Part shown: positions 1-64,000 of the stretch, piece after piece
Layout: each line of letters starts with the position of its first letter
Numbering within the stretch: position 1 is the stretch's first letter
Assembly: GCF_001715975.1 (NCBI RefSeq)
Contig: NZ_MARB01000019.1
Coordinates: forward strand, 1 to 64,000
DNA length: 64,000 bases
Direction of reading: 5' to 3'
Origin: Candidatus Thiodiazotropha endolucinida
GTDB taxonomy: Bacteria > Pseudomonadota > Gammaproteobacteria > Chromatiales > Chromatiaceae
Translations under genes and position numbers: made by a program
Notes under the pieces: generated by a model
Database searches by the model: none
Told to the model about the DNA's origin: nothing
Seen by the model: the letters and a program-made list of their open reading frames with translations, nothing else

Positions 1-242
1 AGGGGTGCCAGGCGCAGCCCCAGCTCCCGGCGCATGGCGTCGCTCTGGGCGTGGTTGACCGCGCCCTTGCGCACCGCTTCGAATGTGGCGTAGTTGATAG
101 TGGTCTTGGCATCGAAGAGCAGTGCGCTTTGCAGGCCACCCAGTCCCATCAGCAGCAGTGCCGGTAGTGAGACCAGCAGCTCCGTCATGGCAGCGCCACG
201 TTGTCCTTTGAACAAACGGCTCAACATCCCTTTGATCTGCAT
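1..242 (-). CDS. TadE-like pilus assembly protein (partial, runs off the left edge)
   Basis: Only the first 80 codons are in the window. The start is ATG at 242, preceded by an AGGAG-type ribosome site. The visible protein has a short basic stretch, then G-Q-R-G-A-A-M-T-E-L followed by a hydrophobic segment (about residues 20-38). This is the class III pseudopilin signature of TadE/TadF proteins, in which the prepilin peptidase cuts before a segment containing the conserved Glu. It lies downstream of the other Tad genes in the same direction and probably acts as a minor pseudopilin. The C-terminus cannot be judged. Confidence 0.7.
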   Translation of the reverse strand, partial: MQIKGMLSRLFKGQRGAAMTELLVSLPALLLMGLGGLQSALLFDAKTTINYATFEAVRKGAVNHAQSDAMRRELGLRLAP

Positions 243-288
243 CCTGCTCTCCTAAATGAACTACTACTTTATGTTGTTTTGTCGTTTC

Positions 289-774
289 TCAGTAACGAAT
301 CAATCCTTTCGCCGGTGAAGGAATATCACTGATCGGTTTGTAGATGATTTCCCGCAGTTTTTTGAGCTTGGTTTCTATCGCCAGCCGTTCATAGCTTGAT
401 TCCTCAGCCAAATTCTGCGCCCTCTGTAATGACTGATGCGCTTTCATCAAATAGGCTTCCGCCAGATTGTGATATGGTTTCGGTTGCCTTGGGTCACGCT
501 GTAGTGATGATTCATAGGCATGAATCGCGGCCTCGATATTGGCCTGATGGAGCCGTGAGTTTCCGAGCCTGAACCAGGCATAGAAATCATTGGGGGCAAT
601 CTCTGTAATTGCGTGATAGTGTTGCTCCGCTTCAACCCACCTGCCCTGCTCATAGGCGCTGTCAGCAATCTCCAGATTTGTAAAAGCCTTCTGCTTGGGA
701 GCAGTTCCGTTGCATGCTGTAAGCGTAATAACCACTAATGCACATAGAATTTGAATCACTGCTTTGTTTAACAC
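289..774 (-). CDS. TPR-repeat lipoprotein, TadD-like
   Basis: About 161 residues. The GTG at 774 is preferred over an ATG at 819 because it puts a typical lipoprotein signal at the N-terminus, with L-T-A-C and the lipid-modified Cys near residue 21. Two to three tetratricopeptide repeats follow (about residues 35-110; A-W-F-R-L-G-N and P-Y-H-N-L-A-E-A-Y are visible). TadD proteins of Tad loci are TPR lipoproteins thought to help assemble the secretin, and the position beside tadABC suggests that role. The identity as TadD rests on domain type and context only. It could be a general TPR lipoprotein. Confidence 0.6.
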   Translation of the reverse strand: MLNKAVIQILCALVVITLTACNGTAPKQKAFTNLEIADSAYEQGRWVEAEQHYHAITEIAPNDFYAWFRLGNSRLHQANIEAAIHAYESSLQRDPRQPKPYHNLAEAYLMKAHQSLQRAQNLAEESSYERLAIETKLKKLREIIYKPISDIPSPAKGLIRY

Positions 775-799
775 AATGGCCCTCTTAAACAGTCGCTGA

Positions 800-1159
800 T
801 TACCAATAAAAATGATCACTCTCGGAAATACCCTGTTTACTGATCACTCCCTGGTTCAGTTCCAGTGTGTAGTAGGCGCCACGTGCCGATGCAGTACGAA
901 AGGGCTTGACACCCTCCTGACACTTCACCACCTTACCCTTCTTGTCCATAAAGACCAGATCCAGTGGATAATGCATCCAAAATGTATGGACTGATGCGCA
1001 GCGCTTGAGCAATAGACCATCAGAATCGTCAAGCCGCTTTTTCCCTAATAGTCCGCGCAGACGAGTCAAATAGCTATCCGCTACCCATGCATCGAGTACA
1101 GGAGATTCTTTGGCGTGACAGTCTTCAGTCGCATGTCTTTTGAGCCTGATACGTTTCAT
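800..1159 (-). CDS. DUF192 family protein
   Basis: 119 residues. The motif R-L-R-G-L-L-G near residue 33, the segment S-V-H-T-F-W-M-H-Y-P-L-D-L-V-F (about 56-70) and the C-terminal L-E-L-N-Q-G are the DUF192 fold signature. Members are usually exported, but no signal peptide is visible here. The family has no assigned biochemical role. It often sits next to Tad or TadE-type genes, as here. Its start region lies just downstream of the preceding lipoprotein gene on the same strand, so it is probably part of the same transcript. Confidence 0.7.
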   Translation of the reverse strand: MKRIRLKRHATEDCHAKESPVLDAWVADSYLTRLRGLLGKKRLDDSDGLLLKRCASVHTFWMHYPLDLVFMDKKGKVVKCQEGVKPFRTASARGAYYTLELNQGVISKQGISESDHFYW

Positions 1160-1185
1160 GTTCCCTACTCTTGCTCAGTCACCTG

Positions 1186-1773
1186 TTAGTCTTCACCATC
1201 ATCTTCGGTTTGAGTATTGATCTCCATAGCGCCATAGCCATCCCCGGCGTAAGCATGCAGTGTTGCGCGGTAGCCACCACAGGATGTATTCGTTCTTACG
1301 ATGACTGCCTTGGTTCCGTGATATTTCTCGGTTTCCGTTTCATAGAGTATCGGATCGCCGGAACCACTCACCAGCTCCTCCGGGTGATCCACAACACCAT
1401 TGCCATTGAGGTCGTCATAGAGGTAAAACACATGCTGGTTACTGAGTATTGGATTGGATGTGGAGTTGGAAGGTGAGAGATAGAGCTCCAACTTCATCTC
1501 ACCAATCGGTCTATCATTAGGATCACTGACAGTAACCACCATGACATTGTCTTGATAATCGTCAGGGTAGAAGATGCATTGACCTTGATTATCGAGCAAT
1601 TCGGTTACTGTCCAGGAAAAGGATGTAGGCGCGATTGAGACATTTGTACCTGGTGAGAATTGATCATTACTGTTGTTACATGCTGAGAAAAAAAGGCTCA
1701 ACAAACCAACCGATAGCCCACTGACCAATCGTTTGGTGTATGTGGTATCAATAATTTTTAATGTAGACTTCAT
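1186..1773 (-). CDS. Hypothetical lipoprotein with one EF-hand-like loop
   Basis: 195 residues. The ATG at 1773 follows an AGGA site. A long basic N-terminus leads into a hydrophobic stretch ending F-S-A-C, so the lipidated Cys is about residue 32. Residues 121-133 (D-L-N-G-N-G-V-V-D-H-P-E-E) match a calcium-binding EF-hand loop, with Asp/Asn at positions 1, 3, 5 and 9 and Glu at 12. The rest resembles a beta-sandwich but I do not recognise the family. It lies between tadC and the DUF192 gene, so it may be an accessory surface protein of the pilus. That is inference from position. Confidence 0.6.
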   Translation of the reverse strand: MKSTLKIIDTTYTKRLVSGLSVGLLSLFFSACNNSNDQFSPGTNVSIAPTSFSWTVTELLDNQGQCIFYPDDYQDNVMVVTVSDPNDRPIGEMKLELYLSPSNSTSNPILSNQHVFYLYDDLNGNGVVDHPEELVSGSGDPILYETETEKYHGTKAVIVRTNTSCGGYRATLHAYAGDGYGAMEINTQTEDDGED

Positions 1774-1782
1774 TTAAGCTTC

Positions 1783-2703
1783 CTAACCTGGCCAGTTAAA
1801 GGCCCATACCAATGGCTTGAATACAGCCCATGTCAACACACCCTTTTGAATCGCGCTGCTAAGGATGACAAAGATGATGATCAAAAAGGTGTTGGGAAAA
1901 ATAAACATAACCAGCGGGCCGAGTAACTTGACCGGCGCCTCCATGGCCAGTTTTTCCGCTTTCTGGAATCGGGTCGACCTCAATTGATCGGCCTGCGCTT
2001 TGAGTACAGGCCCGAGACTCGAACCTGTCTTTTCAGCCTGGATAATACTACTGACGACGTTTCTTATGCTTTCAGTGTCTACACGATCGCCTAAGTCGCG
2101 CAGTGAATCCGACCTTGGTTTTCCTGCTCGAATATCCCTGAGAACGCGACTGAATTCTTGCCTGAGAGGTCCGTCCGATGCCTTATTGATGGCCTGTTGC
2201 AGTCCACCGGTAAAATTGGTTCCCGATTCTACGGCCAGAATGATGATATCGAGATAGAATGGCAATTCCCTAAAAATGCTTTTATTACGTTCCTCTGTTG
2301 CTTCACGTAACCATAATTCCGGATAGAAGAAACCACCTACCAGGCCGAGCACCATCATATACCATGCATTGGACCCGATCATACTCAGCAAAACATAGAC
2401 GAAGAGTGAAAACACTACAGCCGCAATAACTTTACCCGCAAAGAACTGGTCAGGACTCAACATATAGTCTATCCCTGCTTTCCTTAGCCTTAACAAAGTG
2501 ACGATACGATAGTTTTGGGTAATCAGCGGCCCGAAATAGTGTACAAATGCACTGACAAGCGGCCAGGTCAGTCGAAATCCCAATGGCGGTCGGTCAAGAT
2601 AGGATCTGTCCTGATCCGGAACCACGGCAAACACCCGATATGTGTTCCAGATAATCAGGGTAACTACCCCACCGAACATTATGCTGACGATTAGAAATTC
2701 CAT
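1783..2703 (-). CDS. tadC: Tad pilus inner-membrane platform protein TadC
   Basis: 306 residues. This is a type II secretion F-domain protein: an N-terminal membrane segment (about 3-22), a pair of helices around 85-130, a cytoplasmic F domain (about 155-265, with L-P-F-Y-L-D-I-I-I-L-A-V-E-S-G) and a C-terminal membrane anchor. TadB and TadC together form the platform that couples the TadA motor to pilus polymerisation. The start codon directly follows the tadB stop with no gap, so translation is probably coupled. Confidence 0.88.
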   Translation of the reverse strand: MEFLIVSIMFGGVVTLIIWNTYRVFAVVPDQDRSYLDRPPLGFRLTWPLVSAFVHYFGPLITQNYRIVTLLRLRKAGIDYMLSPDQFFAGKVIAAVVFSLFVYVLLSMIGSNAWYMMVLGLVGGFFYPELWLREATEERNKSIFRELPFYLDIIILAVESGTNFTGGLQQAINKASDGPLRQEFSRVLRDIRAGKPRSDSLRDLGDRVDTESIRNVVSSIIQAEKTGSSLGPVLKAQADQLRSTRFQKAEKLAMEAPVKLLGPLVMFIFPNTFLIIIFVILSSAIQKGVLTWAVFKPLVWAFNWPG

Positions 2704-3555
2704 TTAAATATCTATATTGACTATTTTTCGAATCATTAACCCACCAATAATCTCAAGGATTATGATGATGGCTAAAAAGATCCAACCAAGCAGATTGGTG
2801 AATATTGGTGCGATATTTTCACGATCGACAAAATAGAGTGCGGCGATAATGAAGAACGGCAATAAACCGACCACCCAGCCCTGCAAGATTCCCTGAGATG
2901 TGAGTGCCTTGATCTTGCCCTCCATCTCCATCTTCCGCCTCAGGCTATCCGACAATCGACGGAATATTTCCGATAGGTTACCACCCACATCATTTGCAAT
3001 TTGCGTTGCTGTGACAACCAAATCCAGTTCTTCGGCCTGCACACGTTCAGCAAGATTATCCATCGCTTCGGACAGGCTCATACCAAGCCTCTGTTCCCTT
3101 AGAACCAGTGAAAACTCCTGGCTTATAGGTCCCTTGGTCTCATTCACCATGGTTTCCACAGCTGAAATGAAGGTCTGTCCGGCACTCATACCACTGGCAA
3201 TCTGTGTCAATGCATCAGGTAGTGCATGAATAAGTTTCTCCTTGCGCTTGGCCTCCATCCGTATGAGCAGTAATTTCGGCATTACCAGTAATACAAGGAC
3301 CGCCAGTGCGATATAGAAAAAAGATCCGGTAAAAAAGTAGATGACAACCGGTAACGTCAGCAATGACGCTATATTCAGCAAGAACATCTTTTTTGCATCT
3401 ACAAAGAGAAACAGGTTCTCAAGTTTGCTCTCAGTTTGCTCTGTAAATACCGATTGATAGCGCTCATAGCCATGCACACTGAATCCCAACAGTACCCAGA
3501 TAGCGGCACTGATGGCTACAAACACAAATGCAAGAATAAAATTGATGTCCATCAA
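2704..3555 (-). CDS. tadB: Tad pilus inner-membrane platform protein TadB
   Basis: 283 residues. It has membrane segments at about 5-25 and 65-95, a T2SSF domain at about 110-230 (L-P-D-A-L-T-Q-I-A-S-G-M-S-A-G and L-R-E-Q-R-L-G-M-S-L-S-E-A) and two C-terminal membrane helices. It is the partner of TadC in the pilus base. The start overlaps the end of tadA by four bases (ATGA type), which indicates one operon. Length and order (tadA-tadB-tadC) are normal for the system. Confidence 0.9.
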   Translation of the reverse strand: MMDINFILAFVFVAISAAIWVLLGFSVHGYERYQSVFTEQTESKLENLFLFVDAKKMFLLNIASLLTLPVVIYFFTGSFFYIALAVLVLLVMPKLLLIRMEAKRKEKLIHALPDALTQIASGMSAGQTFISAVETMVNETKGPISQEFSLVLREQRLGMSLSEAMDNLAERVQAEELDLVVTATQIANDVGGNLSEIFRRLSDSLRRKMEMEGKIKALTSQGILQGWVVGLLPFFIIAALYFVDRENIAPIFTNLLGWIFLAIIIILEIIGGLMIRKIVNIDI

Positions 3556-5246
3556 TGGAACTCGTCTTTTTCGTTTCCGAAGATTGATAAATCAACCGGG
3601 ACGCCGATTGATTTCAATGACTCATAGAAGGACGGTACGAAACCAGAGGCAACAAACTCACCCCATACTTTCCCCTGTTCGTTGAATCCACGCTGTCTGA
3701 ATTCGAAGATATCCTGCAGCTGAATTGTGCTACCCTCAATACTGGTAACCTCTGTAATTTTTGAAATTTTCCTGGAACCACAAGCATATCGTGTCTGCTG
3801 AACTATAATGTTAACCGCAGATGCTATCTGTTCACGAATGGCCGTGACCGGCAGATCCATACCTGCCATCAATACCATTACCTCAAGCCTTGAAAGTGCA
3901 TCCCTCGGGCTGTTGGCATGTGCCGTAGTGAGTGAACCATCATGGCCGGTATTCATTGCCTGCAGCATATCAAGGGCCTCGCCTCCCCGGCACTCACCAA
4001 CGATAATACGATCAGGACGCATACGCAGTGTGTTTTTCACCAATTCTCGAATGGTGACAGCACCACGCCCCTCTATATTTGCCGGTTTTGCCTCCAGCGA
4101 TACCAGATTAGGTTGGTAGAGTTTAAGCTCGGCAGCGTCTTCCACGGTGACTATGCGCTCACCATCCGGTATGAAGCTTGACAACACATTCAGCAAGGTG
4201 GTCTTACCCGAACCGGTACCGCCGGATACGATGACATTCTTGCGCTGCTCGACACAAACCCTGAGGAAATCGACCATTTCCTGATTGATCGATCCGTAAT
4301 CTATGATGTCGCTGAATGACAATCGATGTTTAGCGAATTTTCTGATTGTCAGGCTAGGTCCCTTAATAGCCAATGGCGGGATAATAGCGTTGACGCGAGA
4401 GCCATCCTTTAAACGGGCATCAACCATAGGACTTCCTTCATCAATGCGTCTGCCCAACGGAGTAATAATGCGTTCAATGACTGACATGACGGCCTGGTCG
4501 CTACTGAAGTTTTCACCGCTATTGATCAATTTGCCGGCACGTTCTACAAAAACTTCCTGGTGATTGTTGACCATGATCTCCGTAATTGAATCATCTTCGA
4601 GAAAACGTTCAAGCGGACCAAGACCGACAGCCTCGTTGAGCACGCTACTACGAAGCTTTGTAATGTCGATATCAGCGGGAAGATCTGATGAGATGCGGCC
4701 AATGATTTGATCAATAAGTGTTTCTGCCTCGACCCTTAACTGTTCATCAGACATGCTGTGCACGTCTTTTCGCCGGAGATCCATCTCAGAAATCAGCTGT
4801 TCGTGGATTATTCTTGTCCAGTAGAGAATTATCTTTCCTTGTTCATTGATCAGGCTATTGACAGGGATGGTTTCTTGTACCGGTTCTTTTATTTCCCGGT
4901 CTGCGTCTGTGCTCTCATCAACAGGATGTTGCGTTATTGCAGAATTTGCCTTGCTTGGGTCAATCTCCACTCTCAGGATGACATCACCGATTGTAATCTC
5001 GTCATTGTCTGTCAAAGGACCATAGTTGATAACACGTTCTCTATTGACCCAGATTCCTGTGATACTTCCCAAGTCCTCAATGTGTATCTGGTTGTTTTGC
5101 GAAAAAAGTGTTGCATGTCTTTTCGCAATATGTCGATGTTTGAATACCAGATCGCTATGACGCGCGCTGCCAATTACACACCTGTCTCCCTTTACAGTGT
5201 AACGAGTCCGGCGCTTGCGGCCTTGTTGGTAATGAATATCAAACAT
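3552..5246 (-). CDS. tadA: Tad pilus assembly ATPase TadA/CpaF with an N-terminal FHA domain
   Basis: 564 residues, about 100 longer than usual CpaF. Residues 20-93 form an FHA domain (V-I-G-S-A-R-H-S-D and H-A-T-L-F, then G-I-W-V-N), a phosphothreonine-binding module. A linker leads to the secretion ATPase: Walker [10 protein letters not shown] at 342-350, Walker B region R-I-I-V-G-E-C-R at 413-420, and the His box [13 protein letters not shown] near 433-445. It is the cytoplasmic motor for pilus extension and possibly retraction. The fusion suggests that pilus activity responds to Ser/Thr phosphorylation. No TadZ/CpaE gene lies between the secretin and this gene. Confidence 0.9.
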
Positions 5247-5251
5247 TTCGA

Positions 5252-6370
5252 TTAATCCAGGATGCTGAATTCGAGCTCTTTCTTCAGTTGATTAACGGCA
5301 TTGTTTCGAACCCCCATCAGATTTTTTGCCCTTTGATCATAGGTATCATCAATTTCAACAACCTCTGGTGTGAGAAAGACCACCATTTCTGACATTTCAT
5401 GCTGAATATCATTACTCTTAAAAAGGTCGCCAAGCACAGGTAAATCACCCAGTCCTGGAACCTTACTGGTGCCCCTGCCTTGTTTTGCTTTTAACAATCC
5501 CGAAATAACGATTGTCTGTCCAGAATGAACATTGACTATAGTCTCCGTTTCATTCTTTAAAATACCCGGCACATCCAACACAATTGTAGACGTGTCGATC
5601 TCGCTGACTTCTGCTTTTATGGTTGTATATATCTGCTTTTCATTATTTACCCGCGGTGAAATATCCAGCTTTATTCCGTACTGCTTGAATTCTACGCTGG
5701 TTCCACCATTTGTACCGATCACGGGTATAGGATACTCGCCGCCGGATATAAATTTGGCAGTACCACCATTGACGCAGCTGAGAACAGGCTCTGATAACAC
5801 GACAGCATCACCGTCTGATGCCAGTAGATTGATGCGTGATGTCAAGGCTGTCGCTATACCGAAGTAAGACGCGAAGGGCTTCATATTGAGAGGCAGTGGT
5901 GTACCATCAATTGCTGAGGTTGGCGACCTGAACAGGGAATTCGTTACAAAATCGCCGACTGTTGCGAAGGTTGGTCCATCTAAATCCGTCGACCAGTCTA
6001 TGCCGAGCTTGGAGATCGCACTTTTTCTGAACTCAACCATCTTGACACTGATCCTTATCATACTATCCATTCGAACACGCTTCTCAGGATCTTGCTCTGT
6101 TACCCGAAAATTGTATTGACTATAACTTCCATCCTTATTCCAAAGACGCAAGGAGGTACTTCCTGCTTTCTCGCCAATCACCAGTAATTCATCTGTACTA
6201 AGTATTTCGAGCTTGATTATACCTGCCTGTCCAATCGCAACACGGTCAACAGATACTTTACCGAGTATCCTGACCTCACCAATAAACAGATCGACATTCT
6301 TTGCATAAACACTGGTTGCAATCATCACCATATATAAGGTGATGACTGTTTTTAAGACTCTACTAATCAC
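5252..6370 (-). CDS. cpaC: Tad pilus secretin CpaC/RcpA
   Basis: 372 residues with a Sec signal peptide ending near Y-A-K (residue 24). The N-terminal pilus-motif domain (about 25-95) is followed by the type II/III secretin domain (about 180-345), which includes L-S-E-P-V-L-S-C-V-N-G-G, the E-Y-P-I-P-V element and V-P-G-L-G-D-L-P-V-L-G-D-L-F near residue 300. It forms the outer-membrane channel through which the Flp pilus passes. It is shorter than most RcpA proteins (about 450-500), having less N-domain. The stop lies five bases before tadA. Confidence 0.88.
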   Translation of the reverse strand: MISRVLKTVITLYMVMIATSVYAKNVDLFIGEVRILGKVSVDRVAIGQAGIIKLEILSTDELLVIGEKAGSTSLRLWNKDGSYSQYNFRVTEQDPEKRVRMDSMIRISVKMVEFRKSAISKLGIDWSTDLDGPTFATVGDFVTNSLFRSPTSAIDGTPLPLNMKPFASYFGIATALTSRINLLASDGDAVVLSEPVLSCVNGGTAKFISGGEYPIPVIGTNGGTSVEFKQYGIKLDISPRVNNEKQIYTTIKAEVSEIDTSTIVLDVPGILKNETETIVNVHSGQTIVISGLLKAKQGRGTSKVPGLGDLPVLGDLFKSNDIQHEMSEMVVFLTPEVVEIDDTYDQRAKNLMGVRNNAVNQLKKELEFSILD

Positions 6371-6416
6371 TTGTTGATTGTCCTCAAAAAGGCCTTATTC
6401 CGTATAAGAATCTAGC

Positions 6417-7253
6417 TCATATACCACCAATAATGTACTCAATTCCTTTTTCTTTTCGGACAATCCGTTTCCTGATTTTAGGTTTTGGATTCGGCTTGTT
6501 TAACAAGCGCGCAACTGTCATTGGATCATCGCTAATCAATTCATCATCTTGCGGTGAACGCAACAGCGCGGTAATCTTTCCAATACTTTTAGCAAGCGTT
6601 ATTTTTTCTGCCACTTCCGGCGTCACTTCAACAGTAATGATTCGAAATGAGTCATCTGACTGCCTTCCGGTTTTATCTATTTGGGTATAGGGACCAGTCG
6701 CAATCACATGCAGATTTTGAATTATCGGAATGATCCTGTCCTTGTAGTCAAGTAACAGATCAATTTTGTCATTCGGTTGAAGAAAACCTGATATTGAATT
6801 GATTTTGTCAACAGTGAAGGCAAGCGCCCTCTTACCGGGCTTTAGTTTACCTGAGAAGGTTGGTATCAATCCGCCTTCAAGATGAGCCCACAGCAGCGGT
6901 CGCCCCTTTGTGATATCAAAACTGACTCTTTGTCCTGTTGCAGTACCGAATGTTGACTCGGTAACCGCATTTTTGTGCGCATACTTTGCTGGGATTCTGC
7001 GTACAGAAAAGTCACGCAATGTAACAATTGTTCCTCTTTGGATATTTCTGTTCGGCACTACAAGAGCGACCATCTCCTCGGTCTTTTCCAGCTGGCTTTT
7101 GTAGTAGTTGACCTTTTTTTCGATAAAATCCTTTGTCAGATAAACCCCGCCCACACCAAGCACCACTGATATTATCAACATAATTACATTCTTGTTGAAA
7201 ATACTGACTTTCTTTCGTTGACCAGTGGAATCTTTAGTTTGCATCATATCCAT
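6417..7253 (-). CDS. cpaB: Flp pilus assembly protein CpaB/RcpC
   Basis: 278 residues. A basic N-terminus and one membrane helix (about 25-43) are followed by an SAF domain (about 60-130: P-N-R-N-I-Q-R-G-T-I-V-T-L-R-D-F) and an RcpC-type C-terminal domain (about 140-250: G-K-R-A-L-A-F-T-V-D-K-I-N-S-I-S-G-F). RcpC is a periplasmic protein thought to modify or gate the secretin. The position directly before cpaC is standard. Confidence 0.88.
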   Translation of the reverse strand: MDMMQTKDSTGQRKKVSIFNKNVIMLIISVVLGVGGVYLTKDFIEKKVNYYKSQLEKTEEMVALVVPNRNIQRGTIVTLRDFSVRRIPAKYAHKNAVTESTFGTATGQRVSFDITKGRPLLWAHLEGGLIPTFSGKLKPGKRALAFTVDKINSISGFLQPNDKIDLLLDYKDRIIPIIQNLHVIATGPYTQIDKTGRQSDDSFRIITVEVTPEVAEKITLAKSIGKITALLRSPQDDELISDDPMTVARLLNKPNPKPKIRKRIVRKEKGIEYIIGGI

Positions 7254-7271
7254 AGTTGTCTACTCGATCAT

Positions 7272-7469
7272 TTAGGGTAATGAATAGAGAAGAGACCTGT
7301 TTCGGTCATAGTCCCTAATCGAATCCATAAACAATCCCATCACTGACTGATTATCATCAGTTACTGGTGCAAACAAGAACATGACCAGTATGAATGTCAC
7401 TAAGACATACTCCAGGGCGATGTGGCCTGTTTGTTTGCTTTTTGTGTTTTTATGATCAGCTATTCTCAT
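7272..7469 (-). CDS. Small TadE/Flp-like single-pass protein
   Basis: 65 residues. A hydrophilic basic start is followed by G-H-I-A-L-E-Y and a hydrophobic stretch (about 25-41). The Gly/Glu placement mimics the class III prepilin cleavage site (G followed by Glu at +5, then Tyr), so it may be a minor pseudopilin processed by the Tad prepilin peptidase. It overlaps the end of the upstream gene by 14 bases. The family is not firmly recognised. Confidence 0.5.
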   Translation of the reverse strand: MRIADHKNTKSKQTGHIALEYVLVTFILVMFLFAPVTDDNQSVMGLFMDSIRDYDRNRSLLYSLP

Positions 7470-8190
7470 TCATCTCTACCAGGTTGGCGATGATTATGGT
7501 CTTGCCATCATCTGCTTCAGTTACAGCAATATCACAATGCCATTTATCCCTCCTGAAGTAGAGTATCGCTGTTTTTGTCTTTTCGCTTCCTCTAGCGTAT
7601 TGCCAACCATCCGCATGCATATTGTCACGATAATAGTCTCTATTTACATGTACGGAATATTCATTGAAAAACACCAACGTATATGCAGCTCTTCCCTTGT
7701 CGATCGATTCTGTGTTTGAGAGAAGCCGGCTGCCCTGGATGCGAGGAAATTCACTTGACCACTGGTTTGGCTTTGTTGCACGAGAAATATCAGTGACTAA
7801 TATATAACCCTCAGTAGATCCCCGGCTTGATTTTCGCGCCTGCACGACAACGCTTTTATCTGTTTCCATCTTACTTAACACATGCCATTCTCCGACATGT
7901 TTTTCCAAATAGGCAGGCACGTCGTTCCGGTATTTTGATATGTCTGACCAACGCTGTTTGTAGAATACCAACACTTCCGTCACCGAAGACTCTGTAGAAA
8001 ACTGCTTCATCTGCAATGGCATTCCGTTTTGAACAACCTCACCCACGTATATCACTGATGCAACTGGCGGATCTGCAACATCATGAATGTCATAAGCAGA
8101 GCAAGTGCTGCTAAACGCTATAGAACACATTGCATATCGCCAGATATCAATGAATTGTTTTACATTAAATGCCACTTTAGTCTTCCGCAT
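7456..8190 (-). CDS. Hypothetical secreted protein in the Tad locus
   Basis: About 244 residues from ATG 8190. That start is chosen because it gives a plausible signal peptide (basic start, then a short hydrophobic core ending near S-T-C-S-A-Y) and only 14 bases of overlap with the upstream gene; the longer reading frame would overlap by over 100. The mature part is rich in aromatic and charged residues with no motif I know. Short overlaps on both sides place it in the Tad transcript. It may be a periplasmic accessory protein, which is inference from position only. Confidence 0.5.
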   Translation of the reverse strand: MRKTKVAFNVKQFIDIWRYAMCSIAFSSTCSAYDIHDVADPPVASVIYVGEVVQNGMPLQMKQFSTESSVTEVLVFYKQRWSDISKYRNDVPAYLEKHVGEWHVLSKMETDKSVVVQARKSSRGSTEGYILVTDISRATKPNQWSSEFPRIQGSRLLSNTESIDKGRAAYTLVFFNEYSVHVNRDYYRDNMHADGWQYARGSEKTKTAILYFRRDKWHCDIAVTEADDGKTIIIANLVEMNENS

Positions 8191-9016
8191 ATCGATCCAT
8201 CGGTAACACATGAGGGTTAATATAACCAAACCCCCCATTGCTATCAGAACGAAGACCTTGAATATCCGCAAAGAAGGGTACAATGGTTGTCACACCAGCC
8301 AGCGTATCACCTACTGATTCCAGGGCTCCGGCCGGGACGAATGATCGTGATCGTCTTGCAGCTTGTGCAGGGTCTCTTGCGTCCCAACTATCTGCATAGA
8401 TTGTGTTTGAACGGCTAACACATGCTGCTATGGTTTCAGATTCCTGTCCATTACAGTCAACACCTGATGTCAAAATAGTATTACCAGCAACTTCAATCGA
8501 TACCCGGCCTGTATATAAACCATTCTCCTCGATATCCCACTGACCACCTGTAATACTGGCAAGTGTATCGCCAATTTCATCGATCCCTGCTGAAAGCGTG
8601 CCCGCTATACTCTCGGGACGTTGGTTGCTGACTACTGTATCAAAACCTCTGCCAAGCACCACAAGACGATTTTCCTCATCATCTTCGTCATAGCCAAAGC
8701 CGCTCCAAAACGGGTTCTCAAACCTCTCATCGGTAAGTACCTCACGGTCCGATCGTATCTGCAGATCAGGACGAACAAAAAATCGATTATTGACTTCTGA
8801 CTCCAATTGCTCGATATCTTTGTAATGTGGCCCTGCAATCGTCTGTTCCCAAGCCAGATAGCGACTTGACTGAGCAGTCGTATGATTAATATCTGCGATC
8901 TTGCCCATCAGTGGAATACCTGTCAGCAGAGGCACCGTAACTGTTGCGATTAAGATTGTTTCAACAGTGGCATTTCCCTTCTGTTTGAATAATCGGCACT
9001 GTTTGATGGCTATCAT
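8177..9016 (-). CDS. TadE-like pseudopilin/pilus assembly protein
   Basis: About 279 residues. ATG 9016 is preferred over 9046 because AAGGA lies eight bases upstream. The N-terminus has K-Q-K-G-N-A-T-V-E-T followed by a hydrophobic helix (about 20-40), matching the TadE-type class III signal with a conserved Glu. The large periplasmic part has acidic patches and two spaced Cys pairs but no known domain. It is probably a minor pseudopilin or tip-associated protein. Confidence 0.55.
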   Translation of the reverse strand: MIAIKQCRLFKQKGNATVETILIATVTVPLLTGIPLMGKIADINHTTAQSSRYLAWEQTIAGPHYKDIEQLESEVNNRFFVRPDLQIRSDREVLTDERFENPFWSGFGYDEDDEENRLVVLGRGFDTVVSNQRPESIAGTLSAGIDEIGDTLASITGGQWDIEENGLYTGRVSIEVAGNTILTSGVDCNGQESETIAACVSRSNTIYADSWDARDPAQAARRSRSFVPAGALESVGDTLAGVTTIVPFFADIQGLRSDSNGGFGYINPHVLPMDRYAED

Positions 9017-9067
9017 TAGTGTTTCCTTTTGTTGATCAACTCGCATAAACCAAAGCTGAATTGGTAA

Positions 9068-9445
9068 TCACAAGAATGATATGATTGCACTTTCCGCTGC
9101 CTCTTCTACAGCGTCCTCCAGTGCTTGCTGAAGTTGATCGGTCACCTGGTCGACAATCTCATCTTCGAACTGATCAACATATGCCTCTCCCTGTTGTTGA
9201 GCATACTGTTCAAGCATCCGTTCATACTGTCCGATCTGTGTTTGTGCCGCGGTGCTGACACCTTGTAAAATACCTTGCTGCAGGTCGCTTGCCACCAAGT
9301 CTGTACTGTAATGCATGTTTTGCAGTTGTGTGAGCTGTGAATCCACATTAACCAGCTGGTTCTCTAGTTCTGCGCGTCTTTCCTCATCCGTAGTGCTGCT
9401 TAATTGCGTTTGCAGTGACTCTTCGAGGTCAAGTAATCGCTGCAA
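9068..9445 (-). CDS. Coiled-coil hypothetical protein
   Basis: 125 residues, starting from TTG at 9445 with a strong purine-rich ribosome site (AGAAGAGG) just upstream. It is almost entirely predicted alpha-helix, rich in Gln, Glu and Leu with heptad spacing (about 1-45 and 60-120). There is no signal peptide or membrane segment. It starts 12 bases after the TadG-like gene. I do not recognise it. It could be a cytoplasmic scaffold, or an assembly chaperone for the large pseudopilins either side. Confidence 0.5.
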   Translation of the reverse strand: MQRLLDLEESLQTQLSSTTDEERRAELENQLVNVDSQLTQLQNMHYSTDLVASDLQQGILQGVSTAAQTQIGQYERMLEQYAQQQGEAYVDQFEDEIVDQVTDQLQQALEDAVEEAAESAIISFL

Positions 9446-9457
9446 TTCCTCTTCTCT

Positions 9458-11011
9458 TTATCCTATGTAATGCTGTACGCCCGCAGCAACACCGGATGCA
9501 CCATCCGATAAGAGTAACGAATCTCTCAATGCCCATGCCATGAATCGATTTGACGAAGGTGTTTCAGTCAATCTCACTTCCCAATATGGGCTGAACAGAC
9601 TGGCAATTTCATATCTGCCCCTTCTCCTTGACGGTATGTAGTCATCAGGTGGGTGAAAAAAAAGTTCACCGCTGGAAATTGCCGCCAAGCCTTCACCGGC
9701 CATCTGGTCTTGTGTTCCGAACATTCCCTCACCTATGCCATTTCTCAGTTCTTCATTTGGCACAGAATCCGACCCCAGGCCGTCAATTTTCGATGCTGTT
9801 CGCACATGATTTTGCGGCAGTTCAACCTCGATACGTAAAGTCAGTCGGGGATCGCGGTTTTCACGACTTAAGTCCTGCAAGTCATAGTAGGCCCTGATAC
9901 CTTCATACTCTGCATCAAGTTCTTCCTTTTCTATATTAGCAAGCCTTTCTGCCCATCTGTTTTCTTGCATATAGCGGGGACAACCATCGTTAAAGAAATA
10001 CCACCCCCACCAACTGCTGCTCTGGTATTGGCTATCGTCACATTCAAAATCACCATTGACATAACGAGAGCCCCACCCCAATGGAATTTCATCATGATCC
10101 CAGCCACATCCACGATGGTCACAATCCCATACCTCTATGTGAAAGGAGAGTGTGTCCTTACCTTTCCATTCCCATTCTAAATTACTTGCTGAACTGTTAT
10201 TCTGAAATAAATAACTGCTTGATGTTGACTCCTCGGATATAAAATTTGTCCTCCCCTCTTTTTTAACCCAAACGCGTACAATACCAAGATCCAGCCTATT
10301 TGGTGCGCCAGGCAACATATCACCAGTTCGAAGATCCCTAGAACTGGTAAATTCATCCTTCGAACGATTTACGACGTTTGCCTTGCGTAAGAGTCCGTCG
10401 TTATCTTCATATCTCTCAGTAAAATTGTTCCAGTTCACTCCATTTTGTCCCATACCGATAACCGCATAAGCCGTATCGACGTTGTAGCGATCATCATTTC
10501 TCTCGACAACCTCTCTCACAATACCGGGTGTTGCAGCGAAACTTGCCAAAAATATTGCATGTTGCGACTGACTCAAAACACCATTGACAGTGTCAATAAC
10601 AGGTATGAATGCCTCAGCAATATTTACCATTACACCGTCAATCATCTCTGTTATCGATTCTGCCGCCTGGGTATAGGGTCTGATGATAGGAAACCAGGTA
10701 CCAATGTAGTCTATATTGCGGGCAACGATATAGGCGTATTGAGTCCATGAGGTGAGACTCACCATCTGTCCAATTGATACCTGATTGGCAACCATCGCCC
10801 TGTTTGTATAGGCCTGGTAATTGAGCGCGCGTGCCTGCCAGATAAGACCACTGTAAGCGGCAGCATCAGCTGCATTTACAAGACGGGATTTTTCAGATGC
10901 GGTTTGGCCTGTGTTGAATAAAACCAAACCAAGCAGAATGGTGGACATTAGAAAAGCTATGCCAAGTGGCAATGCTTGTCCTGTCTCTTTACAGCTAGAC
11001 ACACGATTCAT
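9458..11011 (-). CDS. TadG-like pilus assembly protein
   Basis: About 517 residues from ATG 11011, which has AAGGA eight bases upstream. The longer frame would begin inside a perfect inverted repeat. The N-terminus carries E-T-G-Q-A-L-P-L-G and a hydrophobic helix, then A-A-D-A-A-A-Y-S-G, the hallmark of the TadG/pilus-assembly family. A large, Trp- and Cys-rich periplasmic region follows (about 250-400) without a recognisable vWA MIDAS motif. It probably anchors or caps the Tad machinery in the periplasm. Confidence 0.65.
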   Translation of the reverse strand: MNRVSSCKETGQALPLGIAFLMSTILLGLVLFNTGQTASEKSRLVNAADAAAYSGLIWQARALNYQAYTNRAMVANQVSIGQMVSLTSWTQYAYIVARNIDYIGTWFPIIRPYTQAAESITEMIDGVMVNIAEAFIPVIDTVNGVLSQSQHAIFLASFAATPGIVREVVERNDDRYNVDTAYAVIGMGQNGVNWNNFTERYEDNDGLLRKANVVNRSKDEFTSSRDLRTGDMLPGAPNRLDLGIVRVWVKKEGRTNFISEESTSSSYLFQNNSSASNLEWEWKGKDTLSFHIEVWDCDHRGCGWDHDEIPLGWGSRYVNGDFECDDSQYQSSSWWGWYFFNDGCPRYMQENRWAERLANIEKEELDAEYEGIRAYYDLQDLSRENRDPRLTLRIEVELPQNHVRTASKIDGLGSDSVPNEELRNGIGEGMFGTQDQMAGEGLAAISSGELFFHPPDDYIPSRRRGRYEIASLFSPYWEVRLTETPSSNRFMAWALRDSLLLSDGASGVAAGVQHYIG

Positions 11012-11026
11012 CATAATAATCCTTTT

Positions 11027-11066
11027 TTTACCGGGCATCATCTGAAATCAGATGATGCCCGGTAAA
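11027..11066. promoter_or_regulatory. Perfect 19-bp inverted repeat between flp and the TadG-like gene
   Basis: The arms 11027-11045 and 11048-11066 are exact reverse complements with a two-base centre. In the minus-strand transcript the hairpin lies between the flp stop and the ribosome site of the TadG-like gene and is followed by an A-tract, not a T-tract, so it is not a simple intrinsic terminator. It may protect the upstream pilin mRNA from 3' exonucleases and lower expression of downstream genes. That role is inferred. Confidence 0.6.
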
Positions 11067-11100
11067 CCATTAGGTAAAGGAAGGCTCTTAATGGTATATA

Positions 11101-11400
11101 TCAGTTACCTAATTGTGCTGCCTCTGAGTCATTATCATGGTAGTTGGTCATACTATTGTTGGCCTCTGCCGCCATATCTTGCGATGCTTGACCCAAGCCG
11201 CCAGCAGCAGTTCGCGCATCCGCACCGCTATTGCCACCAAGCTCCTGGCCAACACCGGCAATCGGTGTCTCAACGATCTGCCCGAAATAACCGAAAGCGC
11301 CGATAGCGGCAATCGCTATAACGGCAACTATGATTATGTACTCGGTCATACCTTGACCAAAGTGTGATTTTCTTGCTGATTTATTAAGTTTTATAAACAT
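11101..11400 (-). CDS. flp: Flp family type IVb pilin
   Basis: 99 residues, from ATG 11400 with an AAGGAG ribosome site. The leader ends in F-G, followed by Q-G-M-T-E-Y-I-I-I-V: the Flp prepilin site, with Glu +5 and Tyr +6, and a hydrophobic helix to about residue 43. The remaining tail is Gly/Ala/Asn-rich and longer than in minimal Flp pilins (about 50-80 residues). It is the major structural subunit of the Tad pilus. An adjacent hairpin downstream may raise its mRNA level above that of the assembly genes. Confidence 0.9.
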   Translation of the reverse strand: MFIKLNKSARKSHFGQGMTEYIIIVAVIAIAAIGAFGYFGQIVETPIAGVGQELGGNSGADARTAAGGLGQASQDMAAEANNSMTNYHDNDSEAAQLGN

Positions 11401-11563
11401 ATCAGTAGCTCCTTTAACAGCTCCTTGAGTGAATGGTTCGATCGAAAAATATGCTTTCCTTAAAGATCTATTTATTTATCCCAAGTAAATAAAGACACTT
11501 GATAAATGAACCCTCCTTAATCAGTTAATCCTCACCAGTTATCTGCCAATCCATTTTCCAAAC

Positions 11564-12238
11564 TCATTCGACAAAATCGGGTAATGTCACCCTACCGGTA
11601 AACAATTCTTCAATTGTAATCTGCTGCATGTCACTGGAAGGTTGGAAATATTTTCCTGAATCATCGATAAAGGCAATATCTTGCAGTTCGCTTATTCGCC
11701 CATCCTGAAATTCCTGACGAATGACTACACCAAGCAGCGTACTGAAGTGTTGCAGATGTTGCTTGCCATCACCATCCAAGCAACGCCAGACACTCAGTTC
11801 CGAATCTCCGATCGCTCGATCGGATTGCTTCTCGGCCATCATTCCATAGCAAGGCTCGTTTGCCAGAACACCCAACAGCGGCTTTTTCTCTCCTTCTATC
11901 ACCCGCTGCGTTTCTTTAGTTTTATCGTTTGGTAATTCAGAGAAGTAGTGTTGGACCGGGTTAATCAGCCACACTTGTTTAGTATGGTGGTTCTTGATCA
12001 CTATGAGCTCAGGTTCACCGTTCTGAACAGAAAGACGTTCAGTGCGTATCCCCATAGGACTTAGATAGATTCTGGTTTTTTTGTTTGCGTCCGTACTATC
12101 TCTTCTGTATTCGACCAATACCGCACTGAATGGCTTATTCGCGAATGCTTTCCGGTCCTTGGATGTCGATTCGATGAGATCAGCAGCATCACATGCGAAT
12201 ACACAGGTAGTTAAGACACATACCGCTATCAACTGCAT
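11564..12238 (-). CDS. Hypothetical exported protein upstream of flp
   Basis: About 224 residues. ATG 12238 gives a compact signal peptide (M-Q-L-I-A-V-C-V-L-T-T-C-V-F-A); ATG 12256 would only add six residues. The body has beta-rich stretches and V-W-L-I-N-P near residue 95, similar in style to periplasmic DUF4412-like or LolA-fold proteins. I cannot assign a family. It lies between flp and another lipoprotein in the same direction and may be an accessory protein of the pilus locus. Confidence 0.5.
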   Translation of the reverse strand: MQLIAVCVLTTCVFACDAADLIESTSKDRKAFANKPFSAVLVEYRRDSTDANKKTRIYLSPMGIRTERLSVQNGEPELIVIKNHHTKQVWLINPVQHYFSELPNDKTKETQRVIEGEKKPLLGVLANEPCYGMMAEKQSDRAIGDSELSVWRCLDGDGKQHLQHFSTLLGVVIRQEFQDGRISELQDIAFIDDSGKYFQPSSDMQQITIEELFTGRVTLPDFVE

Positions 12239-12280
12239 AGGTTCACCCGCATACATCCTGTTATGGCCCTTAATCCTTGT

Positions 12281-13174
12281 TTACCAGGTGTAACTATTCG
12301 CTGTTCCATTACTGGTTGCGACTACATACTCGGTACAACTGACAAACTCTATGTAGCCGAAGGTCTGGTCAGTACCGGTAAAATTCAAACGTCCCGAACC
12401 GGGTTGTCCGTTTTCGCAACCCATCGTGAATGGGATTTCCGTGGTTACATCAATATAGCCATGAATAGGATCATAGATCCTGCCTGCTGCCGTATAAACC
12501 GAGTTACCATCATCTGTAACCTCAATCTCAGTGACACGGTAACTACGGCCGTCGAAACCTTGGAAATCGGAAGACATGTTGCATCTGAAATTGGCGTCGC
12601 AGGCCACGCGCCAGTCGATATCCGTTGATTGGCTACTGGCTGATGACACCGTACCCGTCATGACATAGTCAAAGGCATTCGATTGTTTGGAATAGGTGTG
12701 CCGCACTCTCCCAGTGAAGGTGTAGATGTGCAACCCCTCGCCGTAACTGCAATTGTTCAAGGAAAATATGTTTACCCAGTGGTCAGTTTCTTCGGTAACT
12801 TCCTCGACTATCGCCTCTCCGCCTTGAGTGCATACCTCTGCCGTGGTTTGCTGGTGCATCTCTTCCGTCGGTTCATAGGATCTGGCTGCTGCGCCAGGAA
12901 CAGAAAAGGGGGCACTGACACTCTCTTCCTCGACAGCTTGCGCGATACCTGATGCAGCGGCAATAGCCAGATCCTTGGCGTTGGATTCATCGACAGTCGC
13001 TTGTGAATCCAATCCTGTGTAACCACTGTTTGAATTGTCGGCCGTTGAGTCGTTGTTGTTTGATTCACCTGTGTCGGCCGGATCGTCTGAGGAGCCTCCG
13101 CCCCCGCCGCATCCTTGCATTGCCAGCATCAGGGAGATCGATACCAGCACTATAACCTTTAAACTTCCTTTCAT
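12281..13174 (-). CDS. Hypothetical lipoprotein with Gly/Ser/Asp-rich linker
   Basis: 297 residues, ATG 13174 with AAGGA upstream. The signal peptide ends M-Q-G-C, so the mature lipoprotein begins at Cys22 with five Gly, then a low-complexity Ser/Asn/Asp linker to about residue 52. The C-terminal half has four spaced Cys and Thr/Tyr-rich beta strands. I recognise no family. It is the first gene of the minus-strand run containing the pilus genes and follows a region with a perfect CRP-like palindrome. Confidence 0.6.
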   Translation of the reverse strand: MKGSLKVIVLVSISLMLAMQGCGGGGGSSDDPADTGESNNNDSTADNSNSGYTGLDSQATVDESNAKDLAIAAASGIAQAVEEESVSAPFSVPGAAARSYEPTEEMHQQTTAEVCTQGGEAIVEEVTEETDHWVNIFSLNNCSYGEGLHIYTFTGRVRHTYSKQSNAFDYVMTGTVSSASSQSTDIDWRVACDANFRCNMSSDFQGFDGRSYRVTEIEVTDDGNSVYTAAGRIYDPIHGYIDVTTEIPFTMGCENGQPGSGRLNFTGTDQTFGYIEFVSCTEYVVATSNGTANSYTW

Positions 13175-13313
13175 GTCCTTTAATACCTCTGATACAACTT
13201 AGTCATTCCATTAACGACCATCCGATGATCGGGAAAAAAGATTACAGTTTAATACCCAGTTATGGGAACGCCTGATCGACTGTTAGAGGTACATTTCAGA
13301 AAATGACCACAAG

Positions 13314-13337
13314 ATTATGTGAGCCAATTCACATAAT
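13314..13337. promoter_or_regulatory. Perfect CRP/Vfr-type palindrome
   Basis: The sequence is a 9-bp perfect inverted repeat with a six-base centre and contains T-G-T-G-A-N6-T-C-A-C-A, the consensus CRP site. It is centred about 150 bp upstream of the lipoprotein gene at 12281-13174 and lies in the only sizeable gene-free stretch (13175-13479) before the Tad run. Nothing else firm is seen in that stretch. Control of the lipoprotein and perhaps the pilus genes by a cAMP-CRP/Vfr protein is a likely inference. Confidence 0.6.
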
Positions 13338-13479
13338 TTGGCGACATAGAGGATCTCTGTTGTGTAAATTTTTATTAAAAGCGGACGCTAATACCGGAAT
13401 TTTTTTGTAGATGCTCTAGTGGTGGGATCTCATTCCAGACTGTATGTTTCTGTCTTCAACATAGCGACCGCTGAGTCGT

Positions 13480-14808
13480 TCAATTGTCTGCAGCCTCTTC
13501 ATCCAATCTATGCAGAAACTCCAGCTTTTCGGCTATCCTGATCTCCATACCCCGATCGACCGGATAGTAGTAACGATGCCCAGCTAAATGTTCCGGCATA
13601 TAGTTTTCGCCTGCAGCGTAGGCATTGGGTTCATCGTGGGCGTAGCGGTAGGCCTTGCCGTAATCGAGCTCTTTCATCAGTTTGGTGGGTGCGTTGCGTA
13701 GTTGCAATGGCACTTCAAGTGAACCGGAGGTCTTGGCTTCAGCGAGAGCGGCTTTCCATGCAGTGTAAACCGCATTACTCTTCGGAGCACACGCCATGTA
13801 GACTACGGCTTGTGCGATTGCGAGTTCCCCTTCCGGGCTGCCGAGTCGTTGCTGTGCATCCCAGGCATTCAGGGCCAACTGCAGAGCACGCGGATCTGCA
13901 TTGCCGATATCCTCCGAGGCCATGCGTACAACCCTGCGGGCGATGTACAGGGGGTCACAACCGCCGTCGACCATGCGCGCCAGCCAGTAGAGGGCGGCAT
14001 CCGGCGCTGAGCCCCTGACTGATTTGTGCAGGGCCGATATCTGGTCGTAAAAGGCCTCGCCGCCTTTGTCGAAACGACGCAACGTACCACTGGCCACCTC
14101 CGCTACAACCCTTTCATCGATCTCTCCCGATTCGGTCAAGTCCGCTGCTATCTCCAGCAGGTTCAGTGCCCTTCTGGCATCGCCATCCGCCGCTTCCGCC
14201 AGCAGTGTGCGGGCCTTGTCACTGATCTCAAGCTCCCTTGCGCCAAGGCCATTGCCGGCATCTTTCAGCGCCAGATCGATGATCTGTTTCAGTTCTTCAT
14301 GTGTCAGCGCTTTCAACACATAGGTGCGGGCGCGGGAAAGCAGCGCATTGTTGAGTTCAAATGATGGATTTTCGGTGGTGGCGCCGATGAAGACCACGGT
14401 GCCATCCTCCACATGGGGCAGGAAGGCATCCTGTTGGGATTTATTGAACCTGTGCACCTCATCGATGAAAAGAACGGTCGGCCGTTGCGCCTGTTGTTTG
14501 TAGAGCTTCGCCTGCTCGACTGATGCACGGATCTCCTTGACGCCGGACAATACCGCTGAGAGGCTGAGAAACTGTGCACCTGAGTGTTGTGCGATCAACC
14601 GTGCCAAGGTGGTCTTCCCCGTGCCCGGGGGACCCCAGAAGATCATGGAATGGAGGCGGTCCTCCTGGATGGCGCGCCACAGCGGTTTACCCTCTGAGAC
14701 GATGTGGGACTGGCCGATGAACTGTTCCAAAGTACGCGGCCGCATCCGGTCTGCCAGTGGGCGGTTCTCTCCGCCCCCATTCCGGGCAAAGAGATCCTGA
14801 TCGTTCAT
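13480..14808 (-). CDS. rarA: Replication-associated recombination protein A (RarA/MgsA), AAA+ ATPase
   Basis: 442 residues. The AAA+ core has Walker [10 protein letters not shown] (about 60-68), Walker [11 protein letters not shown] (about 112-121), sensor 1 G-A-T-T-E-N-P-S-F and a C-terminal tetramerisation/MgsA domain. RarA acts at stalled replication forks together with SSB. The start overlaps the lolA stop by four bases. The arrangement ftsK-lolA-rarA is conserved in gammaproteobacteria, including E. coli, so they form one operon here. Confidence 0.95.
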
Positions 14809-15428
14809 AGGTCACCGATCAGATCGATCATGGGCGGCGGCTTGAACGTGAACAAGGCGGCATCCAGTGGCAGGTTGCGTTGGAGATTGTCGAACACAAA
14901 GCGGGTGGTCTGCCCTAAATTGTCGATCATCTCCATACGCTGCAGATTATTCTCATTGAGGGCCAGTCTTAAGCTGGAAAATTGGGACTCTTTCTCTCTC
15001 GGCAACAGTTCAACCCAACTCAATCCATCGGCTTCGCCCAGGTCATTGACCTGGAAATGTTCACTGATGGGGGCTTGGTCACTCAGCAATTGAGCCGGTG
15101 TACCTACCAATGCTGCCCGCTGACTGCGATGGGAGACCTGTTCCAACTCGATGTCATAAAGCCAGATGCGATCGCCATCCGCCACGATCAACTGTTCACT
15201 CGGCGCCGTGTATTCCCAACGCAACAGGCCCGGGCGCTTCAGATAGAAGACACCATTGCTGGAATAGGCCTGATCATCATCCTGTTGCAGCGTCTGCTCA
15301 AAGTCAGCCTGCAGGGTGGTTAGATCCTTGAGAAAGGCCTCCAGCTGTTGCGGACCGTTCAATGCCCATAAGGGTTGCACGGCCCCCAAAAGAATCAGAC
15401 TACAAATGAGTTTCAGGCTTCTCTGCAT
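14805..15428 (-). CDS. lolA: Outer-membrane lipoprotein carrier protein LolA
   Basis: 207 residues with a Sec signal peptide ending near L-W-A (residue 22). The LolA motifs L-Q-A-D-F-E-Q-T-L (about 38-46) and R-P-G-L-L-R-W-E-Y (about 65-73) are visible. It is the periplasmic chaperone that takes lipoproteins from LolCDE to LolB. It lies between ftsK (gap 16 bases) and rarA (overlap 4), the usual gammaproteobacterial order. Confidence 0.95.
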
Positions 15429-15444
15429 ACAACTATATTCTCAA

Positions 15445-17757
15445 TCAGTCTTTCGGTGGCGGCGGCGCCAGTACGGTTCGGCTGCCATTGCTCTCCGCCG
15501 GCCCTACGATACCGGTACGCTCCATCTCCTCTATCATCCGCGCGGCCCGGTTGTAGCCGATCTTGAGCCTGCGCTGGACACCGGAGATCGAGGCCCGTCG
15601 CGTCTCCGTGACGATGCGTACCGCTTCGTCATACAGCGGATCGCTATCTTCCACATCGCCGTTCTCTGCCGGAAAACCGGGCAACGACTCCGTCGCTTCC
15701 TGGAGGATCTCTTCCAGATAGTCCGGTTCTCCCGCCTGTTTCAGATGTTTCACCACCCGATGCACTTCGTTGTCATCCACAAAGGCGCCGTGCATGCGCT
15801 GCGGGATATTGCTGCCGGTACCCATATAGAGCATGTCACCATGACCCAGCAGGTGTTCCGCACCCATCTGATCGAGGATGGTACGGGAGTCGACCCTGGA
15901 GGAGACCTGGAAGGCGATACGGGTGGGTATGTTCGCCTTGATCAGACCGGTGATCACATCCACCGATGGCCGTTGTGTAGCCAGTATCAGATGAATGCCG
16001 GAGGCACGCGCCTTCTGTGCCAGCCTGGCGATCAACTCCTCCACCTTCTTTCTCGCCATCATCATCATATCGGCAAGCTCGTCGATAATGACCACGATAT
16101 AGGGGAGAGGTTCCAGGGTGGGATGCTCCATCGCCTCGATGATCTCAGTTGGCTCGGGCTGAAACAGGGGGTCCTTGATCGGTTCGCCCTTCTTGATCGC
16201 ATCCTTGACCTTGCGGTTGTAACCGACGATGTTTCTCACCCCCAGGCTGGCCATCAGTTTATAACGCCGTTCCATCTCACCGACGCACCAGCGCAGGGCA
16301 TTGGCCGCCTCCTGCATGTCGGTCACCACCGGGGTCAGCAGATGGGGTATGCCTTCATAGACCGATAACTCCAACATCTTGGGATCGACCATGATCATCC
16401 GTACCTGATCCGGCTTGGCTTTGTAGAGCAGACTGAGGATCATGGCATTGATCGCCACCGATTTACCGGAACCGGTGGTACCGGCGATCAGCGCATGGGG
16501 CATCTTGGCCAGATCGGCGCACATCGGATTGCCGGCGATGTCCTTGCCCAGGGCGAGGGTCAGCGGAGACTTCGCCGATTCGTAGGTCTCCGATTGAAGC
16601 ACCTCGCTGAGAAAAACCATTTCGCGATACTCATTGGGGATCTCGAGACCGATCACCGATTTACCGGGGATCACCTCCACTACGCGTACCGCAATGGTCG
16701 ATAGCGCTCGCGCAAGGTCTTTAGACAAGCTACTGATTTTGCTGACCTTGGTGCCCGCAGCGAGTTGCAGCTCAAACAGGGTGACCACCGGACCGGGGTG
16801 GACTGCAACCACCTGGACCTCGATATCGAAGTCGGAGAACTTCAACTCCACCTGTCGCGACATGGCCTGCAGCGCTTCCGGTGAATAGGACTGCACCGTC
16901 TGCTTGGCCGGGTCCAACAACGCCAGCGGCGGCAGTTCACTGTTGGGATCGGCCTCGAACAGAGGCACCTGGCGCTCCTTCTCTACCCGTTCACTGGCTT
17001 TTGGCGCATTGATCACCGGCTCGATGCGTGGCTGCTTGCGTTTGACCGACTTCTTCTGCTCCTTCTTGATCAATTCGACCCTTTCCTGACGTGCCCGCTT
17101 CGCCGCCAGGTTTTCCCGCCAGTGGGTGTAGAAAAGTTGCGTCTTACGCATCACACCCAGCACCAACCCGCCCAAAAAGTCCATCACGGTAAACCAGGAG
17201 ACGCCAGTGAACAGGGTAAAACCACTGAGAAACAGCGCCAACATCAGCAATGAACTGCCGGAGCGGCTGAAAGAAGCCTCAAAGTGGCCGCCAAGGAAAT
17301 TACCCAGGGCGCCACCTGTGCCTGTAGGCAGGGTGAGTGCCAAATGGTTGGTATGGAGCGCGGCCAGGGCACAGCCGGATGCCAGGGTGATGAAAAATCC
17401 CAGCCAACGCACCAGCACCAGATTCAGGTTGACGGAATCATCGGGGTTGCGACGACGGAATACGAGTACCGCACTCCAGCTCAACATAATGGGGAACAGA
17501 TAGGCAAAAATCCCGAACAGGTAGAGAAAGACATCGGCAAACCAGGCACCGGCAGGACCACCGGAATTCCGTACTGAGATGGTAGGTCCGGTATAGGACC
17601 AACCGGGATCCAGCGGCGAATAACTGAACAGGGATAGCAATAGATAACCACTGAGGCAGAACAGGCTCCACATGATGCCTTCGCGCATGGCATGGCTGAC
17701 GTGGCTGTGAAATGCACTCTGGTCTGATGCTTGTTGGCTTTTGGCCTGTGCTGGCAT
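15445..17757 (-). CDS. ftsK: DNA translocase FtsK
   Basis: 770 residues. Four N-terminal membrane helices (about 30-190) anchor it at the septum. A short linker leads to the alpha/beta motor: Walker A G-T-T-G-S-G-K-S near residue 430 and the Walker B segment [12 protein letters not shown] near 550. The C-terminal gamma winged helix (about 695-755) reads KOPS sites and contacts XerD. It couples cell division with chromosome dimer resolution. The linker is short, close to the SpoIIIE/Pseudomonas type rather than the long E. coli one. Confidence 0.95.
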
Positions 17758-17807
17758 ATCAATAATCTTTTTAAATTAAAATGTTACAGTTATTTATTAT
17801 TGTAGTT

Positions 17808-18869
17808 TCATAAATACTGGTCACGCAAGGCCGGATAGATCAGCTCCCCCATGGAAAGGTTTACCGCAGCCTTCAGGCACGGATCCTCCTGCCACCCCTC
17901 AACCAGGCGCCTAAGATAGGGCATCATCGCCGCGGAGAGGGATTGGCTGGCGCTCCTGGGCACCGCACCCGGCATATTCGTCACACAAAAGTGGGTCACC
18001 CCATCCACCTGATAGGTCGGCTCCTCATAGGTTGTCGGGCGGGTGGTCTCGATGCACCCGCCCTGATCAACTGATATATCCACAACTACACTGCCCGCCT
18101 GCATCGTCGAAATCTGTTGGCGTGAGATCAGATGCGGCGCTTTCGCTCCGGGAATCAACACCGCACCGATCAGCAGGTCGGCACTGGCAACCGCTTCGCT
18201 GATCGCATCCTGATAGGGATAGAGTGCAGTGACACTGTTGCCAAGTACCCGCATCGCGCCCATTTTCTCCCTTAATCGATCAAACACCGTGACCCGGGCA
18301 CCCACGGCAGCAGCAAGTTGGGCGGCATTGCCACCCGCCTGACCGGCGCCCAATATCACCACATGACCCCGTTCCGCGGCTGGCAAGCCACCCAGCAACA
18401 GCCCCCTGCCCCCATGCTGATGGTGTAACAGGGTAACGCCATTCTGCACCGCAATTCGACCGGCTATATCACTCATCGGGGCCAGAATCGGCAACCCCCC
18501 TCGGTCCGCCACCGTTTCAAAGGCGATGCCGGTGACGCCTGAATGTAAGAGACGCCGGGTCAATCCCTCATCCGCTGCCAGGTGGAGAAAGCAGAACAGC
18601 AACTGCCCTTCCCGCAGCATCTCCGGCTCATTGCCATAGGGTTCCTTGACCTTCACTACCAGTTCGGCCTGCTGATAGATTGTCTCTGCATCGGACACGA
18701 TCTCCACCCCGGCCTTCTCATATCTCTGATCCGTGTAACCACTGGCGCTGCCCGCACCCTGCTCCAGCATCACCAGATGTCCAGCCTTGACCAACTCGCC
18801 GCAGGCCTCAGGGACCAAACCTACCCGTCCCTCAAGGGGTTTGATCTCTTTCGGTATGCCGATTTTCAT
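17808..18869 (-). CDS. ald: Alanine dehydrogenase
   Basis: 353 residues from ATG 18869. An ATG two codons upstream is too close to the GAGAG ribosome site. The substrate-binding segments K-E-I-K-P-L-E-G-R-V-G-L and K-V-K-E-P (catalytic Lys) and L-H-L-A (catalytic His) are present, with the NAD-binding loop V-I-L-G-A-G-Q-A-G-G-N-A-A near residue 170. It interconverts L-alanine and pyruvate with NAD. It is about 15 residues shorter than typical Ald at the C-terminus. It is transcribed away from trxB. Confidence 0.9.
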   Translation of the reverse strand: MKIGIPKEIKPLEGRVGLVPEACGELVKAGHLVMLEQGAGSASGYTDQRYEKAGVEIVSDAETIYQQAELVVKVKEPYGNEPEMLREGQLLFCFLHLAADEGLTRRLLHSGVTGIAFETVADRGGLPILAPMSDIAGRIAVQNGVTLLHHQHGGRGLLLGGLPAAERGHVVILGAGQAGGNAAQLAAAVGARVTVFDRLREKMGAMRVLGNSVTALYPYQDAISEAVASADLLIGAVLIPGAKAPHLISRQQISTMQAGSVVVDISVDQGGCIETTRPTTYEEPTYQVDGVTHFCVTNMPGAVPRSASQSLSAAMMPYLRRLVEGWQEDPCLKAAVNLSMGELIYPALRDQYL

Positions 18870-19034
18870 TACCATATTCTCTCGATTCTTTACCCCGGAG
18901 GGATGATTACGTAGTATTCCCGCAATCCTGATTTATGTCTTGGATGCGGGTCACCAATTAAGGACGCGCAAGGCCGAGTCTTATTTAATATCGCCTGCCA
19001 CGCAACAAGCCGGGGCAGGCCCGAGCTGGAGTAA

Positions 19035-20006
<972 letters not shown>

Positions 20007-20021
20007 TATCTATGTCTGCGA

Positions 20022-20615
20022 ATGAACGCTGATCAACGCAAATGGTTTTGTGTTGCGGGATCAGCTATCTCCAGGCGTATTGTTTATCTGTTGGCAGGTT
20101 GTCTCGTACTGGCAAGCTGTACTCAGCTACCTCGAGGCATCCAGCCAATCAGCGGATTTGAAATCAACCGTTACCTTGGCACCTGGTATGAGATCGCCCG
20201 CCTCGACCACCGCTTTGAGAAAGGCCTGAATAACGTCACCGCAAACTATACGCTGCGGAATGATGGCGGCATCAATGTAATCAACAGAGGATACGCTCCC
20301 AAGGATCAGGCATGGAAAGAGGCGCAAGGCAAGGCATTCTTTGTCGGTGACAAACAGAAAGGCCATCTACAGGTCTCGTTTTTCGGCCCTTTCTACAGCT
20401 CATATGTAATATTCGAACTGGACAAGGATGACTACCAATACGCCTTTGTCAGCGGGTACAACCGTGATTATCTTTGGCTTCTGGCAAGGAAACCCCGGGT
20501 GGATGATGAGACTATTGGGCGTTTTCTCGATCGTTCAAGATCATTAGGCTTTGATACTGATGAAATCATTTTTGTCACTCATGATCGAGCCGAGATCCTC
20601 CAACCTGGTCAATAG
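20022..20615 (+). CDS. blc: Outer-membrane lipocalin lipoprotein (Blc-like)
   Basis: 197 residues. A hydrophobic stretch ends L-A-S-C, giving a lipidated Cys near residue 33. The lipocalin motif G-T-W-Y-E-I-A-R-L-D-H-R-F-E follows at about 52-65, and the C-terminal segment Y-L-W-L-L-A-R-K-P closes the barrel. Blc-type lipocalins bind lysophospholipids or fatty acids at the outer membrane. The first codons fall inside a short dispersed repeat also found twice at 43.3-43.5 kb, so the true start could be a later codon, nearer the signal peptide. Confidence 0.88.
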   Translation: MNADQRKWFCVAGSAISRRIVYLLAGCLVLASCTQLPRGIQPISGFEINRYLGTWYEIARLDHRFEKGLNNVTANYTLRNDGGINVINRGYAPKDQAWKEAQGKAFFVGDKQKGHLQVSFFGPFYSSYVIFELDKDDYQYAFVSGYNRDYLWLLARKPRVDDETIGRFLDRSRSLGFDTDEIIFVTHDRAEILQPGQ

Positions 20616-20808
20616 TAATGTATATCTGACACTGCATGTGTATGCGCCCTATTACTGCGGATAAGCAGATGGTTACCCAACGCTTCTATAAGACCTAAGT
20701 CTATTGCTACACGGATATCACTAACCAGGATTCCCAAGCTGACATGAATATCATTTATCCTCAGGTATAACTGATTATCAGCATCCTCATTGCGTCAACA
20801 TCTGTTAC

Positions 20809-21216
20809 TCATAATTCCGATAAGAATGTACAGACAACCCTACGATCTGTCCTGGGCCCATCGAACTCGCAGAAGAAGATATTCTGCCAGCGTGAGAGAC
20901 CCAGCTTGCCATCGATAATCGGGATGGTCTCTGATGGCCCAATCAAGCCCGCTTTGAGGTGACTGTCTCCATTGCCGTCCTGGGCGTCGTGCAGCCAGAC
21001 GCCCTGTGGGATCATCTTGCGCAGCAGGTTGACCACATCGGACTGCACACTCTGGTCCCAGTTCTCCTGGATCATGATCGCCGCTGTTGCACCTTGCGCG
21101 TAGACATTCACCAATCCCTGTTCAATACCGCTGTGTGCCAGCACTCGTTCAACCTGGTCTGTGATATCGACTAAAGTCTCGCGTTTGTCGGTCTGCAAAT
21201 GAATCGTCTCACCCAT
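20809..21216 (-). CDS. YjbQ family (UPF0047) protein
   Basis: 135 residues, close to the family length. The conserved elements are T-D-Q-V-E-R-V-L, G-L-V-N-V-Y-A-Q-G-A-T-A-A-I-M-I-Q-E-N (about 35-53), the His in V-W-L-H-D and the C-terminal L-G-R-W-Q-like region L-S-R-W-Q-N-I-F-F-C-E-F-D-G-P-R (about 107-122). Some members complement loss of thiamine-phosphate synthase weakly, but the native role is unknown. It stands alone, converging with the lipocalin gene. The 193 bases between them hold nothing I can name. Confidence 0.85.
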   Translation of the reverse strand: MGETIHLQTDKRETLVDITDQVERVLAHSGIEQGLVNVYAQGATAAIMIQENWDQSVQSDVVNLLRKMIPQGVWLHDAQDGNGDSHLKAGLIGPSETIPIIDGKLGLSRWQNIFFCEFDGPRTDRRVVCTFLSEL

Positions 21217-21462
21217 AGCCGTTTCTCACCCGCTGTTCGCTGAGATTAAATATCCCATCCAATGTTCCTGCTACCAATTTTGTCAGATAAAAGCCCGATG
21301 CCCGATTTCTACCGCGCAATCGGCTCTCCGTGAATAGAGACTGTTTACAAGCTGCTCAGGTGGTTTAATCATACAAGGCTTGGCGTCGATCTGTATTCTT
21401 GCAGCAACAGTCACCCACTCATCACATTTTTCGGTACGCCAAATTGGCATATTTTTTTTCTT

Positions 21463-21483
21463 TTGATAACAAACGGTTATCAA
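21463..21483. promoter_or_regulatory. Palindrome 1 upstream of the respiratory cluster
   Basis: Eight-base perfect inverted repeat T-T-G-A-T-A-A-C / G-T-T-A-T-C-A-A with a five-base spacer. It lies in the 561-bp gene-free stretch 21217-21777. The surrounding bases are T/A-rich, but no T-tract follows in either direction, so it looks like an operator rather than a terminator. The half-site differs in spacing from the FNR/DNR consensus (TTGAT-N4-ATCAA). The cognate regulator is unknown. Confidence 0.5.
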
Positions 21484-21553
21484 CAAGCGCATCAATCAAC
21501 CAGACATTTTGTCAGGTTCAGCCATTAGCCGGCACGTATTGAGAATAACTATC

Positions 21554-21568
21554 GATAATATTTTTATC
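21554..21568. promoter_or_regulatory. Palindrome 2 upstream of the respiratory cluster
   Basis: G-A-T-A-A / T-T-A-T-C with a five-base spacer, and A-A following, so it matches palindrome 1 in half-site and spacing. The two are about 88 bp apart, centre to centre, roughly eight helical turns, which would suit cooperative binding. The rest of the 21217-21777 gap includes an 8-bp inverted pair at 21687-21694 / 21732-21739 in the likely leader of the cluster. Confidence 0.4.
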
Positions 21569-21777
21569 AAAATAAACAATAGGATATCGAATCAACTCGC
21601 ATAATGGCACAGGGATTGCTGCTTCTGTTGAGATCGGCTTGCACGTCCGGCATAAAACCGCTGTAAAAAATTAACGCGACTGCAGTATTCCGCTTTTTTT
21701 TTAACGACAACACTTTACCGCTAATCGGTATAGCGGAATGTATTGACAGTCTTGAAACAGGCCAAGAGGTAATTCAG

Positions 21778-22113
21778 ATGCTTAAAAGATGGATCATGCC
21801 GCTGCAAAAATGGCTGTTCGGAGTAACTGATAATCAACACCACACCCGGTTGGACAGTTCAGATGAGCCGGATACTACCCGCAGACGTTTTTTCAAGCAG
21901 GCAGCCATCAGCACGGTGAGTGTCGCCGGCACCGCTGGACTGGCCAAGACTGTCGTTGATTCCATGCCTCAGCCCGACTTGCGACAGCAATATAACCAAG
22001 ACGCCGTTAAGGGTGAAAATGAACTCCTGCAACGGGAATATGTGGTTATGACCGACGAGGAAAAGGACACAATGGTGCAGTCACTCGTCGATACCTATAA
22101 CAAAGAATCCTGA
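21778..22113 (+). CDS. Small Tat-exported protein, first gene of the redox cluster
   Basis: 111 residues. A Tat signal T-T-R-R-R-F-F-K at 33-40 is followed by a hydrophobic stretch to about residue 60. There are no Cys, so it carries no heme or Fe-S centre. The C-terminal 24 residues (Y-V-V-M-T-D-E-E-K..., 88-111) closely match residues 59-82 of the next gene's product (Y-R-L-M-T-D-E-E-K...). The shared module suggests common docking to one partner. I do not recognise a named family; a small Tat subunit of the complex is the best reading. Confidence 0.7.
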   Translation: MLKRWIMPLQKWLFGVTDNQHHTRLDSSDEPDTTRRRFFKQAAISTVSVAGTAGLAKTVVDSMPQPDLRQQYNQDAVKGENELLQREYVVMTDEEKDTMVQSLVDTYNKES

Positions 22114-22166
22114 TCATCACGCGATTATTCCAGTCTATCCGATAGCCACCCGATCAGAGGACAGCC

Positions 22167-23195
22167 ATGCCCAAACAAGATGAGAGCAAAGAAAACGATA
22201 GCAAACCCACCACCCGACGTGATTTTCTGCGCAGTGCGGGCAACTACACGGTGGCATCACTATCCGGCGCGGCAATGCTGCTGTCCGATCCCAAACCGGC
22301 GAAAGCGAATGTCACATGGGCGGAACATTTCCAAAAAAACTATCGGCTGATGACAGATGAGGAAAAAAAGGAGGCTATCGATCGCCTCGAAACCCGTTAT
22401 TCAGAGGAATACGGTAAAAAAGTCATCGTCGACGATGCACCCTCAATGGAGGGTGTTTTGTTTGGATATGCGCTCAATATACAGAAATGCATCGGTTGCC
22501 GTCGGTGTGTCAAGGCCTGCGTGGCGGAGAACAACCAGTCCCGTGGCGACGAACAGCAGATCGAGTGGATTCGCGTCTTACGCATGGAAAAGGGAAATTT
22601 TACCGAAGCGGGCAGGGATCAACACGGATACCCGGATGCATACGGCGTTCAGGTCGGCGGCAACGCCTACAAACCCGCGGGAGTGGTGCTGGAAGGCCAG
22701 CACTATTATGAGCCGGAACAGGTGCCGGAAAAGGATGCCTTCTACTTTCCCATGCAATGCATGCAGTGTGAGAAACCGCCCTGTGTCAAGGTCTGCCCGG
22801 TACGTACCACCTATCGTGATCCCGACGGCATCGTGGTTATCGATTACAACTGGTGTATCGGCTGTCGCATGTGCATCGGTGCCTGTCCCTATTGGGCCCG
22901 GCGCTTCAATTGGGGCGAACCCAATCTGCCGAAGGAAGAGATGAATCCCAATACCCACTATCTTGGCAACCGCCCGCGTATGAAAGGTGTCGTCGAGAAA
23001 TGCAGCTTCTGTATCCAGCGTACCCGCAAAGGCCGCTGGACTGCTTGTGTCGAGGTATGCCCCGTCGGCGCCCGCAAGTTCGGCAACCTGTTGGATCCGA
23101 ACAGTGAAATCCGCAAAGTCCTGGCGAACAAGAAAGTGTTCCGCCTGAGGGCCGACCTCAACACCTATCCTAAGTTTTTCTATTTCATGGATTAA
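22167..23195 (+). CDS. Tat-exported 4x[4Fe-4S] ferredoxin subunit (DsrO/NrfC type)
   Basis: 342 residues. Tat signal T-T-R-R-D-F-L-R at 15-22. Sixteen Cys form four clusters: 108/111/114/118, 198/201/206/210, 230/233/236/240 and 279/282/294/298. A roughly 80-residue insertion separates the first and second groups. This layout is that of periplasmic electron-transfer subunits such as DsrO, NrfC and HybA. Residues 59-82 contain the M-T-D-E-E-K module shared with the preceding small protein. It should relay electrons between the membrane subunit downstream and a periplasmic cytochrome. Confidence 0.88.
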   Translation: MPKQDESKENDSKPTTRRDFLRSAGNYTVASLSGAAMLLSDPKPAKANVTWAEHFQKNYRLMTDEEKKEAIDRLETRYSEEYGKKVIVDDAPSMEGVLFGYALNIQKCIGCRRCVKACVAENNQSRGDEQQIEWIRVLRMEKGNFTEAGRDQHGYPDAYGVQVGGNAYKPAGVVLEGQHYYEPEQVPEKDAFYFPMQCMQCEKPPCVKVCPVRTTYRDPDGIVVIDYNWCIGCRMCIGACPYWARRFNWGEPNLPKEEMNPNTHYLGNRPRMKGVVEKCSFCIQRTRKGRWTACVEVCPVGARKFGNLLDPNSEIRKVLANKKVFRLRADLNTYPKFFYFMD

Positions 23196-23206
23196 GGGGA
23201 GATCTC

Positions 23207-24463
23207 ATGATGCGCTTTTTTCAATTCGTGGTCGATTTCCTGCGGGCAGGCTTCACCGGGGGCATCCTGTTCTGGTCCTGGATGCTCTTCCTGTCCTTTT
23301 TCATCATGCTATGGGGTTACGGGGAGTATGTTCAAATCGCCAATGGCATGATCGTCACCAACCTCAATGATCAGGTCAGCTGGGGTTTCTACCTGGCCAA
23401 TTTCGTGTTCATGGTCGGTGTGGCGGCAGCTGCGGTAACTGTGGTATTTCCCGCCTATGTCTATAAGCACAAAGAGTTGCACCGCATTGTGATACTTGGC
23501 GAAATGCTCGCCATTGCAGCGGTGGTGATGTGTCTGCTTTTCGTCGTTGCGCATATGGGGAGACCGGACCGCCTGTGGCATATCTTCCCGGTGATTGGTA
23601 TTTTCAACTGGCCCCATGCCATGCTGACATGGGATGTTATCGTGCTCAGCGGTTACCTGCTGCTCAATATCATCGGCGGTTTCTACTATCTGTATAAAAA
23701 ATATACCGGCACTGAGGTCAACAAGGCCTTCTATCTGCCGATCGTCTATATCGCCATTGTCTGGGCATTGAGTATCCATACGGTTACGGCATTCCTGATC
23801 AACACCATGCCGGCGCGTCCGATGTGGTTCCACTCGATGATGCCGATCAAGTTCATCACCACGGCGTTTGCCGCGGGCCCCTCGCTGATTATCATCGTAT
23901 TCCTTCTGGTGCGCCGTTTCACACCCATGAAGATTGCCGATGAGGCCTTCCATCTCCTTTCCCAGATTGTTGTCTGGTGTCTAGGCATTGCCCTGTTTCT
24001 GACAATGTCGGAGATCGTCACCGAACTCTACCCATCCACAGAGCACTCATTGGGTCTGCAATATCTGATGTTCGGGCACAATGGACTCAACAGCCTGGTA
24101 CCCTATTTCTGGACTGCACTCTCCCTGATGGTGGGCTCATTCGTGTTGTTGCTGATACCCAGGATCAGAAAAAACCTGACTCTCCTGCCCTTCATCTGCA
24201 TCGCTGCCTTTATCGGCATCTGGATCGAAAAAGGTATGGGATTGATGCTACCCGGTGTGATCCCGACACCCATTGGCGAGTTCGCAGAATATACACCGAG
24301 CCATATCGAACTCATGGTTGTTGGCGGTGTGTGGGCAATCGGCTTCTTCTTGCTTACCTTCATGCTTAAAGGGGCGGTCGCGGTAATGCTGGGAGAAGTC
24401 CGCTACCAAACACGGGAAATCGAGCAACCTGTATCAGGCGAGCAGACAGAAGCAACAACTTGA
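23207..24463 (+). CDS. NrfD-family integral membrane quinone subunit (DsrP/HybB-like)
   Basis: 418 residues with about ten membrane helices. Motifs G-R-P-D-R-L-W-H-I (about 118-126), I-F-N-W-P-H-A-M-L-T-W-D-V (about 131-143), S-G-Y-L-L-L-N and S-I-H-T-V-T-A-F-L (about 189-197) are typical of the DsrP/HybB branch of the NrfD superfamily, which exchanges electrons with the quinone pool. It begins 11 bases after the Fe-S gene with GGGGAGA upstream, so the two are co-translated. No b-type heme is required in this family. The direction of electron flow cannot be read from sequence. Confidence 0.88.
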   Translation: MMRFFQFVVDFLRAGFTGGILFWSWMLFLSFFIMLWGYGEYVQIANGMIVTNLNDQVSWGFYLANFVFMVGVAAAAVTVVFPAYVYKHKELHRIVILGEMLAIAAVVMCLLFVVAHMGRPDRLWHIFPVIGIFNWPHAMLTWDVIVLSGYLLLNIIGGFYYLYKKYTGTEVNKAFYLPIVYIAIVWALSIHTVTAFLINTMPARPMWFHSMMPIKFITTAFAAGPSLIIIVFLLVRRFTPMKIADEAFHLLSQIVVWCLGIALFLTMSEIVTELYPSTEHSLGLQYLMFGHNGLNSLVPYFWTALSLMVGSFVLLLIPRIRKNLTLLPFICIAAFIGIWIEKGMGLMLPGVIPTPIGEFAEYTPSHIELMVVGGVWAIGFFLLTFMLKGAVAVMLGEVRYQTREIEQPVSGEQTEATT

Positions 24464-24512
24464 CCTTGTGACTCATGGATTGTGCGGACAATATCGATTT
24501 GGAGAAAAAAAG

Positions 24513-25322
24513 ATGACGAGCTATCGAAACCATCTGTCTATTTTGGGTCTCTGCTTGCTGGCGGTTATATCGATCAAATCCGCAATCGGCACTGAGGCTC
24601 AGGAAGGCAACGAATGCTTCGAAAGCAGGGACGGCATGTCACAAGTCATTTCACACGAAACAGCACCTGGACTGATGAATGTGAAATGCTCCCCCACTAC
24701 CGGGGGCGTACTGTGGTGGGGAGACCCTTTCGAAGGCACTATCCCCATGGGTCACATGGATGTAGAAGCGGATTACTTTCATGAAGAGGCCGTGGTGAAA
24801 CCCCGTGAACCGCAAATTGACAGGAACAAAATGCTGACGATATGCAGCATGGCCTGCCACAACGGTGAATATGTTCCGATCCCGTACAACAAAGATCCCC
24901 GCCCGTTGAAGATGCATCTGGACATTATTCCCGACGCCATGAACCTCAAGCATGGCAAAGGAGGCGTCTGGTGTCTTGATTGTCACCACCTGGTCGACCG
25001 CACCAAACTGATCGACAATTTCGGTTATTCGATCAGCTTCAATCAACCACAAAAACTCTGTGGCAAGTGTCACGGTCAGGTCTATCGTGCCTGGCGCGAC
25101 GGAATCCATGGTAAGCGAATCGGCATGTGGGACAAGGGCGGTAAAAAACGCTGGTGGGTCTGTACTGAATGCCACAACCCGCATGATGTTGAACAAGCTG
25201 GGAGAAATTCCGGCTTTGCCCAATTACGGCCGGAACCGGCACCGAACCTGCCAAAAGGGATGACAAATGCGGATCACGAAAGGATGCACCATGGCCCAAT
25301 CCAAAGTGAAGAGCCTCACTAA
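24513..25322 (+). CDS. Periplasmic four-heme c-type cytochrome with one CX3CH site
   Basis: 269 residues from ATG 24513 (GGAG eight bases upstream); an earlier ATG lacks a ribosome site. A Sec signal ends near G-T-E-A. Heme motifs: C111-x3-C115-H116 (non-standard spacing), C154-x2-C157-H158, C183-x2-C186-H187, C217-x2-C220-H221. It would be the periplasmic cytochrome partner of the Fe-S and NrfD subunits. It is larger than DsrJ and has a long heme-free N-terminal part (30-108). I cannot tie it to a named enzyme. A catalytic role is possible. Confidence 0.8.
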   Translation: MTSYRNHLSILGLCLLAVISIKSAIGTEAQEGNECFESRDGMSQVISHETAPGLMNVKCSPTTGGVLWWGDPFEGTIPMGHMDVEADYFHEEAVVKPREPQIDRNKMLTICSMACHNGEYVPIPYNKDPRPLKMHLDIIPDAMNLKHGKGGVWCLDCHHLVDRTKLIDNFGYSISFNQPQKLCGKCHGQVYRAWRDGIHGKRIGMWDKGGKKRWWVCTECHNPHDVEQAGRNSGFAQLRPEPAPNLPKGMTNADHERMHHGPIQSEEPH

Positions 25323-25434
25323 AGATGACTGTATCACCAATATCCATATACAGCTCAGGGCGTGATGAGGGATGTAAAAATTTATGCTCGTTCATACACA
25401 GCAAGAGTAATGTTGATCAACGGAGAAGAGAAGA

Positions 25435-26184
25435 GTGACAACCAGTTTCCAGAATAGAGAAAATGTCCGGCGACAGGCATTCGAATCGATCTGGGAAAGC
25501 CAGATCGATGCGGTGTTTTCCGATGTCGCAGCGGTCTATGACAGAGCCAATGACTTTGCCAGTCTCGGAACCCTGAATGGTCTGCGTCGCAGATTCATCG
25601 CCACCATTGACGTTTCACCTGGCCAACGGGTACTCGATGTGTGCGCCGGAACCAATGTGGTCGGTATCGACCTGCTTAAAAAAGAGCCAAACCTTGATAT
25701 CTACGCAGTCGATCGCAGTGATGCCATGCAGAAAGTCGGCAGCGATCGCGCCGCACAACAGGGCTTCGATATTAAAGGACATATCTGCGATGTTCATCGG
25801 CTGCCATTTCCCGACAACCATTTCGACGTGGTGACTTTGCAATATGCAACACGTCACTTGCGTGTCATCGATGTTTTCTCAGAGATCAATCGGGTGCTTA
25901 AACCGGGAGGACACTTCTATCATTTCGATATGTTGAGGCCAGCCAGCAAAATAATTGAAGAGGCTTATTGCCTCTATTTGCGGGGATGTCTCAAAACGAT
26001 CTCCTGGGCCATCAGAGTCGGACCTGAAGCGAGAAACTGCTGTGACTATTTTATTGATGCCATCCGTCTTTTCTACTCCACGGATGAACTCTCTCGCCTG
26101 CTCTCTGAATTAGGTTTTTCAGACGTTATCGGCAAACCCCTGCTGGGCGGTACTGTTGCGATACACAAAGCGTGCAAGGTTTAG
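25435..26184 (+). CDS. UbiE/MenG-like SAM-dependent methyltransferase
   Basis: 249 residues, GTG start with GGAGAAGAG upstream. It aligns along its length with UbiE/MenG: V-F-S-D-V-A-A-V-Y-D (about 27-36), SAM motif I V-L-D-V-C-A-G-T, L-P-F-P-D-N-H-F-D-V-V-T (about 122-133), R-V-L-K-P-G-G-H (about 151-158) and a C-terminal T-V-A-I-H-K. Motif I lacks the usual second Gly-x-Gly (A-G-T-N versus G-G-T-G-D). Position in a quinone-oxidoreductase cluster suggests that it methylates a quinone. Whether it is the cell's only UbiE or a specialised copy cannot be told here. Confidence 0.78.
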   Translation: MTTSFQNRENVRRQAFESIWESQIDAVFSDVAAVYDRANDFASLGTLNGLRRRFIATIDVSPGQRVLDVCAGTNVVGIDLLKKEPNLDIYAVDRSDAMQKVGSDRAAQQGFDIKGHICDVHRLPFPDNHFDVVTLQYATRHLRVIDVFSEINRVLKPGGHFYHFDMLRPASKIIEEAYCLYLRGCLKTISWAIRVGPEARNCCDYFIDAIRLFYSTDELSRLLSELGFSDVIGKPLLGGTVAIHKACKV

Positions 26185-26248
26185 CGGAGGGGTCTCATCC
26201 GCAATCGGTCACTGATACATGCGCAGTTTCTTCTTGGGTAATGACATT

Positions 26249-26575
26249 ATGACAATTCATAACAGATTGATCACTTACATCGGCATCCTCGCCATCGCCC
26301 TGACGCCTTTTGCGGCACAGGCATTGGATGCGCCTGCTCTCTACCATGAACGTACTTGTATCGCATGCCACGGCGCAAACGGCAGAGAGCCGGTGATGGA
26401 TGAATATCCTAAATTAGCCGGGCAACCGGAACAGTATCTTCTGACACAGATGAAGGATATTAAAAGCGGATCGCGATCGAATGCTCACTCAATGGCCATG
26501 AAAAATGTAATGCACCTGATCAGTGATGAGGAGATGTCTGTACTGGCAGAATGGCTCGCGAAACTTCCCGAATAA
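26249..26575 (+). CDS. Small periplasmic c-type cytochrome (c553/c4-half type)
   Basis: 108 residues from ATG 26249, with a Sec signal ending near A-Q-A. One heme site C37-x2-C40-H41 in C-I-A-C-H-G-A-N-G-R; likely Met ligand in S-M-A-M-K-N-V-M-H. It resembles the single-domain cytochromes that shuttle electrons to terminal oxidases or reductases. It is paralogous to the cytochrome at 27526-27858, with shared elements Y-P-K-[LI]-A-G-Q and M-K-[DN]-[IG]-[KS]. It starts 64 bases after the methyltransferase. Confidence 0.82.
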   Translation: MTIHNRLITYIGILAIALTPFAAQALDAPALYHERTCIACHGANGREPVMDEYPKLAGQPEQYLLTQMKDIKSGSRSNAHSMAMKNVMHLISDEEMSVLAEWLAKLPE

Positions 26576-26613
26576 ACTTGCCTGCCGAATTCAAAGGGGG
26601 CAGATCGATGGGG

Positions 26614-27072
26614 TCAGCAACCCCAGGCCGCATCAACCAGAGAGGCGATCTGATTGTAATAGGCATCGCGATCCATACCAAGCACGGTGGCACCGAATAT
26701 TTCTGCATCGTTTGCAGTGGCAAGATCGCCATAGTTAACCAGTACCAATTGATAGAGAATGAGCGCGGGTATATCGTCGTGTCGATTTTTGTAATAACTG
26801 TGCAACAAAATGGTGTAGCCATCTTCAGGATTATCAGAAACAGGCTCTGTTTTTCCGAACATGCCGGGTTCGATACCTTCGGATACAAACCTGATATTCA
26901 CGGGATAGCGAACCGATTTTCTATCTTCGAGCATGCTGAGCACCGTCCGATAATCGATCTCGTCACCGTAACGGGTTCGTATCTCTTTCGCCTTTTCAAG
27001 GGCATGCTGCGAAACCGCACTGTGTATAACCTTTCCCGCTCTTTTTTTAACCTTGGGTTTTTGTTGCGCCAT
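26614..27072 (-). CDS. Hypothetical cytoplasmic protein
   Basis: 152 residues. A very basic N-terminus (K-P-K-V-K-K-R-A-G-K) is followed by a helical part and a beta-rich C-terminus ending D-A-A-W-G-C. There is no signal peptide, membrane helix or cofactor motif. It is divergent from the next unknown gene (38 bases between starts) and convergent with the upstream cytochrome gene, the only minus-strand gene in the cluster. I do not recognise it. Confidence 0.55.
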   Translation of the reverse strand: MAQQKPKVKKRAGKVIHSAVSQHALEKAKEIRTRYGDEIDYRTVLSMLEDRKSVRYPVNIRFVSEGIEPGMFGKTEPVSDNPEDGYTILLHSYYKNRHDDIPALILYQLVLVNYGDLATANDAEIFGATVLGMDRDAYYNQIASLVDAAWGC

Positions 27073-27110
27073 GACAATAATATATTTGCTGTGATAACCA
27101 GGGATAGCCT

Positions 27111-27482
27111 ATGTCCGAATACTCACTGAAGTTTACCGAAGATCCTATAGAGGAATCCAGACAACGCACCATTGATGAGATCCATCAATTCATCAGGTCG
27201 ATGGATGGACGACCGCTCGCAGTGGTGACCCTGGACAATGAGCAGAGCGATCTTTGGGACTCGGAGGGAACGATCGACTACCAGGATATCTATGGACGAC
27301 AAATCATCAGTCAAATTTCGGACGGCTCCACTGAAACCCTGCTGATCCGTAATAACGAAGGGTTTCCACTGGCGTTGGCGGCATTGAGCAGTGTTGACGG
27401 CTGGCAGGGGATCGGCATCGAGAAGCGTTTACGCTTCGAAGTGGCAAGGATGTTTCAGAATGATGAAACTGAATTCGAATGA
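27111..27482 (+). CDS. Hypothetical protein
   Basis: 123 residues, acidic, ATG start with AGGGA upstream. No signal peptide, Cys or membrane segment. The middle part (D-L-W-D-S-E-G-T-I-D-Y-Q-D-I-Y) and the C-terminus (R-L-R-F-E-V-A-R-M-F) suggest a compact alpha/beta domain I cannot name. It lies 43 bases before a cytochrome gene in the same direction and is probably co-transcribed. Confidence 0.55.
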   Translation: MSEYSLKFTEDPIEESRQRTIDEIHQFIRSMDGRPLAVVTLDNEQSDLWDSEGTIDYQDIYGRQIISQISDGSTETLLIRNNEGFPLALAALSSVDGWQGIGIEKRLRFEVARMFQNDETEFE

Positions 27483-27525
27483 ACGAATACCTTCATACAA
27501 TATACAAGGCCGGGAGGTCATAAAG

Positions 27526-27858
27526 ATGAAAAAATCGAGTTATATTGGGTTATATCTTTGCGGTCTCATTGCAACATCTCTGATATCCAGCGCATATGCC
27601 GAAACCGATAACATAGACAGTGCCAACCTCTACCTCGCCAAGGCATGTGCGGGATGCCACGGTGTTGATGGCCGCTCGCCTGTGGACCCATACTATCCGA
27701 AGATCGCTGGACAGAATGAAGGTTACCTCTACAATCAATTGCGTGACATGAAGAACGGCAGCCGCAACAACAGCCAATCGAATATTATGAAAGGCATCAT
27801 GACTGCCGTCAGCGAAAAGGAGATGCGTGCAATCGCAGCATGGCTTGCGAAACAGTAG
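27526..27858 (+). CDS. Small periplasmic c-type cytochrome, paralogue of the one at 26249
   Basis: 110 residues. ATG 27526 has GGGAGG upstream and begins a clean signal peptide ending S-A-Y-A; the longer open frame upstream overlaps the preceding gene and is not used. Heme site C41-x2-C44-H45 in C-A-G-C-H-G-V-D-G-R, followed by Y-P-K-I-A-G-Q and a Met in S-N-I-M-K-G-I-M. It is likely a soluble electron carrier for the cluster. It converges with nudB. Confidence 0.82.
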   Translation: MKKSSYIGLYLCGLIATSLISSAYAETDNIDSANLYLAKACAGCHGVDGRSPVDPYYPKIAGQNEGYLYNQLRDMKNGSRNNSQSNIMKGIMTAVSEKEMRAIAAWLAKQ

Positions 27859-27910
27859 TCATGAGGGGTACTGCACTTCACAGACCAGGGCCGGCACGGC
27901 GTCGGGAAGC

Positions 27911-27926
27911 GTGTTAACAGGCCTTA
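27911..27926 (-). repeat. Dispersed TAGGGCCTGTTAACA repeat, copy 1
   Basis: On the minus strand the nudB stop codon TAA is followed directly by G-G-C-C-T-G-T-T-A-A-C-A-C, the core of a repeat found at five places in this window. It is the shortest copy. Confidence 0.55.
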
Positions 27927-28367
27927 AGCGGTTTCGCCGAAAAGATGTCGAATCGCTTTCCGGTTGGTCCATGATGACGCCAAGCGAAGGGCTTGTGCAT
28001 AGGAGACCCAGCGATAATCTGCATGTTCCTGTCGGTGAAGCCTGGGCTGCCGCCTGAAGGGCAACATCACCGCAAACCAGTGCTCGGTATTGGTGTGGGT
28101 GTTTGCCGCATAGCGTGAGCGCCAGGCGGGAAGGATAGGAAAGATCTCCTGACAGGCAAGATCGAACAAGGCCCCGCCGGCCATAATCCCGGTCTCCTCG
28201 TAGAGTTCCCGACGCGCAGCCTGAGCGGCGGATTCTCCCCACTCCAGGCTACCGGTCACTGACTGCCAGAAATCCCCGGGGCGGGTTCGACGCAGCATCA
28301 ATATGTCACCCGCTGTGGTATAGACCACAACCAGGACCGATTCGGGGCGTTTATTTGCTTTCTTCAC
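27924..28367 (-). CDS. nudB: Dihydroneopterin triphosphate diphosphatase
   Basis: 147 residues. The Nudix box [10 protein letters not shown]...R-E-L-Y-E-E-T-G-I lies at about 38-60, and the surrounding W-Q-S-V-T-G-S-L-E is typical of NudB. It removes pyrophosphate from dihydroneopterin triphosphate in folate synthesis. The start overlaps the aspS end by 17 bases, and aspS-nudB is a conserved gammaproteobacterial pair. Confidence 0.92.
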
Positions 28368-30138
28368 TAACCGGTTTTCTAACCCGGATCGAGAGTTCCC
28401 GCAACTGGTCGGCGCCCACTTCCGAAGGTGCGGCGGTGAGCAGGCACGCCGCCGTCTGGGTCTTCGGGAAGGCCATCACTTCCCTGATCGAGGCCGAGTC
28501 GGTTAGCAACATGACCAGACGATCGAGACCGAAGGCCAGACCACCGTGGGGTGGACAACCGTATTGCAGGGCGGACAACAGAAAGCCGAACTTCTCCTCG
28601 GCCTCATCTTCGCTGATCTCCAACAGCTCAAAGATCTTCTGCTGTACCTCCTGCTGGTGGATACGAATGGAACCGCCACCCAACTCAACACCGTTCATGA
28701 CCATGTCGTAGGCCCGAGATTTACAGGCCCCGGGATTGCTCTCGAGCACATCGAGCTGATCCAGCTTGGGTGAGGTAAACGGGTGGTGCAAGGGTGTCCA
28801 GCGGTCATGCTGTTCGTCCCATTCGAACATCGGGAAATCGACCACCCAGAGTGGCTGCCACTCGCCCTGTAACAGTTCCAGGTCATGCCCCAACTTGACC
28901 CGCAGGGCTCCCAAGGATTCGTTCACCACATGACGCTTGTCGGCACCAAAGAAGATCAGGTCACCGTCTTCGGCATCGGTACGTTGCAGTATCGCTTCGG
29001 CCACCTCATCCGGGAGGAACTTGAGGATTGGCGATTGCAAACCCTCGACACCCTTGGCGATCTCATTGACCTTGATATAGGCCAGCCCCTTGGCGCCGTA
29101 GATCGCCACGAACTTGGTGTATTCATCGATCTGTTTACGGCTGAGGGAACTTCCCCCGGGCACCTTCAAAGCCGCCACGCGGCCCTTGGGGTCCTTCGCA
29201 GGACCGGAAAAGACCTTGAATTCGACCTCTTTCATCAGGTCCCGCAGATCCACCAACTCAAGGGGTACTCGAAGGTCGGGACGATCCGATCCATATCGCT
29301 CCATCGACTCGTCATAACTCATGCGCGGAAAGGGATTCGGCAGATCCACATCCAGTATCTCTTTATAGAGTTGACGAATCATCTCTTCATTAAGCTGGAT
29401 GATTTCATCCTCGTCGAGAAAAGAGGTCTCTATATCGAGCTGGGTAAACTCCGGCTGCCGGTCGGCGCGCAAATCCTCGTCGCGAAAACAGCGCACGATC
29501 TGATAGTAGCGATCCATGCCCGACATCATCAGCAGCTGTTTGAAGAGTTGCGGTGACTGAGGCAATGCAAAAAAGGAACCGGGGTGGGTACGGCTGGGGA
29601 CCAGATAATCACGTGCGCCTTCCGGGGTCGCTTTGGTAAGCATCGGTGTTTCGATGTCCAGGAATCCGCTATCATCCAGGAAGCGGCGCAATACCTGGGT
29701 AACCTGAGCCCGGGTGCGGATCTTCTCCAGCATCTCGGGACGACGCAGGTCGATATAACGGTAGCGCAGCCGTATCTCTTCCGAGGCGTTTTCATGTTCA
29801 TCGAGCTGAAACGGTGGCGTTTCGGCACGATTCAGCACCTCCAGCTCCAACCCCAGGATCTCGATCTCGCCGGTGGGCAGATCGGGATTGACCGTACCTT
29901 CAGGCCTGGCCCTCACACGTCCTTTGATGCGCAGCACATATTCATTGCGCACATGCTCGGCGACACTGAAAACATCCGGCAGGTCAGGATCATAGACCAC
30001 CTGAACAAGACCCTCCCGATCCCGCAGATCGATAAAAATGACCCCACCATGATCCCGTCTTCGATGTACCCAACCACAAAGTTCTACTTCCTGGTCGATA
30101 TGAGAGCTGTTGATCTGTCCACAATAGTGACTGCGCAT
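28351..30138 (-). CDS. aspS: Aspartyl-tRNA synthetase
   Basis: 595 residues. The N-terminal OB anticodon-binding domain contains [12 protein letters not shown] (about 21-32). The class II core has motif 2 [16 protein letters not shown] (about 217-232), and motif 3 [12 protein letters not shown] lies near residue 540. The bacterial GAD insertion is present. It charges tRNA-Asp, and in some lineages also tRNA-Asn; the sequence does not settle which. Confidence 0.96.
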
Positions 30139-30197
30139 GGAATATTCCTGTGAGAATCCGCGATATTAATCCGGCAACCGGTTAAAAGGCGGGAATG

Positions 30198-30824
30198 TTA
30201 CGGCTTGACCTCAGACTCTGCAAGCCCATCGCCCGGATTGACCGCACCCATGGAGAGGAGCATCTTCAATCCCTCATCGACACTCATATCCAAATCCCGT
30301 ATATCTTCTTTCGGTACCAGTACAAAATAACCGCCTGTCGGGTTCGGCGTGGTGGGTATATAGACGTTGACCACATCCCGGCCGGTCGCCTGCTGTACCG
30401 CCCCACTCTCTTCGCTGGTCAAAAAAGCCAGCGTCCAGAGTCCACGCCGGGGAAACTCGACCAAAACCACTTTGCGAAACGATTTACCTTTGTCGGCAAA
30501 CATGGTTTCGACCATCTGTTTGACAGCGGAGTAGACAGATCTGACCAGTGGAATCCGGGCCAGCAGCCCCTCCCACATGCTTACCACTTTTCGCCCGAAC
30601 AGATTGGCGGCCACCAATCCGGTAAGGAGCAGAATCAGCAGGGAGAGCAGAACCCCCAGTCCCGGAATATGGAAACCGAACAGATTATCGGGGCGATAGG
30701 CCTCAGGCAGCAGTAATAGACTGTTGTCCATCCAGCTGACCAATAAATTGATGACAAGAAAGGTGGCCCCAAGGGGCAACCACACCAACAGACCGGCCAC
30801 CAGATAGCGGCGAAGGAAGCTCAT
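30198..30824 (-). CDS. DUF502 family membrane protein
   Basis: 208 residues. Two membrane helices (about 5-27 and 52-75) are followed by the DUF502 core: I-P-L-V-R-S-V-Y-S-A-V-K-Q-M, F-P-R-R-G-L-W-T-L-A-F-L-T and I-P-T-T-P-N-P-T-G-G-Y (about 149-159). The function is unknown; plant homologues (LCV-like/COV) affect vascular patterning. It is fixed between fmdB and aspS in many gammaproteobacteria, as here. Confidence 0.9.
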   Translation of the reverse strand: MSFLRRYLVAGLLVWLPLGATFLVINLLVSWMDNSLLLLPEAYRPDNLFGFHIPGLGVLLSLLILLLTGLVAANLFGRKVVSMWEGLLARIPLVRSVYSAVKQMVETMFADKGKSFRKVVLVEFPRRGLWTLAFLTSEESGAVQQATGRDVVNVYIPTTPNPTGGYFVLVPKEDIRDLDMSVDEGLKMLLSMGAVNPGDGLAESEVKP

Positions 30825-30843
30825 TTAACAATCCACCGGGTGC

Positions 30844-31128
30844 TTAATGGCACCCGCAGGAACCGCCACTGCAACTGGCCGGTTTGGTTTCGCTCTTGGC
30901 AGCTTCCTTCTCACTGCCTCCGCCATCATGGACGTTTTTCTTACTCCCGTTCTTAAAATCGGTTTCATACCAACCGCTTCCCTTGAGATGGAAAGCAGCT
31001 GCCGAGATAACTTTCTTGAGGCTATCACTCTTACATTCCGGACATTCGGAAAGCGCTTGGTCGCTCATTTTCTGGATGACTTCCAGCTGATGATCACAAG
31101 CCTCACAACGATATTCATAGATGGGCAT
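30844..31128 (-). CDS. FmdB-family zinc ribbon protein
   Basis: 94 residues from ATG 31128. The N-terminal P-I-Y-E-Y-R-C-x2-C and later C-P-E-C form a zinc ribbon (about 2-42), with the conserved F-H-L-K-G-S-G-W-Y near 47-55. The C-terminus is Cys/Gly-rich and ends C-G-C-H. It is a putative regulatory or RNA-binding protein of unknown role. It heads the fmdB-DUF502-aspS-nudB operon. Confidence 0.9.
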   Translation of the reverse strand: MPIYEYRCEACDHQLEVIQKMSDQALSECPECKSDSLKKVISAAAFHLKGSGWYETDFKNGSKKNVHDGGGSEKEAAKSETKPASCSGGSCGCH

Positions 31129-31224
31129 CACAGGTTCCTCAATCGCTCTGTTGCGGCGGCATCGATGGTATCAGCGCCGCTGAATCGGGGAATCCTACCA
31201 TATTGGGGGTGATAAACGACATTT

Positions 31225-31256
31225 TAGGGCCTGTTAACACTAATCCAATCGGCCCT
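31225..31256 (+). repeat. Dispersed TAGGGCCTGTTAACA repeat, copy 2 (hairpin form)
   Basis: T-A-G-G-G-C-C-T-G-T-T-A-A-C-A-C-T-A-A-T continues to G-G-C-C-C-T, so the ends form a 6-bp stem (31226-31231 / 31251-31256). It lies between fmdB and the PilZ gene. No gene uses its TAG here. Confidence 0.65.
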
Positions 31257-31312
31257 GTTGCCTCTGAAAAAGCGCCCAGAGTCATGCTCAATACGCAGCC
31301 AGCAACGGTGAA

Positions 31313-31930
31313 TCAGTCGTTCTGCTGATCCAACTGCTCTCTACGTTGACGCAACATCTCACCCTGGCGCCTTGTGATGTGGCGGATCAAGGCATCCTGA
31401 TCACTATTGCGGATGAGCGTGAAATTTATCCTGGTATGGAAGGGATAGGCCGCATCTCCACCGATTGCCTCTTCGATACCAACCACCTCGCCGTAGGCCA
31501 CCACACCGGTAAATGAGGGCAACAGCAGCAGTTTTATCTCAATCAGGTCACCCACTTCCAACTTCTCGGTGATATCCATGGCAATGCCACCGGCACTCAG
31601 GTTAACCGAATGGGAGGGTCGATTCAGCAACTCATTTTCCTGTGCGAGGAAACTTTGTCCCAGTAAATTGATCTTGTCATCCAACGCCTTGAGATAGTCG
31701 GCAATATCAGGATCCCGCTGCTCGATACGGTGCAGGGGTGCGGACAGGTGCTGGCTGATGGTCTGTAGCCGGGTCATTACCGTGAATCTGTCTGTTCCCT
31801 GCAATTTGTCGTCGATGCTTTCAGGTAGCTCATTCAGGGTGATCACACGATAGCTGACCTGTATCGAATCATCGATGCGAAAAAACTCTCTGCGTTCATC
31901 CTGTGTTATTGCCTTTTCATTCTTCGTCAT
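31313..31930 (-). CDS. PilZ-domain c-di-GMP-binding protein
   Basis: 205 residues. The N-terminal R-R-E-F-F-R-I-D (about 13-20) and S-V-N-L-S-A-G-G-I (about 111-119) provide the RxxxR and [DN]xSxxG elements of a PilZ domain, spread across a helical middle region. This split layout is typical of PilZ proteins near flagellar motor genes. It lies 26 bases downstream of motB in the same operon and likely adjusts motor output according to c-di-GMP. Confidence 0.82.
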   Translation of the reverse strand: MTKNEKAITQDERREFFRIDDSIQVSYRVITLNELPESIDDKLQGTDRFTVMTRLQTISQHLSAPLHRIEQRDPDIADYLKALDDKINLLGQSFLAQENELLNRPSHSVNLSAGGIAMDITEKLEVGDLIEIKLLLLPSFTGVVAYGEVVGIEEAIGGDAAYPFHTRINFTLIRNSDQDALIRHITRRQGEMLRQRREQLDQQND

Positions 31931-31956
31931 CTATCAGCACTCCTCTCCAGCTTACA

Positions 31957-32841
31957 CTATTGCTCACTGGCCTTGATCACTTCACCGCTATCCTCATCCT
32001 CACCACGCTGAATCACAAGCTCGACACGCCTGTTCTGCGCCCTGTTTTCACTCGTATCATTGACTACCAGTGGTTGAGAATCGGCATACCCCTGGATCAG
32101 AAAGCGACCTTCATCAATGGCCGCATTACTCAGCATGGCGTGCACAACAGTCACCGCCCTGGCAGATGAGAGTTCCCAATTCGAGCGAAAGCGCCGGGTG
32201 GAAATTGGGATGTTGTCAGTATGACCGGCAACAATGATCTTACCAGGTGTGTTGGCTATAACATCGGTAATCTTTGAGATCACTTCGAAGAAATCGGGGT
32301 TGAGAGTCGCCCGACCCGATGGAAATGAACCCTTTTCCTGGATGCGAATGATAATTTTTGTATCCTCCGTCTCCACATCCAGCAATCCTTCCGAAATTTC
32401 GCTGTCCAGCATCTCCTGCAGCTCTTCTGCCTGCTCCTCGACCTCTTCCTCAATCTGAGCCTGCATCGCGGCCTTTGCCACGTCGATATCGAGATCCTGC
32501 TGCTCTTCGGCCTCGCTACGCTGATCCTCACTCTGCAGAAAATCCTTTTCCACATCCGTAGTCTGCTGGCGGAGCTCTTCTATCGGCGTCGGTTCCGGCT
32601 TTCCCGGGCTGAATTCCTGCATGACCACACTGGTACCCTTGACGACATCCATTACCGGGATTTCACGCTGGACACCGAAGGCATCCTTCATCGATTCGGC
32701 CATTTTCTTGAAACGTGCGGCATCGATCTCCGCGAAGGAGAGCAGCAAAACGAAGAAACACATCAGCAATGACATCAGATCGGCAAAGGTCGCCAACCAC
32801 GGAGGAAGTCCGTCAGGGCATTTCGGGCATTCGTCCGCCAT
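31957..32841 (-). CDS. motB: Flagellar stator protein MotB/PomB
   Basis: 294 residues. The short N-terminus contains C-P-K-C-P, then a single membrane helix with the ion-carrying Asp in W-L-A-T-F-A-D-L-M-S-L-L-M (D21). A long Glu/Gln-rich coiled linker (about 90-150) precedes an OmpA-like peptidoglycan-binding domain (about 160-280: G-H-T-D-N-I-P, N-W-E-L-S-S-A-R-A, N-R-R-V-E-L). The sequence is closer to the sodium-type PomB. Its partner motA is interrupted. Confidence 0.9.
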   Translation of the reverse strand: MADECPKCPDGLPPWLATFADLMSLLMCFFVLLLSFAEIDAARFKKMAESMKDAFGVQREIPVMDVVKGTSVVMQEFSPGKPEPTPIEELRQQTTDVEKDFLQSEDQRSEAEEQQDLDIDVAKAAMQAQIEEEVEEQAEELQEMLDSEISEGLLDVETEDTKIIIRIQEKGSFPSGRATLNPDFFEVISKITDVIANTPGKIIVAGHTDNIPISTRRFRSNWELSSARAVTVVHAMLSNAAIDEGRFLIQGYADSQPLVVNDTSENRAQNRRVELVIQRGEDEDSGEVIKASEQ

Positions 32842-32845
32842 CTGG

Positions 32846-33604
32846 TCAGGCTTCCTGAACCGGACGCTTACCGGTTGGGAGATAGGTGCTCAAAAGCTGT
32901 TCCAGCACCCGTGGATTCATACCTTCCTGGATGCCAGAGATTGTTTCCATGATCAGTGACTTGTTGGTCTTCTCCATCGCACTGGCCCGGGCAAGCTTGT
33001 CGGAAATGGGTTGAGCGAAGGCATTCGCGATAACGGCACCATAGAGTGTTGTCAGCAAGGCGACTGCCATGGCGGGCCCGATACTGGCCGGATCCGACAT
33101 GTTCGCCAGCATCTGTACCAAACCTACCAGGGTACCGATCATTCCCATTGCCGGCGCCATGGTAGCCATATTCTTGAACATAGTCTGGCCGACCTCGTGG
33201 CGCTGAATTGTCAGATCGATATCCTTGCTCAACAACTTATTGACCAACACCGGATCGTGACCATCCACGCACAGACCGATACCTTGCTGCAGGAAAGGAT
33301 TGCCGATCTCCTGCCCTTCCAAGGCCAGTAATCAGTTTTTCCGCGCAATGTCTGCCAGCTCAACCGCCTCTTCAATGAGTTTCTTAGGGTCGTCGGTCTT
33401 GTAGAAAAAGGCCTTCATTCCGATACTGAAGGAGCCGAGAAAATCACCCAGGGAGACCTGCATCAATGTCACCATGAATGTTCCCCCTACAACAATCAAT
33501 AGGGACGGAATATTCACAAACAGCATCACATCGCCACCCGACGCAATTGCCCCGATAATGATGCCGAAACCACCCAATAGGCCAACCAGAGTAGCAATAT
33601 CCAC
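32846..33604 (-). pseudogene. motA: Flagellar stator protein MotA/PomA, interrupted by an in-frame TGA
   Basis: Read through, this is a full-length PomA of about 252 codons from GTG 33604. Residues 1-90 carry helices 1 and 2 and end A-D-I-A-R-K-N; a TGA at 33332-33334 follows, and the frame continues L-L-A-L-E-G-Q-E to helices 3 and 4 (M-G-M-I-G-T-L-V-G-L-V, M-A-V-A-L-L-T-T-L-Y-G-A). No base is gained or lost. The stop falls in the cytoplasmic loop just before the charged residues that contact FliG. It may be a nonsense mutation, a sequencing error, or a two-piece protein using a TTG or CTG restart. Confidence 0.85.
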
Positions 33605-33859
33605 AGACTATTTCTCCGAATCCCCGTTGCTTATTTATGCATCTTTGAGAAGCTGGCCGAGAGCAACCCGTCCCGGGTCGATCACAGGCGTTGCGCTAAG
33701 ATTCCAATCTGTTTGTTTTAGCGGTAGGAAATGGGCAAACTTTAATTCCTCAAGGACCTTAGTTGCTCACTCCGTAAGTCGTTTGAATCAGCATTGGATT
33801 GCTATAAACCACACTATCATGAGCAGAATTGTTGCAAAAAAATTTACAATACCGCCCAT

Positions 33860-34708
33860 ATGTCAAATGAAAAAAGTGTACTCATAACCGGCTGTTCCAG
33901 CGGTATCGGTCATTGCGTCGCAGCCGGACTGAAAAACCGCGGTTACCGTGTCTTCGCCAGTGCCCGCAAAGAGCAGGATGTGGCCGATTTGCAGCAACAG
34001 GGATTCGAATCACTCCAGCTCGATCTCGATGACAGCAGTTCCATCGATCAGGCCGTGGAGCAGGTGTTAAAAAGAACCGACGGACACCTCTATGGCCTCT
34101 TCAACAATGGCGCATACGGTCAGCCCGGAGCGGTTGAGGATCTGAGCCGGGAAGCGTTGCGGCGACAATTTGAGACCAATCTGTTCGGCTGGCATGAGCT
34201 GACCTGCCGGATCATACCCACTATGCGCAGACAGGGTGAGGGTCGAATCATTCAGAACAGTTCCATTCTGGGTTTTATCACTCTGCCCTATCGTGGGGCC
34301 TACGTGGCCAGTAAATATGCCCTGGAGGGATTGAGCGACACGCTGCGCTTGGAGCTTGTGGGGAGCGGTATTCACGTCTCGCTGATTGAACCGGGACCGA
34401 TCGAAAGCAAATTTCGGGAAAATGCCCATAGAATGTTTCAAAAACATATCGACAGCCTACATTCAGTCCACCGGCAGTACTACCAATCTTTAATAAATCG
34501 TCTCGAAAAACAAGGACCTGCCGCTCCCTTTACCCTACCGGCGGAAGCGGTTTTGGAAAAGGTCATCCATGCCCTGCAAAGCAACAGGCCCAAACCGCGC
34601 TATCACGTCACCTTTCCTACCCACCTGTTCGCACTACTACGGCGACTGCTCAGCAGTCGCGCCATGGATCGCACCCTTCTCAGGGTCGGGGGGAGCGGCA
34701 GACGCTGA
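33860..34708 (+). CDS. Short-chain dehydrogenase/reductase
   Basis: 282 residues. ATG 33860 is chosen because the Rossmann motif T-G-C-S-S-G-I-G then falls at the usual position (about 10-17). The frame is open further upstream but carries no SDR sequence. The Asn in N-N-G-A, Ser in N-S-S-I-L-G, and Y-V-A-S-K (catalytic Tyr and Lys, about 153-157) are present. The C-terminal extension resembles the classical DltE/17-beta-HSD-like group. The substrate is unknown. It stands alone with no ribosome site of note. Confidence 0.85.
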   Translation: MSNEKSVLITGCSSGIGHCVAAGLKNRGYRVFASARKEQDVADLQQQGFESLQLDLDDSSSIDQAVEQVLKRTDGHLYGLFNNGAYGQPGAVEDLSREALRRQFETNLFGWHELTCRIIPTMRRQGEGRIIQNSSILGFITLPYRGAYVASKYALEGLSDTLRLELVGSGIHVSLIEPGPIESKFRENAHRMFQKHIDSLHSVHRQYYQSLINRLEKQGPAAPFTLPAEAVLEKVIHALQSNRPKPRYHVTFPTHLFALLRRLLSSRAMDRTLLRVGGSGRR

Positions 34709-34798
34709 TAAGGCCATCAAAGATTCCAGGTTGAAGCGGGAAGCCTTTGTGTGACATCATCCTTGCCCCTTATCTAACCTTGTTGGCCTGCATGTATT

Positions 34799-35437
34799 AT
34801 GTCGAGTGAGAGCCCAACCCCCATTGAGATCAATTTACACCAAAAGTCCCGCCTCCTGGTCCTGCGCTTTTCCGATGGAATGAGTTTTGAGCTCCCCTGC
34901 GAGTATCTGCGTGTCTTCTCCACAGCGGCGGAGGTCAAAGCAAGTGACGCACCCGTCATAGGAAAGGAGTCGGTCAACATTAAAAAAATCGAGCCTCAGG
35001 GCCAGTATGCGATTCGCCTTATCTTCGACGACGGACACGATACCGGGATCTACTCTTGGGAAACACTCTATCAGTTGGGTGTCGAGCAAGAGAAAAACTG
35101 GAACAGCTATCTCAAAACATTAGAAACCATAGGCTATACACGCCGGGAAAAGGGTCAGGGAGAACGCAAGATCAAGCTCTACTATTTCTCCTGGTTGGCC
35201 AATAAAACGGGTAGAGAGAGTGAAGAACTGGTATTGCCACCTTCAGTGACAACCATTTCTGAGCTACTGAAGCTACTCAGAAACCGTCGGCATCAGGTCG
35301 CTCAAGTCTTTGATGAATCGCTTTTAAGACCTACGATCAACAAGCAGTTTGCCGAGTTTTTCAGCCGCCTTGAAGATGGCGACGAGGTTGCATTGATACC
35401 CAATCGTCCGACACCACCCGCAACACCTGATCTGTAG
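34799..35437 (+). CDS. DUF971 domain fused to a MoaD/ThiS-like domain
   Basis: 212 residues. Residues 8-115 are a DUF971 domain (the N-terminal module of gamma-butyrobetaine hydroxylases: F-S-D-G-M-S-F-E-L-P-C-E-Y-L-R-V and Y-A-I-R-L-I-F-D-D-G-H-D-T-G-I-Y). Residues 122-203 are a MoaD-like beta-grasp domain (K-L-Y-Y-F-S-W-L-A-N-K-T-G, then D-G-D-E-V-A-L-I-P). MoaD normally ends in Gly-Gly for thiocarboxylation; here the chain ends N-R-P-T-P-P-A-T-P-D-L. DUF971 is linked to Fe-S and molybdenum pathways. The stop codon is the TAG of a dispersed repeat. Confidence 0.8.
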   Translation: MSSESPTPIEINLHQKSRLLVLRFSDGMSFELPCEYLRVFSTAAEVKASDAPVIGKESVNIKKIEPQGQYAIRLIFDDGHDTGIYSWETLYQLGVEQEKNWNSYLKTLETIGYTRREKGQGERKIKLYYFSWLANKTGRESEELVLPPSVTTISELLKLLRNRRHQVAQVFDESLLRPTINKQFAEFFSRLEDGDEVALIPNRPTPPATPDL

Positions 35438-35455
35438 GGCCTGTTAACACCAATC
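35435..35455 (+). repeat. Dispersed TAGGGCCTGTTAACA repeat, copy 3
   Basis: The first three bases, TAG, are the stop codon of the DUF971-MoaD gene. The copy then diverges at C-A-C-C-A-A-T and lacks the G-G-C-C-C-T arm. Confidence 0.65.
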
Positions 35456-35568
35456 CGATTGGTACCATTGTAACTGAACAAACGCCAATCAAGCTGCAAG
35501 CAGAGCGGTTTGGTGATTCTAAATGTACCACGAGCAACACCGCACCGAGTGGCGCTTTTCAGGCATAT

Positions 35569-35646
35569 CCCAAGGGCACTTCCTTCGGGGCGCACCCCAA
35601 GGGCACTTCCTTCGGGGCGCACCCCAAGGGCACTTCCTTCGGGGCG
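35569..35646. repeat. 27-bp tandem repeat, three copies
   Basis: The unit C-C-A-A-G-G-G-C-A-C-T-T-C-C-T-T-C-G-G-G (first 20 of 27 bases) occurs at 35569, 35596 and 35623 with an exact 27-base period. The last copy decays at G-C-G-T-A-T-T. Because the period is a multiple of three, both strands stay open and give peptide repeats, but there is no ribosome site or plausible protein. It sits where cvpA/purF would be expected in the conserved gene order. Confidence 0.85.
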
Positions 35647-35725
35647 TATTCCGGGGGGGCTGGGGCTAGTAGAGTATTGGATTCCTGGCGCAATCCAGCT
35701 TGTGAAATACAGCTTTACAGTGGAT

Positions 35726-36679
35726 TCAGTTTAGATCGAAATTGAGTGTTTGCGGCTTTCCGTTGCGCACGATTTCCACCTGAATGTTCCTCACATCCTT
35801 CAGTTTTTCAATCAGTTTCATCGCCTCCTTGTCATTGGACAAGGCAATGCCGTTCACCGAGGTCACCAGATCCGAGGGCCGCACTCCCAGCTGATTATAG
35901 AGTTCACGATTCTTTTGCGGCAAAATTCGATATCCCTTCATGCCTTCCCTGGATTTCACAGGTACGAAACGAACAAATTCAAAAATCTTCAACGGCTCAT
36001 TGCGCAACAGATCACTATACTTCTTCAGATTTTTGCTTGTGCTGTTGGTTACCGCTCCCGGCCCGAATCCCGTTTGCGATGAGCGGCTTGTGGCCCTTGT
36101 GCTACCCCGGGTATTTGTTGTGGTTCTTGGCTTCGATACCTTGGGAAATCGTAACACTTCCGACTGCCCATTCCTCAACAACACCACCCGATCCTCGAAG
36201 ACTGCCTGCAAGGTAACCCCCGACATGACTGCATTGCCGACTTTATAGTATTTTTGCACATTGCCCGATGTTCCGATGATGGCCTCTCCCTTTTCAGCTT
36301 CATCAGCCACAAATACCCCATGCAGTGTCAAATTGAGTCTGGTTTCCGGTGCCTTGGTATCGATTTTCTTTACTGTTTTGGCAGCTCCTGCAACACCAAA
36401 CAGGTGAAGTTTAGCCACACTATCGAGCTGATTGGAGGTCGTCTTCCGCTGAGTGTTCGGCGTGGATTTAACGCCTTGTGGTTGCATCTTCTGTTGAATC
36501 TCGGGTGCAGGTATCAGGCTCCATGTGAGATCCGCGGCTCGCCAACTGATCAGTAAAACCAGTATCAACGCTACAGCCACCGGCAGCTGCTTGGTGAGCA
36601 GCTTCTCCAGCCATTTTGGTGCTGTTTTTTCCGACATCCAGTCGTTGAAATAGCTTTGAGCCTGTGTTGCGATGTTCAT
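35726..36679 (-). CDS. GspC-like type II secretion protein with PDZ domain (orphan)
   Basis: 317 residues. A cytoplasmic amphipathic start, one membrane helix (about 32-53), a homology-region domain (about 90-180: A-K-L-H-L-F-G-V and L-N-L-T-L-H-G-V-F) and a C-terminal PDZ domain (about 215-317: Y-R-I-L-P, L-Y-N-Q-L-G-V-R-P-S-D-L-V-T-S-V-N-G). GspC links the inner-membrane platform to the GspD secretin. No other gsp gene is in the window. It starts 20 bases after the SPOR gene, apparently in the folC operon. Confidence 0.8.
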   Translation of the reverse strand: MNIATQAQSYFNDWMSEKTAPKWLEKLLTKQLPVAVALILVLLISWRAADLTWSLIPAPEIQQKMQPQGVKSTPNTQRKTTSNQLDSVAKLHLFGVAGAAKTVKKIDTKAPETRLNLTLHGVFVADEAEKGEAIIGTSGNVQKYYKVGNAVMSGVTLQAVFEDRVVLLRNGQSEVLRFPKVSKPRTTTNTRGSTRATSRSSQTGFGPGAVTNSTSKNLKKYSDLLRNEPLKIFEFVRFVPVKSREGMKGYRILPQKNRELYNQLGVRPSDLVTSVNGIALSNDKEAMKLIEKLKDVRNIQVEIVRNGKPQTLNFDLN

Positions 36680-36699
36680 CGATCTCCCCGTATACCCGT

Positions 36700-37284
36700 T
36701 TATTCCTTACTTTCCGGATATCGCATCAGCTTTGGGTTAAGTTTGAATGCTGTTTTTATCTTAGCAAGCATTTTTTCAGCCAGTCTGTGATCCACCTCCG
36801 GCCCGACACGGATACGGTAGTGGAGTTTACCGTTCAACCTGACCTTTTCCATCTGCGCCGGTAGATCTGCCTTACGTAGGCGTTTGACCAGATTTTCAGC
36901 ATTTTTCTCATTCGTAAGACTGGCAACCTGGATCATCCATGCAGTTGGAGATAGTCTATTTGATGCATTCCCGCTTGCTTTGACCGGCTTCGATACAGGC
37001 GGTTTAACTTCCTTGGTGACAGTCGGCTCCGGTTTGGACATCTTCTGTGGTTCCGGCTTCTTTATTGCAGGCACCGGCTGTGGTTCAGTCGCCCTTGGCT
37101 GCTGATTCCTCTTTTCCGGTACGGATTTATTGAGCGCCGGTTTGACTGGAATGGTGTAATCTGAGTCGGTACGCCTTTCAACAGGCTCTTCAATAAGCAT
37201 AGGCACGAATATCACGACCAATGCAACAAGCACCGCACCTCCCAGTAATCGCTGTTTGAGTCTCTCCTCCAATCCCATATTCAC
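36700..37284 (-). CDS. SPOR-domain protein, DedD-like
   Basis: 194 residues. A membrane helix at about 13-30 is followed by a Pro/Lys-rich linker (about 45-105) and a SPOR domain (about 112-188: W-M-I-Q-V-A-S-L-T-N-E-K-N-A and Y-R-I-R-V-G-P). SPOR domains bind denuded glycan strands at the division septum. It sits directly after folC, the dedD position in gammaproteobacteria, supporting the DedD reading. Confidence 0.82.
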   Translation of the reverse strand: MNMGLEERLKQRLLGGAVLVALVVIFVPMLIEEPVERRTDSDYTIPVKPALNKSVPEKRNQQPRATEPQPVPAIKKPEPQKMSKPEPTVTKEVKPPVSKPVKASGNASNRLSPTAWMIQVASLTNEKNAENLVKRLRKADLPAQMEKVRLNGKLHYRIRVGPEVDHRLAEKMLAKIKTAFKLNPKLMRYPESKE

Positions 37285-37380
37285 TATTCCAGCTTACGAT
37301 TCAGTGACAAGTCGAACATGTTCCAATAATTCGCTCCTTGCCTGTTCAGCCAAGTATATCAGCTCAACTCCGGATAACCC

Positions 37381-38649
37381 TCATGACAAATTCAAATTGT
37401 GCATAGCCTCTCCCACAATCAGGAAAGACCCGAAGATCAGAATCAAATCCTGGGGTTCCGCCCGATTCCTACAGGCCTGGAAAGCCTCGGAAAAGGTATG
37501 ATGACAGCTGATCGGTTGTTTCACCCCCTCCTGCCTCAGGTTGTCGGCAAGTTGTTCCGCCGTGCGACCGCGCCAGCCATTCAAGTCAAGCAGATGCCAA
37601 CTCGCCAGCAGCGCCCCTATCATTTGGACAGCATCGGCCGCATTCTTGTCCTGCAACATCCCGAACAACGCATGGATACGCCCCTGCCAGTTCATCTGGT
37701 TCAAGGCATCGCGCAGGGCTTCCAATGATTGCCTGTTATGGGCGACATCCAATAGTAATGCGGGTGCAGCCGGTACGAAATGCAGTCGCCCCGCCAGCCT
37801 GACATCACGCAATCCCTCGGCTATGAAATTCTCATGCAGAGGAAAACGATCTTGCAGCAGATGACACACCATCACAACCGCACTGGCATTCAGAAGCTGC
37901 TTGCTACCTGTCAAACCCGGTTCCGGGAGTTCCAACTCCACACCCTTCGGCCCCGACCAGCGCCACCCGATATCACATACTTGATGGGTGAAATCCCTAC
38001 CAAACTGGTAGATATCCGCCTCTAATTGATCTGCGTGATCGAGTACCGACCGCGGCATGGCCGGATCTGCTAAAACCACAGGCTTATGACCGCGCATTAT
38101 ACCCGCCTTCTCCCTACCGATTGATTCAACATCATTACCGAGCCAATCGGTATGGTCCAGATCGATGGTGGTGATCAGGGCAACATCGGCGTCGACGATG
38201 TTCACCGCATCGAGACGACCGCCAAGCCCAACCTCCAGGATCACCAGATCCGGCTTCTCCGAAGCGAAACAGATCAGTGCCGCCAGGGTAGCGAATTCGA
38301 AATAACTCAGACTTATCTGCTCCCTTGCCTGATCAATCATCTCGAAGGCACGGCATAGCTGCTGATCGGAAACCGGCTTACCATTCAGGCGAATGCGTTC
38401 GTTGTAGCGGATGAGATGCGGCGAGGTGAAGCTGCCGATTTGGATACCTGCCCGGAGGTATATCGATTCAAGCATGGCTACACAAGAGCCTTTGCCATTG
38501 GTGCCGGCTACCGTTATCACCTGGGCCTGGAATGAAACCGATTGCAGTCGCTGCCAAACGGTCTTAACCCGCTGCAAGCCCAGGTCGATCTCTCTTGGAT
38601 GCAGCTGCGCCTGCCAGTCGAGCCATTGATCCAAGGTCTCAAAACGCAC
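37381..38649 (-). CDS. folC: Dihydrofolate synthase / folylpolyglutamate synthase
   Basis: 422 residues. The P-loop G-T-N-G-K-G-S lies at about 48-54, with the Mur-ligase motifs E-V-G-L-G-G-R-L-D (about 141-149) and D-H-T-D-W-L-G (about 169-175) following. It adds glutamate to dihydropteroate and to folates. It is part of the accD-folC-dedD run. Confidence 0.94.
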   Translation of the reverse strand: MRFETLDQWLDWQAQLHPREIDLGLQRVKTVWQRLQSVSFQAQVITVAGTNGKGSCVAMLESIYLRAGIQIGSFTSPHLIRYNERIRLNGKPVSDQQLCRAFEMIDQAREQISLSYFEFATLAALICFASEKPDLVILEVGLGGRLDAVNIVDADVALITTIDLDHTDWLGNDVESIGREKAGIMRGHKPVVLADPAMPRSVLDHADQLEADIYQFGRDFTHQVCDIGWRWSGPKGVELELPEPGLTGSKQLLNASAVVMVCHLLQDRFPLHENFIAEGLRDVRLAGRLHFVPAAPALLLDVAHNRQSLEALRDALNQMNWQGRIHALFGMLQDKNAADAVQMIGALLASWHLLDLNGWRGRTAEQLADNLRQEGVKQPISCHHTFSEAFQACRNRAEPQDLILIFGSFLIVGEAMHNLNLS

Positions 38650-38785
38650 CGTTGAGACTCCAACGACCCATATCGCAAACCTTCAACCGGGTTACAAAAA
38701 ATCTATATTTATGATTTACAATCAAAAACTTATTTCAAAAAAATCATAATTTGGAAAATCCCTTGGCGCTCTGTTGCAATATCCA

Positions 38786-39646
38786 TCAGGCCCTGGGCTT
38801 ACTCAGCAAGATACTGAGCAAGTCAGCAATACGGTCTCGCATATCACGGCGGTCAATGATCATATCGATGGCGCCATGATCGAGTAGGAATTCACTGCGC
38901 TGAAAACCTTCAGGGAGCTTTTCGCGCACTGTCTGTTCAATAACCCGGGGACCCGCGAAACCGATCAAGGCATTCGGCTCCGCCACATTGATGTCACCCA
39001 GCATCGCCAGGCTGGCCGAGACGCCACCCATAGTGGGATCGGTCATCACCGAGATAAAGGGCAGACCGCGCTTTTGCAGCCGCTCGAGTGCTGCGCTTGT
39101 CTTGGCCATCTGCATCAAAGAGAAGAGTGATTCCTGCATCCGCGCACCGCCACTGGCTGAAAAACAGACCAAAGGTGTGTGCCTCTCCAACGCCATGTTG
39201 ACAGCACGCACAAAGCGTTCACCCACGACCGATCCCATCGAGCCCCCCATAAAGCTGAACTCGAAGGCGGCGACAACCAGGTCGATACCCTTCAATTGGC
39301 CACGCATGGCCACCAAGGCCTCTTTCTCACCCGAACCCTTTTGCGCCTGGCTGAGACGTTCTTTGTACTTTTTGCTGTCCTTGAATTTTAATGGATCAAC
39401 CGACTCCAGGTTCGCACCTATCTCTTCCCGGGGTTCCGGATCGAGAAAGGTCTCAAGGCGACGCCTGGCGCCAATCCTGTTGTGGTGGTTGCATTTAGGA
39501 CAGACGTCGAGATTCCGTTCCATCTCCGCCCGGTAGAGAATAGCGCTGCACCCCGGACATTTGGCCCATAGCCCCTCCGGTACCGCACGTTTGTGTCCGG
39601 CATCCGTACGGATGCGGCTAGGCATCAGTTTTTCAAACCAACTCAT
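38786..39646 (-). CDS. accD: Acetyl-CoA carboxylase carboxyltransferase subunit beta
   Basis: 286 residues. An N-terminal C4 zinc finger (C-P-G-C about 29-32, C-P-K-C about 51-54) and the carboxyltransferase core with [13 protein letters not shown] and [10 protein letters not shown] (about 164-173) are intact. It partners AccA in making malonyl-CoA. It lies downstream of trpA, its usual gammaproteobacterial place. Confidence 0.96.
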
Positions 39647-39719
39647 AAGATGTACGACCCTTGTTATCTCGTCATTGCCACTGGATTCATAGATCCAGTT
39701 GGTATATGTCTCAGCGTAA

Positions 39720-40529
39720 TCAGTTTGCCTGGTCCATTGCCACCCTCATGGATGAGAGGACTTCCCGCAATGATGCACCGATCTTCTCCGGTTCATCCGC
39801 CAGGGCTTCCACACGTGAAACCAGTGCGCTGCCGACCACTACGGCATCAGCAAGCGCGGAAACGGCTGCAGCGGTTTGCGCATCCTTGATGCCGAATCCG
39901 ACCCCCACCGGCAGATCGCTTGCGGCACGAATCTCAGCCAGTTTCTCATCCAGGGACTGCAGATCCAAATGACTGGCGCCTGTTACCCCTTTCACGGAGA
40001 CATAGTAGACGAAGCCTCCAGCCAAGTCACAGATCCGTTGAATACGTTCAGTTGTACTGGTAGGCGCCACGAGATAGATCTGATCAATCGATTTTGCCTG
40101 CAATAGCTGCTGCAGATCCTCACCCTCCTCGGGCGGAATATCGACCACCAGTATACCATCCACACCGGCCCCTGCCGCCTGTATGGCGAATTGCTCATAT
40201 CCCATTGTTTCAATGGGATTGAGATAGCCCATCAAAATCACCGGTGTTTCAGCATCGAACTGCCTGAACTGGGCAACCATCTCCAATACATCACGCAGAC
40301 TGACATGGTATTCCAATGCCCGTTCACTGGCCCTCTGGATCACCGGACCATCGGCCATCGGGTCGGAAAACGGTACCCCCAACTCGATCAGGTCCGCACC
40401 AGCGGATACCAGATCGTGCATCAGATCAACAGTAATCTCCGGGATCGGATCACCGGCGGTGATGAAAGGAATCAGCGCTTTCCTGCCCTCCGCCTTGAGC
40501 TGTGCAAACTTCTTACCGATCTGGCTCAT
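39720..40529 (-). CDS. trpA: Tryptophan synthase alpha chain
   Basis: 269 residues. The catalytic Glu lies in [14 protein letters not shown] (about 48-61) and the catalytic Asp in [17 protein letters not shown] binds the indole-glycerol phosphate phosphate group. It cleaves indole-glycerol phosphate and channels indole to TrpB. It overlaps trpB by four bases. Confidence 0.96.
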
Positions 40530-41740
40530 AACTGGATCCCCTCTCGCGCCGCTACAGTATGCATGTCCTTGTCGCCCCTGCCCGAGAGGTTGACCAGGAT
40601 AATCTGGTCCGGACTCATGGTAGTGGCAAGCTTTGCCGCGTAGGCAAGGGCGTGGCTCGACTCGAGTGCAGGAATGATGCCCTCGATCCTGGTCAGATCA
40701 TGAAATGCCGCAAGGGCCTGGTCGTCGGTCACTGCGACATAGTTGGCGCGGCCGCTATCCTTCAGCCACGCATGCTCCGGACCAACCCCTGGATAATCAA
40801 GGCCGGCGGATATGGAATGGGTCTCTATAATCTGTCCATCCTTGTCCTCCATCAGGTAGGTGCGATTGCCATGCAACACACCAGGTTGTCCGGCACAGAG
40901 CGGTGCAGCGTGCTGACCTGTTTCCAAACCGTTTCCGGCGGCCTCGACGCCATAGATGGCGATCTCTTTGTCATCCAGATAGGGGTAGAAAAGCCCGATC
41001 GCATTTGATCCTCCACCGACACAAGCGACCAGCGCATCCGGTTGCCGACCTGCCTGGCGTTCCATCTGGGGACGTGCCTCTCTGCCGATAACCGCCTGGA
41101 AATCCCGTACCATCGCCGGATAGGGGTGGGGCCCGGCAACCGTACCAATGATATAAAAGGTGTTATCCACATTGGTCACCCAATCTCGCATGGCCTCATT
41201 GAGCGCGTCCTTGAGGGTTCTGGAACCCGATTCAACAGCCCTCACCTCTGCACCCAGCAGGCGCATGCGATAGACGTTCGCCTCCTGCCGCGCAATATCT
41301 ACAGCCCCCATATAGACAACGCACTCCAAACCAAGCCTGGCAGCCACTGTGGCACTGGCCACACCATGTTGACCGGCACCCGTCTCGGCGATGATCCGGG
41401 CCTTACCCATATGCCTGGCAAGCAGCGCCTGTCCCACCGTGTTATTGACCTTGTGGGCACCGGTATGGTTAAGGTCTTCTCGCTTCAGATAGATCTGAGC
41501 ACCACCCAACTTTTCACTCCAGCGCTTGGCATGATAGATGGGGGAAGGACGGCCGACATAGTGAGCAAGATCCTGATCCAGCTCCTCGAGAAACTCCGGG
41601 TCATTCATAAAACGATGGTAGGCTTGACGTAACTCTTCAAGCGGCGCCATCAGGGTTTCCGAGACAAAGAGCCCACCATATGGACCAAAATGCCCCTTAT
41701 GATCGGGTAGGGACCCAATGATTTTCTCAGTTGTCTCCAC
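40526..41740 (-). CDS. trpB: Tryptophan synthase beta chain
   Basis: 404 residues from GTG 41740, with G-G-G-A-G upstream. This start is chosen over a start 69 bases upstream because it gives the usual TrpB N-terminus ([11 protein letters not shown]) and a short overlap with trpF. The PLP-binding H-K-V-N and the G-G-G-S-N-A motif are present. It condenses indole with serine. Confidence 0.95.
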
Positions 41741-42350
41741 GCTTAACTCCCGCAATAAATGCCTCAATTTTTGCCGCGTCTTTAACACCCTTTGAGCGTT
41801 CGACACCACCGCTCACATCCACCGCATAGGGATGCACCTGCTTAATAGCCTGGGCCACATTTTGCGGATCGAGACCACCTGCAAGGATTATCCTCGAAGC
41901 CAGGGTTGCAGGTATTCGACCCCAATCGAAACACTGGCCGGTTCCTCCGGGAACACCCGCCTTGTAGCTGTCCAGCAACAGCCCAGCCGCTCTGCCGTAA
42001 GCACGCGCAATCTCGGCTAGATCAATCCCCTCGCGCATACGGATCGCCTTGATCCACGGTCTGGCATATCGACTGCACTCATGCGCCGACTCGTCACCAT
42101 GAAATTGCAACAGATCGATTTGAACTTCATGTATATATCTTTCAATCGTATCCCGATCCTGATCGACAAACAGACCAACTACCGTGACGAAGGGTGGCAG
42201 GCTTTCCACAATGGTCTTGGCCTGCTGTAGTGAAACGGCACGCGGGCTGGCAGGGTAGAATACCAAGCCTATGGCATCAGCGCCCAACCGAACAGCATCG
42301 GCAGCGTCTTCAACCCTGGTAATGCCGCAAATTTTGATACGTGTTCTCAT
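41727..42350 (-). CDS. trpF: Phosphoribosylanthranilate isomerase
   Basis: 207 residues. It is a TIM barrel with the N-terminal [11 protein letters not shown] (Cys general base) and V-F-Y-P-A-S-P-R, and a C-terminal [14 protein letters not shown]. It catalyses the Amadori step of tryptophan synthesis. It is the first gene of trpFBA; the other trp genes are not here, as usual for a split trp pathway. Confidence 0.95.
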
Positions 42351-42409
42351 AAGCTGCTGAAAGATACATGATGCATCACCCTGAGGCTAGTGTAGTATTG
42401 ACAGGTTCT

Positions 42410-42440
42410 AGGGCCTGTTAACACTAATCCAATGCGCCCT
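42410..42440 (+). repeat. Dispersed TAGGGCCTGTTAACA repeat, copy 4 (hairpin form)
   Basis: The 25 bases starting at 42410 are identical to copy 2 (31225). The element ends in G-C-G-C-C-C-T, so the arms A-G-G-G-C and G-C-C-C-T can pair. Its right end overlaps the truA stop codon (42439-42441). Confidence 0.7.
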
Positions 42441-43221
42441 AATACAGGCAAAAACCTGATCCGGGCGGATCAGGGATCGCAAATGCCTGCGGATAGTCGA
42501 CCTTCGTCAGATAGAGCCCTTGTGGCGGCGCTGTAACCCCACCCAGCGTACGATCACGCAACTCCAAAACATCCTGAGTCCACGACTCATCCTGTTCGCC
42601 TTTTCCGATAGCAATCAAAACACCGGCGATATTGCGCACCATATGATGTAAAAAGGCATTGGCATAAACCTCGATTGAGATAAACTCGCCAACCCGTTCG
42701 ACCTGCAGTCGGTGAACTGTCCTGACCGGATGTTTGGCTTGACACCCCATCGCCCGGTATGAAGAGAAGTCGTGGGTACCGACCAGTGCCTGTGCCGCCC
42801 GCTGCATGCGTAACTCATCCAGGGGACGGTGAATCCAAACCGCCCGATCACGCCACTGGGCAGAACGAAACCGCCGATTCAGGATCAGGTAACGGTAACG
42901 CCTGGCAGCAGCGGAAAAGCGTGCGTGAAACGCTGCCGGGACCTCTTTGGCCCAACCGATGCTGATATCCATCGGCAGATTGGCATTGCTTCCCAACACC
43001 CAGGAGCGATCGGATCTTTTGGCATCTGTCTCAAAATGAACCACTTGCCCCGTGGCATGCACACCGCAGTCTGTCCGGCCGGCACAGTGAACTGTCACCT
43101 CATGATCAGCCACCCTGGAGAGTGCCTGTTGTAACAACTCCTGTACACTCCGAACATCTCCCTGGTACTGCCAGCCGTGAAATGCACTGCCATCGTATTC
43201 CACACCCAGCGCTATCTTCAT
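42439..43221 (-). CDS. truA: tRNA pseudouridine synthase A
   Basis: 260 residues from ATG 43221, which begins the family N-terminus M-K-I-A-L-G-V-E-Y-D-G-S-A-F-H-G-W; the open frame extends upstream without family sequence. The catalytic Asp is in A-G-R-T-D-C-G-V-H-A (about 51-60). It makes pseudouridine at positions 38-40 of tRNA anticodon arms. It lies between fimV and trpF as in Pseudomonas-type genomes. Confidence 0.94.
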   Translation of the reverse strand: MKIALGVEYDGSAFHGWQYQGDVRSVQELLQQALSRVADHEVTVHCAGRTDCGVHATGQVVHFETDAKRSDRSWVLGSNANLPMDISIGWAKEVPAAFHARFSAAARRYRYLILNRRFRSAQWRDRAVWIHRPLDELRMQRAAQALVGTHDFSSYRAMGCQAKHPVRTVHRLQVERVGEFISIEVYANAFLHHMVRNIAGVLIAIGKGEQDESWTQDVLELRDRTLGGVTAPPQGLYLTKVDYPQAFAIPDPPGSGFCLY

Positions 43222-43318
43222 CACATACCCTGATTTAAATAAGGCTCTTCGCCACATAAAGTTGCTTTAATGAGTAAACAACCAATCAAATTATTTTAAA
43301 TAAAAAACCTTGATCATG

Positions 43319-43515
43319 CCGCGAATGAACGCCAATCACCGCAAACTATCGCAAATAACAGGACATTGTTAGTGGTGATCGCATAAATAATTCCATCTAA
43401 TTTCCGATGTAAGAAACCTTCATAGGATTTCAAAGTTCATAGCATTTGGATTACAAATCACTGACTGATTTTAAACAATTCGCGTTTATTGGCGGTGACT
43501 AGCGTGCATTAGCGG
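43319..43515. repeat. Inverted-repeat element, about 200 bp
   Basis: Left arm 43319-43354 (C-C-G-C-G-A-A-T-G-A-A-C-G-C-C-A-A-T-C-A...) and right arm 43480-43515 are imperfect reverse complements over about 35 bases. A related copy covers 20015-20045 at the lipocalin start. The interior has no coding potential. It fills the gap between truA and fimV. It looks like a MITE or a decayed small element. Confidence 0.6.
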
Positions 43516-43562
43516 CTAGTTCTTTCTCTTTAACTTGGCTTTTTGATCTAGGGTAAGAGCAA

Positions 43563-43592
43563 TAAAAAAGGGCGCACCAGAAGTGCGCCCCT
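43563..43592 (-). terminator. Intrinsic terminator of fimV
   Basis: An 8-bp G/C-rich stem (43570-43577 / 43583-43590, G-G-G-C-G-C-A-C) with a five-base loop is followed on the minus strand by a run of six T. It begins about 25 bases after the fimV stop codon. Confidence 0.85.
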
Positions 43593-43615
43593 TATTAGAT
43601 TTGAAAGTCTCTGAC

Positions 43616-46339
43616 TTAAGCACCGAGACCGTTGAGTAACTCCTGGGCCTCTTTCTGTTGTGCTTCACTGCCTTCGCTGGAGACCTCGTCAAGGATGCTT
43701 TTGGCGCCTTCAATATCACCCATGTCTATATAGGCCCGGGCCAAATCCAACTTGGTCGTAATCTCATCCGTGGAGTCGAGATCCAGGTTTTCACTATGAC
43801 TTTGCAACAGACTCAACTCATCCACAGCTTCTGAGTCTTCGCTATCGAGATCCGACGAGAGCCCTTCCAGTTCCTTTTCGATACTCTCCAGATCCAGGTT
43901 GTCCAGTGTTTCGGAATCTTCGAGTTCTATGGCGTCGGATACATCCGATGCACCCAAATCAGCAGCAATCTCCGAATCTCCTTCAACGTCGGAAAGATCG
44001 AAGGGCTGAGGCTCTTCAGCGGCACTGCTCTGCTCAGAGTCCATATCCAGATCACTGAGATCGATATCCAGCGCCTCTTCCTCTTCCGCCGGGCTCTCTC
44101 CAGACTCCATCTTGTTTAGAAATTCCGAGTCCAGCGACAGATTGCCTTCGAGACTCTCGGAATCCATTTCATCAAGATTTTCAAGACCACTCAGATCCAT
44201 TGAATCGATTTCTAAGTCAGAAGAATCCTGAGCTTCGGGTGTCTCGGCCATCTCTTCGGCTTCGGCGGCCGGTTCGGAGCCGAGATCCAAGCCAAGGTCA
44301 TCCAGTGCCTCATCTGCCGCAGCGACACCGCCCGCGGCCATGCCGGCAGCCCCTGCAAACAGTGCGTATGACGGATCCAGCTCTTTACCCATTGCAGCGA
44401 TTTTTGACCAGGTTTCCGGCTCTTTATCCTCCAATCCCGCATCGTGGAGTTGTTGAGCAAGGGAGTTGAAATCCTGATGCTTTTTCGCAGAAAAGTAGAT
44501 TTCAGCAAGTTTGTGCTTGAGCTCCTCACGTTCCGGATTCTTCTCTATCGCCTGCTTGATCAGCTCTTCAGCCTGTTGATAACGGCCATAGGCGATATAG
44601 ACATCTGCCTCGGAGAGAGGATCGACTTCACCCGTCTCATCCTGCAGCGCATCGATATCACTGGGAGAGAAATCACTCATGAATGAGGTTTCATCAGTCG
44701 GCGCGGTAAGTGAACTGGAATCTTCCTTGCCCGCGGTTACGACACCACTGTCAGGCGACACCAGAATGCTCTCGGCGAATTCTGCCTCAGCCTCTTTCCG
44801 ACGACGCATGATCATCCACAACAGGCCAATCAGCAATACCGCAACACCACCGACAATCCCCAACAGGGTGCTGTTTTCCTTGATGCCATCGAAATAGCTC
44901 ACCTTCTTCGGCGGTAACACGGCAACAGGCGGTTTCGCCGGTTCCGGTTGAGCCGTAGGCGTTGGAGTTGGGGCCGGGGCCGGGGTCGGCTCTACAGCGG
45001 GCGGAGTCGCTTCCGCTACAGGTGCTTCCTGCTGCATGGCTTCATCGATCCGTGCCTCGATATCGACCTCTTCGATCACGGTACCTGGAGGAACAGGTAC
45101 AACAGGTTCCTCAGCCTCGACGGTTGTCGGTTCCAGTTCGGGTTCAGTTGCGGCAACATCCTCCGCCACCTCTGGCTCCATCTCCGGCTCGGGCACCTCT
45201 GCCGGAGCAACCTCGACCGCCTCCATCTCCTCCATTTTCTCAGCAGCGATATCTTGTGCAGACTGTATCTCCGCCAACTGATCACTCTTCAGAGTGAGTA
45301 ACCGCTGGATATCCTGAATCTGCTTCTCCAGCTCCTGCACACGGCTGCGCAGTGCATTGTTCTCCTGCACGACCCCTTCATTGGATTCGCGAACAAGCAT
45401 GATCTCGTCTTGCAAGCGATCGATCTCACTTTCGGATTCGGCCATGCCTTCCCGTTCGGCAGCTTCGCCCTCACCAGGTTTGGCTGAAATCAGACGCAGA
45501 CGATCCTCTTCCTTGGCCTCGGTTTCGGTGGGCTTTTTGGAAACCACGGGCCTGGGTGCGTCACCAGTACGCCCTGCCTGCCAGGCCCTGGTCTGTGCAA
45601 GAAACTCATCACGCGCTTCCCGCTTGGATATTGAGGTCACGCCCGAATCCTCGGGCAGCCGCAGTATTTTGCCGACCTTGAGGTTATTGACGTTGTTATT
45701 GATAAATGCAGAGGGATTATGGCGCTGCAGTGCCATCATCACCTGTTCCACGGACTCATCGGACCGCTGCATGCCCTTGGCAATATTCCAGAGATTGTCA
45801 TTGGGCTGTACCGGACCGTATTCCCTGGCACCGCCCTCGCTGCTCGTTGAGGAGGTTACCATTGGCGGCCGAGACCTACTGACCTGGGTTGTAGGTGTCA
45901 TTGTGGTCGTGGGAGCTGTAACGGGCTGTGGAGCGCGTTTAAGGGTAACCGGCGGATCAAGCAGCACCGTATACTCACGTACCAGTCTGCCTTTCGGCCA
46001 ATTCACCTCAATCAGAAAATTCAGAAAGGGCTCTCGAATGGCATCAGAGCTCGAGATGGAGATCACCGGTTTGCCGGCGGGGGTCAGCATCGGAGCGAAC
46101 TTCAGGCCAGTCAACAGATAGGGCCTCTCCATGCCCGCTTTCTCGAAGGCCTCGCGTGAGGCAAGCGAAACACGAACATCCTGCAACTCTTCCTGGGATA
46201 CTGAAAGCAGATCGATATCGGCTTTGAAGGCTTGGTTGAGAGCAGACTGGGGATGAATTTCACCCAATCCGAGAGCCAAAGCACCAACGGGTGATAGGGC
46301 TGTTGCGACAGCCACTGCCAGAGACAGCTTACGAATCAT
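43616..46339 (-). CDS. fimV: FimV/HubP-type polar peptidoglycan-binding hub protein
   Basis: 907 residues from ATG 46339 with a perfect AAGGAGG upstream. It has a signal peptide, an N-terminal FimV domain (L-G-L-G-E-I-H-P-Q-S-A-L-N-Q), a LysM domain (about 170-230: Y-G-P-V-Q-P-N-D-N-L-W-N-I-A), a coiled coil (about 305-360), one membrane helix (about 490-510), then a very acidic cytoplasmic tail (many D/E-S-L repeats) ending in the conserved FimV C-terminal TPR-like domain (L-D-L-A-R-A-Y-I-D-M-G-D). It organises pole proteins and affects type IV pili in relatives. Confidence 0.9.
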   Translation of the reverse strand: MIRKLSLAVAVATALSPVGALALGLGEIHPQSALNQAFKADIDLLSVSQEELQDVRVSLASREAFEKAGMERPYLLTGLKFAPMLTPAGKPVISISSSDAIREPFLNFLIEVNWPKGRLVREYTVLLDPPVTLKRAPQPVTAPTTTMTPTTQVSRSRPPMVTSSTSSEGGAREYGPVQPNDNLWNIAKGMQRSDESVEQVMMALQRHNPSAFINNNVNNLKVGKILRLPEDSGVTSISKREARDEFLAQTRAWQAGRTGDAPRPVVSKKPTETEAKEEDRLRLISAKPGEGEAAEREGMAESESEIDRLQDEIMLVRESNEGVVQENNALRSRVQELEKQIQDIQRLLTLKSDQLAEIQSAQDIAAEKMEEMEAVEVAPAEVPEPEMEPEVAEDVAATEPELEPTTVEAEEPVVPVPPGTVIEEVDIEARIDEAMQQEAPVAEATPPAVEPTPAPAPTPTPTAQPEPAKPPVAVLPPKKVSYFDGIKENSTLLGIVGGVAVLLIGLLWMIMRRRKEAEAEFAESILVSPDSGVVTAGKEDSSSLTAPTDETSFMSDFSPSDIDALQDETGEVDPLSEADVYIAYGRYQQAEELIKQAIEKNPEREELKHKLAEIYFSAKKHQDFNSLAQQLHDAGLEDKEPETWSKIAAMGKELDPSYALFAGAAGMAAGGVAAADEALDDLGLDLGSEPAAEAEEMAETPEAQDSSDLEIDSMDLSGLENLDEMDSESLEGNLSLDSEFLNKMESGESPAEEEEALDIDLSDLDMDSEQSSAAEEPQPFDLSDVEGDSEIAADLGASDVSDAIELEDSETLDNLDLESIEKELEGLSSDLDSEDSEAVDELSLLQSHSENLDLDSTDEITTKLDLARAYIDMGDIEGAKSILDEVSSEGSEAQQKEAQELLNGLGA

Positions 46340-46671
46340 GCTTCCTCCTTGCCAGAAAACATAACCCACCGGTCAAACTCATTCCGAAATATAGTGTTCA
46401 AAATGGTCCCCTGAACAGTCCCGATAGGTTTAGAATAGACTTAATAATTAGTCGCTAACTATAGCTGATAAATGATCTTTTTACCAAAACTTCGATGATC
46501 TTCACACTATTTTTTGCGATACTTTGCCAGTGCTAGCCGGCGACTACCCAAAGTGAGAAACAGGTCGAATTTTTCACGCTGAATAAATTCCCCTCTACGC
46601 CTGATGACCCTCTGTCATTTCCATCTGTTGCAAAACGACGCTGAATCGATCTCTCCACTCCCTGGCCTGAA
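46340..46671. other. Gene-free region upstream of fimV
   Basis: About 330 bases between fimV and the asd terminator. It contains the strong fimV ribosome site (46340-46350) and AT-rich stretches around 46440-46515 that could hold the fimV promoter. No clear promoter motif, repeat or RNA was identified. Confidence 0.4.
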
Positions 46672-46714
46672 ATAGAAAACCCCGTCGTCAGCCGGCCGAC
46701 TCTACGACGGGGTT
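46672..46714 (-). terminator. Intrinsic terminator of the leu-asd operon
   Basis: A perfect 11-bp stem (46678-46688 / 46704-46714, A-A-C-C-C-C-G-T-C-G-T) with a 15-base loop is followed on the minus strand by T-T-T-T-C-T-A-T-T-T. It begins about 35 bases after the asd stop. Confidence 0.8.
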
Positions 46715-46747
46715 ACAAACCATCAGCGTAATCATTCTGTCGGCGCT

Positions 46748-47863
46748 TCAAGCCTCCAGCAGAATTTTCAACATACGCCGCAACGGTTCAGCTGCACCCC
46801 AAAGCAGTTGGTCACCCACCGTAAAGGCATTCAGATACTGTTCGCCCAGATTCATTTTTCTCAGCCGTCCCACCGGGACGGATAAGGTTCCTGTAACCTG
46901 GGCAGGATTCAATTCCCGTATCGTGATATCCCGCTCATTCGGGATAACCTTTACCCAATCATTGGCGCTGGCCAATATCGACTCCACTTCGTCTATCGGC
47001 ACGTCACTTCGTAACTTTACGGTCAATGCCTGACTATGACAGCGCATAGAGCCGATTCTTACGCAGGTACCGTCGATGGGAACCGGTTTGTCGCTACGAC
47101 CGAGTATCTTGTTGGTTTCAACGAATCCCTTCCACTCCTCCTTGCTCTGACCGTTTTCCAGCGCCACATCGATCCACGGAATGAGACTTCCCGCCAAGGC
47201 GGCTCCGAAATTCTCTGTCGGGAAACGCTCGCTACGGAGCGTCTCAGCCACCTGCCGATCGATATCGAGGATAGCAGAAGCGGGATCAGCCAGATAATCC
47301 CTTACCGACGCCTCGACCGCACCCATCTGACCGATCAACTCACGCATATTGCGCGCACCCGCACCCGAGGCAGCCTGATAGGTCATGGATGTCACCCACT
47401 CCACGAGATCCCGCTGAAACAGACCGCCCAGCGCCATCAACATCAAACTCACGGTGCAATTGCCGCCGATAAAATCCTTTGTACCGTTAGCCAGGCCGTC
47501 GCGAATAACCTCGTCATTCACCGGATCCAGCACGATCAGCGAGTGGTCCTTCATGCGCAGGCTGGATGCTGCATCGATCCAATACCCTTGCCAACCCGCC
47601 GAGCGCAAGCTGTCATAGACCTTGTTTGTGTAGCTTCCGCCCTGACAGGTGAGAATCGCATCCATCTCCATCAAGGCATCGATATCGGTGGCATCTCTCA
47701 GCGGTGCCCGTTCTCTACCGATATCCGGGCCCAGCTGGCCCACTTGTGATGTCGTGAAGAATACCGGCTCTTCAATGGCGGCGAAGTCATTCTCTTCCCG
47801 CATGCGCCCCATCAATACGGAACCCACCATCCCGCGCCAACCAACAAATCCGACTCGTTTCAT
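46748..47863 (-). CDS. asd: Aspartate-semialdehyde dehydrogenase
   Basis: 371 residues from ATG 47863 ([16 protein letters not shown]). The active-site Cys lies in G-G-N-C-T-V-S (about 133-139), with Gln in Y-Q-A-A-S-G-A-G and the catalytic His in R-C-H-S-Q-A. This is the gammaproteobacterial long form. It supplies semialdehyde for Lys, Thr, Met and diaminopimelate. It follows leuB by 62 bases. Confidence 0.95.
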
Positions 47864-47925
47864 CTCTATATAACCAAAAAAAAGTAATTCAGTAGCCCGA
47901 TGCGGCAAGCCGCAGAGCCTCTAGT

Positions 47926-49002
47926 TTAACTCAATGCCGATACCACGGCGTCGCCCATCGATTCACAGCTCACTTCAGTCATCCCTTCCGACATGATATC
48001 CGCTGTGCGCAGTCCGTCATCCAGAACCCTGTCCACCGCATGTTCAATCCGATCGGCCATCGCCGGTTCATCGAGACTGTAGCGCAACATCATAGCCACG
48101 GAGAGAATCGTTGCCAGGGGATTGGCCGTACCCTGGCCCGCAATATCCGGCGCCGAACCGTGTATCGGCTCGTACATCCCTTTACCCTGCTCATCCAGTG
48201 AAGCCGACGGCAGCATGCCAATGGAACCAGTCAGCATCGCAGCACAATCCGATAGAATATCCCCAAACATATTGGTCGTCACCATCACATCGAACTGTTT
48301 CGGCCATTTCACCAGTTGCATCGCAGCGTTATCGACATACATGTGACTCAGTTCCACATCCGCATACGCCTCGCCAACTCGCGTCACGACCTCCCGCCAG
48401 AGCTCAGTGGATTCGAGCACGTTGGCCTTATCGACTGAACAGAGCCTGCTGCCGCGCTTCCTGGCGATATCAAAGGCGACTGCAGCGATACGCTCAATCT
48501 CCGATTCGCTGTAGACAAGTGTGTTAAAGCCCTGGCGTTCACCCCTGTCAAGTTCACGAACCCCTCTTGGCTGACCGAAGTAGATGCCACCTGTGAGCTC
48601 GCGCACTATCATGATGTTGAGGCCGGCAACGATATCCGCCTTGAGACTGGAAGCCGCGGCCAGCTGAGGATAGAGGATAGCGGGACGTAAATTGGCAAAC
48701 AGATTCAGCTCCGATCGCAGCCCCAATAACCCCTTCTCAGGACGAATTGAGATATCCAATGCCTCCCATTTAGGTCCACCTACCGCGCCCAGCAGAATGG
48801 CATCCACCTCCCGAGCCAAATCAAGCGTGGCATCAGGCAACGGCCCGCCTGTGGCGTCGATCGCAGCACCGCCAACCAATGCCTCATCGAGATCGACGTC
48901 CAAACCGAAATCATCCCGTAGTACCGCCAATACCTTGACAGCCTCTGAAACAATTTCAGGTCCAATGCCGTCACCCGGCAAAACCAATATGTTTTTACTC
49001 AT
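47926..49002 (-). CDS. leuB: 3-isopropylmalate dehydrogenase
   Basis: 358 residues; ATG 49002 is used rather than a GTG one codon upstream. The N-terminal [10 protein letters not shown], substrate Arg residues in [13 protein letters not shown], and the catalytic Tyr and Lys ([10 protein letters not shown] and V-D-K-A-N-V) are present, as is the NAD-site G-S-A-P-D-I-A-G. It catalyses the third step of leucine synthesis. Confidence 0.96.
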
Positions 49003-49111
49003 CACTTTGTACCTTGCAACCGAGCAGAGTTCGGCAGCGATATTAATTTAAATTCAATAAATTATCTTTTCTTTGTGATTCCAAAACAGCGTGTGAAGCA
49101 GATACCGGCGC

Positions 49112-49750
49112 TCACTCAGTAAACAACCAAGGGGCCTCTACCCGTCTACGTGTCTCATAGGCCTTGATATCGTCAACATGCTGTAGCGTCAGACCGATAT
49201 CATCCAAACCATTCAGCAGACAATGCTTGCGGAAAGCATCCACTTCGAATGGGATTTGCCCATGGTCTGTCGTGAGCAGTTGATCCAACAGGTTCACTGT
49301 CATCTCCAGGGGCTCTTCATCGGTCGATTGTCGAAACAGATCATCAATTATTTCTTCTTTTAATACAATAGGAAGCAATCCATTCTTAAAGCTATTATTG
49401 AAGAAAATATCGGCAAAGCTCGGGGCCAATATCACCTTGAATCCGTAGTCCTCCAGGGCCCAAGGCGCATGTTCACGGGATGAGCCACAACCGAAATTTT
49501 CCCGTGCCAGAAGGATCTGCGCAGCCTGATAGCGAGGGTCATTTAATACGAAATCGGGATTGACTGTTCGTTTACTGTTATCCATGCCCGGCTCGCCATG
49601 ATCCAAATAACGCCACTCATCGAATAGATTGGGGCCAAAGCCGGAACGCTTGATCGACTTGAGAAACTGCTTCGGAATAATGGCGTCTGTATCCACATTG
49701 GATCTATCCAGAGGGCAGACGATACCTGTGAATGTATTGAATTTATCCAT
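49112..49750 (-). CDS. leuD: 3-isopropylmalate dehydratase small subunit
   Basis: 212 residues from ATG 49750 with GAGGAGA upstream; an upstream start would add sequence foreign to the family. [21 protein letters not shown] and [15 protein letters not shown] (about 86-100) are diagnostic. With LeuC it isomerises isopropylmalate. Confidence 0.96.
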
Positions 49751-49778
49751 TACTGTCTCCTCTAAACTCAAACCCGTT

Positions 49779-51200
49779 TTATCTGATATTGAGATCGTCG
49801 AGGTCAATGAAACGTCCGGCTACCGCGGCGGCGGCGGCCATTGCGGGACTCACCAGATGGGTGCGCCCCCCCTGCCCCTGCCTACCCTCGAAATTTCGAT
49901 TCGAAGTGGAGGCGCAACGCTCTCCGGACAACAGACGGTCAGCATTCATGGCAAGACACATGGAACAGCCGGGTTCACGCCACTCAAAACCGGCATCGAT
50001 AAAGATCTGGTCAAGCCCCTCTTGCTCGGCCTGGGCCTTCACCAGGCCGGATCCAGGCACCACCAGCGCAAGCTTGATGTTGTCAGCCACCTTATGGCCC
50101 TTTGCAATTGCTGCCGCTGCACGCAGATCCTCAATCCTTGAATTGGTGCATGAGCCGATAAAGACCTTGTCCAAAGGGATCTTGGTGATCGGCGTACCCG
50201 CTTCCAGGCCCATGTAGTCAAGGGCGCGCTGCATCCCTTCCGCCTTGACACTGTCGGACTCATTGGCCGGGTCCGGTACCACCTGATCCACCGCCACCAC
50301 CATCTCAGGAGATGTGCCCCAGGTAACCTGGGGTTTGATGAGCGCCGCATCCAGGGTTACCACGCGATGGAATTCCGCGCCCTCGTCACTGTGCAAGGTC
50401 CGCCAATAGGCAACTGCTTTTTCCCATGTCTCACCGCTGGGGGCGTAGGGACGCCCTTTGACATAGTCGATGGTTTTATCGTCAACGGCCACAAAGCCGG
50501 CTCGCGCACCCGCCTCGATAGCCATGTTACAGAGTGTGAGACGGCCCTCGATGGAGAGACCTTCAATCGCCGATCCGGCAAATTCGATTGCATAACCTGT
50601 ACCCCCTGCGGTACCGATCCGGCCAATGATGGCAAGCACAATATCCTTTGCTGTCACACCAGGTGCCGTTTTACCCTCAACCAGGATCCGCATAGCCTTC
50701 GATTTCTTCTGAATCAGGCATTGTGTGGCAAGTACATGCTCTACCTCGGAGGTCCCTATGCCATGCGCCAATGCGCCTATTGCGCCATGGGTGGAGGTAT
50801 GGGAGTCGCCACACACCACCGTCATACCCGGCAGGGTTGCACCCTGCTCAGGGCCGACTACATGAACAATACCCTGCCGTGGATCGAGCATCTTGAATTC
50901 CGTAATACCGAAATCTTCACAATTCGTATCCAGGGTCTCGACCTGAGTCCGCGATATCGGATCCTGAATGGCTTCAACGCCACCCTGCCGAGGCGTGGTT
51001 GGTACATTATGGTCAGGCGTTGCCAGATTGGCCTCGACCCGCCATGGCTTGCGTCCGGCCAGACGCAGACCTTCGAATGCCTGAGGCGATGTTACTTCAT
51101 GCACCAGATGTCTATCGATATAGATCAGTGATGTACCGTCCTCTTCCGTACGCACCACATGAGAATCCCACAATTTGTCGTATAGGGTCTTGGCGCTCAT
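49779..51200 (-). CDS. leuC: 3-isopropylmalate dehydratase large subunit
   Basis: 472 residues from ATG 51200 ([11 protein letters not shown]). The [4Fe-4S] Cys ligands are in G-S-C-T-N-S-R (about 346-352) and [13 protein letters not shown] (about 403-415), with [10 protein letters not shown] near 130. It is the first gene of leuCDB-asd. leuA is not adjacent. A LysR gene is transcribed divergently 112 bases away. Confidence 0.96.
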
Positions 51201-51312
51201 CTCTCGTAACCTCATAGGGATCGTGCAAAAAAGCTAGTGAAAAACATAGGGGAGTATGCTACATAATACAAATTCATAATTTTCATTTTTTCCATTCTTA
51301 ATAGGAATAGAT

Positions 51313-52188
51313 ATGGAATTAAATACCCTTCGCGCCTTTGTTCAGGTGGCTCATGACGGCTCATTCTCCCTCGCGGCCGAACACCTTTTCCTCACCCAAC
51401 CCGCCATCAGCAAGCGCATCGCCACACTGGAGAGTGAACTCGATACCCGCTTGTTCGATCGCATGGGGCGCCAGATCTTTCTTACCGAAGCCGGGCGGCA
51501 TCTACTCCCGAGAGCGGAGCATATCATTGACCAGTTGAGCGATATGCGGCGGGAACTTGCCAACCTCACCGGCCGGGTTGCCGGAAGCCTGGCAATGGCC
51601 ACGAGCCACCACATCGGCCTGCATCGACTGCCAGCCGTACTGCGCAGCTACAGTGACACTAACCCACAAGTCGATCTGGATATCCGTTTCATGGAATCAG
51701 AAAAGGCGTGTCAATCGGTGGAACAGGGGGAGTTGGAGCTTGCTGTCGTTACCCTGCCGTTGAATCCTGTAGACGCCTTGCAGAGCAGGACAATTTGGCA
51801 TGACCCAATGGCTGTGGTGGTCGGACTGGACCATCCCCTGGCAAAACAGCGTGCAGTGAATCTGCGCGAATTATTGGATTACCCAGCGGTTCTGCCATCC
51901 CGCGGCACATATACCCGAAGCCTGATTGAGCAACGCATCGGCCAGCACCACCTGCATGTCAATTGCACACTTTCCACGGACTATCTCGAAACCCTGAAGA
52001 TGATGGCCACCATAGGCCTGGGCTGGAGTCTCCTGCCTGAGATCCTGGTGGATGATCACCTGGTTCAGTTGCAGGTACCCAAGCTGAAGTTAAGCCGTTC
52101 GCTTGGTATCGTCACGCATCATAAACGTACCCTGTCCAATGCCGCACGTGCGATGCGGGAACTGTTACTGTTTTCCGGCAGCAAGTAG
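51313..52188 (+). CDS. LysR-family transcriptional regulator, divergent from leuC
   Basis: 291 residues. N-terminal winged helix (F-S-L-A-A-E-H-L-F-L-T-Q-P-A-I-S-K-R-I, about 19-37) and a C-terminal periplasmic-binding-like effector domain (about 90-290). The start has AGGAATAG upstream. By position it is a candidate regulator of leuCDB-asd, perhaps sensing an intermediate of the pathway as other LysR proteins do. The AT-rich 51216-51312 spacer probably holds its operators, but I could not define one. Confidence 0.85.
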   Translation: MELNTLRAFVQVAHDGSFSLAAEHLFLTQPAISKRIATLESELDTRLFDRMGRQIFLTEAGRHLLPRAEHIIDQLSDMRRELANLTGRVAGSLAMATSHHIGLHRLPAVLRSYSDTNPQVDLDIRFMESEKACQSVEQGELELAVVTLPLNPVDALQSRTIWHDPMAVVVGLDHPLAKQRAVNLRELLDYPAVLPSRGTYTRSLIEQRIGQHHLHVNCTLSTDYLETLKMMATIGLGWSLLPEILVDDHLVQLQVPKLKLSRSLGIVTHHKRTLSNAARAMRELLLFSGSK

Positions 52189-52317
52189 CCCCGGCAACGC
52201 CCCGATTACTTCAGAGGTTGCCGGAAAGGATGTGTATACGATTCTATTAACGCTGAAAGGTAACTGGCGAACACCACCCGAGTTTGCCGATTGGCAGCAG
52301 CCAAACCACGAACAGGA

Positions 52318-52746
52318 TCAACGGGTTCTTGCACAGACGCCTTCGGGAAAAAAGAAGCCGATCTCAACCCTGGCCGTGTCCGGGCCATCGGATCCATGCA
52401 CTGCGTTCTCATCCACCGTTTCTGCAAAATCGGCACGGATAGTACCTGCAGCCGCCTCTTGCGGATTGGTGGCGCCCATGATCTCACGGTTGCGGGAGAT
52501 GGCGTTATCGCCTTCCAGCACCTGTACCATCACAGGACCTGACGTCATGAAATCGATCAGGTCATTGTAGAAGGGACGCGCTTTATGTACAGCGTAGAAT
52601 TCCCCCGCCTGTTCCCGGCTCAACTGGAACATCCGTGATGCCACGATCCTCAAACCGGCGGATTCGAATCGGCTATAGATCTTCCCGATCACGTTTTTAG
52701 CTACTGCATCCGGCTTGATAATGGATAGGGTCTGTTCGATGGCCAT
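52318..52746 (-). CDS. ndk: Nucleoside diphosphate kinase
   Basis: 142 residues. I-I-K-P-D-A-V, the phosphohistidine loop N-A-V-H-G-S-D (His about 117) and the C-terminal E-I-G-F-F-F-P are all intact. It balances NTP pools with ATP. It stands alone between the LysR gene and an MFS gene. Confidence 0.96.
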
Positions 52747-52921
52747 AATGGAACTCCCGAGTCAGTCATTAGTGAATGGATTCAAAGATTAAAGTACGAT
52801 GCTGCGGTGCAGCATGCGCGCAACTTACTGCCCATCACAATGGCTGTCAAGTCATTGTTGAGGACAGGGTACGATTTATTGAATGCCAGCCCTGTCGCAG
52901 GCACACCTCAGCACCGCACGC

Positions 52922-54061
52922 CTACTTGTCCCTATCGACCCAGCGCCAGGCTATGGCAACCGCCAAAAGTGCATAAGCTGCTGCAATCCAAAAGGTCGCT
53001 GCAGGCCCAATGCCACTCCAAAGATAACCGCTGAGGAGACTGCCGAAGGCTCCGCCCGCACCAAAACTGATACTGCTGTAGAGCGCCTGGCCCCTACCCT
53101 GATGGCGACCGATGAAATAGTGATGCACCAGATGAATGGCTGCGGCATGAAAGGTTCCAAAAGTGGCCGCATGCATGACCTGGGCCAGCAGCACCAGGAA
53201 CAGATTATCAGGCGCTGAACCGACCAAAATCCAACGCACCACCGCAATGACAAGGCTGATGATCAGCACCTTGCGCGCACCCCACTGATGTAACAGCCGG
53301 TGCATCACCAGAAACAGTCCCACCTCGGCGATCACACCGAGGGCCCACAGCTGCCCGATGACACTGCTCGAATAGCCCGCCTCTTCCATATAGATGGAGT
53401 AGAAGGCGTAGTAGGCACTATGGCTGGCCTGCATCAGAAAACAGACCACAAGAAACGCGATCACATCACTCCGCCGCAACACATGTAAGATCGATCCCTG
53501 ATCATGTTCCGGCATTACCGCCTCTTTCTCCGGAACCAGCAGGCTATCGATTAAGATGCCGAAAAAAAGAAGCAATACAAAATAGGGAATCACCTCAACA
53601 CCCCACCGGTCGAGCATGATCCCCAATGCGACAACGGTCAGGATAAAACCGATCGAACCCCATAAGCGGATCAGACTGTAGCGTTGAATACGCTCCCGCA
53701 GGTAACTCATGGTGACTGCCTCGAATTGCGGCAGCGACGCATTCCAGAAAAAACTGAACAGCATCATCACCAAGGCGAACGGCCAGAAACCATCGGCAAT
53801 AAAGACCCCCAGAAAACAGCATAACGAAAGCAGTGATGCCAGGCGTACAATGGGCATACGGTGGCCGGTATGATCACCGATCCAGCCCCAGATATTGGGT
53901 GCGATCAGTTTGGTGACCATGATCACCGCCATCAGCTCACCGATCTCTACCGGGGTGAAACGCCGTGCTTGCAGGTAGAGCCCCCAGAAAGGGATCAGGG
54001 CACCGAGGGATGCGAAGTAAAAAAAGTAGAAACTGGAAAGACGCCAGTAGGGCATCCGCAT
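52922..54061 (-). CDS. MFS transporter, HcaT/MFS_1-like family
   Basis: About 379 residues from ATG 54061, the start that removes most of the overlap with aroC. Twelve hydrophobic helices; the N-terminal S-S-F-Y-F-F-Y-F-A-S-L-G-A-L-I-P-F-W-G-L-Y-L and W-I-G-D-H-T-G-H-R are typical of the 3-phenylpropionate/nucleoside-like permease group. The substrate is unknown. It begins 13 bases after the aroC stop, so it may be co-transcribed. Confidence 0.82.
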   Translation of the reverse strand: MRMPYWRLSSFYFFYFASLGALIPFWGLYLQARRFTPVEIGELMAVIMVTKLIAPNIWGWIGDHTGHRMPIVRLASLLSLCCFLGVFIADGFWPFALVMMLFSFFWNASLPQFEAVTMSYLRERIQRYSLIRLWGSIGFILTVVALGIMLDRWGVEVIPYFVLLLFFGILIDSLLVPEKEAVMPEHDQGSILHVLRRSDVIAFLVVCFLMQASHSAYYAFYSIYMEEAGYSSSVIGQLWALGVIAEVGLFLVMHRLLHQWGARKVLIISLVIAVVRWILVGSAPDNLFLVLLAQVMHAATFGTFHAAAIHLVHHYFIGRHQGRGQALYSSISFGAGGAFGSLLSGYLWSGIGPAATFWIAAAYALLAVAIAWRWVDRDK

Positions 54062-54074
54062 CGGGTGAGGGCCC

Positions 54075-55172
54075 CTAACAATTTGATCCAAGATCTGTCA
54101 GACCGGAATCAACATCCATATTCTGCCCACGGTGGCGTAGCACGTGATCCATTACCACGATTGCCACCATCGCTTCCGCGATCGGCGTGGCCCGAATCCC
54201 GACACAGGGATCATGTCGTCCTTCGGTGACAACCTCGACAGGATCACCGTCACGATTGACTGTCTTACCTGGCAAACGCAGACTCGATGTCGGTTTCAGG
54301 GCTATCGACGCCAAGAGATCCTGACCGCTGGATATGCCTCCCAATACACCCCCGGCTTGATTGGTAAGGAAACCGTCCGGGGTCATCTCATCACGATGCT
54401 CGGTACCCTTCTGCTCGACGCAGTGGAAGCCGGCGCCCAGTTCGACGCCTTTTACCGCATGGATACTCATCAGTGCGTGGGCAAGCTCGGCATCCAGACG
54501 GTCGAAGATGGGCTCACCCAAGCCGGCGGGCATGCCGCTGGCTGCCACGTTGATGCGGGCACCGATGGAGTTTCCCTCTTTACGCAGGGCATCCATGTAT
54601 GACTCCAGCTCCGCCACCTTGTCTGCATCGGGACAGAAAAAGGGGTTTTTCTCCACCTGATCCCAATCGAGCTTTTCAGCCTTGATCGGCCCGAGCTGAG
54701 CCAGGTAGCCGCGAATCCGAATGCCGTAGCGCTCGCGCAGATACTTTTTTGCGATCCCACCTGCGGCGACACGCATCGCGGTTTCGCGTGCCGAGGAGCG
54801 ACCACCACCCCGGTAATCCCGAAATCCGTATTTCTGATTGTAGGTGTAGTCGGCATGTCCCGGCCGAAAGCGGTCCATGATCCCGGAGTAGTCCTTTGAA
54901 CGCTGATCGGTGTTGCGGATAATCAGGCCGATGGGGGTACCGGTGGTTTTACCCTCAAAGACACCGGAAAGAATCTCCACTTCATCCGCCTCCCGCCGCT
55001 GGGTGGTATGGCGCGAGGTGCCGGGTTTGCGGCGATCCAGATCGTGCTGCAGATCGCCGGCGGCGAGTTCCAGTCCCGGAGGACAGCCATCAACGATACA
55101 ACCGATGGCTGGACCGTGGGACTCGCCAAAGGAGGTCACACTAAAGAGTTTGCCGATGGTATTGCCAGACAT
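54075..55172 (-). CDS. aroC: Chorismate synthase
   Basis: 365 residues from ATG 55172 ([20 protein letters not shown]). Family signatures [14 protein letters not shown], and [11 protein letters not shown] are present, with the FMN-site region I-S-S-G-Q-D-L. It makes chorismate from EPSP. A perfect 18-bp palindrome lies only 12 bases upstream of the start. Confidence 0.96.
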
Positions 55173-55184
55173 GATATCCCCAGG

Positions 55185-55204
55185 GGGCCTGTTAACAGGC
55201 CCTA
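55185..55204. repeat. Dispersed TAGGGCCTGTTAACA repeat, copy 5 (18-bp palindrome)
   Basis: G-G-G-C-C-T-G-T-T-A-A-C-A-G-G-C-C-C at 55185-55202 is a perfect palindrome. On the minus strand it begins with TAG, which is the tolC stop codon, and it lies between tolC and aroC. It looks like two repeat ends joined head to head. Confidence 0.7.
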
Positions 55205-56524
55205 GCGCTCCAACCAACCATTGACCCGCTCCAGGTCCGACTCGCCCAAGGTACCGGCAGCGGACTTCAGGTTGAGTCCGTTGATGATGTAACTGTAACG
55301 GGAATTGAGATAGTCGCGTTGCGAAGAGAAGAGGTTACGCTGCACATTGAGCACATCGACGATAGTCCGTGTTCCCACCTCGTAACCCGCCTGGGTAGAC
55401 TCCAGCGCGCTTTGGGCCGATACGGTCGCCGCTTTCAAGGCCTCGACCTGGCTGATGGTGGAGAGTACGCCACGATAGGCATCCCTCACCTGTCGGTTTA
55501 CCGCGCGGCGGGTTTGATCCAGCCCCTGCTGACTCGCGCGAAAGTTCGCCTGAGCCTGGCGGGTTTGCGCACTGACAGCACCACCTGTATAGATCGGCAC
55601 CTCCAGGGAGAGTCCGATGGTCCCCGTATCGGACTCGGTGGCGGTATCGGAATCGCTGCGGTTCATCGCATAGCCACCCACCAGATCCAGGGTAGGATAG
55701 TGGCCTGAACGGCTGACATCGATCTCCTGTTTGAGACTCTCGAGACCGGCGCGGGCTGCGATGATACTGTAATTCTGCTGCTGGGCGGTATCCGACCACT
55801 CCTGAAGATCATTGGGTACAGGCGGATTGAGCGCCAGCCCCTCCCCCAGTTTCGCCAAGTCATGCTTCGGTTGCGAACCGATGATTTCAAACAGCGCCTC
55901 CCAGGCATTGTCGAGGCTGTTCTCGGCGGCAATCTCCGATGCCCTGGCCGCATCGAATGCCGCCTGAGCCTCGTGCACGTCGGTGATCGCGATCAGGCCG
56001 ACGTCGAAACGCTGCTGCGCCTGTTCGAGCTGACGGCCGGTGGCCTCGCGTTCCGCCTTGGCGACCCGAAGATCGTCCTCGGCAGAGAGAATATTGAAAT
56101 AGGTGGTGGTACTGCGCACCATCAGATCGATCTCCGCCGCCGCGTACTCGGCCTCGGCCTCGGCGATGGTACTGTCCGCCTGCTCCAGCTGCAGTAACCG
56201 GTCCCGGCGATAGATCGGCTGGGTCAGGTTCAAGCCAAGTGCCTTGTCATGACTGGTGCTTTGATCATCGAAGGGAACTCCCTGCAGGGTTTTGAGATCT
56301 CTGCGCACCACATCGTAGGTAGCGCCCAATCCAATGGTCGGCAACAGCTGGGAACGGGCGAGACTCTTGGATTCACGCGCTGCGCTCAACTGTTCCTTGG
56401 CAACCTGCAATTGAGGATCATTTTGCAATGCCTGTTGATAGACCGTTATCAGATCCTCTGCCTGAACTGATAACGTGGGAATAAGTGTCACTAGAAACAG
56501 GATCAATCGTTTTATCGATTTCAT
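55202..56524 (-). CDS. tolC: TolC family outer-membrane efflux channel
   Basis: 440 residues with a signal peptide ending S-V-Q-A. Two OEP repeats give the coiled-coil barrel (about 25-215 and 225-425), with [12 protein letters not shown] in the second and a C-terminal [10 protein letters not shown]. It provides the exit duct for type I secretion and RND pumps. The gene lies upstream of aroC's start with an 18-bp repeat between; no pump or adaptor is adjacent. Confidence 0.92.
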
Positions 56525-56626
56525 TGTTATTCCATCGCCTGAACGGCAGTCAAACTATAAAAATACCGGGTGACTTTACCATAGATCGCCTGCCTGGCCT
56601 GTAACAATAATCAACCAGCCCCACGG

Positions 56627-57478
56627 CTATTCATCCGTCGGCATGGGGGGGACCAGGAGCTGCGGGTCGATACGGGCCTGGCGAAGATTCATACGCCAGT
56701 CGAGATGCGCACCGGTTACCCGGCCGGTAGCGCCGATCTCGGCGATCGGATCACCCTGTTTTACCCGATCACCCTCCTTGACCAGGATCTTATGCAGATG
56801 CAGAAAGGAGGACGAAAGCTGATGACCATGATCGACGATCAAGGTTCCCCCGGAATAGAACATATCAGGATAGGCCAGGGTCACCACACCATCCGCCGGC
56901 GCCACCACCAGCGTTCCCACTGGCGCAGCTATGTCGATACCGAAGTGTGGCCGTTTGGGAATACCATTGAGGATCCGTTGACTGCCGTAGACACCGGAGA
57001 TAATTCCTTTCGACGGCCAGATGAATCCATTAGTGAAGTCACTGCGGTCATCGTCGCACTTGCGAGCCTGTTTCACCAGTGCCGCCTCCTTCTTGATCCG
57101 CGCCCAATCTCTTTTCGGGGGTGTGACCTTACTCGGGGGGAGGCCGTCGATTTTCTGAATCCGATAGGTTCTTTCGGCAATTTCAATCTGCCGTTTTTCG
57201 ACTCTCTTACCCGCCCTGCTCACTTCCAGGGTATGCTGCAGGCTGTCATCCCTGCCAAAACCGATTAAAAAAACCCCCTCAGGGGAGACACGAATCGGTT
57301 TGTCGTTGAATCTGATCTGATTGCCCGGCTCTGTTTTACCGATCAGCATTCCCCCCTGGACCCTCTCGCCTTCCAGGGTCACCGAGAGGACCGTGGACGG
57401 CAATAGGAATATGGCCAGTAGAAAAAGAAGGTGTCTGTTGTTTAAAGCATCTAATAGCATAAAAATCATGGTAACCAT
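56627..57478 (-). CDS. M23 (LytM) family peptidase
   Basis: 283 residues with an N-terminal hydrophobic segment to about residue 33 (signal or anchor; the exact start among several ATGs is uncertain). An IgG-like N-domain (about 40-110) precedes the M23 domain (about 165-275): H-F-G-I-D supplies the first His and Asp and H-L-H the catalytic/third zinc ligands, so the enzyme looks active. It probably cuts peptidoglycan cross-links. A short G-x-W-P-S-K-G-I-I-S-G-V-Y-G-S-Q leads the domain. Confidence 0.88.
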   Translation of the reverse strand: MVTMIFMLLDALNNRHLLFLLAIFLLPSTVLSVTLEGERVQGGMLIGKTEPGNQIRFNDKPIRVSPEGVFLIGFGRDDSLQHTLEVSRAGKRVEKRQIEIAERTYRIQKIDGLPPSKVTPPKRDWARIKKEAALVKQARKCDDDRSDFTNGFIWPSKGIISGVYGSQRILNGIPKRPHFGIDIAAPVGTLVVAPADGVVTLAYPDMFYSGGTLIVDHGHQLSSSFLHLHKILVKEGDRVKQGDPIAEIGATGRVTGAHLDWRMNLRQARIDPQLLVPPMPTDE

Positions 57479-57495
57479 GCACTAGGGTCCAATAT

Positions 57496-57639
57496 GAATG
57501 GCACTTACTTGAGGACGAATTTCAGAATTTTCGCCCTTCCGGCGCAGGCCGGAATCCAGGAATACCGTCACCATCAAGCATTCTAAATCCCGGCCTGTGT
57601 TGGGATGACGGTGGTTCTTGGCTTAAGTAAACGCCATTC
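57496..57639. repeat. MITE-like element with terminal inverted repeats
   Basis: The 18-base ends 57496-57513 (G-A-A-T-G-G-C-A-C-T-T-A-C-T-T-G-A-G) and 57622-57639 match as inverted repeats at 15 of 18 positions. The interior holds two inverted C-C-G-G-C-C-T-type segments of the intergenic repeat kind and no gene. It fills most of the gap 57479-57793. Confidence 0.6.
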
Positions 57640-57793
57640 GGATCCGATTTCACTTATCCGATGGCGCGTATCACAGCAAACTACCACAGTTGAGATTGAC
57701 CAGCCAACCGGATCGACTAAGAGGATTGACAGAAAAAGAAACTGGTTGTAGAGTGCGCGGTCTCTACGCCGGCCACCGGCAAGCCACATCCTA

Positions 57794-57880
57794 GCCGAGG
57801 TGGTGAAATTGGTAGACACGCTAGCTTCAGGTGCTAGTGGGGGCAACCCCGTGGAGGTTCAAGTCCTCTCCTCGGCACCA
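57794..57880 (+). tRNA. tRNA-Leu (anticodon CAG)
   Basis: 87 bases. Acceptor stem G-C-C-G-A-G-G / C-C-T-C-G-G-C, discriminator A and encoded CCA. The D-arm contains T-G-G-T-A-G-A, the anticodon stem C-T-A-G-C / G-C-T-A-G encloses loop T-T-C-A-G-G-T (anticodon CAG), and there is a long class II variable arm and the T-loop T-T-C-A-A-G-T. No integrase or repeated 3' end nearby suggests that it has been used as an attachment site. Confidence 0.95.
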
Positions 57881-57975
57881 ATTTTCGCTCAAGTACATCC
57901 ATTGAACCATTTGGTACCGGCTATAAGATGCAACCCGGTCGATTATCGCTTGCATCGTTCGCGTGACTGCTCTGA

Positions 57976-58509
57976 TTATTCATCAGCGAACTCCAATGCT
58001 TCACGTACCGTTTCGAGTCCAGCCATGGCACAAGCGCCGTCAATGCTGTCCCGTTCGGATTTCCCTGGCGGAGCGCCTGATATACCGATCCCGCCGAGAA
58101 TTTCACCACCCGCCTCTATCGTCAAGCCACCACCCACAAGCAGTGCACCGGGATTGTTAGCCACTTGGTCAGGAATGCGCCGCTCCTCAAGCATGCCTGC
58201 CAGTTCCGCCGTTGACTGGCGAAAGCTGTTGGCTGTCCAGGCCTTCCGATATGCGGTCTCCGAAGTATGTGGACCGGCAAAACGGTCGCGTAGCTGAACC
58301 TGTATATTGCCACCGCGATCCACCACGGCGGCCGCAACAGAGTAACCTCGATTACGGCAATCGTTGATTGCCCCCCATGCCGCCTTGGAAGCCATTTCCA
58401 ATGAGATCGACCGAAACTGATAGACAGCACTGCCTTGCTGCGAGTCTGCATAGGCGCTGCTAAAGAACATGGCAAGCACAATCAGCAAGCAAAGACTCCT
58501 GGATAACAT
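57976..58509 (-). CDS. Secreted GlcG/HbpS-like protein
   Basis: 177 residues from ATG 58509 (GGAG upstream), with a signal peptide ending A-Y-A. The GlcG/HbpS fold is shown by A-A-V-V-D-R-G-G-N-I-Q-V-Q-L-R-D, the helix with A-Y-R-K-A-W-T-A and G-G-I-G-I-S-G-A. Exported members of this family (HbpS) bind or degrade heme and sense redox stress. A long nested hairpin lies in its 5' leader. The neighbour upstream is a secreted truncated hemoglobin. Confidence 0.85.
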   Translation of the reverse strand: MLSRSLCLLIVLAMFFSSAYADSQQGSAVYQFRSISLEMASKAAWGAINDCRNRGYSVAAAVVDRGGNIQVQLRDRFAGPHTSETAYRKAWTANSFRQSTAELAGMLEERRIPDQVANNPGALLVGGGLTIEAGGEILGGIGISGAPPGKSERDSIDGACAMAGLETVREALEFADE

Positions 58510-58532
58510 TTTATTACTCCGGTAAACAATGA

Positions 58533-58616
58533 TTGCCTGCCAAACCCTCAGCGAGCAATCCAACAGGTCAAGCTACGCTGATCACACGCTGAGAGTTTTC
58601 CGTCATCGGCAGGCAA
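58533..58616. promoter_or_regulatory. Nested inverted repeat between the hemoglobin and GlcG-like genes
   Basis: Two concentric stems: 58533-58541 / 58608-58616 (9 bp, T-T-G-C-C-T-G-C-C) and 58547-58553 / 58587-58593 (7 bp, C-T-C-A-G-C-G). In the minus-strand transcript it ends about 24 bases before the GlcG-like start. No T-tract follows, so control of translation or mRNA processing is likelier than termination. Confidence 0.5.
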
Positions 58617-58643
58617 CAGGTCGATAAAATCTGTCAGACGAAC

Positions 58644-59111
58644 CTAGGATTTCTCTACAATGTCACTCTTTGTACTGGCAAAGAAATCCAACACTTCACG
58701 ACTCTCTATGGCAGGTACTTTGAATTTGTGCAGGGTATTTTTCAGTGCGGTGATCAGAATCTCCCAATCCTTCTCATCTATCCCCATACCCTCATGGGAA
58801 AGTCTCATCTCCCGCCCTCTGTAGTAAAGTGGGCCACCCGCCTTAGAGACGATAAAATCCACAATCAACTGTTTTTCCCTTGAAATGCCGTCACTACCGC
58901 GATGCGCCCAAAAGCGCCCGAGTTTTTCATCCGCTGCAATTTGCACAACCACATCATCCACGACAGCACTGATGGCGTTATAACCGCCAAGCCGTTCATA
59001 GAGAGAGACTTGTGATGGATCATTGTCGCCGGCGATTGCCGATGGTGCAGCGCATACTAATGCAAGTGGCAAAACAACGGTAATGGCAAGCTGGTGAAAA
59101 CGGGTCTTCAT
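58644..59111 (-). CDS. Exported group I truncated hemoglobin
   Basis: 155 residues. A clear Sec signal (ending A-I-A) precedes a group I trHb domain: S-L-Y-E-R-L-G-G-Y-N-A-I (about 36-47), G-R-F-W-A-H-R-G and the proximal heme His in M-R-L-S-H-E-G-M-G-I (about 102-111). Most truncated hemoglobins are cytoplasmic; the signal peptide puts this one in the periplasm. It may handle NO, peroxide or oxygen there, beside the heme-linked GlcG-like protein. Confidence 0.88.
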   Translation of the reverse strand: MKTRFHQLAITVVLPLALVCAAPSAIAGDNDPSQVSLYERLGGYNAISAVVDDVVVQIAADEKLGRFWAHRGSDGISREKQLIVDFIVSKAGGPLYYRGREMRLSHEGMGIDEKDWEILITALKNTLHKFKVPAIESREVLDFFASTKSDIVEKS

Positions 59112-59262
59112 ATCACTACTCCTTAACGGCTAAATTTGTTTGCAAAGCGACTCGATTGTCGGCCGCTGTTTCAGGGTAGGTATATGTCGATAAAATTAGA
59201 AATTGTATTTAAGAATGTAATTTATTCAGTTTTTAAATCAATCCCAATCATCCTCACCTTGA

Positions 59263-60198
59263 TTAGCCGACACTTTGCTGGCTGCCTGTCTCGGCCTGAC
59301 CGGAAACCAATGCGGGGACCGTCGTCCGAATATAATCGATAAACGATTGAATATGTGCGGACTCAGTGTTTTCAGATTGCCAACTCCACTCAAAGCTGAA
59401 ACAGGCGGGTTCATCTTTATCGATAAATAGCGGAAAGTTGGCCATATGGTCTGGTGATATTTTGGCCTTCGGCAGGATACCGGCGCCTATTCCCAATGAG
59501 ACCCAATCTTCGATCACCTGATAGGTCAGGGCCTGCCCCGCATAGGCATGCAACTCAACACCCTGGGATTTGAGTAACGTTGACAAGGCAGCATTCAGTC
59601 CGCAACCGCCACCTGTAAGGATGATCGGCGTGGCAGGCAGGTCTGTTATTTTGAATGACAGATGATTCGTCGCTTGATTGTCATCAGCCGCCGGCAGGTA
59701 GTGGAGAGAATCCCGGTAGAAAAGGCAGGCGTGTTCTCTCTCACTCTCAGTTGTCGTCGGCAGGATCTGCACATCGATCTGCCCTCTGTTCAGACGTTCG
59801 GCAAGCTCATCGATAAAACACTCCTTGAAGAAGATCGTGATATCCGGATTTGCCTGTCGAAACGGCGCCAACACATGATCCAGCCTCTGCATGTCAACCA
59901 GGGGAGAAAAACCAATGCGCAAAATCTTATGCGTGGGATTGTGGAAGGACTCTGCCGCCTTGCTCAATTCATCGAGACTCAGTAGTACATCCTTGAAACG
60001 CGGCAGCATATATTCGCCGAAGGGAGTCAGATCTACCCTACGCGTCGTGCGATTGAACAACCTCCCCCCCAACTCATCCTCAAGTTGCGAGATGGCATTC
60101 GACAACGTCGGTTGAGTGGCGAAGCAAAGCTCCGCAGCGCGACTGAACGAGTGGGTCTCCGCAACGTGCACGGCAAACTGAAGCTGCTTTATATTCAT
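59263..60198 (-). CDS. LysR-family transcriptional regulator (CynR/OxyR-like architecture)
   Basis: 311 residues. The winged helix (F-S-R-A-A-E-L-C-F-A-T-Q-P-T-L-S-N-A-I, about 18-36) is followed by an effector domain with a few Cys (G-G-C-G, about 197-200) but without the clear OxyR C-G-Y-R peroxide site. It is divergent from a DUF2892 gene and a di-heme peroxidase gene, which it probably controls. A 7-9-7 inverted repeat lies at 60205-60227. Confidence 0.85.
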   Translation of the reverse strand: MNIKQLQFAVHVAETHSFSRAAELCFATQPTLSNAISQLEDELGGRLFNRTTRRVDLTPFGEYMLPRFKDVLLSLDELSKAAESFHNPTHKILRIGFSPLVDMQRLDHVLAPFRQANPDITIFFKECFIDELAERLNRGQIDVQILPTTTESEREHACLFYRDSLHYLPAADDNQATNHLSFKITDLPATPIILTGGGCGLNAALSTLLKSQGVELHAYAGQALTYQVIEDWVSLGIGAGILPKAKISPDHMANFPLFIDKDEPACFSFEWSWQSENTESAHIQSFIDYIRTTVPALVSGQAETGSQQSVG

Positions 60199-60204
60199 AA
60201 CTTA

Positions 60205-60227
60205 ATTTATTCGGATATCAAATAAAT
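60205..60227. promoter_or_regulatory. Candidate LysR operator
   Basis: A-T-T-T-A-T-T / A-A-T-A-A-A-T, seven-base arms with a nine-base centre, in the divergent spacer seven bases from the LysR start and 83 bases from the DUF2892 start. The size and place suit an autoregulatory LysR site. Confidence 0.45.
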
Positions 60228-60310
60228 GGCATTCATAAATAGAATTTCTCAATTATTCGTCTCGAGCTTATGCTTTTCACCGACACAATTCAACACGATG
60301 GAGATCAACG

Positions 60311-60490
60311 ATGAGCGCCCAACGAATGCTGTTTCTGACTGTCGCCGTACTGCTCTTTGCCGGGATCGGATTGTCCGGCTGGAATCAGGTGCATTGGTTC
60401 CTCTATCTACCTGCCGGGATGCTGGTCTTCGCCGGCCTTACAGGTCTCTGTCCAGGACTGGTGCTGTATAGAAAGCTCGGCTTCAAGTAA
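60311..60490 (+). CDS. DUF2892-like small membrane protein
   Basis: 59 residues. ATG 60311. Two hydrophobic helices (about 6-22 and 29-46) are followed by G-L-C-P-G-L-V-L-Y-R-K-L-G-F-K, the typical end of DUF2892/YgaP-type membrane domains with a conserved Cys-Pro. Stand-alone versions often lie near sulfur or redox genes. It is 49 bases before the peroxidase gene and probably co-transcribed. Confidence 0.75.
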   Translation: MSAQRMLFLTVAVLLFAGIGLSGWNQVHWFLYLPAGMLVFAGLTGLCPGLVLYRKLGFK

Positions 60491-60539
60491 CCCCCTTCAG
60501 CATGTAGATCTGCCACATTTAACGGACTGAAGAGATAGG

Positions 60540-61847
60540 ATGAATACGGGAATAATTGAGCTTCTGGCATTTGGATTGGTTGCCATCATAGCCGGATTTT
60601 TTCTGCTGATCAGCATGGTTCGCGAACTCACGCCCAATCAGCGGCGAAAATGGTTTCTTGGGATTGGCCTCGGTACCGGTATCATCGCATTCAGTCTGAA
60701 GATTGGGCTTATCGTGATCTTCTCACTCTTCCCCGGGCCTATGTTGTCGCTGTTCCCCGAACGTGAGCATGAGCTTGCATCGGTGATTGCATCTACCGAC
60801 CAACGCAATGATTCAAGGATATTCAAAACCCCCTATACCTGGCAGGCACTGCCCACCTCAGCTCCATACCCTGAGGATAACCCGCCTACTGCCGAAAAAA
60901 TCAAACTGGGCAGAAAGCTGTTCTTCGACACGCGGCTATCGGCAGACGGCACCCTTTCATGTGCATCCTGTCATGTACTCACCGATGACAAAGGTGGTGG
61001 GGACGGACTCACCGCATCGATCGGTATAGACGGTAAACAAGGCACCAGGAACGCCCCCACGGTATTCAATGCGGCCTTCCAGAAAGTACTGTTTTGGGAC
61101 GGACGCGCCTCATCACTTGAGGACCAGGCAAAGGGACCACTGATCAACCCGATCGAAATGGGTATGCCCTCACTGGATCATGTCGTGAATACAGTACGCA
61201 ATATTCCAGAGTATCAGGCGTTGTTCAGCTCAACATTTCCAACCCGGCCATCGATCACCATCGACACCATCGCAATGGCCATCGCCAGCTATGAGCGCAC
61301 CCTGATCACCCCTGACTCACCCTATGATCGGTTTATCAGGGGCGATTCGAACGCACTCACTGAAAAGCAGATTCGCGGGATGGCGCTGTTCGGGTCCACC
61401 GGCTGCATCCTTTTCCACTCCGGACCCAATTTCAGTGCAGCAAGTCTCTTCAGTGACGACACGCCCTACAGAATATTTCCCTCCATTCCCAACACGGTGT
61501 ATGAGAAGCGGCATCGTCTAAACGATGACCTCGGTGCGGCACCAAAGGATAACGGCTCGGACAGAGGTGTCTGGCGCATTCCCTCGTTACGCAATGTCAC
61601 TCGAACCGGTCCCTATTTCCACAATGGTTCCGTTTCCTCTCTGGAAGAGGCGGTACGCATCATGGCCCATGTTCAGTTGAACAAAGCCATAAGCAATAGG
61701 GACACTGATGACAGATCAATTCAATGGTTGAATAGCAATAAACGACTCAGGGTGGAGAGCCATCAGGCCTTGAGTGATACCGAGGTTGAGGAGATTGTGG
61801 CCTTTCTCGAGTCGTTGGAAGGTAAGTTGCCAATCAGCCAGCAATAA
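60540..61847 (+). CDS. Membrane-anchored di-heme cytochrome c peroxidase/MauG family protein with altered second heme site
   Basis: 435 residues. Two N-terminal membrane helices (about 7-28, 40-64) are followed by a CcpA/MauG domain: first heme C141-A-S-C144-H145, F-N-A-A-F-Q-K-V-L-F-W-D-G-R-A (about 176-190), then the expected second heme site reads C289-I-L-F292-H293, with Phe (TTC) where Cys (TGC) is usual. The axial region R-N-V-T-R-T-G-P-Y-F-H-N-G is intact. The loss would leave heme 2 with a single thioether bond, or abolish it. It may be a fresh mutation or a changed function. Confidence 0.88.
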   Translation: MNTGIIELLAFGLVAIIAGFFLLISMVRELTPNQRRKWFLGIGLGTGIIAFSLKIGLIVIFSLFPGPMLSLFPEREHELASVIASTDQRNDSRIFKTPYTWQALPTSAPYPEDNPPTAEKIKLGRKLFFDTRLSADGTLSCASCHVLTDDKGGGDGLTASIGIDGKQGTRNAPTVFNAAFQKVLFWDGRASSLEDQAKGPLINPIEMGMPSLDHVVNTVRNIPEYQALFSSTFPTRPSITIDTIAMAIASYERTLITPDSPYDRFIRGDSNALTEKQIRGMALFGSTGCILFHSGPNFSAASLFSDDTPYRIFPSIPNTVYEKRHRLNDDLGAAPKDNGSDRGVWRIPSLRNVTRTGPYFHNGSVSSLEEAVRIMAHVQLNKAISNRDTDDRSIQWLNSNKRLRVESHQALSDTEVEEIVAFLESLEGKLPISQQ

Positions 61848-62304
61848 AAAGAGGAACCAAAAAGGGTAGCTGTTGCCCGCGAGCATCTCCTTGAACAACT
61901 CGGTCTCTATCTTTCTGCAAGATCATACAACCTTGGCTATCTGCATGTATCAGTGGATCGAAGGAAAAACGACACTCAATGAATGTAAAACAATGTAATA
62001 AAGCGCACTCCCTCCACCGCCTCTGATCCGCCTCCCAGCCCCTCAACTAATATAATGTATTTCATATACTTAAAAAGGCCACATAACAGAATTGATATGG
62101 CTTGAACAGGAACCAGAACATGATGAACAGATCGTGGTCAATAGACTAGACCTATAGATATTAATCCAGCTTGAGCCGGGTACATTGACATCATGAGCCC
62201 AGCTATCGTAGGGTCAATTTACGTTGTTTATAACACACTGCGTTTTATACAACCGCTCGGATTGCAACAGAGAATGACTTAACTGATTTAGACCGAGATA
62301 TGAC
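61848..62304. other. Gene-free region between the peroxidase and M48 genes
   Basis: About 457 bases. Both strands have short open frames but none with a ribosome site or recognisable protein. The part nearest the M48 gene (62215-62290) is AT-rich and may hold its promoter. No repeat, tRNA or terminator was identified. Confidence 0.4.
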
Positions 62305-63846
62305 ATGAATAGGTTACTGATCCCTGTCGCCCTCTCCCTTTCCCTGATCACTGGCTGCGCGGTGAACCCTGTCACCGGAAAGAAAGAACTCAGCCTGGTT
62401 TCCGAGGCGCAGGAGATGGAGATCGGCCGAAAGAACTATGCGCCACTACGCCAATCCCAGGGGGGGGACTACGTGGTGGATAAGAAGCTCACCGCCTACG
62501 TCAGCGAAATCGGTCAAAAACTGGCCGCTGTCAGTGATCGCAAGCTGCCCTACGAATTCAAGGTTTTGAATAACTCGGTTCCCAATGCCTGGGCACTCCC
62601 CGGTGGTAAGATCTCGATCAACCGCGGTCTATTGACCGAATTGGGAAGCGAAGCGGAACTGGCTGCCGTGCTGGGGCATGAAATCACCCATGCCGCGGCG
62701 AAGCATACCGCCAGCAGCATGTCCCGAGGGATGTTGATTCAGGGTGCGGTAATGGCAACGGTGATCGGCACCCAGGGAAAAGACTATGCCCAAATCGCGC
62801 AGTTGGGGGCCGGTCTCGGGAGCCAATTGATCACCAAGAAATATGGCCGGGATGCAGAACGTGAATCCGACTACTACGGCATGAAATATATGTCGAAGGC
62901 GGGATACGATCCTCAGGGGGCAATCGATCTGCAACGTACATTCGTACGTCTCTCTGAAGGTAAAAACCAGGATTGGCTCAGTGGACTCTTCGCCAGCCAT
63001 CCACCCTCCAGAGAGCGGGTCGAGAACAATATCAAGACAGCCGCCAAGCTTCCTAAAGGCGGCAGCGTCGGCAAGGATCGTTTCAAGACCAGAACGGCCC
63101 ACATAAGACGTACCAAACCAGCCTATGAGGCCTATGAAGAGGGTCGCAAGGCACTGCAAAAAGGTAACCTCAAAAAGGCCAGGACACAGGTCGGCAAGGC
63201 CCTGCGCCTTGAACCCAAGGAGGGCCACTTTCATGCCCTGCTCGGGGATATTGAGGAGAAAAGAAAGCACCCTGCGATTGCCAAGCGGCACTATAACAAA
63301 GCGATTAAACTGAATGACAGCTTTTTCTACTACTACCTCAAACGGGGGCTGGTGAACGAAAAACTGAAGAATGCCGACGCCGCCAAGCTCGATCTGGAGA
63401 GGAGCATCCAACTATTGCCGACAGCAAATGCCTACAACTCCCTGGGCAATCTGGCCCGGACGGCCGGTAACCTGAAATCCGCCAAGTCCTACTATCGCAA
63501 GGCCGCCTCGAAAGATACCACGGAGGGCAAAGCCGCCTACAGCGCCTTGATGGCGCTCGATTTGTCGGAGAATCCGCAAAACTACATCAAACTCAGAACC
63601 GGCCTGGACAACAAGGGTAGAGTCAAAGCGGAGTTATACAACCCAACTCCCCGCGATGTAAAAAGTATCGTCATTGCAATCCATTTCCGCGATACCAATG
63701 GCCAGATCAGAAAACTCAAACGCGTCTACAAATCGGTTTTACCTTCCGGCAAAAAGCGACTCATCGACCTGGGCGTAAAAAACATCCCGAAAGCGCAACT
63801 GTCGAAGGCCAAATTCGGCATCATCGGCGCCCGTCTTGCCAAATGA
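62305..63846 (+). CDS. M48 family metalloprotease lipoprotein with TPR region
   Basis: 513 residues. Lipoprotein signal with L-I-T-G-C (Cys18). The M48 domain has H-E-I-T-H (125-129) and the third ligand Glu in A-E-R-E-S-D (about 187-192), so it looks active. A TPR segment (about 270-400) and a C-terminal beta-rich domain (about 420-513) follow. It resembles the BepA/LoiP outer-membrane quality-control proteases but with a longer tail. The last 154 bases of the window hold no gene I can support. Confidence 0.88.
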   Translation: MNRLLIPVALSLSLITGCAVNPVTGKKELSLVSEAQEMEIGRKNYAPLRQSQGGDYVVDKKLTAYVSEIGQKLAAVSDRKLPYEFKVLNNSVPNAWALPGGKISINRGLLTELGSEAELAAVLGHEITHAAAKHTASSMSRGMLIQGAVMATVIGTQGKDYAQIAQLGAGLGSQLITKKYGRDAERESDYYGMKYMSKAGYDPQGAIDLQRTFVRLSEGKNQDWLSGLFASHPPSRERVENNIKTAAKLPKGGSVGKDRFKTRTAHIRRTKPAYEAYEEGRKALQKGNLKKARTQVGKALRLEPKEGHFHALLGDIEEKRKHPAIAKRHYNKAIKLNDSFFYYYLKRGLVNEKLKNADAAKLDLERSIQLLPTANAYNSLGNLARTAGNLKSAKSYYRKAASKDTTEGKAAYSALMALDLSENPQNYIKLRTGLDNKGRVKAELYNPTPRDVKSIVIAIHFRDTNGQIRKLKRVYKSVLPSGKKRLIDLGVKNIPKAQLSKAKFGIIGARLAK

Positions 63847-64000
63847 TCCCTCAACAGTTCGAGGTTGGATTCAGATGAACCCCATTATGGAACCATAGGG
63901 ATTTTGAGGATCTGGCTGCACAGAGACGTACCGCCAGCTTTCATCGCTGTAACCTATTGAAATTGAAGGAGCCGGAAAACCTCATTCTCCCATTTCGCGC

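Follow-up and report, generated by a model that had tools for sequence, protein, structure and literature searches.

The window, by which we mean the whole stretch of 64,000 nucleotides that was analysed, carries a quinone/cytochrome redox module without a molybdopterin or sirohaem enzyme of its own, much as an earlier sequence-only reading of this DNA had supposed. We put at about even the chances that the core of the module is a periplasm-facing NrfD-family quinol:cytochrome c oxidoreductase which hands electrons to two c4-like cytochromes and stands beside cytochrome bc1. By published description the core is of a kind recently reported from cable bacteria, and the sulfur-oxidising symbiont studied here has such a module besides the usual sulfur-pathway complex. 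Two small cytochromes are joined to it here; what is new is the linked second UbiE-like methyltransferase.

Gene content of the cluster

The genes named in the sequence-only reading are all real: each is an open frame where it had been placed, and Pfam agrees with the naming (the small Tat protein matches no family). The cluster, with corrected starts, is laid out as follows.

21778-22113, plus strand: small protein with a Tat signal (RRRFF), 111 aa (open reading frame; no Pfam family)
22167-23195, plus strand: Tat-exported DsrO-like Fe-S protein, four [4Fe-4S] clusters, 342 aa (4Fe-4S dicluster domain, PF13247, 76 bits)
23207-24463, plus strand: integral membrane quinone subunit of the NrfD/DsrP type, 418 aa (NrfD, PF03916, 116 bits)
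23552-23554, plus strand: His116 codon of the NrfD subunit, at the place of the DsrP quinone-protonation Asp (alignment)
24513-25322, plus strand: tetrahaem cytochrome c (PF14522, Cytochrome_C7, a weak 25.5 bits; cut-off 24.8)
24843-24860, plus strand: first haem motif of the tetrahaem cytochrome, CX3CH (CSMACH; alignment)
25435-26184, plus strand: second UbiE/MenG-like SAM methyltransferase, 249 aa (Ubie_methyltran, PF01209, 113 bits)
26219-26575, plus strand: first monohaem class I cytochrome c (PF00034, 39.8 bits)
26614-27072, minus strand: conserved protein, 152 aa, no family, member of the gammaproteobacterial cluster (open reading frame, recurrence)
27111-27482, plus strand: conserved protein, 123 aa, no family, member of the gammaproteobacterial cluster (open reading frame, recurrence)
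27526-27858, plus strand: second monohaem class I cytochrome c (PF00034, Cytochrom_C, 46.3 bits when the longer frame is used)

The genes had been taken for a plus-strand run, which holds for those named at the time and not for the run as a whole: between the two monohaem cytochromes lie two further genes, the first of them on the minus strand, and neither product has a family match in Pfam or NCBIfam. The two monohaem cytochromes are 44% identical in pairwise comparison, and the second probably starts at ATG 27526, moved by eye from 27391. The frame of the tetrahaem cytochrome opens at GTG 24468, and its probable start is ATG 24513, since all four orthologues checked carry a stop in the same frame no more than 20 codons before the matching ATG. 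The viral_contigs search gave no relative, and a tandem-repeat scan found nothing.

Distribution and gene order

The core, consisting of the small Tat protein, the Fe-S protein, the NrfD subunit and the tetrahaem cytochrome, occurs in Gamma-, Beta- and "Deltaproteobacteria", with the Fe-S protein present in 52 loci, several of which are cut by contig ends. The order Fe-S, NrfD, tetrahaem is kept in all 47 other loci with a readable tetrahaem gene, which is more than chance; locus L107, which resembles the group 2 discussed below, was left out of the counts of order, small Tat gene, haem motif and co-occurrence. The small Tat protein probably serves as a structural subunit. It matches the Fe-S protein at 34% over 88 aa (E 7e-8), its C-terminal motif resembling the N-terminal part of that protein. 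In 54 loci the sequence before the Fe-S gene extends for 600 bases or more; tblastn located the small Tat gene there in 37 of them, and laxer searches added seven more of the 54. The two soluble cytochromes were not seen in the delta-type loci, an observation counted against the quinol oxidoreductase reading.

A dsrA gene over cut-off is present in 9 of 39 genomes, all of them behind loci titled Proteobacteria other than Deltaproteobacteria, so many carriers are probably sulfur oxidisers; the count is 0 of 19 for genomes behind Deltaproteobacteria-titled loci, one of the 19 being that of group-2-like L107. Some delta-type genomes give dsrA-model matches of 60-78 bits. Nine of these regions were fetched, five inspected and four proteins scanned, and the lead towards sulfite was dropped, as the proteins look assimilatory. 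In L139, L141, L142 and L143 the match adjoins a threonine synthase-like gene, with ThiS/MoaD-like and cysteine synthase-like genes also nearby in the last three (all named by eye), and the best model for the four proteins is sulfite reductase subunit C, far under its cut-off.

Relation to other NrfD-family complexes

The statement in the sequence-only reading that no named system has this set fails for the core, which is described in print as DsrOhPh-tetrahaem or pACIII (PMC13047784, PMC11976967) and matches by description the TMH1-DsrOhPh-tetrahaem/pACIII locus of cable bacteria. Both have a small one-helix protein, a DsrO-like Fe-S protein, a DsrP-like protein and a tetrahaem cytochrome; in both, the DsrP-like subunit lies near but outside reductive-type DsrP and the locus is separate from dsrMKJ (here contig C19 against C13). 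The comparison is with published descriptions of the cable-bacteria locus. The TMH1-DsrOhPh-tetrahaem locus is also reported from Gamma- and Betaproteobacteria, while TMH1 is called unique to cable bacteria (PMC13047784); a small Tat protein at that position is widespread in our loci. The main text of PMC13047784 nowhere uses the words methyltransferase, ubiE, CX3CH or cytochrome bc, and the function of the core is unproven in print.

Of the named family models, those of DsrP and DsrO come closest, and the module shares a conserved Lys with DsrMKJOP. The NrfD subunit passes the NCBIfam DsrP model (357 bits, cut-off 350), which gives 61 bits on the genome's own DsrP, though the Fe-S protein misses the DsrO model (187 bits, cut-off 200). 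The module differs from DsrMKJOP in that its cluster is without DsrM, K and J, a tetrahaem cytochrome replaces the trihaem DsrJ, the subunits fall in clades of their own, and at the quinone site His takes the place of Asp. In the NrfD tree the module family (100/100) excludes the genome's own DsrP as well as the separate group of sulfate-reducer-type DsrP (97/98), and a further set, here called group 2, forms another clade (93/86); because the branches of the own-genome DsrP and of the outgroup rows are very long, nothing is read from this tree beyond the distinctness of its three main groups. The label "sulfate-reducer-type" stands for the 30 best matches to the DsrP model, at 490-510 bits; neighbourhoods were viewed for two of the 30, with DsrK and DsrJ confirmed at L191 and only O- and P-like genes picked at L192. 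Group 2 consists of 20 loci hand-chosen from DsrP-model matches of 404-435 bits. The Fe-S tree likewise places the module subunits in their own clade (100/100), outside the DsrO of sulfate reducers and the own-genome DsrO, with group 2 not cleanly one clade. Nesting inside DsrOP, which would have spoken against the earlier reading, is thus not seen in either tree, for reducer or oxidiser types.

That the module is a spare DsrOP copy joining DsrMKJ in sulfur oxidation is already disfavoured and seems very improbable: the NrfD subunit does pass the DsrP cut-off, but the genome's dsr-type locus on C13 has its own J, O and P, both module subunits stand in separate clades, and the Deltaproteobacteria-titled loci come with no dsrA over cut-off (one of those 19 genomes holds L107). 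Among the products of the genome's own dsr locus, K, O and C score over the cut-offs of their models, and M, J and P stay below.

The module also resembles CbcSTU (Cbc4) in combining a cytochrome, an Fe-S protein and a membrane protein without a catalytic subunit; in Geobacter this is described as a menaquinol:ferricytochrome c oxidoreductase (PMC11434368). The CbcSTU order is cytochrome, Fe-S protein, membrane subunit, against Tat, Fe-S, NrfD, cytochrome in the module. It is the group 2 loci that have the CbcSTU order (tetrahaem, Fe-S, NrfD, with the tetrahaem recognised in 17 of 20), and by their architecture they may be CbcSTU; their tetrahaem cytochrome is shorter than that of the module (about 170-215 aa) and their NrfD keeps the Asp. 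With QrcABCD and alternative complex III, the latter a set of ActABCDEF, the module has in common an NrfD protein, a 4x[4Fe-4S] protein and a multihaem cytochrome, and the coupling of quinone to periplasmic cytochrome. It differs in having no molybdopterin-type QrcB-like subunit (the QrcD model gives 44 bits, cut-off 570) and no large ActB-like subunit in the cluster, ActC being a distant match only.

Among the relatives of the membrane subunit, ActC, DmsC and NrfD are quinol oxidisers. In the alignment His116 is present in 24/24 members of the module family at a position, equated through the motif before GRP, where Asp stands in 30/30 sulfate-reducer-type DsrP and 20/20 of group 2. Lys342 is found in all three sets (24/24, 30/30 and 20/20) and is equated, through its motif, with Lys329 of DsrP1, for which a role as proton gate has been proposed (PMC8076601, section 8). 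His occurs at the quinone-site position in ActC, DmsC, NrfD and SoeC (PMC8076601, section 7), and is weak evidence of direction, since some quinol-oxidising NrfD proteins carry Asp there and SoeC carries His (PMC8076601). A Ser near the quinone pocket that is essential in QrcD (PMC13059093) is Ala in the NrfD subunit of the window and in five more of the 24 family members; this too is counted against quinol oxidation.

Proposed electron path

What the sequence shows is gene content, conservation, clades and conserved residues, together with the presence of bc1, the separate dsr locus and a genome in which no menaquinone markers were found. On our reading the core would form a complex in which ubiquinol, the presumed quinone, binds in a P-side pocket of the NrfD subunit. 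Electrons would leave by way of the four [4Fe-4S] clusters in the Fe-S protein, reach the tetrahaem cytochrome, go on to the two cluster-encoded c4-like cytochromes as putative acceptors, and end at oxidases or other periplasmic reductases. Such a module would operate beside cytochrome bc1, not in its place, and independently of DsrMKJOP.

This quinol oxidoreductase reading draws on the core order kept over phyla together with the 100/100 clades apart from DsrP/DsrO, on the universal Lys342 and on a His116 shared with ActC, DmsC, NrfD and SoeC. It draws as well on the CbcSTU gene order of the related group 2, and on the presence in the cluster of two paralogous monohaem cytochromes, the pACIII cytochrome being placed among those that only transfer electrons (PMC11976967). 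It fits, finally, with cytochrome b of bc1 (PF00032), found in all 25 genomes G000-G024 with or without the module, and with a genome in which MqnA/D were not found and MenD was not found over cut-off (three family matches, the best at 80.9 bits against 244). The module as a replacement for bc1 was rejected for these 25 genomes. Among the 63 genomes searched with PF00032, 16 have no match, 8 of which lie behind Deltaproteobacteria-titled loci (one of these being the group-2-like L107), and four more have weak matches only; in these 20 the module may replace bc1. A further route from quinol to cytochrome c in addition to bc1 looks redundant on its face, which we count against quinol oxidation.

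Electrons might also run the other way, from periplasmic cytochromes to quinone in the manner of Qrc and perhaps driven by the pmf, which would allow sulfur-oxidation electrons entering at cytochrome c to reach the quinone pool and NAD. We hold this rather unlikely: without a pmf the potential of c4-like cytochromes should be too positive for ubiquinone reduction, and Asp stands in QrcD and HybB where the module family has His. In its favour are the many carriers that are probably sulfur oxidisers, and a bc1-type operon just downstream in six delta-type loci and Qrc-like genes just downstream in L082 and L089, both of which would fit quinol made here and then used by complex III. Qrc, too, works as a cytochrome c3:menaquinone reductase (PMC13059093).

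The tetrahaem cytochrome

Three of the four haem motifs in the tetrahaem cytochrome are CX2CH, and the first is an unusual CX3CH; at this first site CX3CH occurs in 28 and CX2CH in 19 of the 47 loci with a readable cytochrome. The predicted structure of the protein is of low confidence (pLDDT 43). The alignment shows an N-terminal domain conserved across phyla, two invariant non-haem Cys, and five invariant His besides those of the haem motifs, enough for bis-His ligation of all four haems. The conserved domain, the two Cys and the one variable haem motif would suit a periplasmic terminal reductase or oxidase of the MccA kind fed by the module, and an architectural resemblance of the DsrOhPh-tetrahaem locus to MccACD has been noted (PMC13047784). 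We think this quite improbable, as the five His suffice for all four haems, His-His ligation is predicted for all four in the cable-bacteria protein and the NrfD protein is not grouped with MccD in the published tree (both PMC13047784), and the cable homologue is classed as transfer-only (PMC11976967).

The linked methyltransferase

The suggestion that the methyltransferase tailors a quinone for the module turned on its not being the sole ubiE or a chance neighbour. A canonical ubiE is found on another contig (G000:C2), scoring 313.6 bits to PF01209 against 112.6 for the cluster copy, whose match covers nearly its full length. The cluster copy is below the cut-off of TIGR01934 (134.6 bits, cut-off 158.35) and of every UbiE/MenG equivalog listed (90-125 bits against 216-420), the genome's canonical UbiE passing as a control (414.6 bits, cut-off 378). 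Its acidic SAM residues Asp68, Asp93 and Asp119 align with the own UbiE; as one 17-residue fragment in the alignment was mis-specified, only this pairing and pairwise identities are used. Rhodoquinone synthesis by RquA was rejected, NF038261 not being among the 25 families at E 0.001 (the canonical UbiE gives a weak 42.6 bits), as was a MenG role in menaquinone synthesis, given the MqnA/D and MenD results.

Linkage to the module recurs in other genomes. Of 42 genomes searched, 15 have the methyltransferase, and in 13 of these it immediately follows the tetrahaem gene, the copy at G049/L078 being 59% identical; copies 54-57% identical hold the same position in the distant gammaproteobacterial loci L187 and L190, so that the linkage spans several gammaproteobacterial families. 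It was not found at E 1e-30 in any of seven searched genomes without a tetrahaem gene, the one gene by which absence of the module was judged (Fisher p 0.038 for co-occurrence, ignoring relatedness). All this argues against its being a linked passenger with some other small-molecule substrate, unconnected with quinones or the module. That reading, which concerns one gene and is compatible with any view of the module, nevertheless stands at even odds in our judgement: searches of 35 module-bearing genomes, some of them incomplete assemblies, did not find the gene in 20, it lies away from the module in G075 and G051, and it falls below every listed equivalog cut-off. Its absence from those 20 makes it an accessory that the module does not seem to need, and one that may modify a quinone used by the module. 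An unlikely, more specific version has the UbiE paralogue of the gammaproteobacterial module making a methylated or otherwise altered quinone, private and shifted in potential, in sulfur oxidisers otherwise making only ubiquinone, with the tetrahaem cytochrome binding one haem via CX3CH.

Implications

Between distant bacteria, whether or not they have the Dsr pathway, the Fe-S subunits remain about 60-90% identical, which suggests that the module does something general at the junction of quinone and cytochrome c. Its membrane subunit passes the NCBI DsrP model and may mislead surveys of the sulfur cycle. If the linked UbiE paralogue does modify a quinone, there would be an unrecognised quinone dedicated to one complex, in bacteria supposed to have only ubiquinone.

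Make-up of the cluster

The window belongs to a genome of 4.49 Mb, on its contig C19. As close relatives of this genome the named collection gives Candidatus Thiodiazotropha and other clam symbionts (from clams such as Ctena and Stewartia). Open frames and family searches give nine genes between 21778 and 27858, listed here after their upstream neighbour:

20809-21216, minus strand: YjbQ/UPF0047 family protein, immediately upstream of the cluster
21778-27858, the cluster, in order: small Tat protein; Tat Fe-S protein; NrfD-type membrane protein; tetrahaem cytochrome; UbiE-like methyltransferase; monohaem cytochrome c; minus-strand gene without family; plus-strand gene without family; second monohaem cytochrome c

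The sequence-only reading described a plus-strand run, but it had omitted the two genes without family, and as one of these lies on the minus strand the cluster is not wholly one-stranded. In an Acidiferrobacteraceae locus (L074, 5492-7057), both of these genes and both monohaem cytochromes of the Thiodiazotropha cluster adjoin the module formed by the first four genes, with order and orientation changed; the set therefore extends beyond the genus.

Relation to the Dsr complex

The module is distinct from DsrMKJOP, as a separate dsr locus in the same genome, two trees and the distribution of dsrA together argue. The window NrfD protein lies narrowly over the NCBI DsrP cut-off (357 bits vs. 350) and the Fe-S protein narrowly under that for DsrO (187 vs. 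200). The genome's own dsr-type locus, on contig C13, has matches to DsrC, M, K, J, O and P, with C, K and O over the model cut-offs and M, J and P under. The NrfD tree (80 rows) has three groups, each set off by a single branch: the window family with 24 rows (support 100/100), sulfate-reducer-type DsrP with 30 (97/98) and a third group with 20 (93/86). In the Fe-S tree (85 rows) the window family (23 rows) again has 100/100 and lies outside, the genome's own DsrO siding with sulfate-reducer-type DsrO (95/90). The possibility that the two subunits nest inside DsrP and DsrO is thus not borne out. A dsrA model is over its cut-off in 9 of the 39 genomes behind the loci, some of the others showing contig-end fragments, and in none of the 19 behind loci titled Deltaproteobacteria.

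The third group comprises 20 loci (L148-L167), in 17 of which a tetrahaem protein was recognised ahead of Fe-S and NrfD, the architecture of Geobacter CbcSTU as described in the available part of PMC11434368. Octahaem cytochromes stand near some of these loci, and L157 has a QrcB-like protein nearby that scores below cut-off. Their modules (short tetrahaem, Fe-S, NrfD), related to that of the window, score over the NCBI DsrP cut-off and may be liable to annotation as DsrP; no dsrMKJ was seen beside any of them.

At the quinone-protonation position the window family has His116 (24/24), and Asp is found in sulfate-reducer-type DsrP (30/30) and the third group (20/20); Lys342 is common to all three. 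One Ser of QrcD is essential by mutational work, according to the part of PMC13059093 available; at its position 18 of 24 family members have Ser and six, including the window protein, Ala.

Distribution and conservation

A scan with the Fe-S protein gave 52 loci, titled mostly Gamma-, Beta- or "Deltaproteobacteria", with one planctomycete record; 55 were counted, after adding four from a class-wide draw and excluding L107, which resembles the third group and is arranged otherwise. The tetrahaem gene, readable in 47 of the 55, follows Fe-S and NrfD every time. The small Tat gene lies upstream in at least 37 of the 54 loci with at least 600 bases on that side, and in seven more by laxer searches. 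It is absent from all nine loci with another small gene near the module (L077, L078, L079, L080, L085, L106, L187, L188 and L190), whose conserved product of about 113 aa carries the motif YFGPPLA; the L079 copy matched no Pfam family, and the two small genes were not found together among the loci counted.

The search for the tetrahaem gene covered 40 genomes; weak multihaem matches being disregarded, 17 of the 22 from the genus (own included) carry it, as does one of three others of the family, and none of the 15 from other families. In the class the module is rare: at E 1e-90, a draw of 370 genomes gave the Fe-S protein in 6, the window's own genome among them.

Invariant over 28 tetrahaem sequences are four CXnCH motifs, His 150, 162, 214, 239 and 270, and the non-haem Cys 50 and 74. 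Of the 47 loci, 28, many of them close relatives, have CX3CH as the first motif, a putative haem site, and 19 have CX2CH. The former are Gamma- or Betaproteobacteria by title or placement, except L097 (titled Proteobacteria); of the latter, 17 are titled Deltaproteobacteria and L101 Proteobacteria, and L186 is from a genome of the window's class.

Among the 15 CX2CH loci that extend 2 kb or more past the cytochrome start, six, of delta type, have genes for a Rieske protein and cytochrome b behind the module; Pfam confirmed the pair in L102. In that locus a single 724-aa open frame (7654-9828) spans NrfD and the tetrahaem cytochrome, possibly a natural fusion or an assembly effect. Qrc-like genes follow in L082 (QrcA-like) and L089 (QrcB-like), both below cut-off. 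For the cable-bacteria counterpart, the available part of PMC11976967 proposes the role of an alternative complex III, puts the cytochrome among those that only transfer electrons and cites detection in a proteome. In the window's own lineage the module is not a simple substitute for complex III, since bc1 is found in all 25 genomes G000-G024, module present or not.

The methyltransferase

The methyltransferase is not the genome's sole ubiE. A canonical copy, on contig C2, passes its model; the clustered protein, UbiE-like and sharing 33% identity with that copy, scores too low for any of the UbiE/MenG equivalogs listed. An NCBI model rejected it as RquA. At E 1e-30 it was found in 15 of 42 genomes, in 13 of them immediately 3' of the tetrahaem gene (elsewhere in G075 and G051), and in none of the seven without that gene (Fisher p 0.038, relatedness ignored). 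Copies in L187 and L190, from different families of the class, are 54-57% identical and in the same place. On the conservation raised in the sequence-only reading, the gene is missing from 20 of 35 module-bearing genomes, some of them incomplete assemblies. From these comparisons the linkage looks old and real yet dispensable. A menaquinone role is unlikely here, because neither of two markers searched was found in the genome. In the open literature (supplements aside) no mention of the methyltransferase in such a context was found, and neither "methyltransferase" nor "ubiE" appears in the main text of PMC13047784 or PMC11976967.

Published counterparts

The set had been thought to match no named system, but PMC13047784 and PMC11976967, in the parts available, describe the same architecture for cable bacteria, matched here by published description rather than by sequence. 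The former also reports it from Desulfobulbales and from Gamma- and Betaproteobacteria; it puts the DsrP homologue next to reductive DsrP yet separate, finds sulfur metabolism missing in 5 of 16 genomes, and suggests quinol-to-periplasm electron transfer, with function unassigned. PMC10926707, likewise available in part, points out distal dsrOP homologues and proposes horizontal acquisition.

The module is real, conserved and recently described, though uncharacterised, and belongs to quinone/cytochrome electron transfer; we read it best, at about even odds, as a quinol:cytochrome c oxidoreductase. Its gammaproteobacterial elaboration is the new part.
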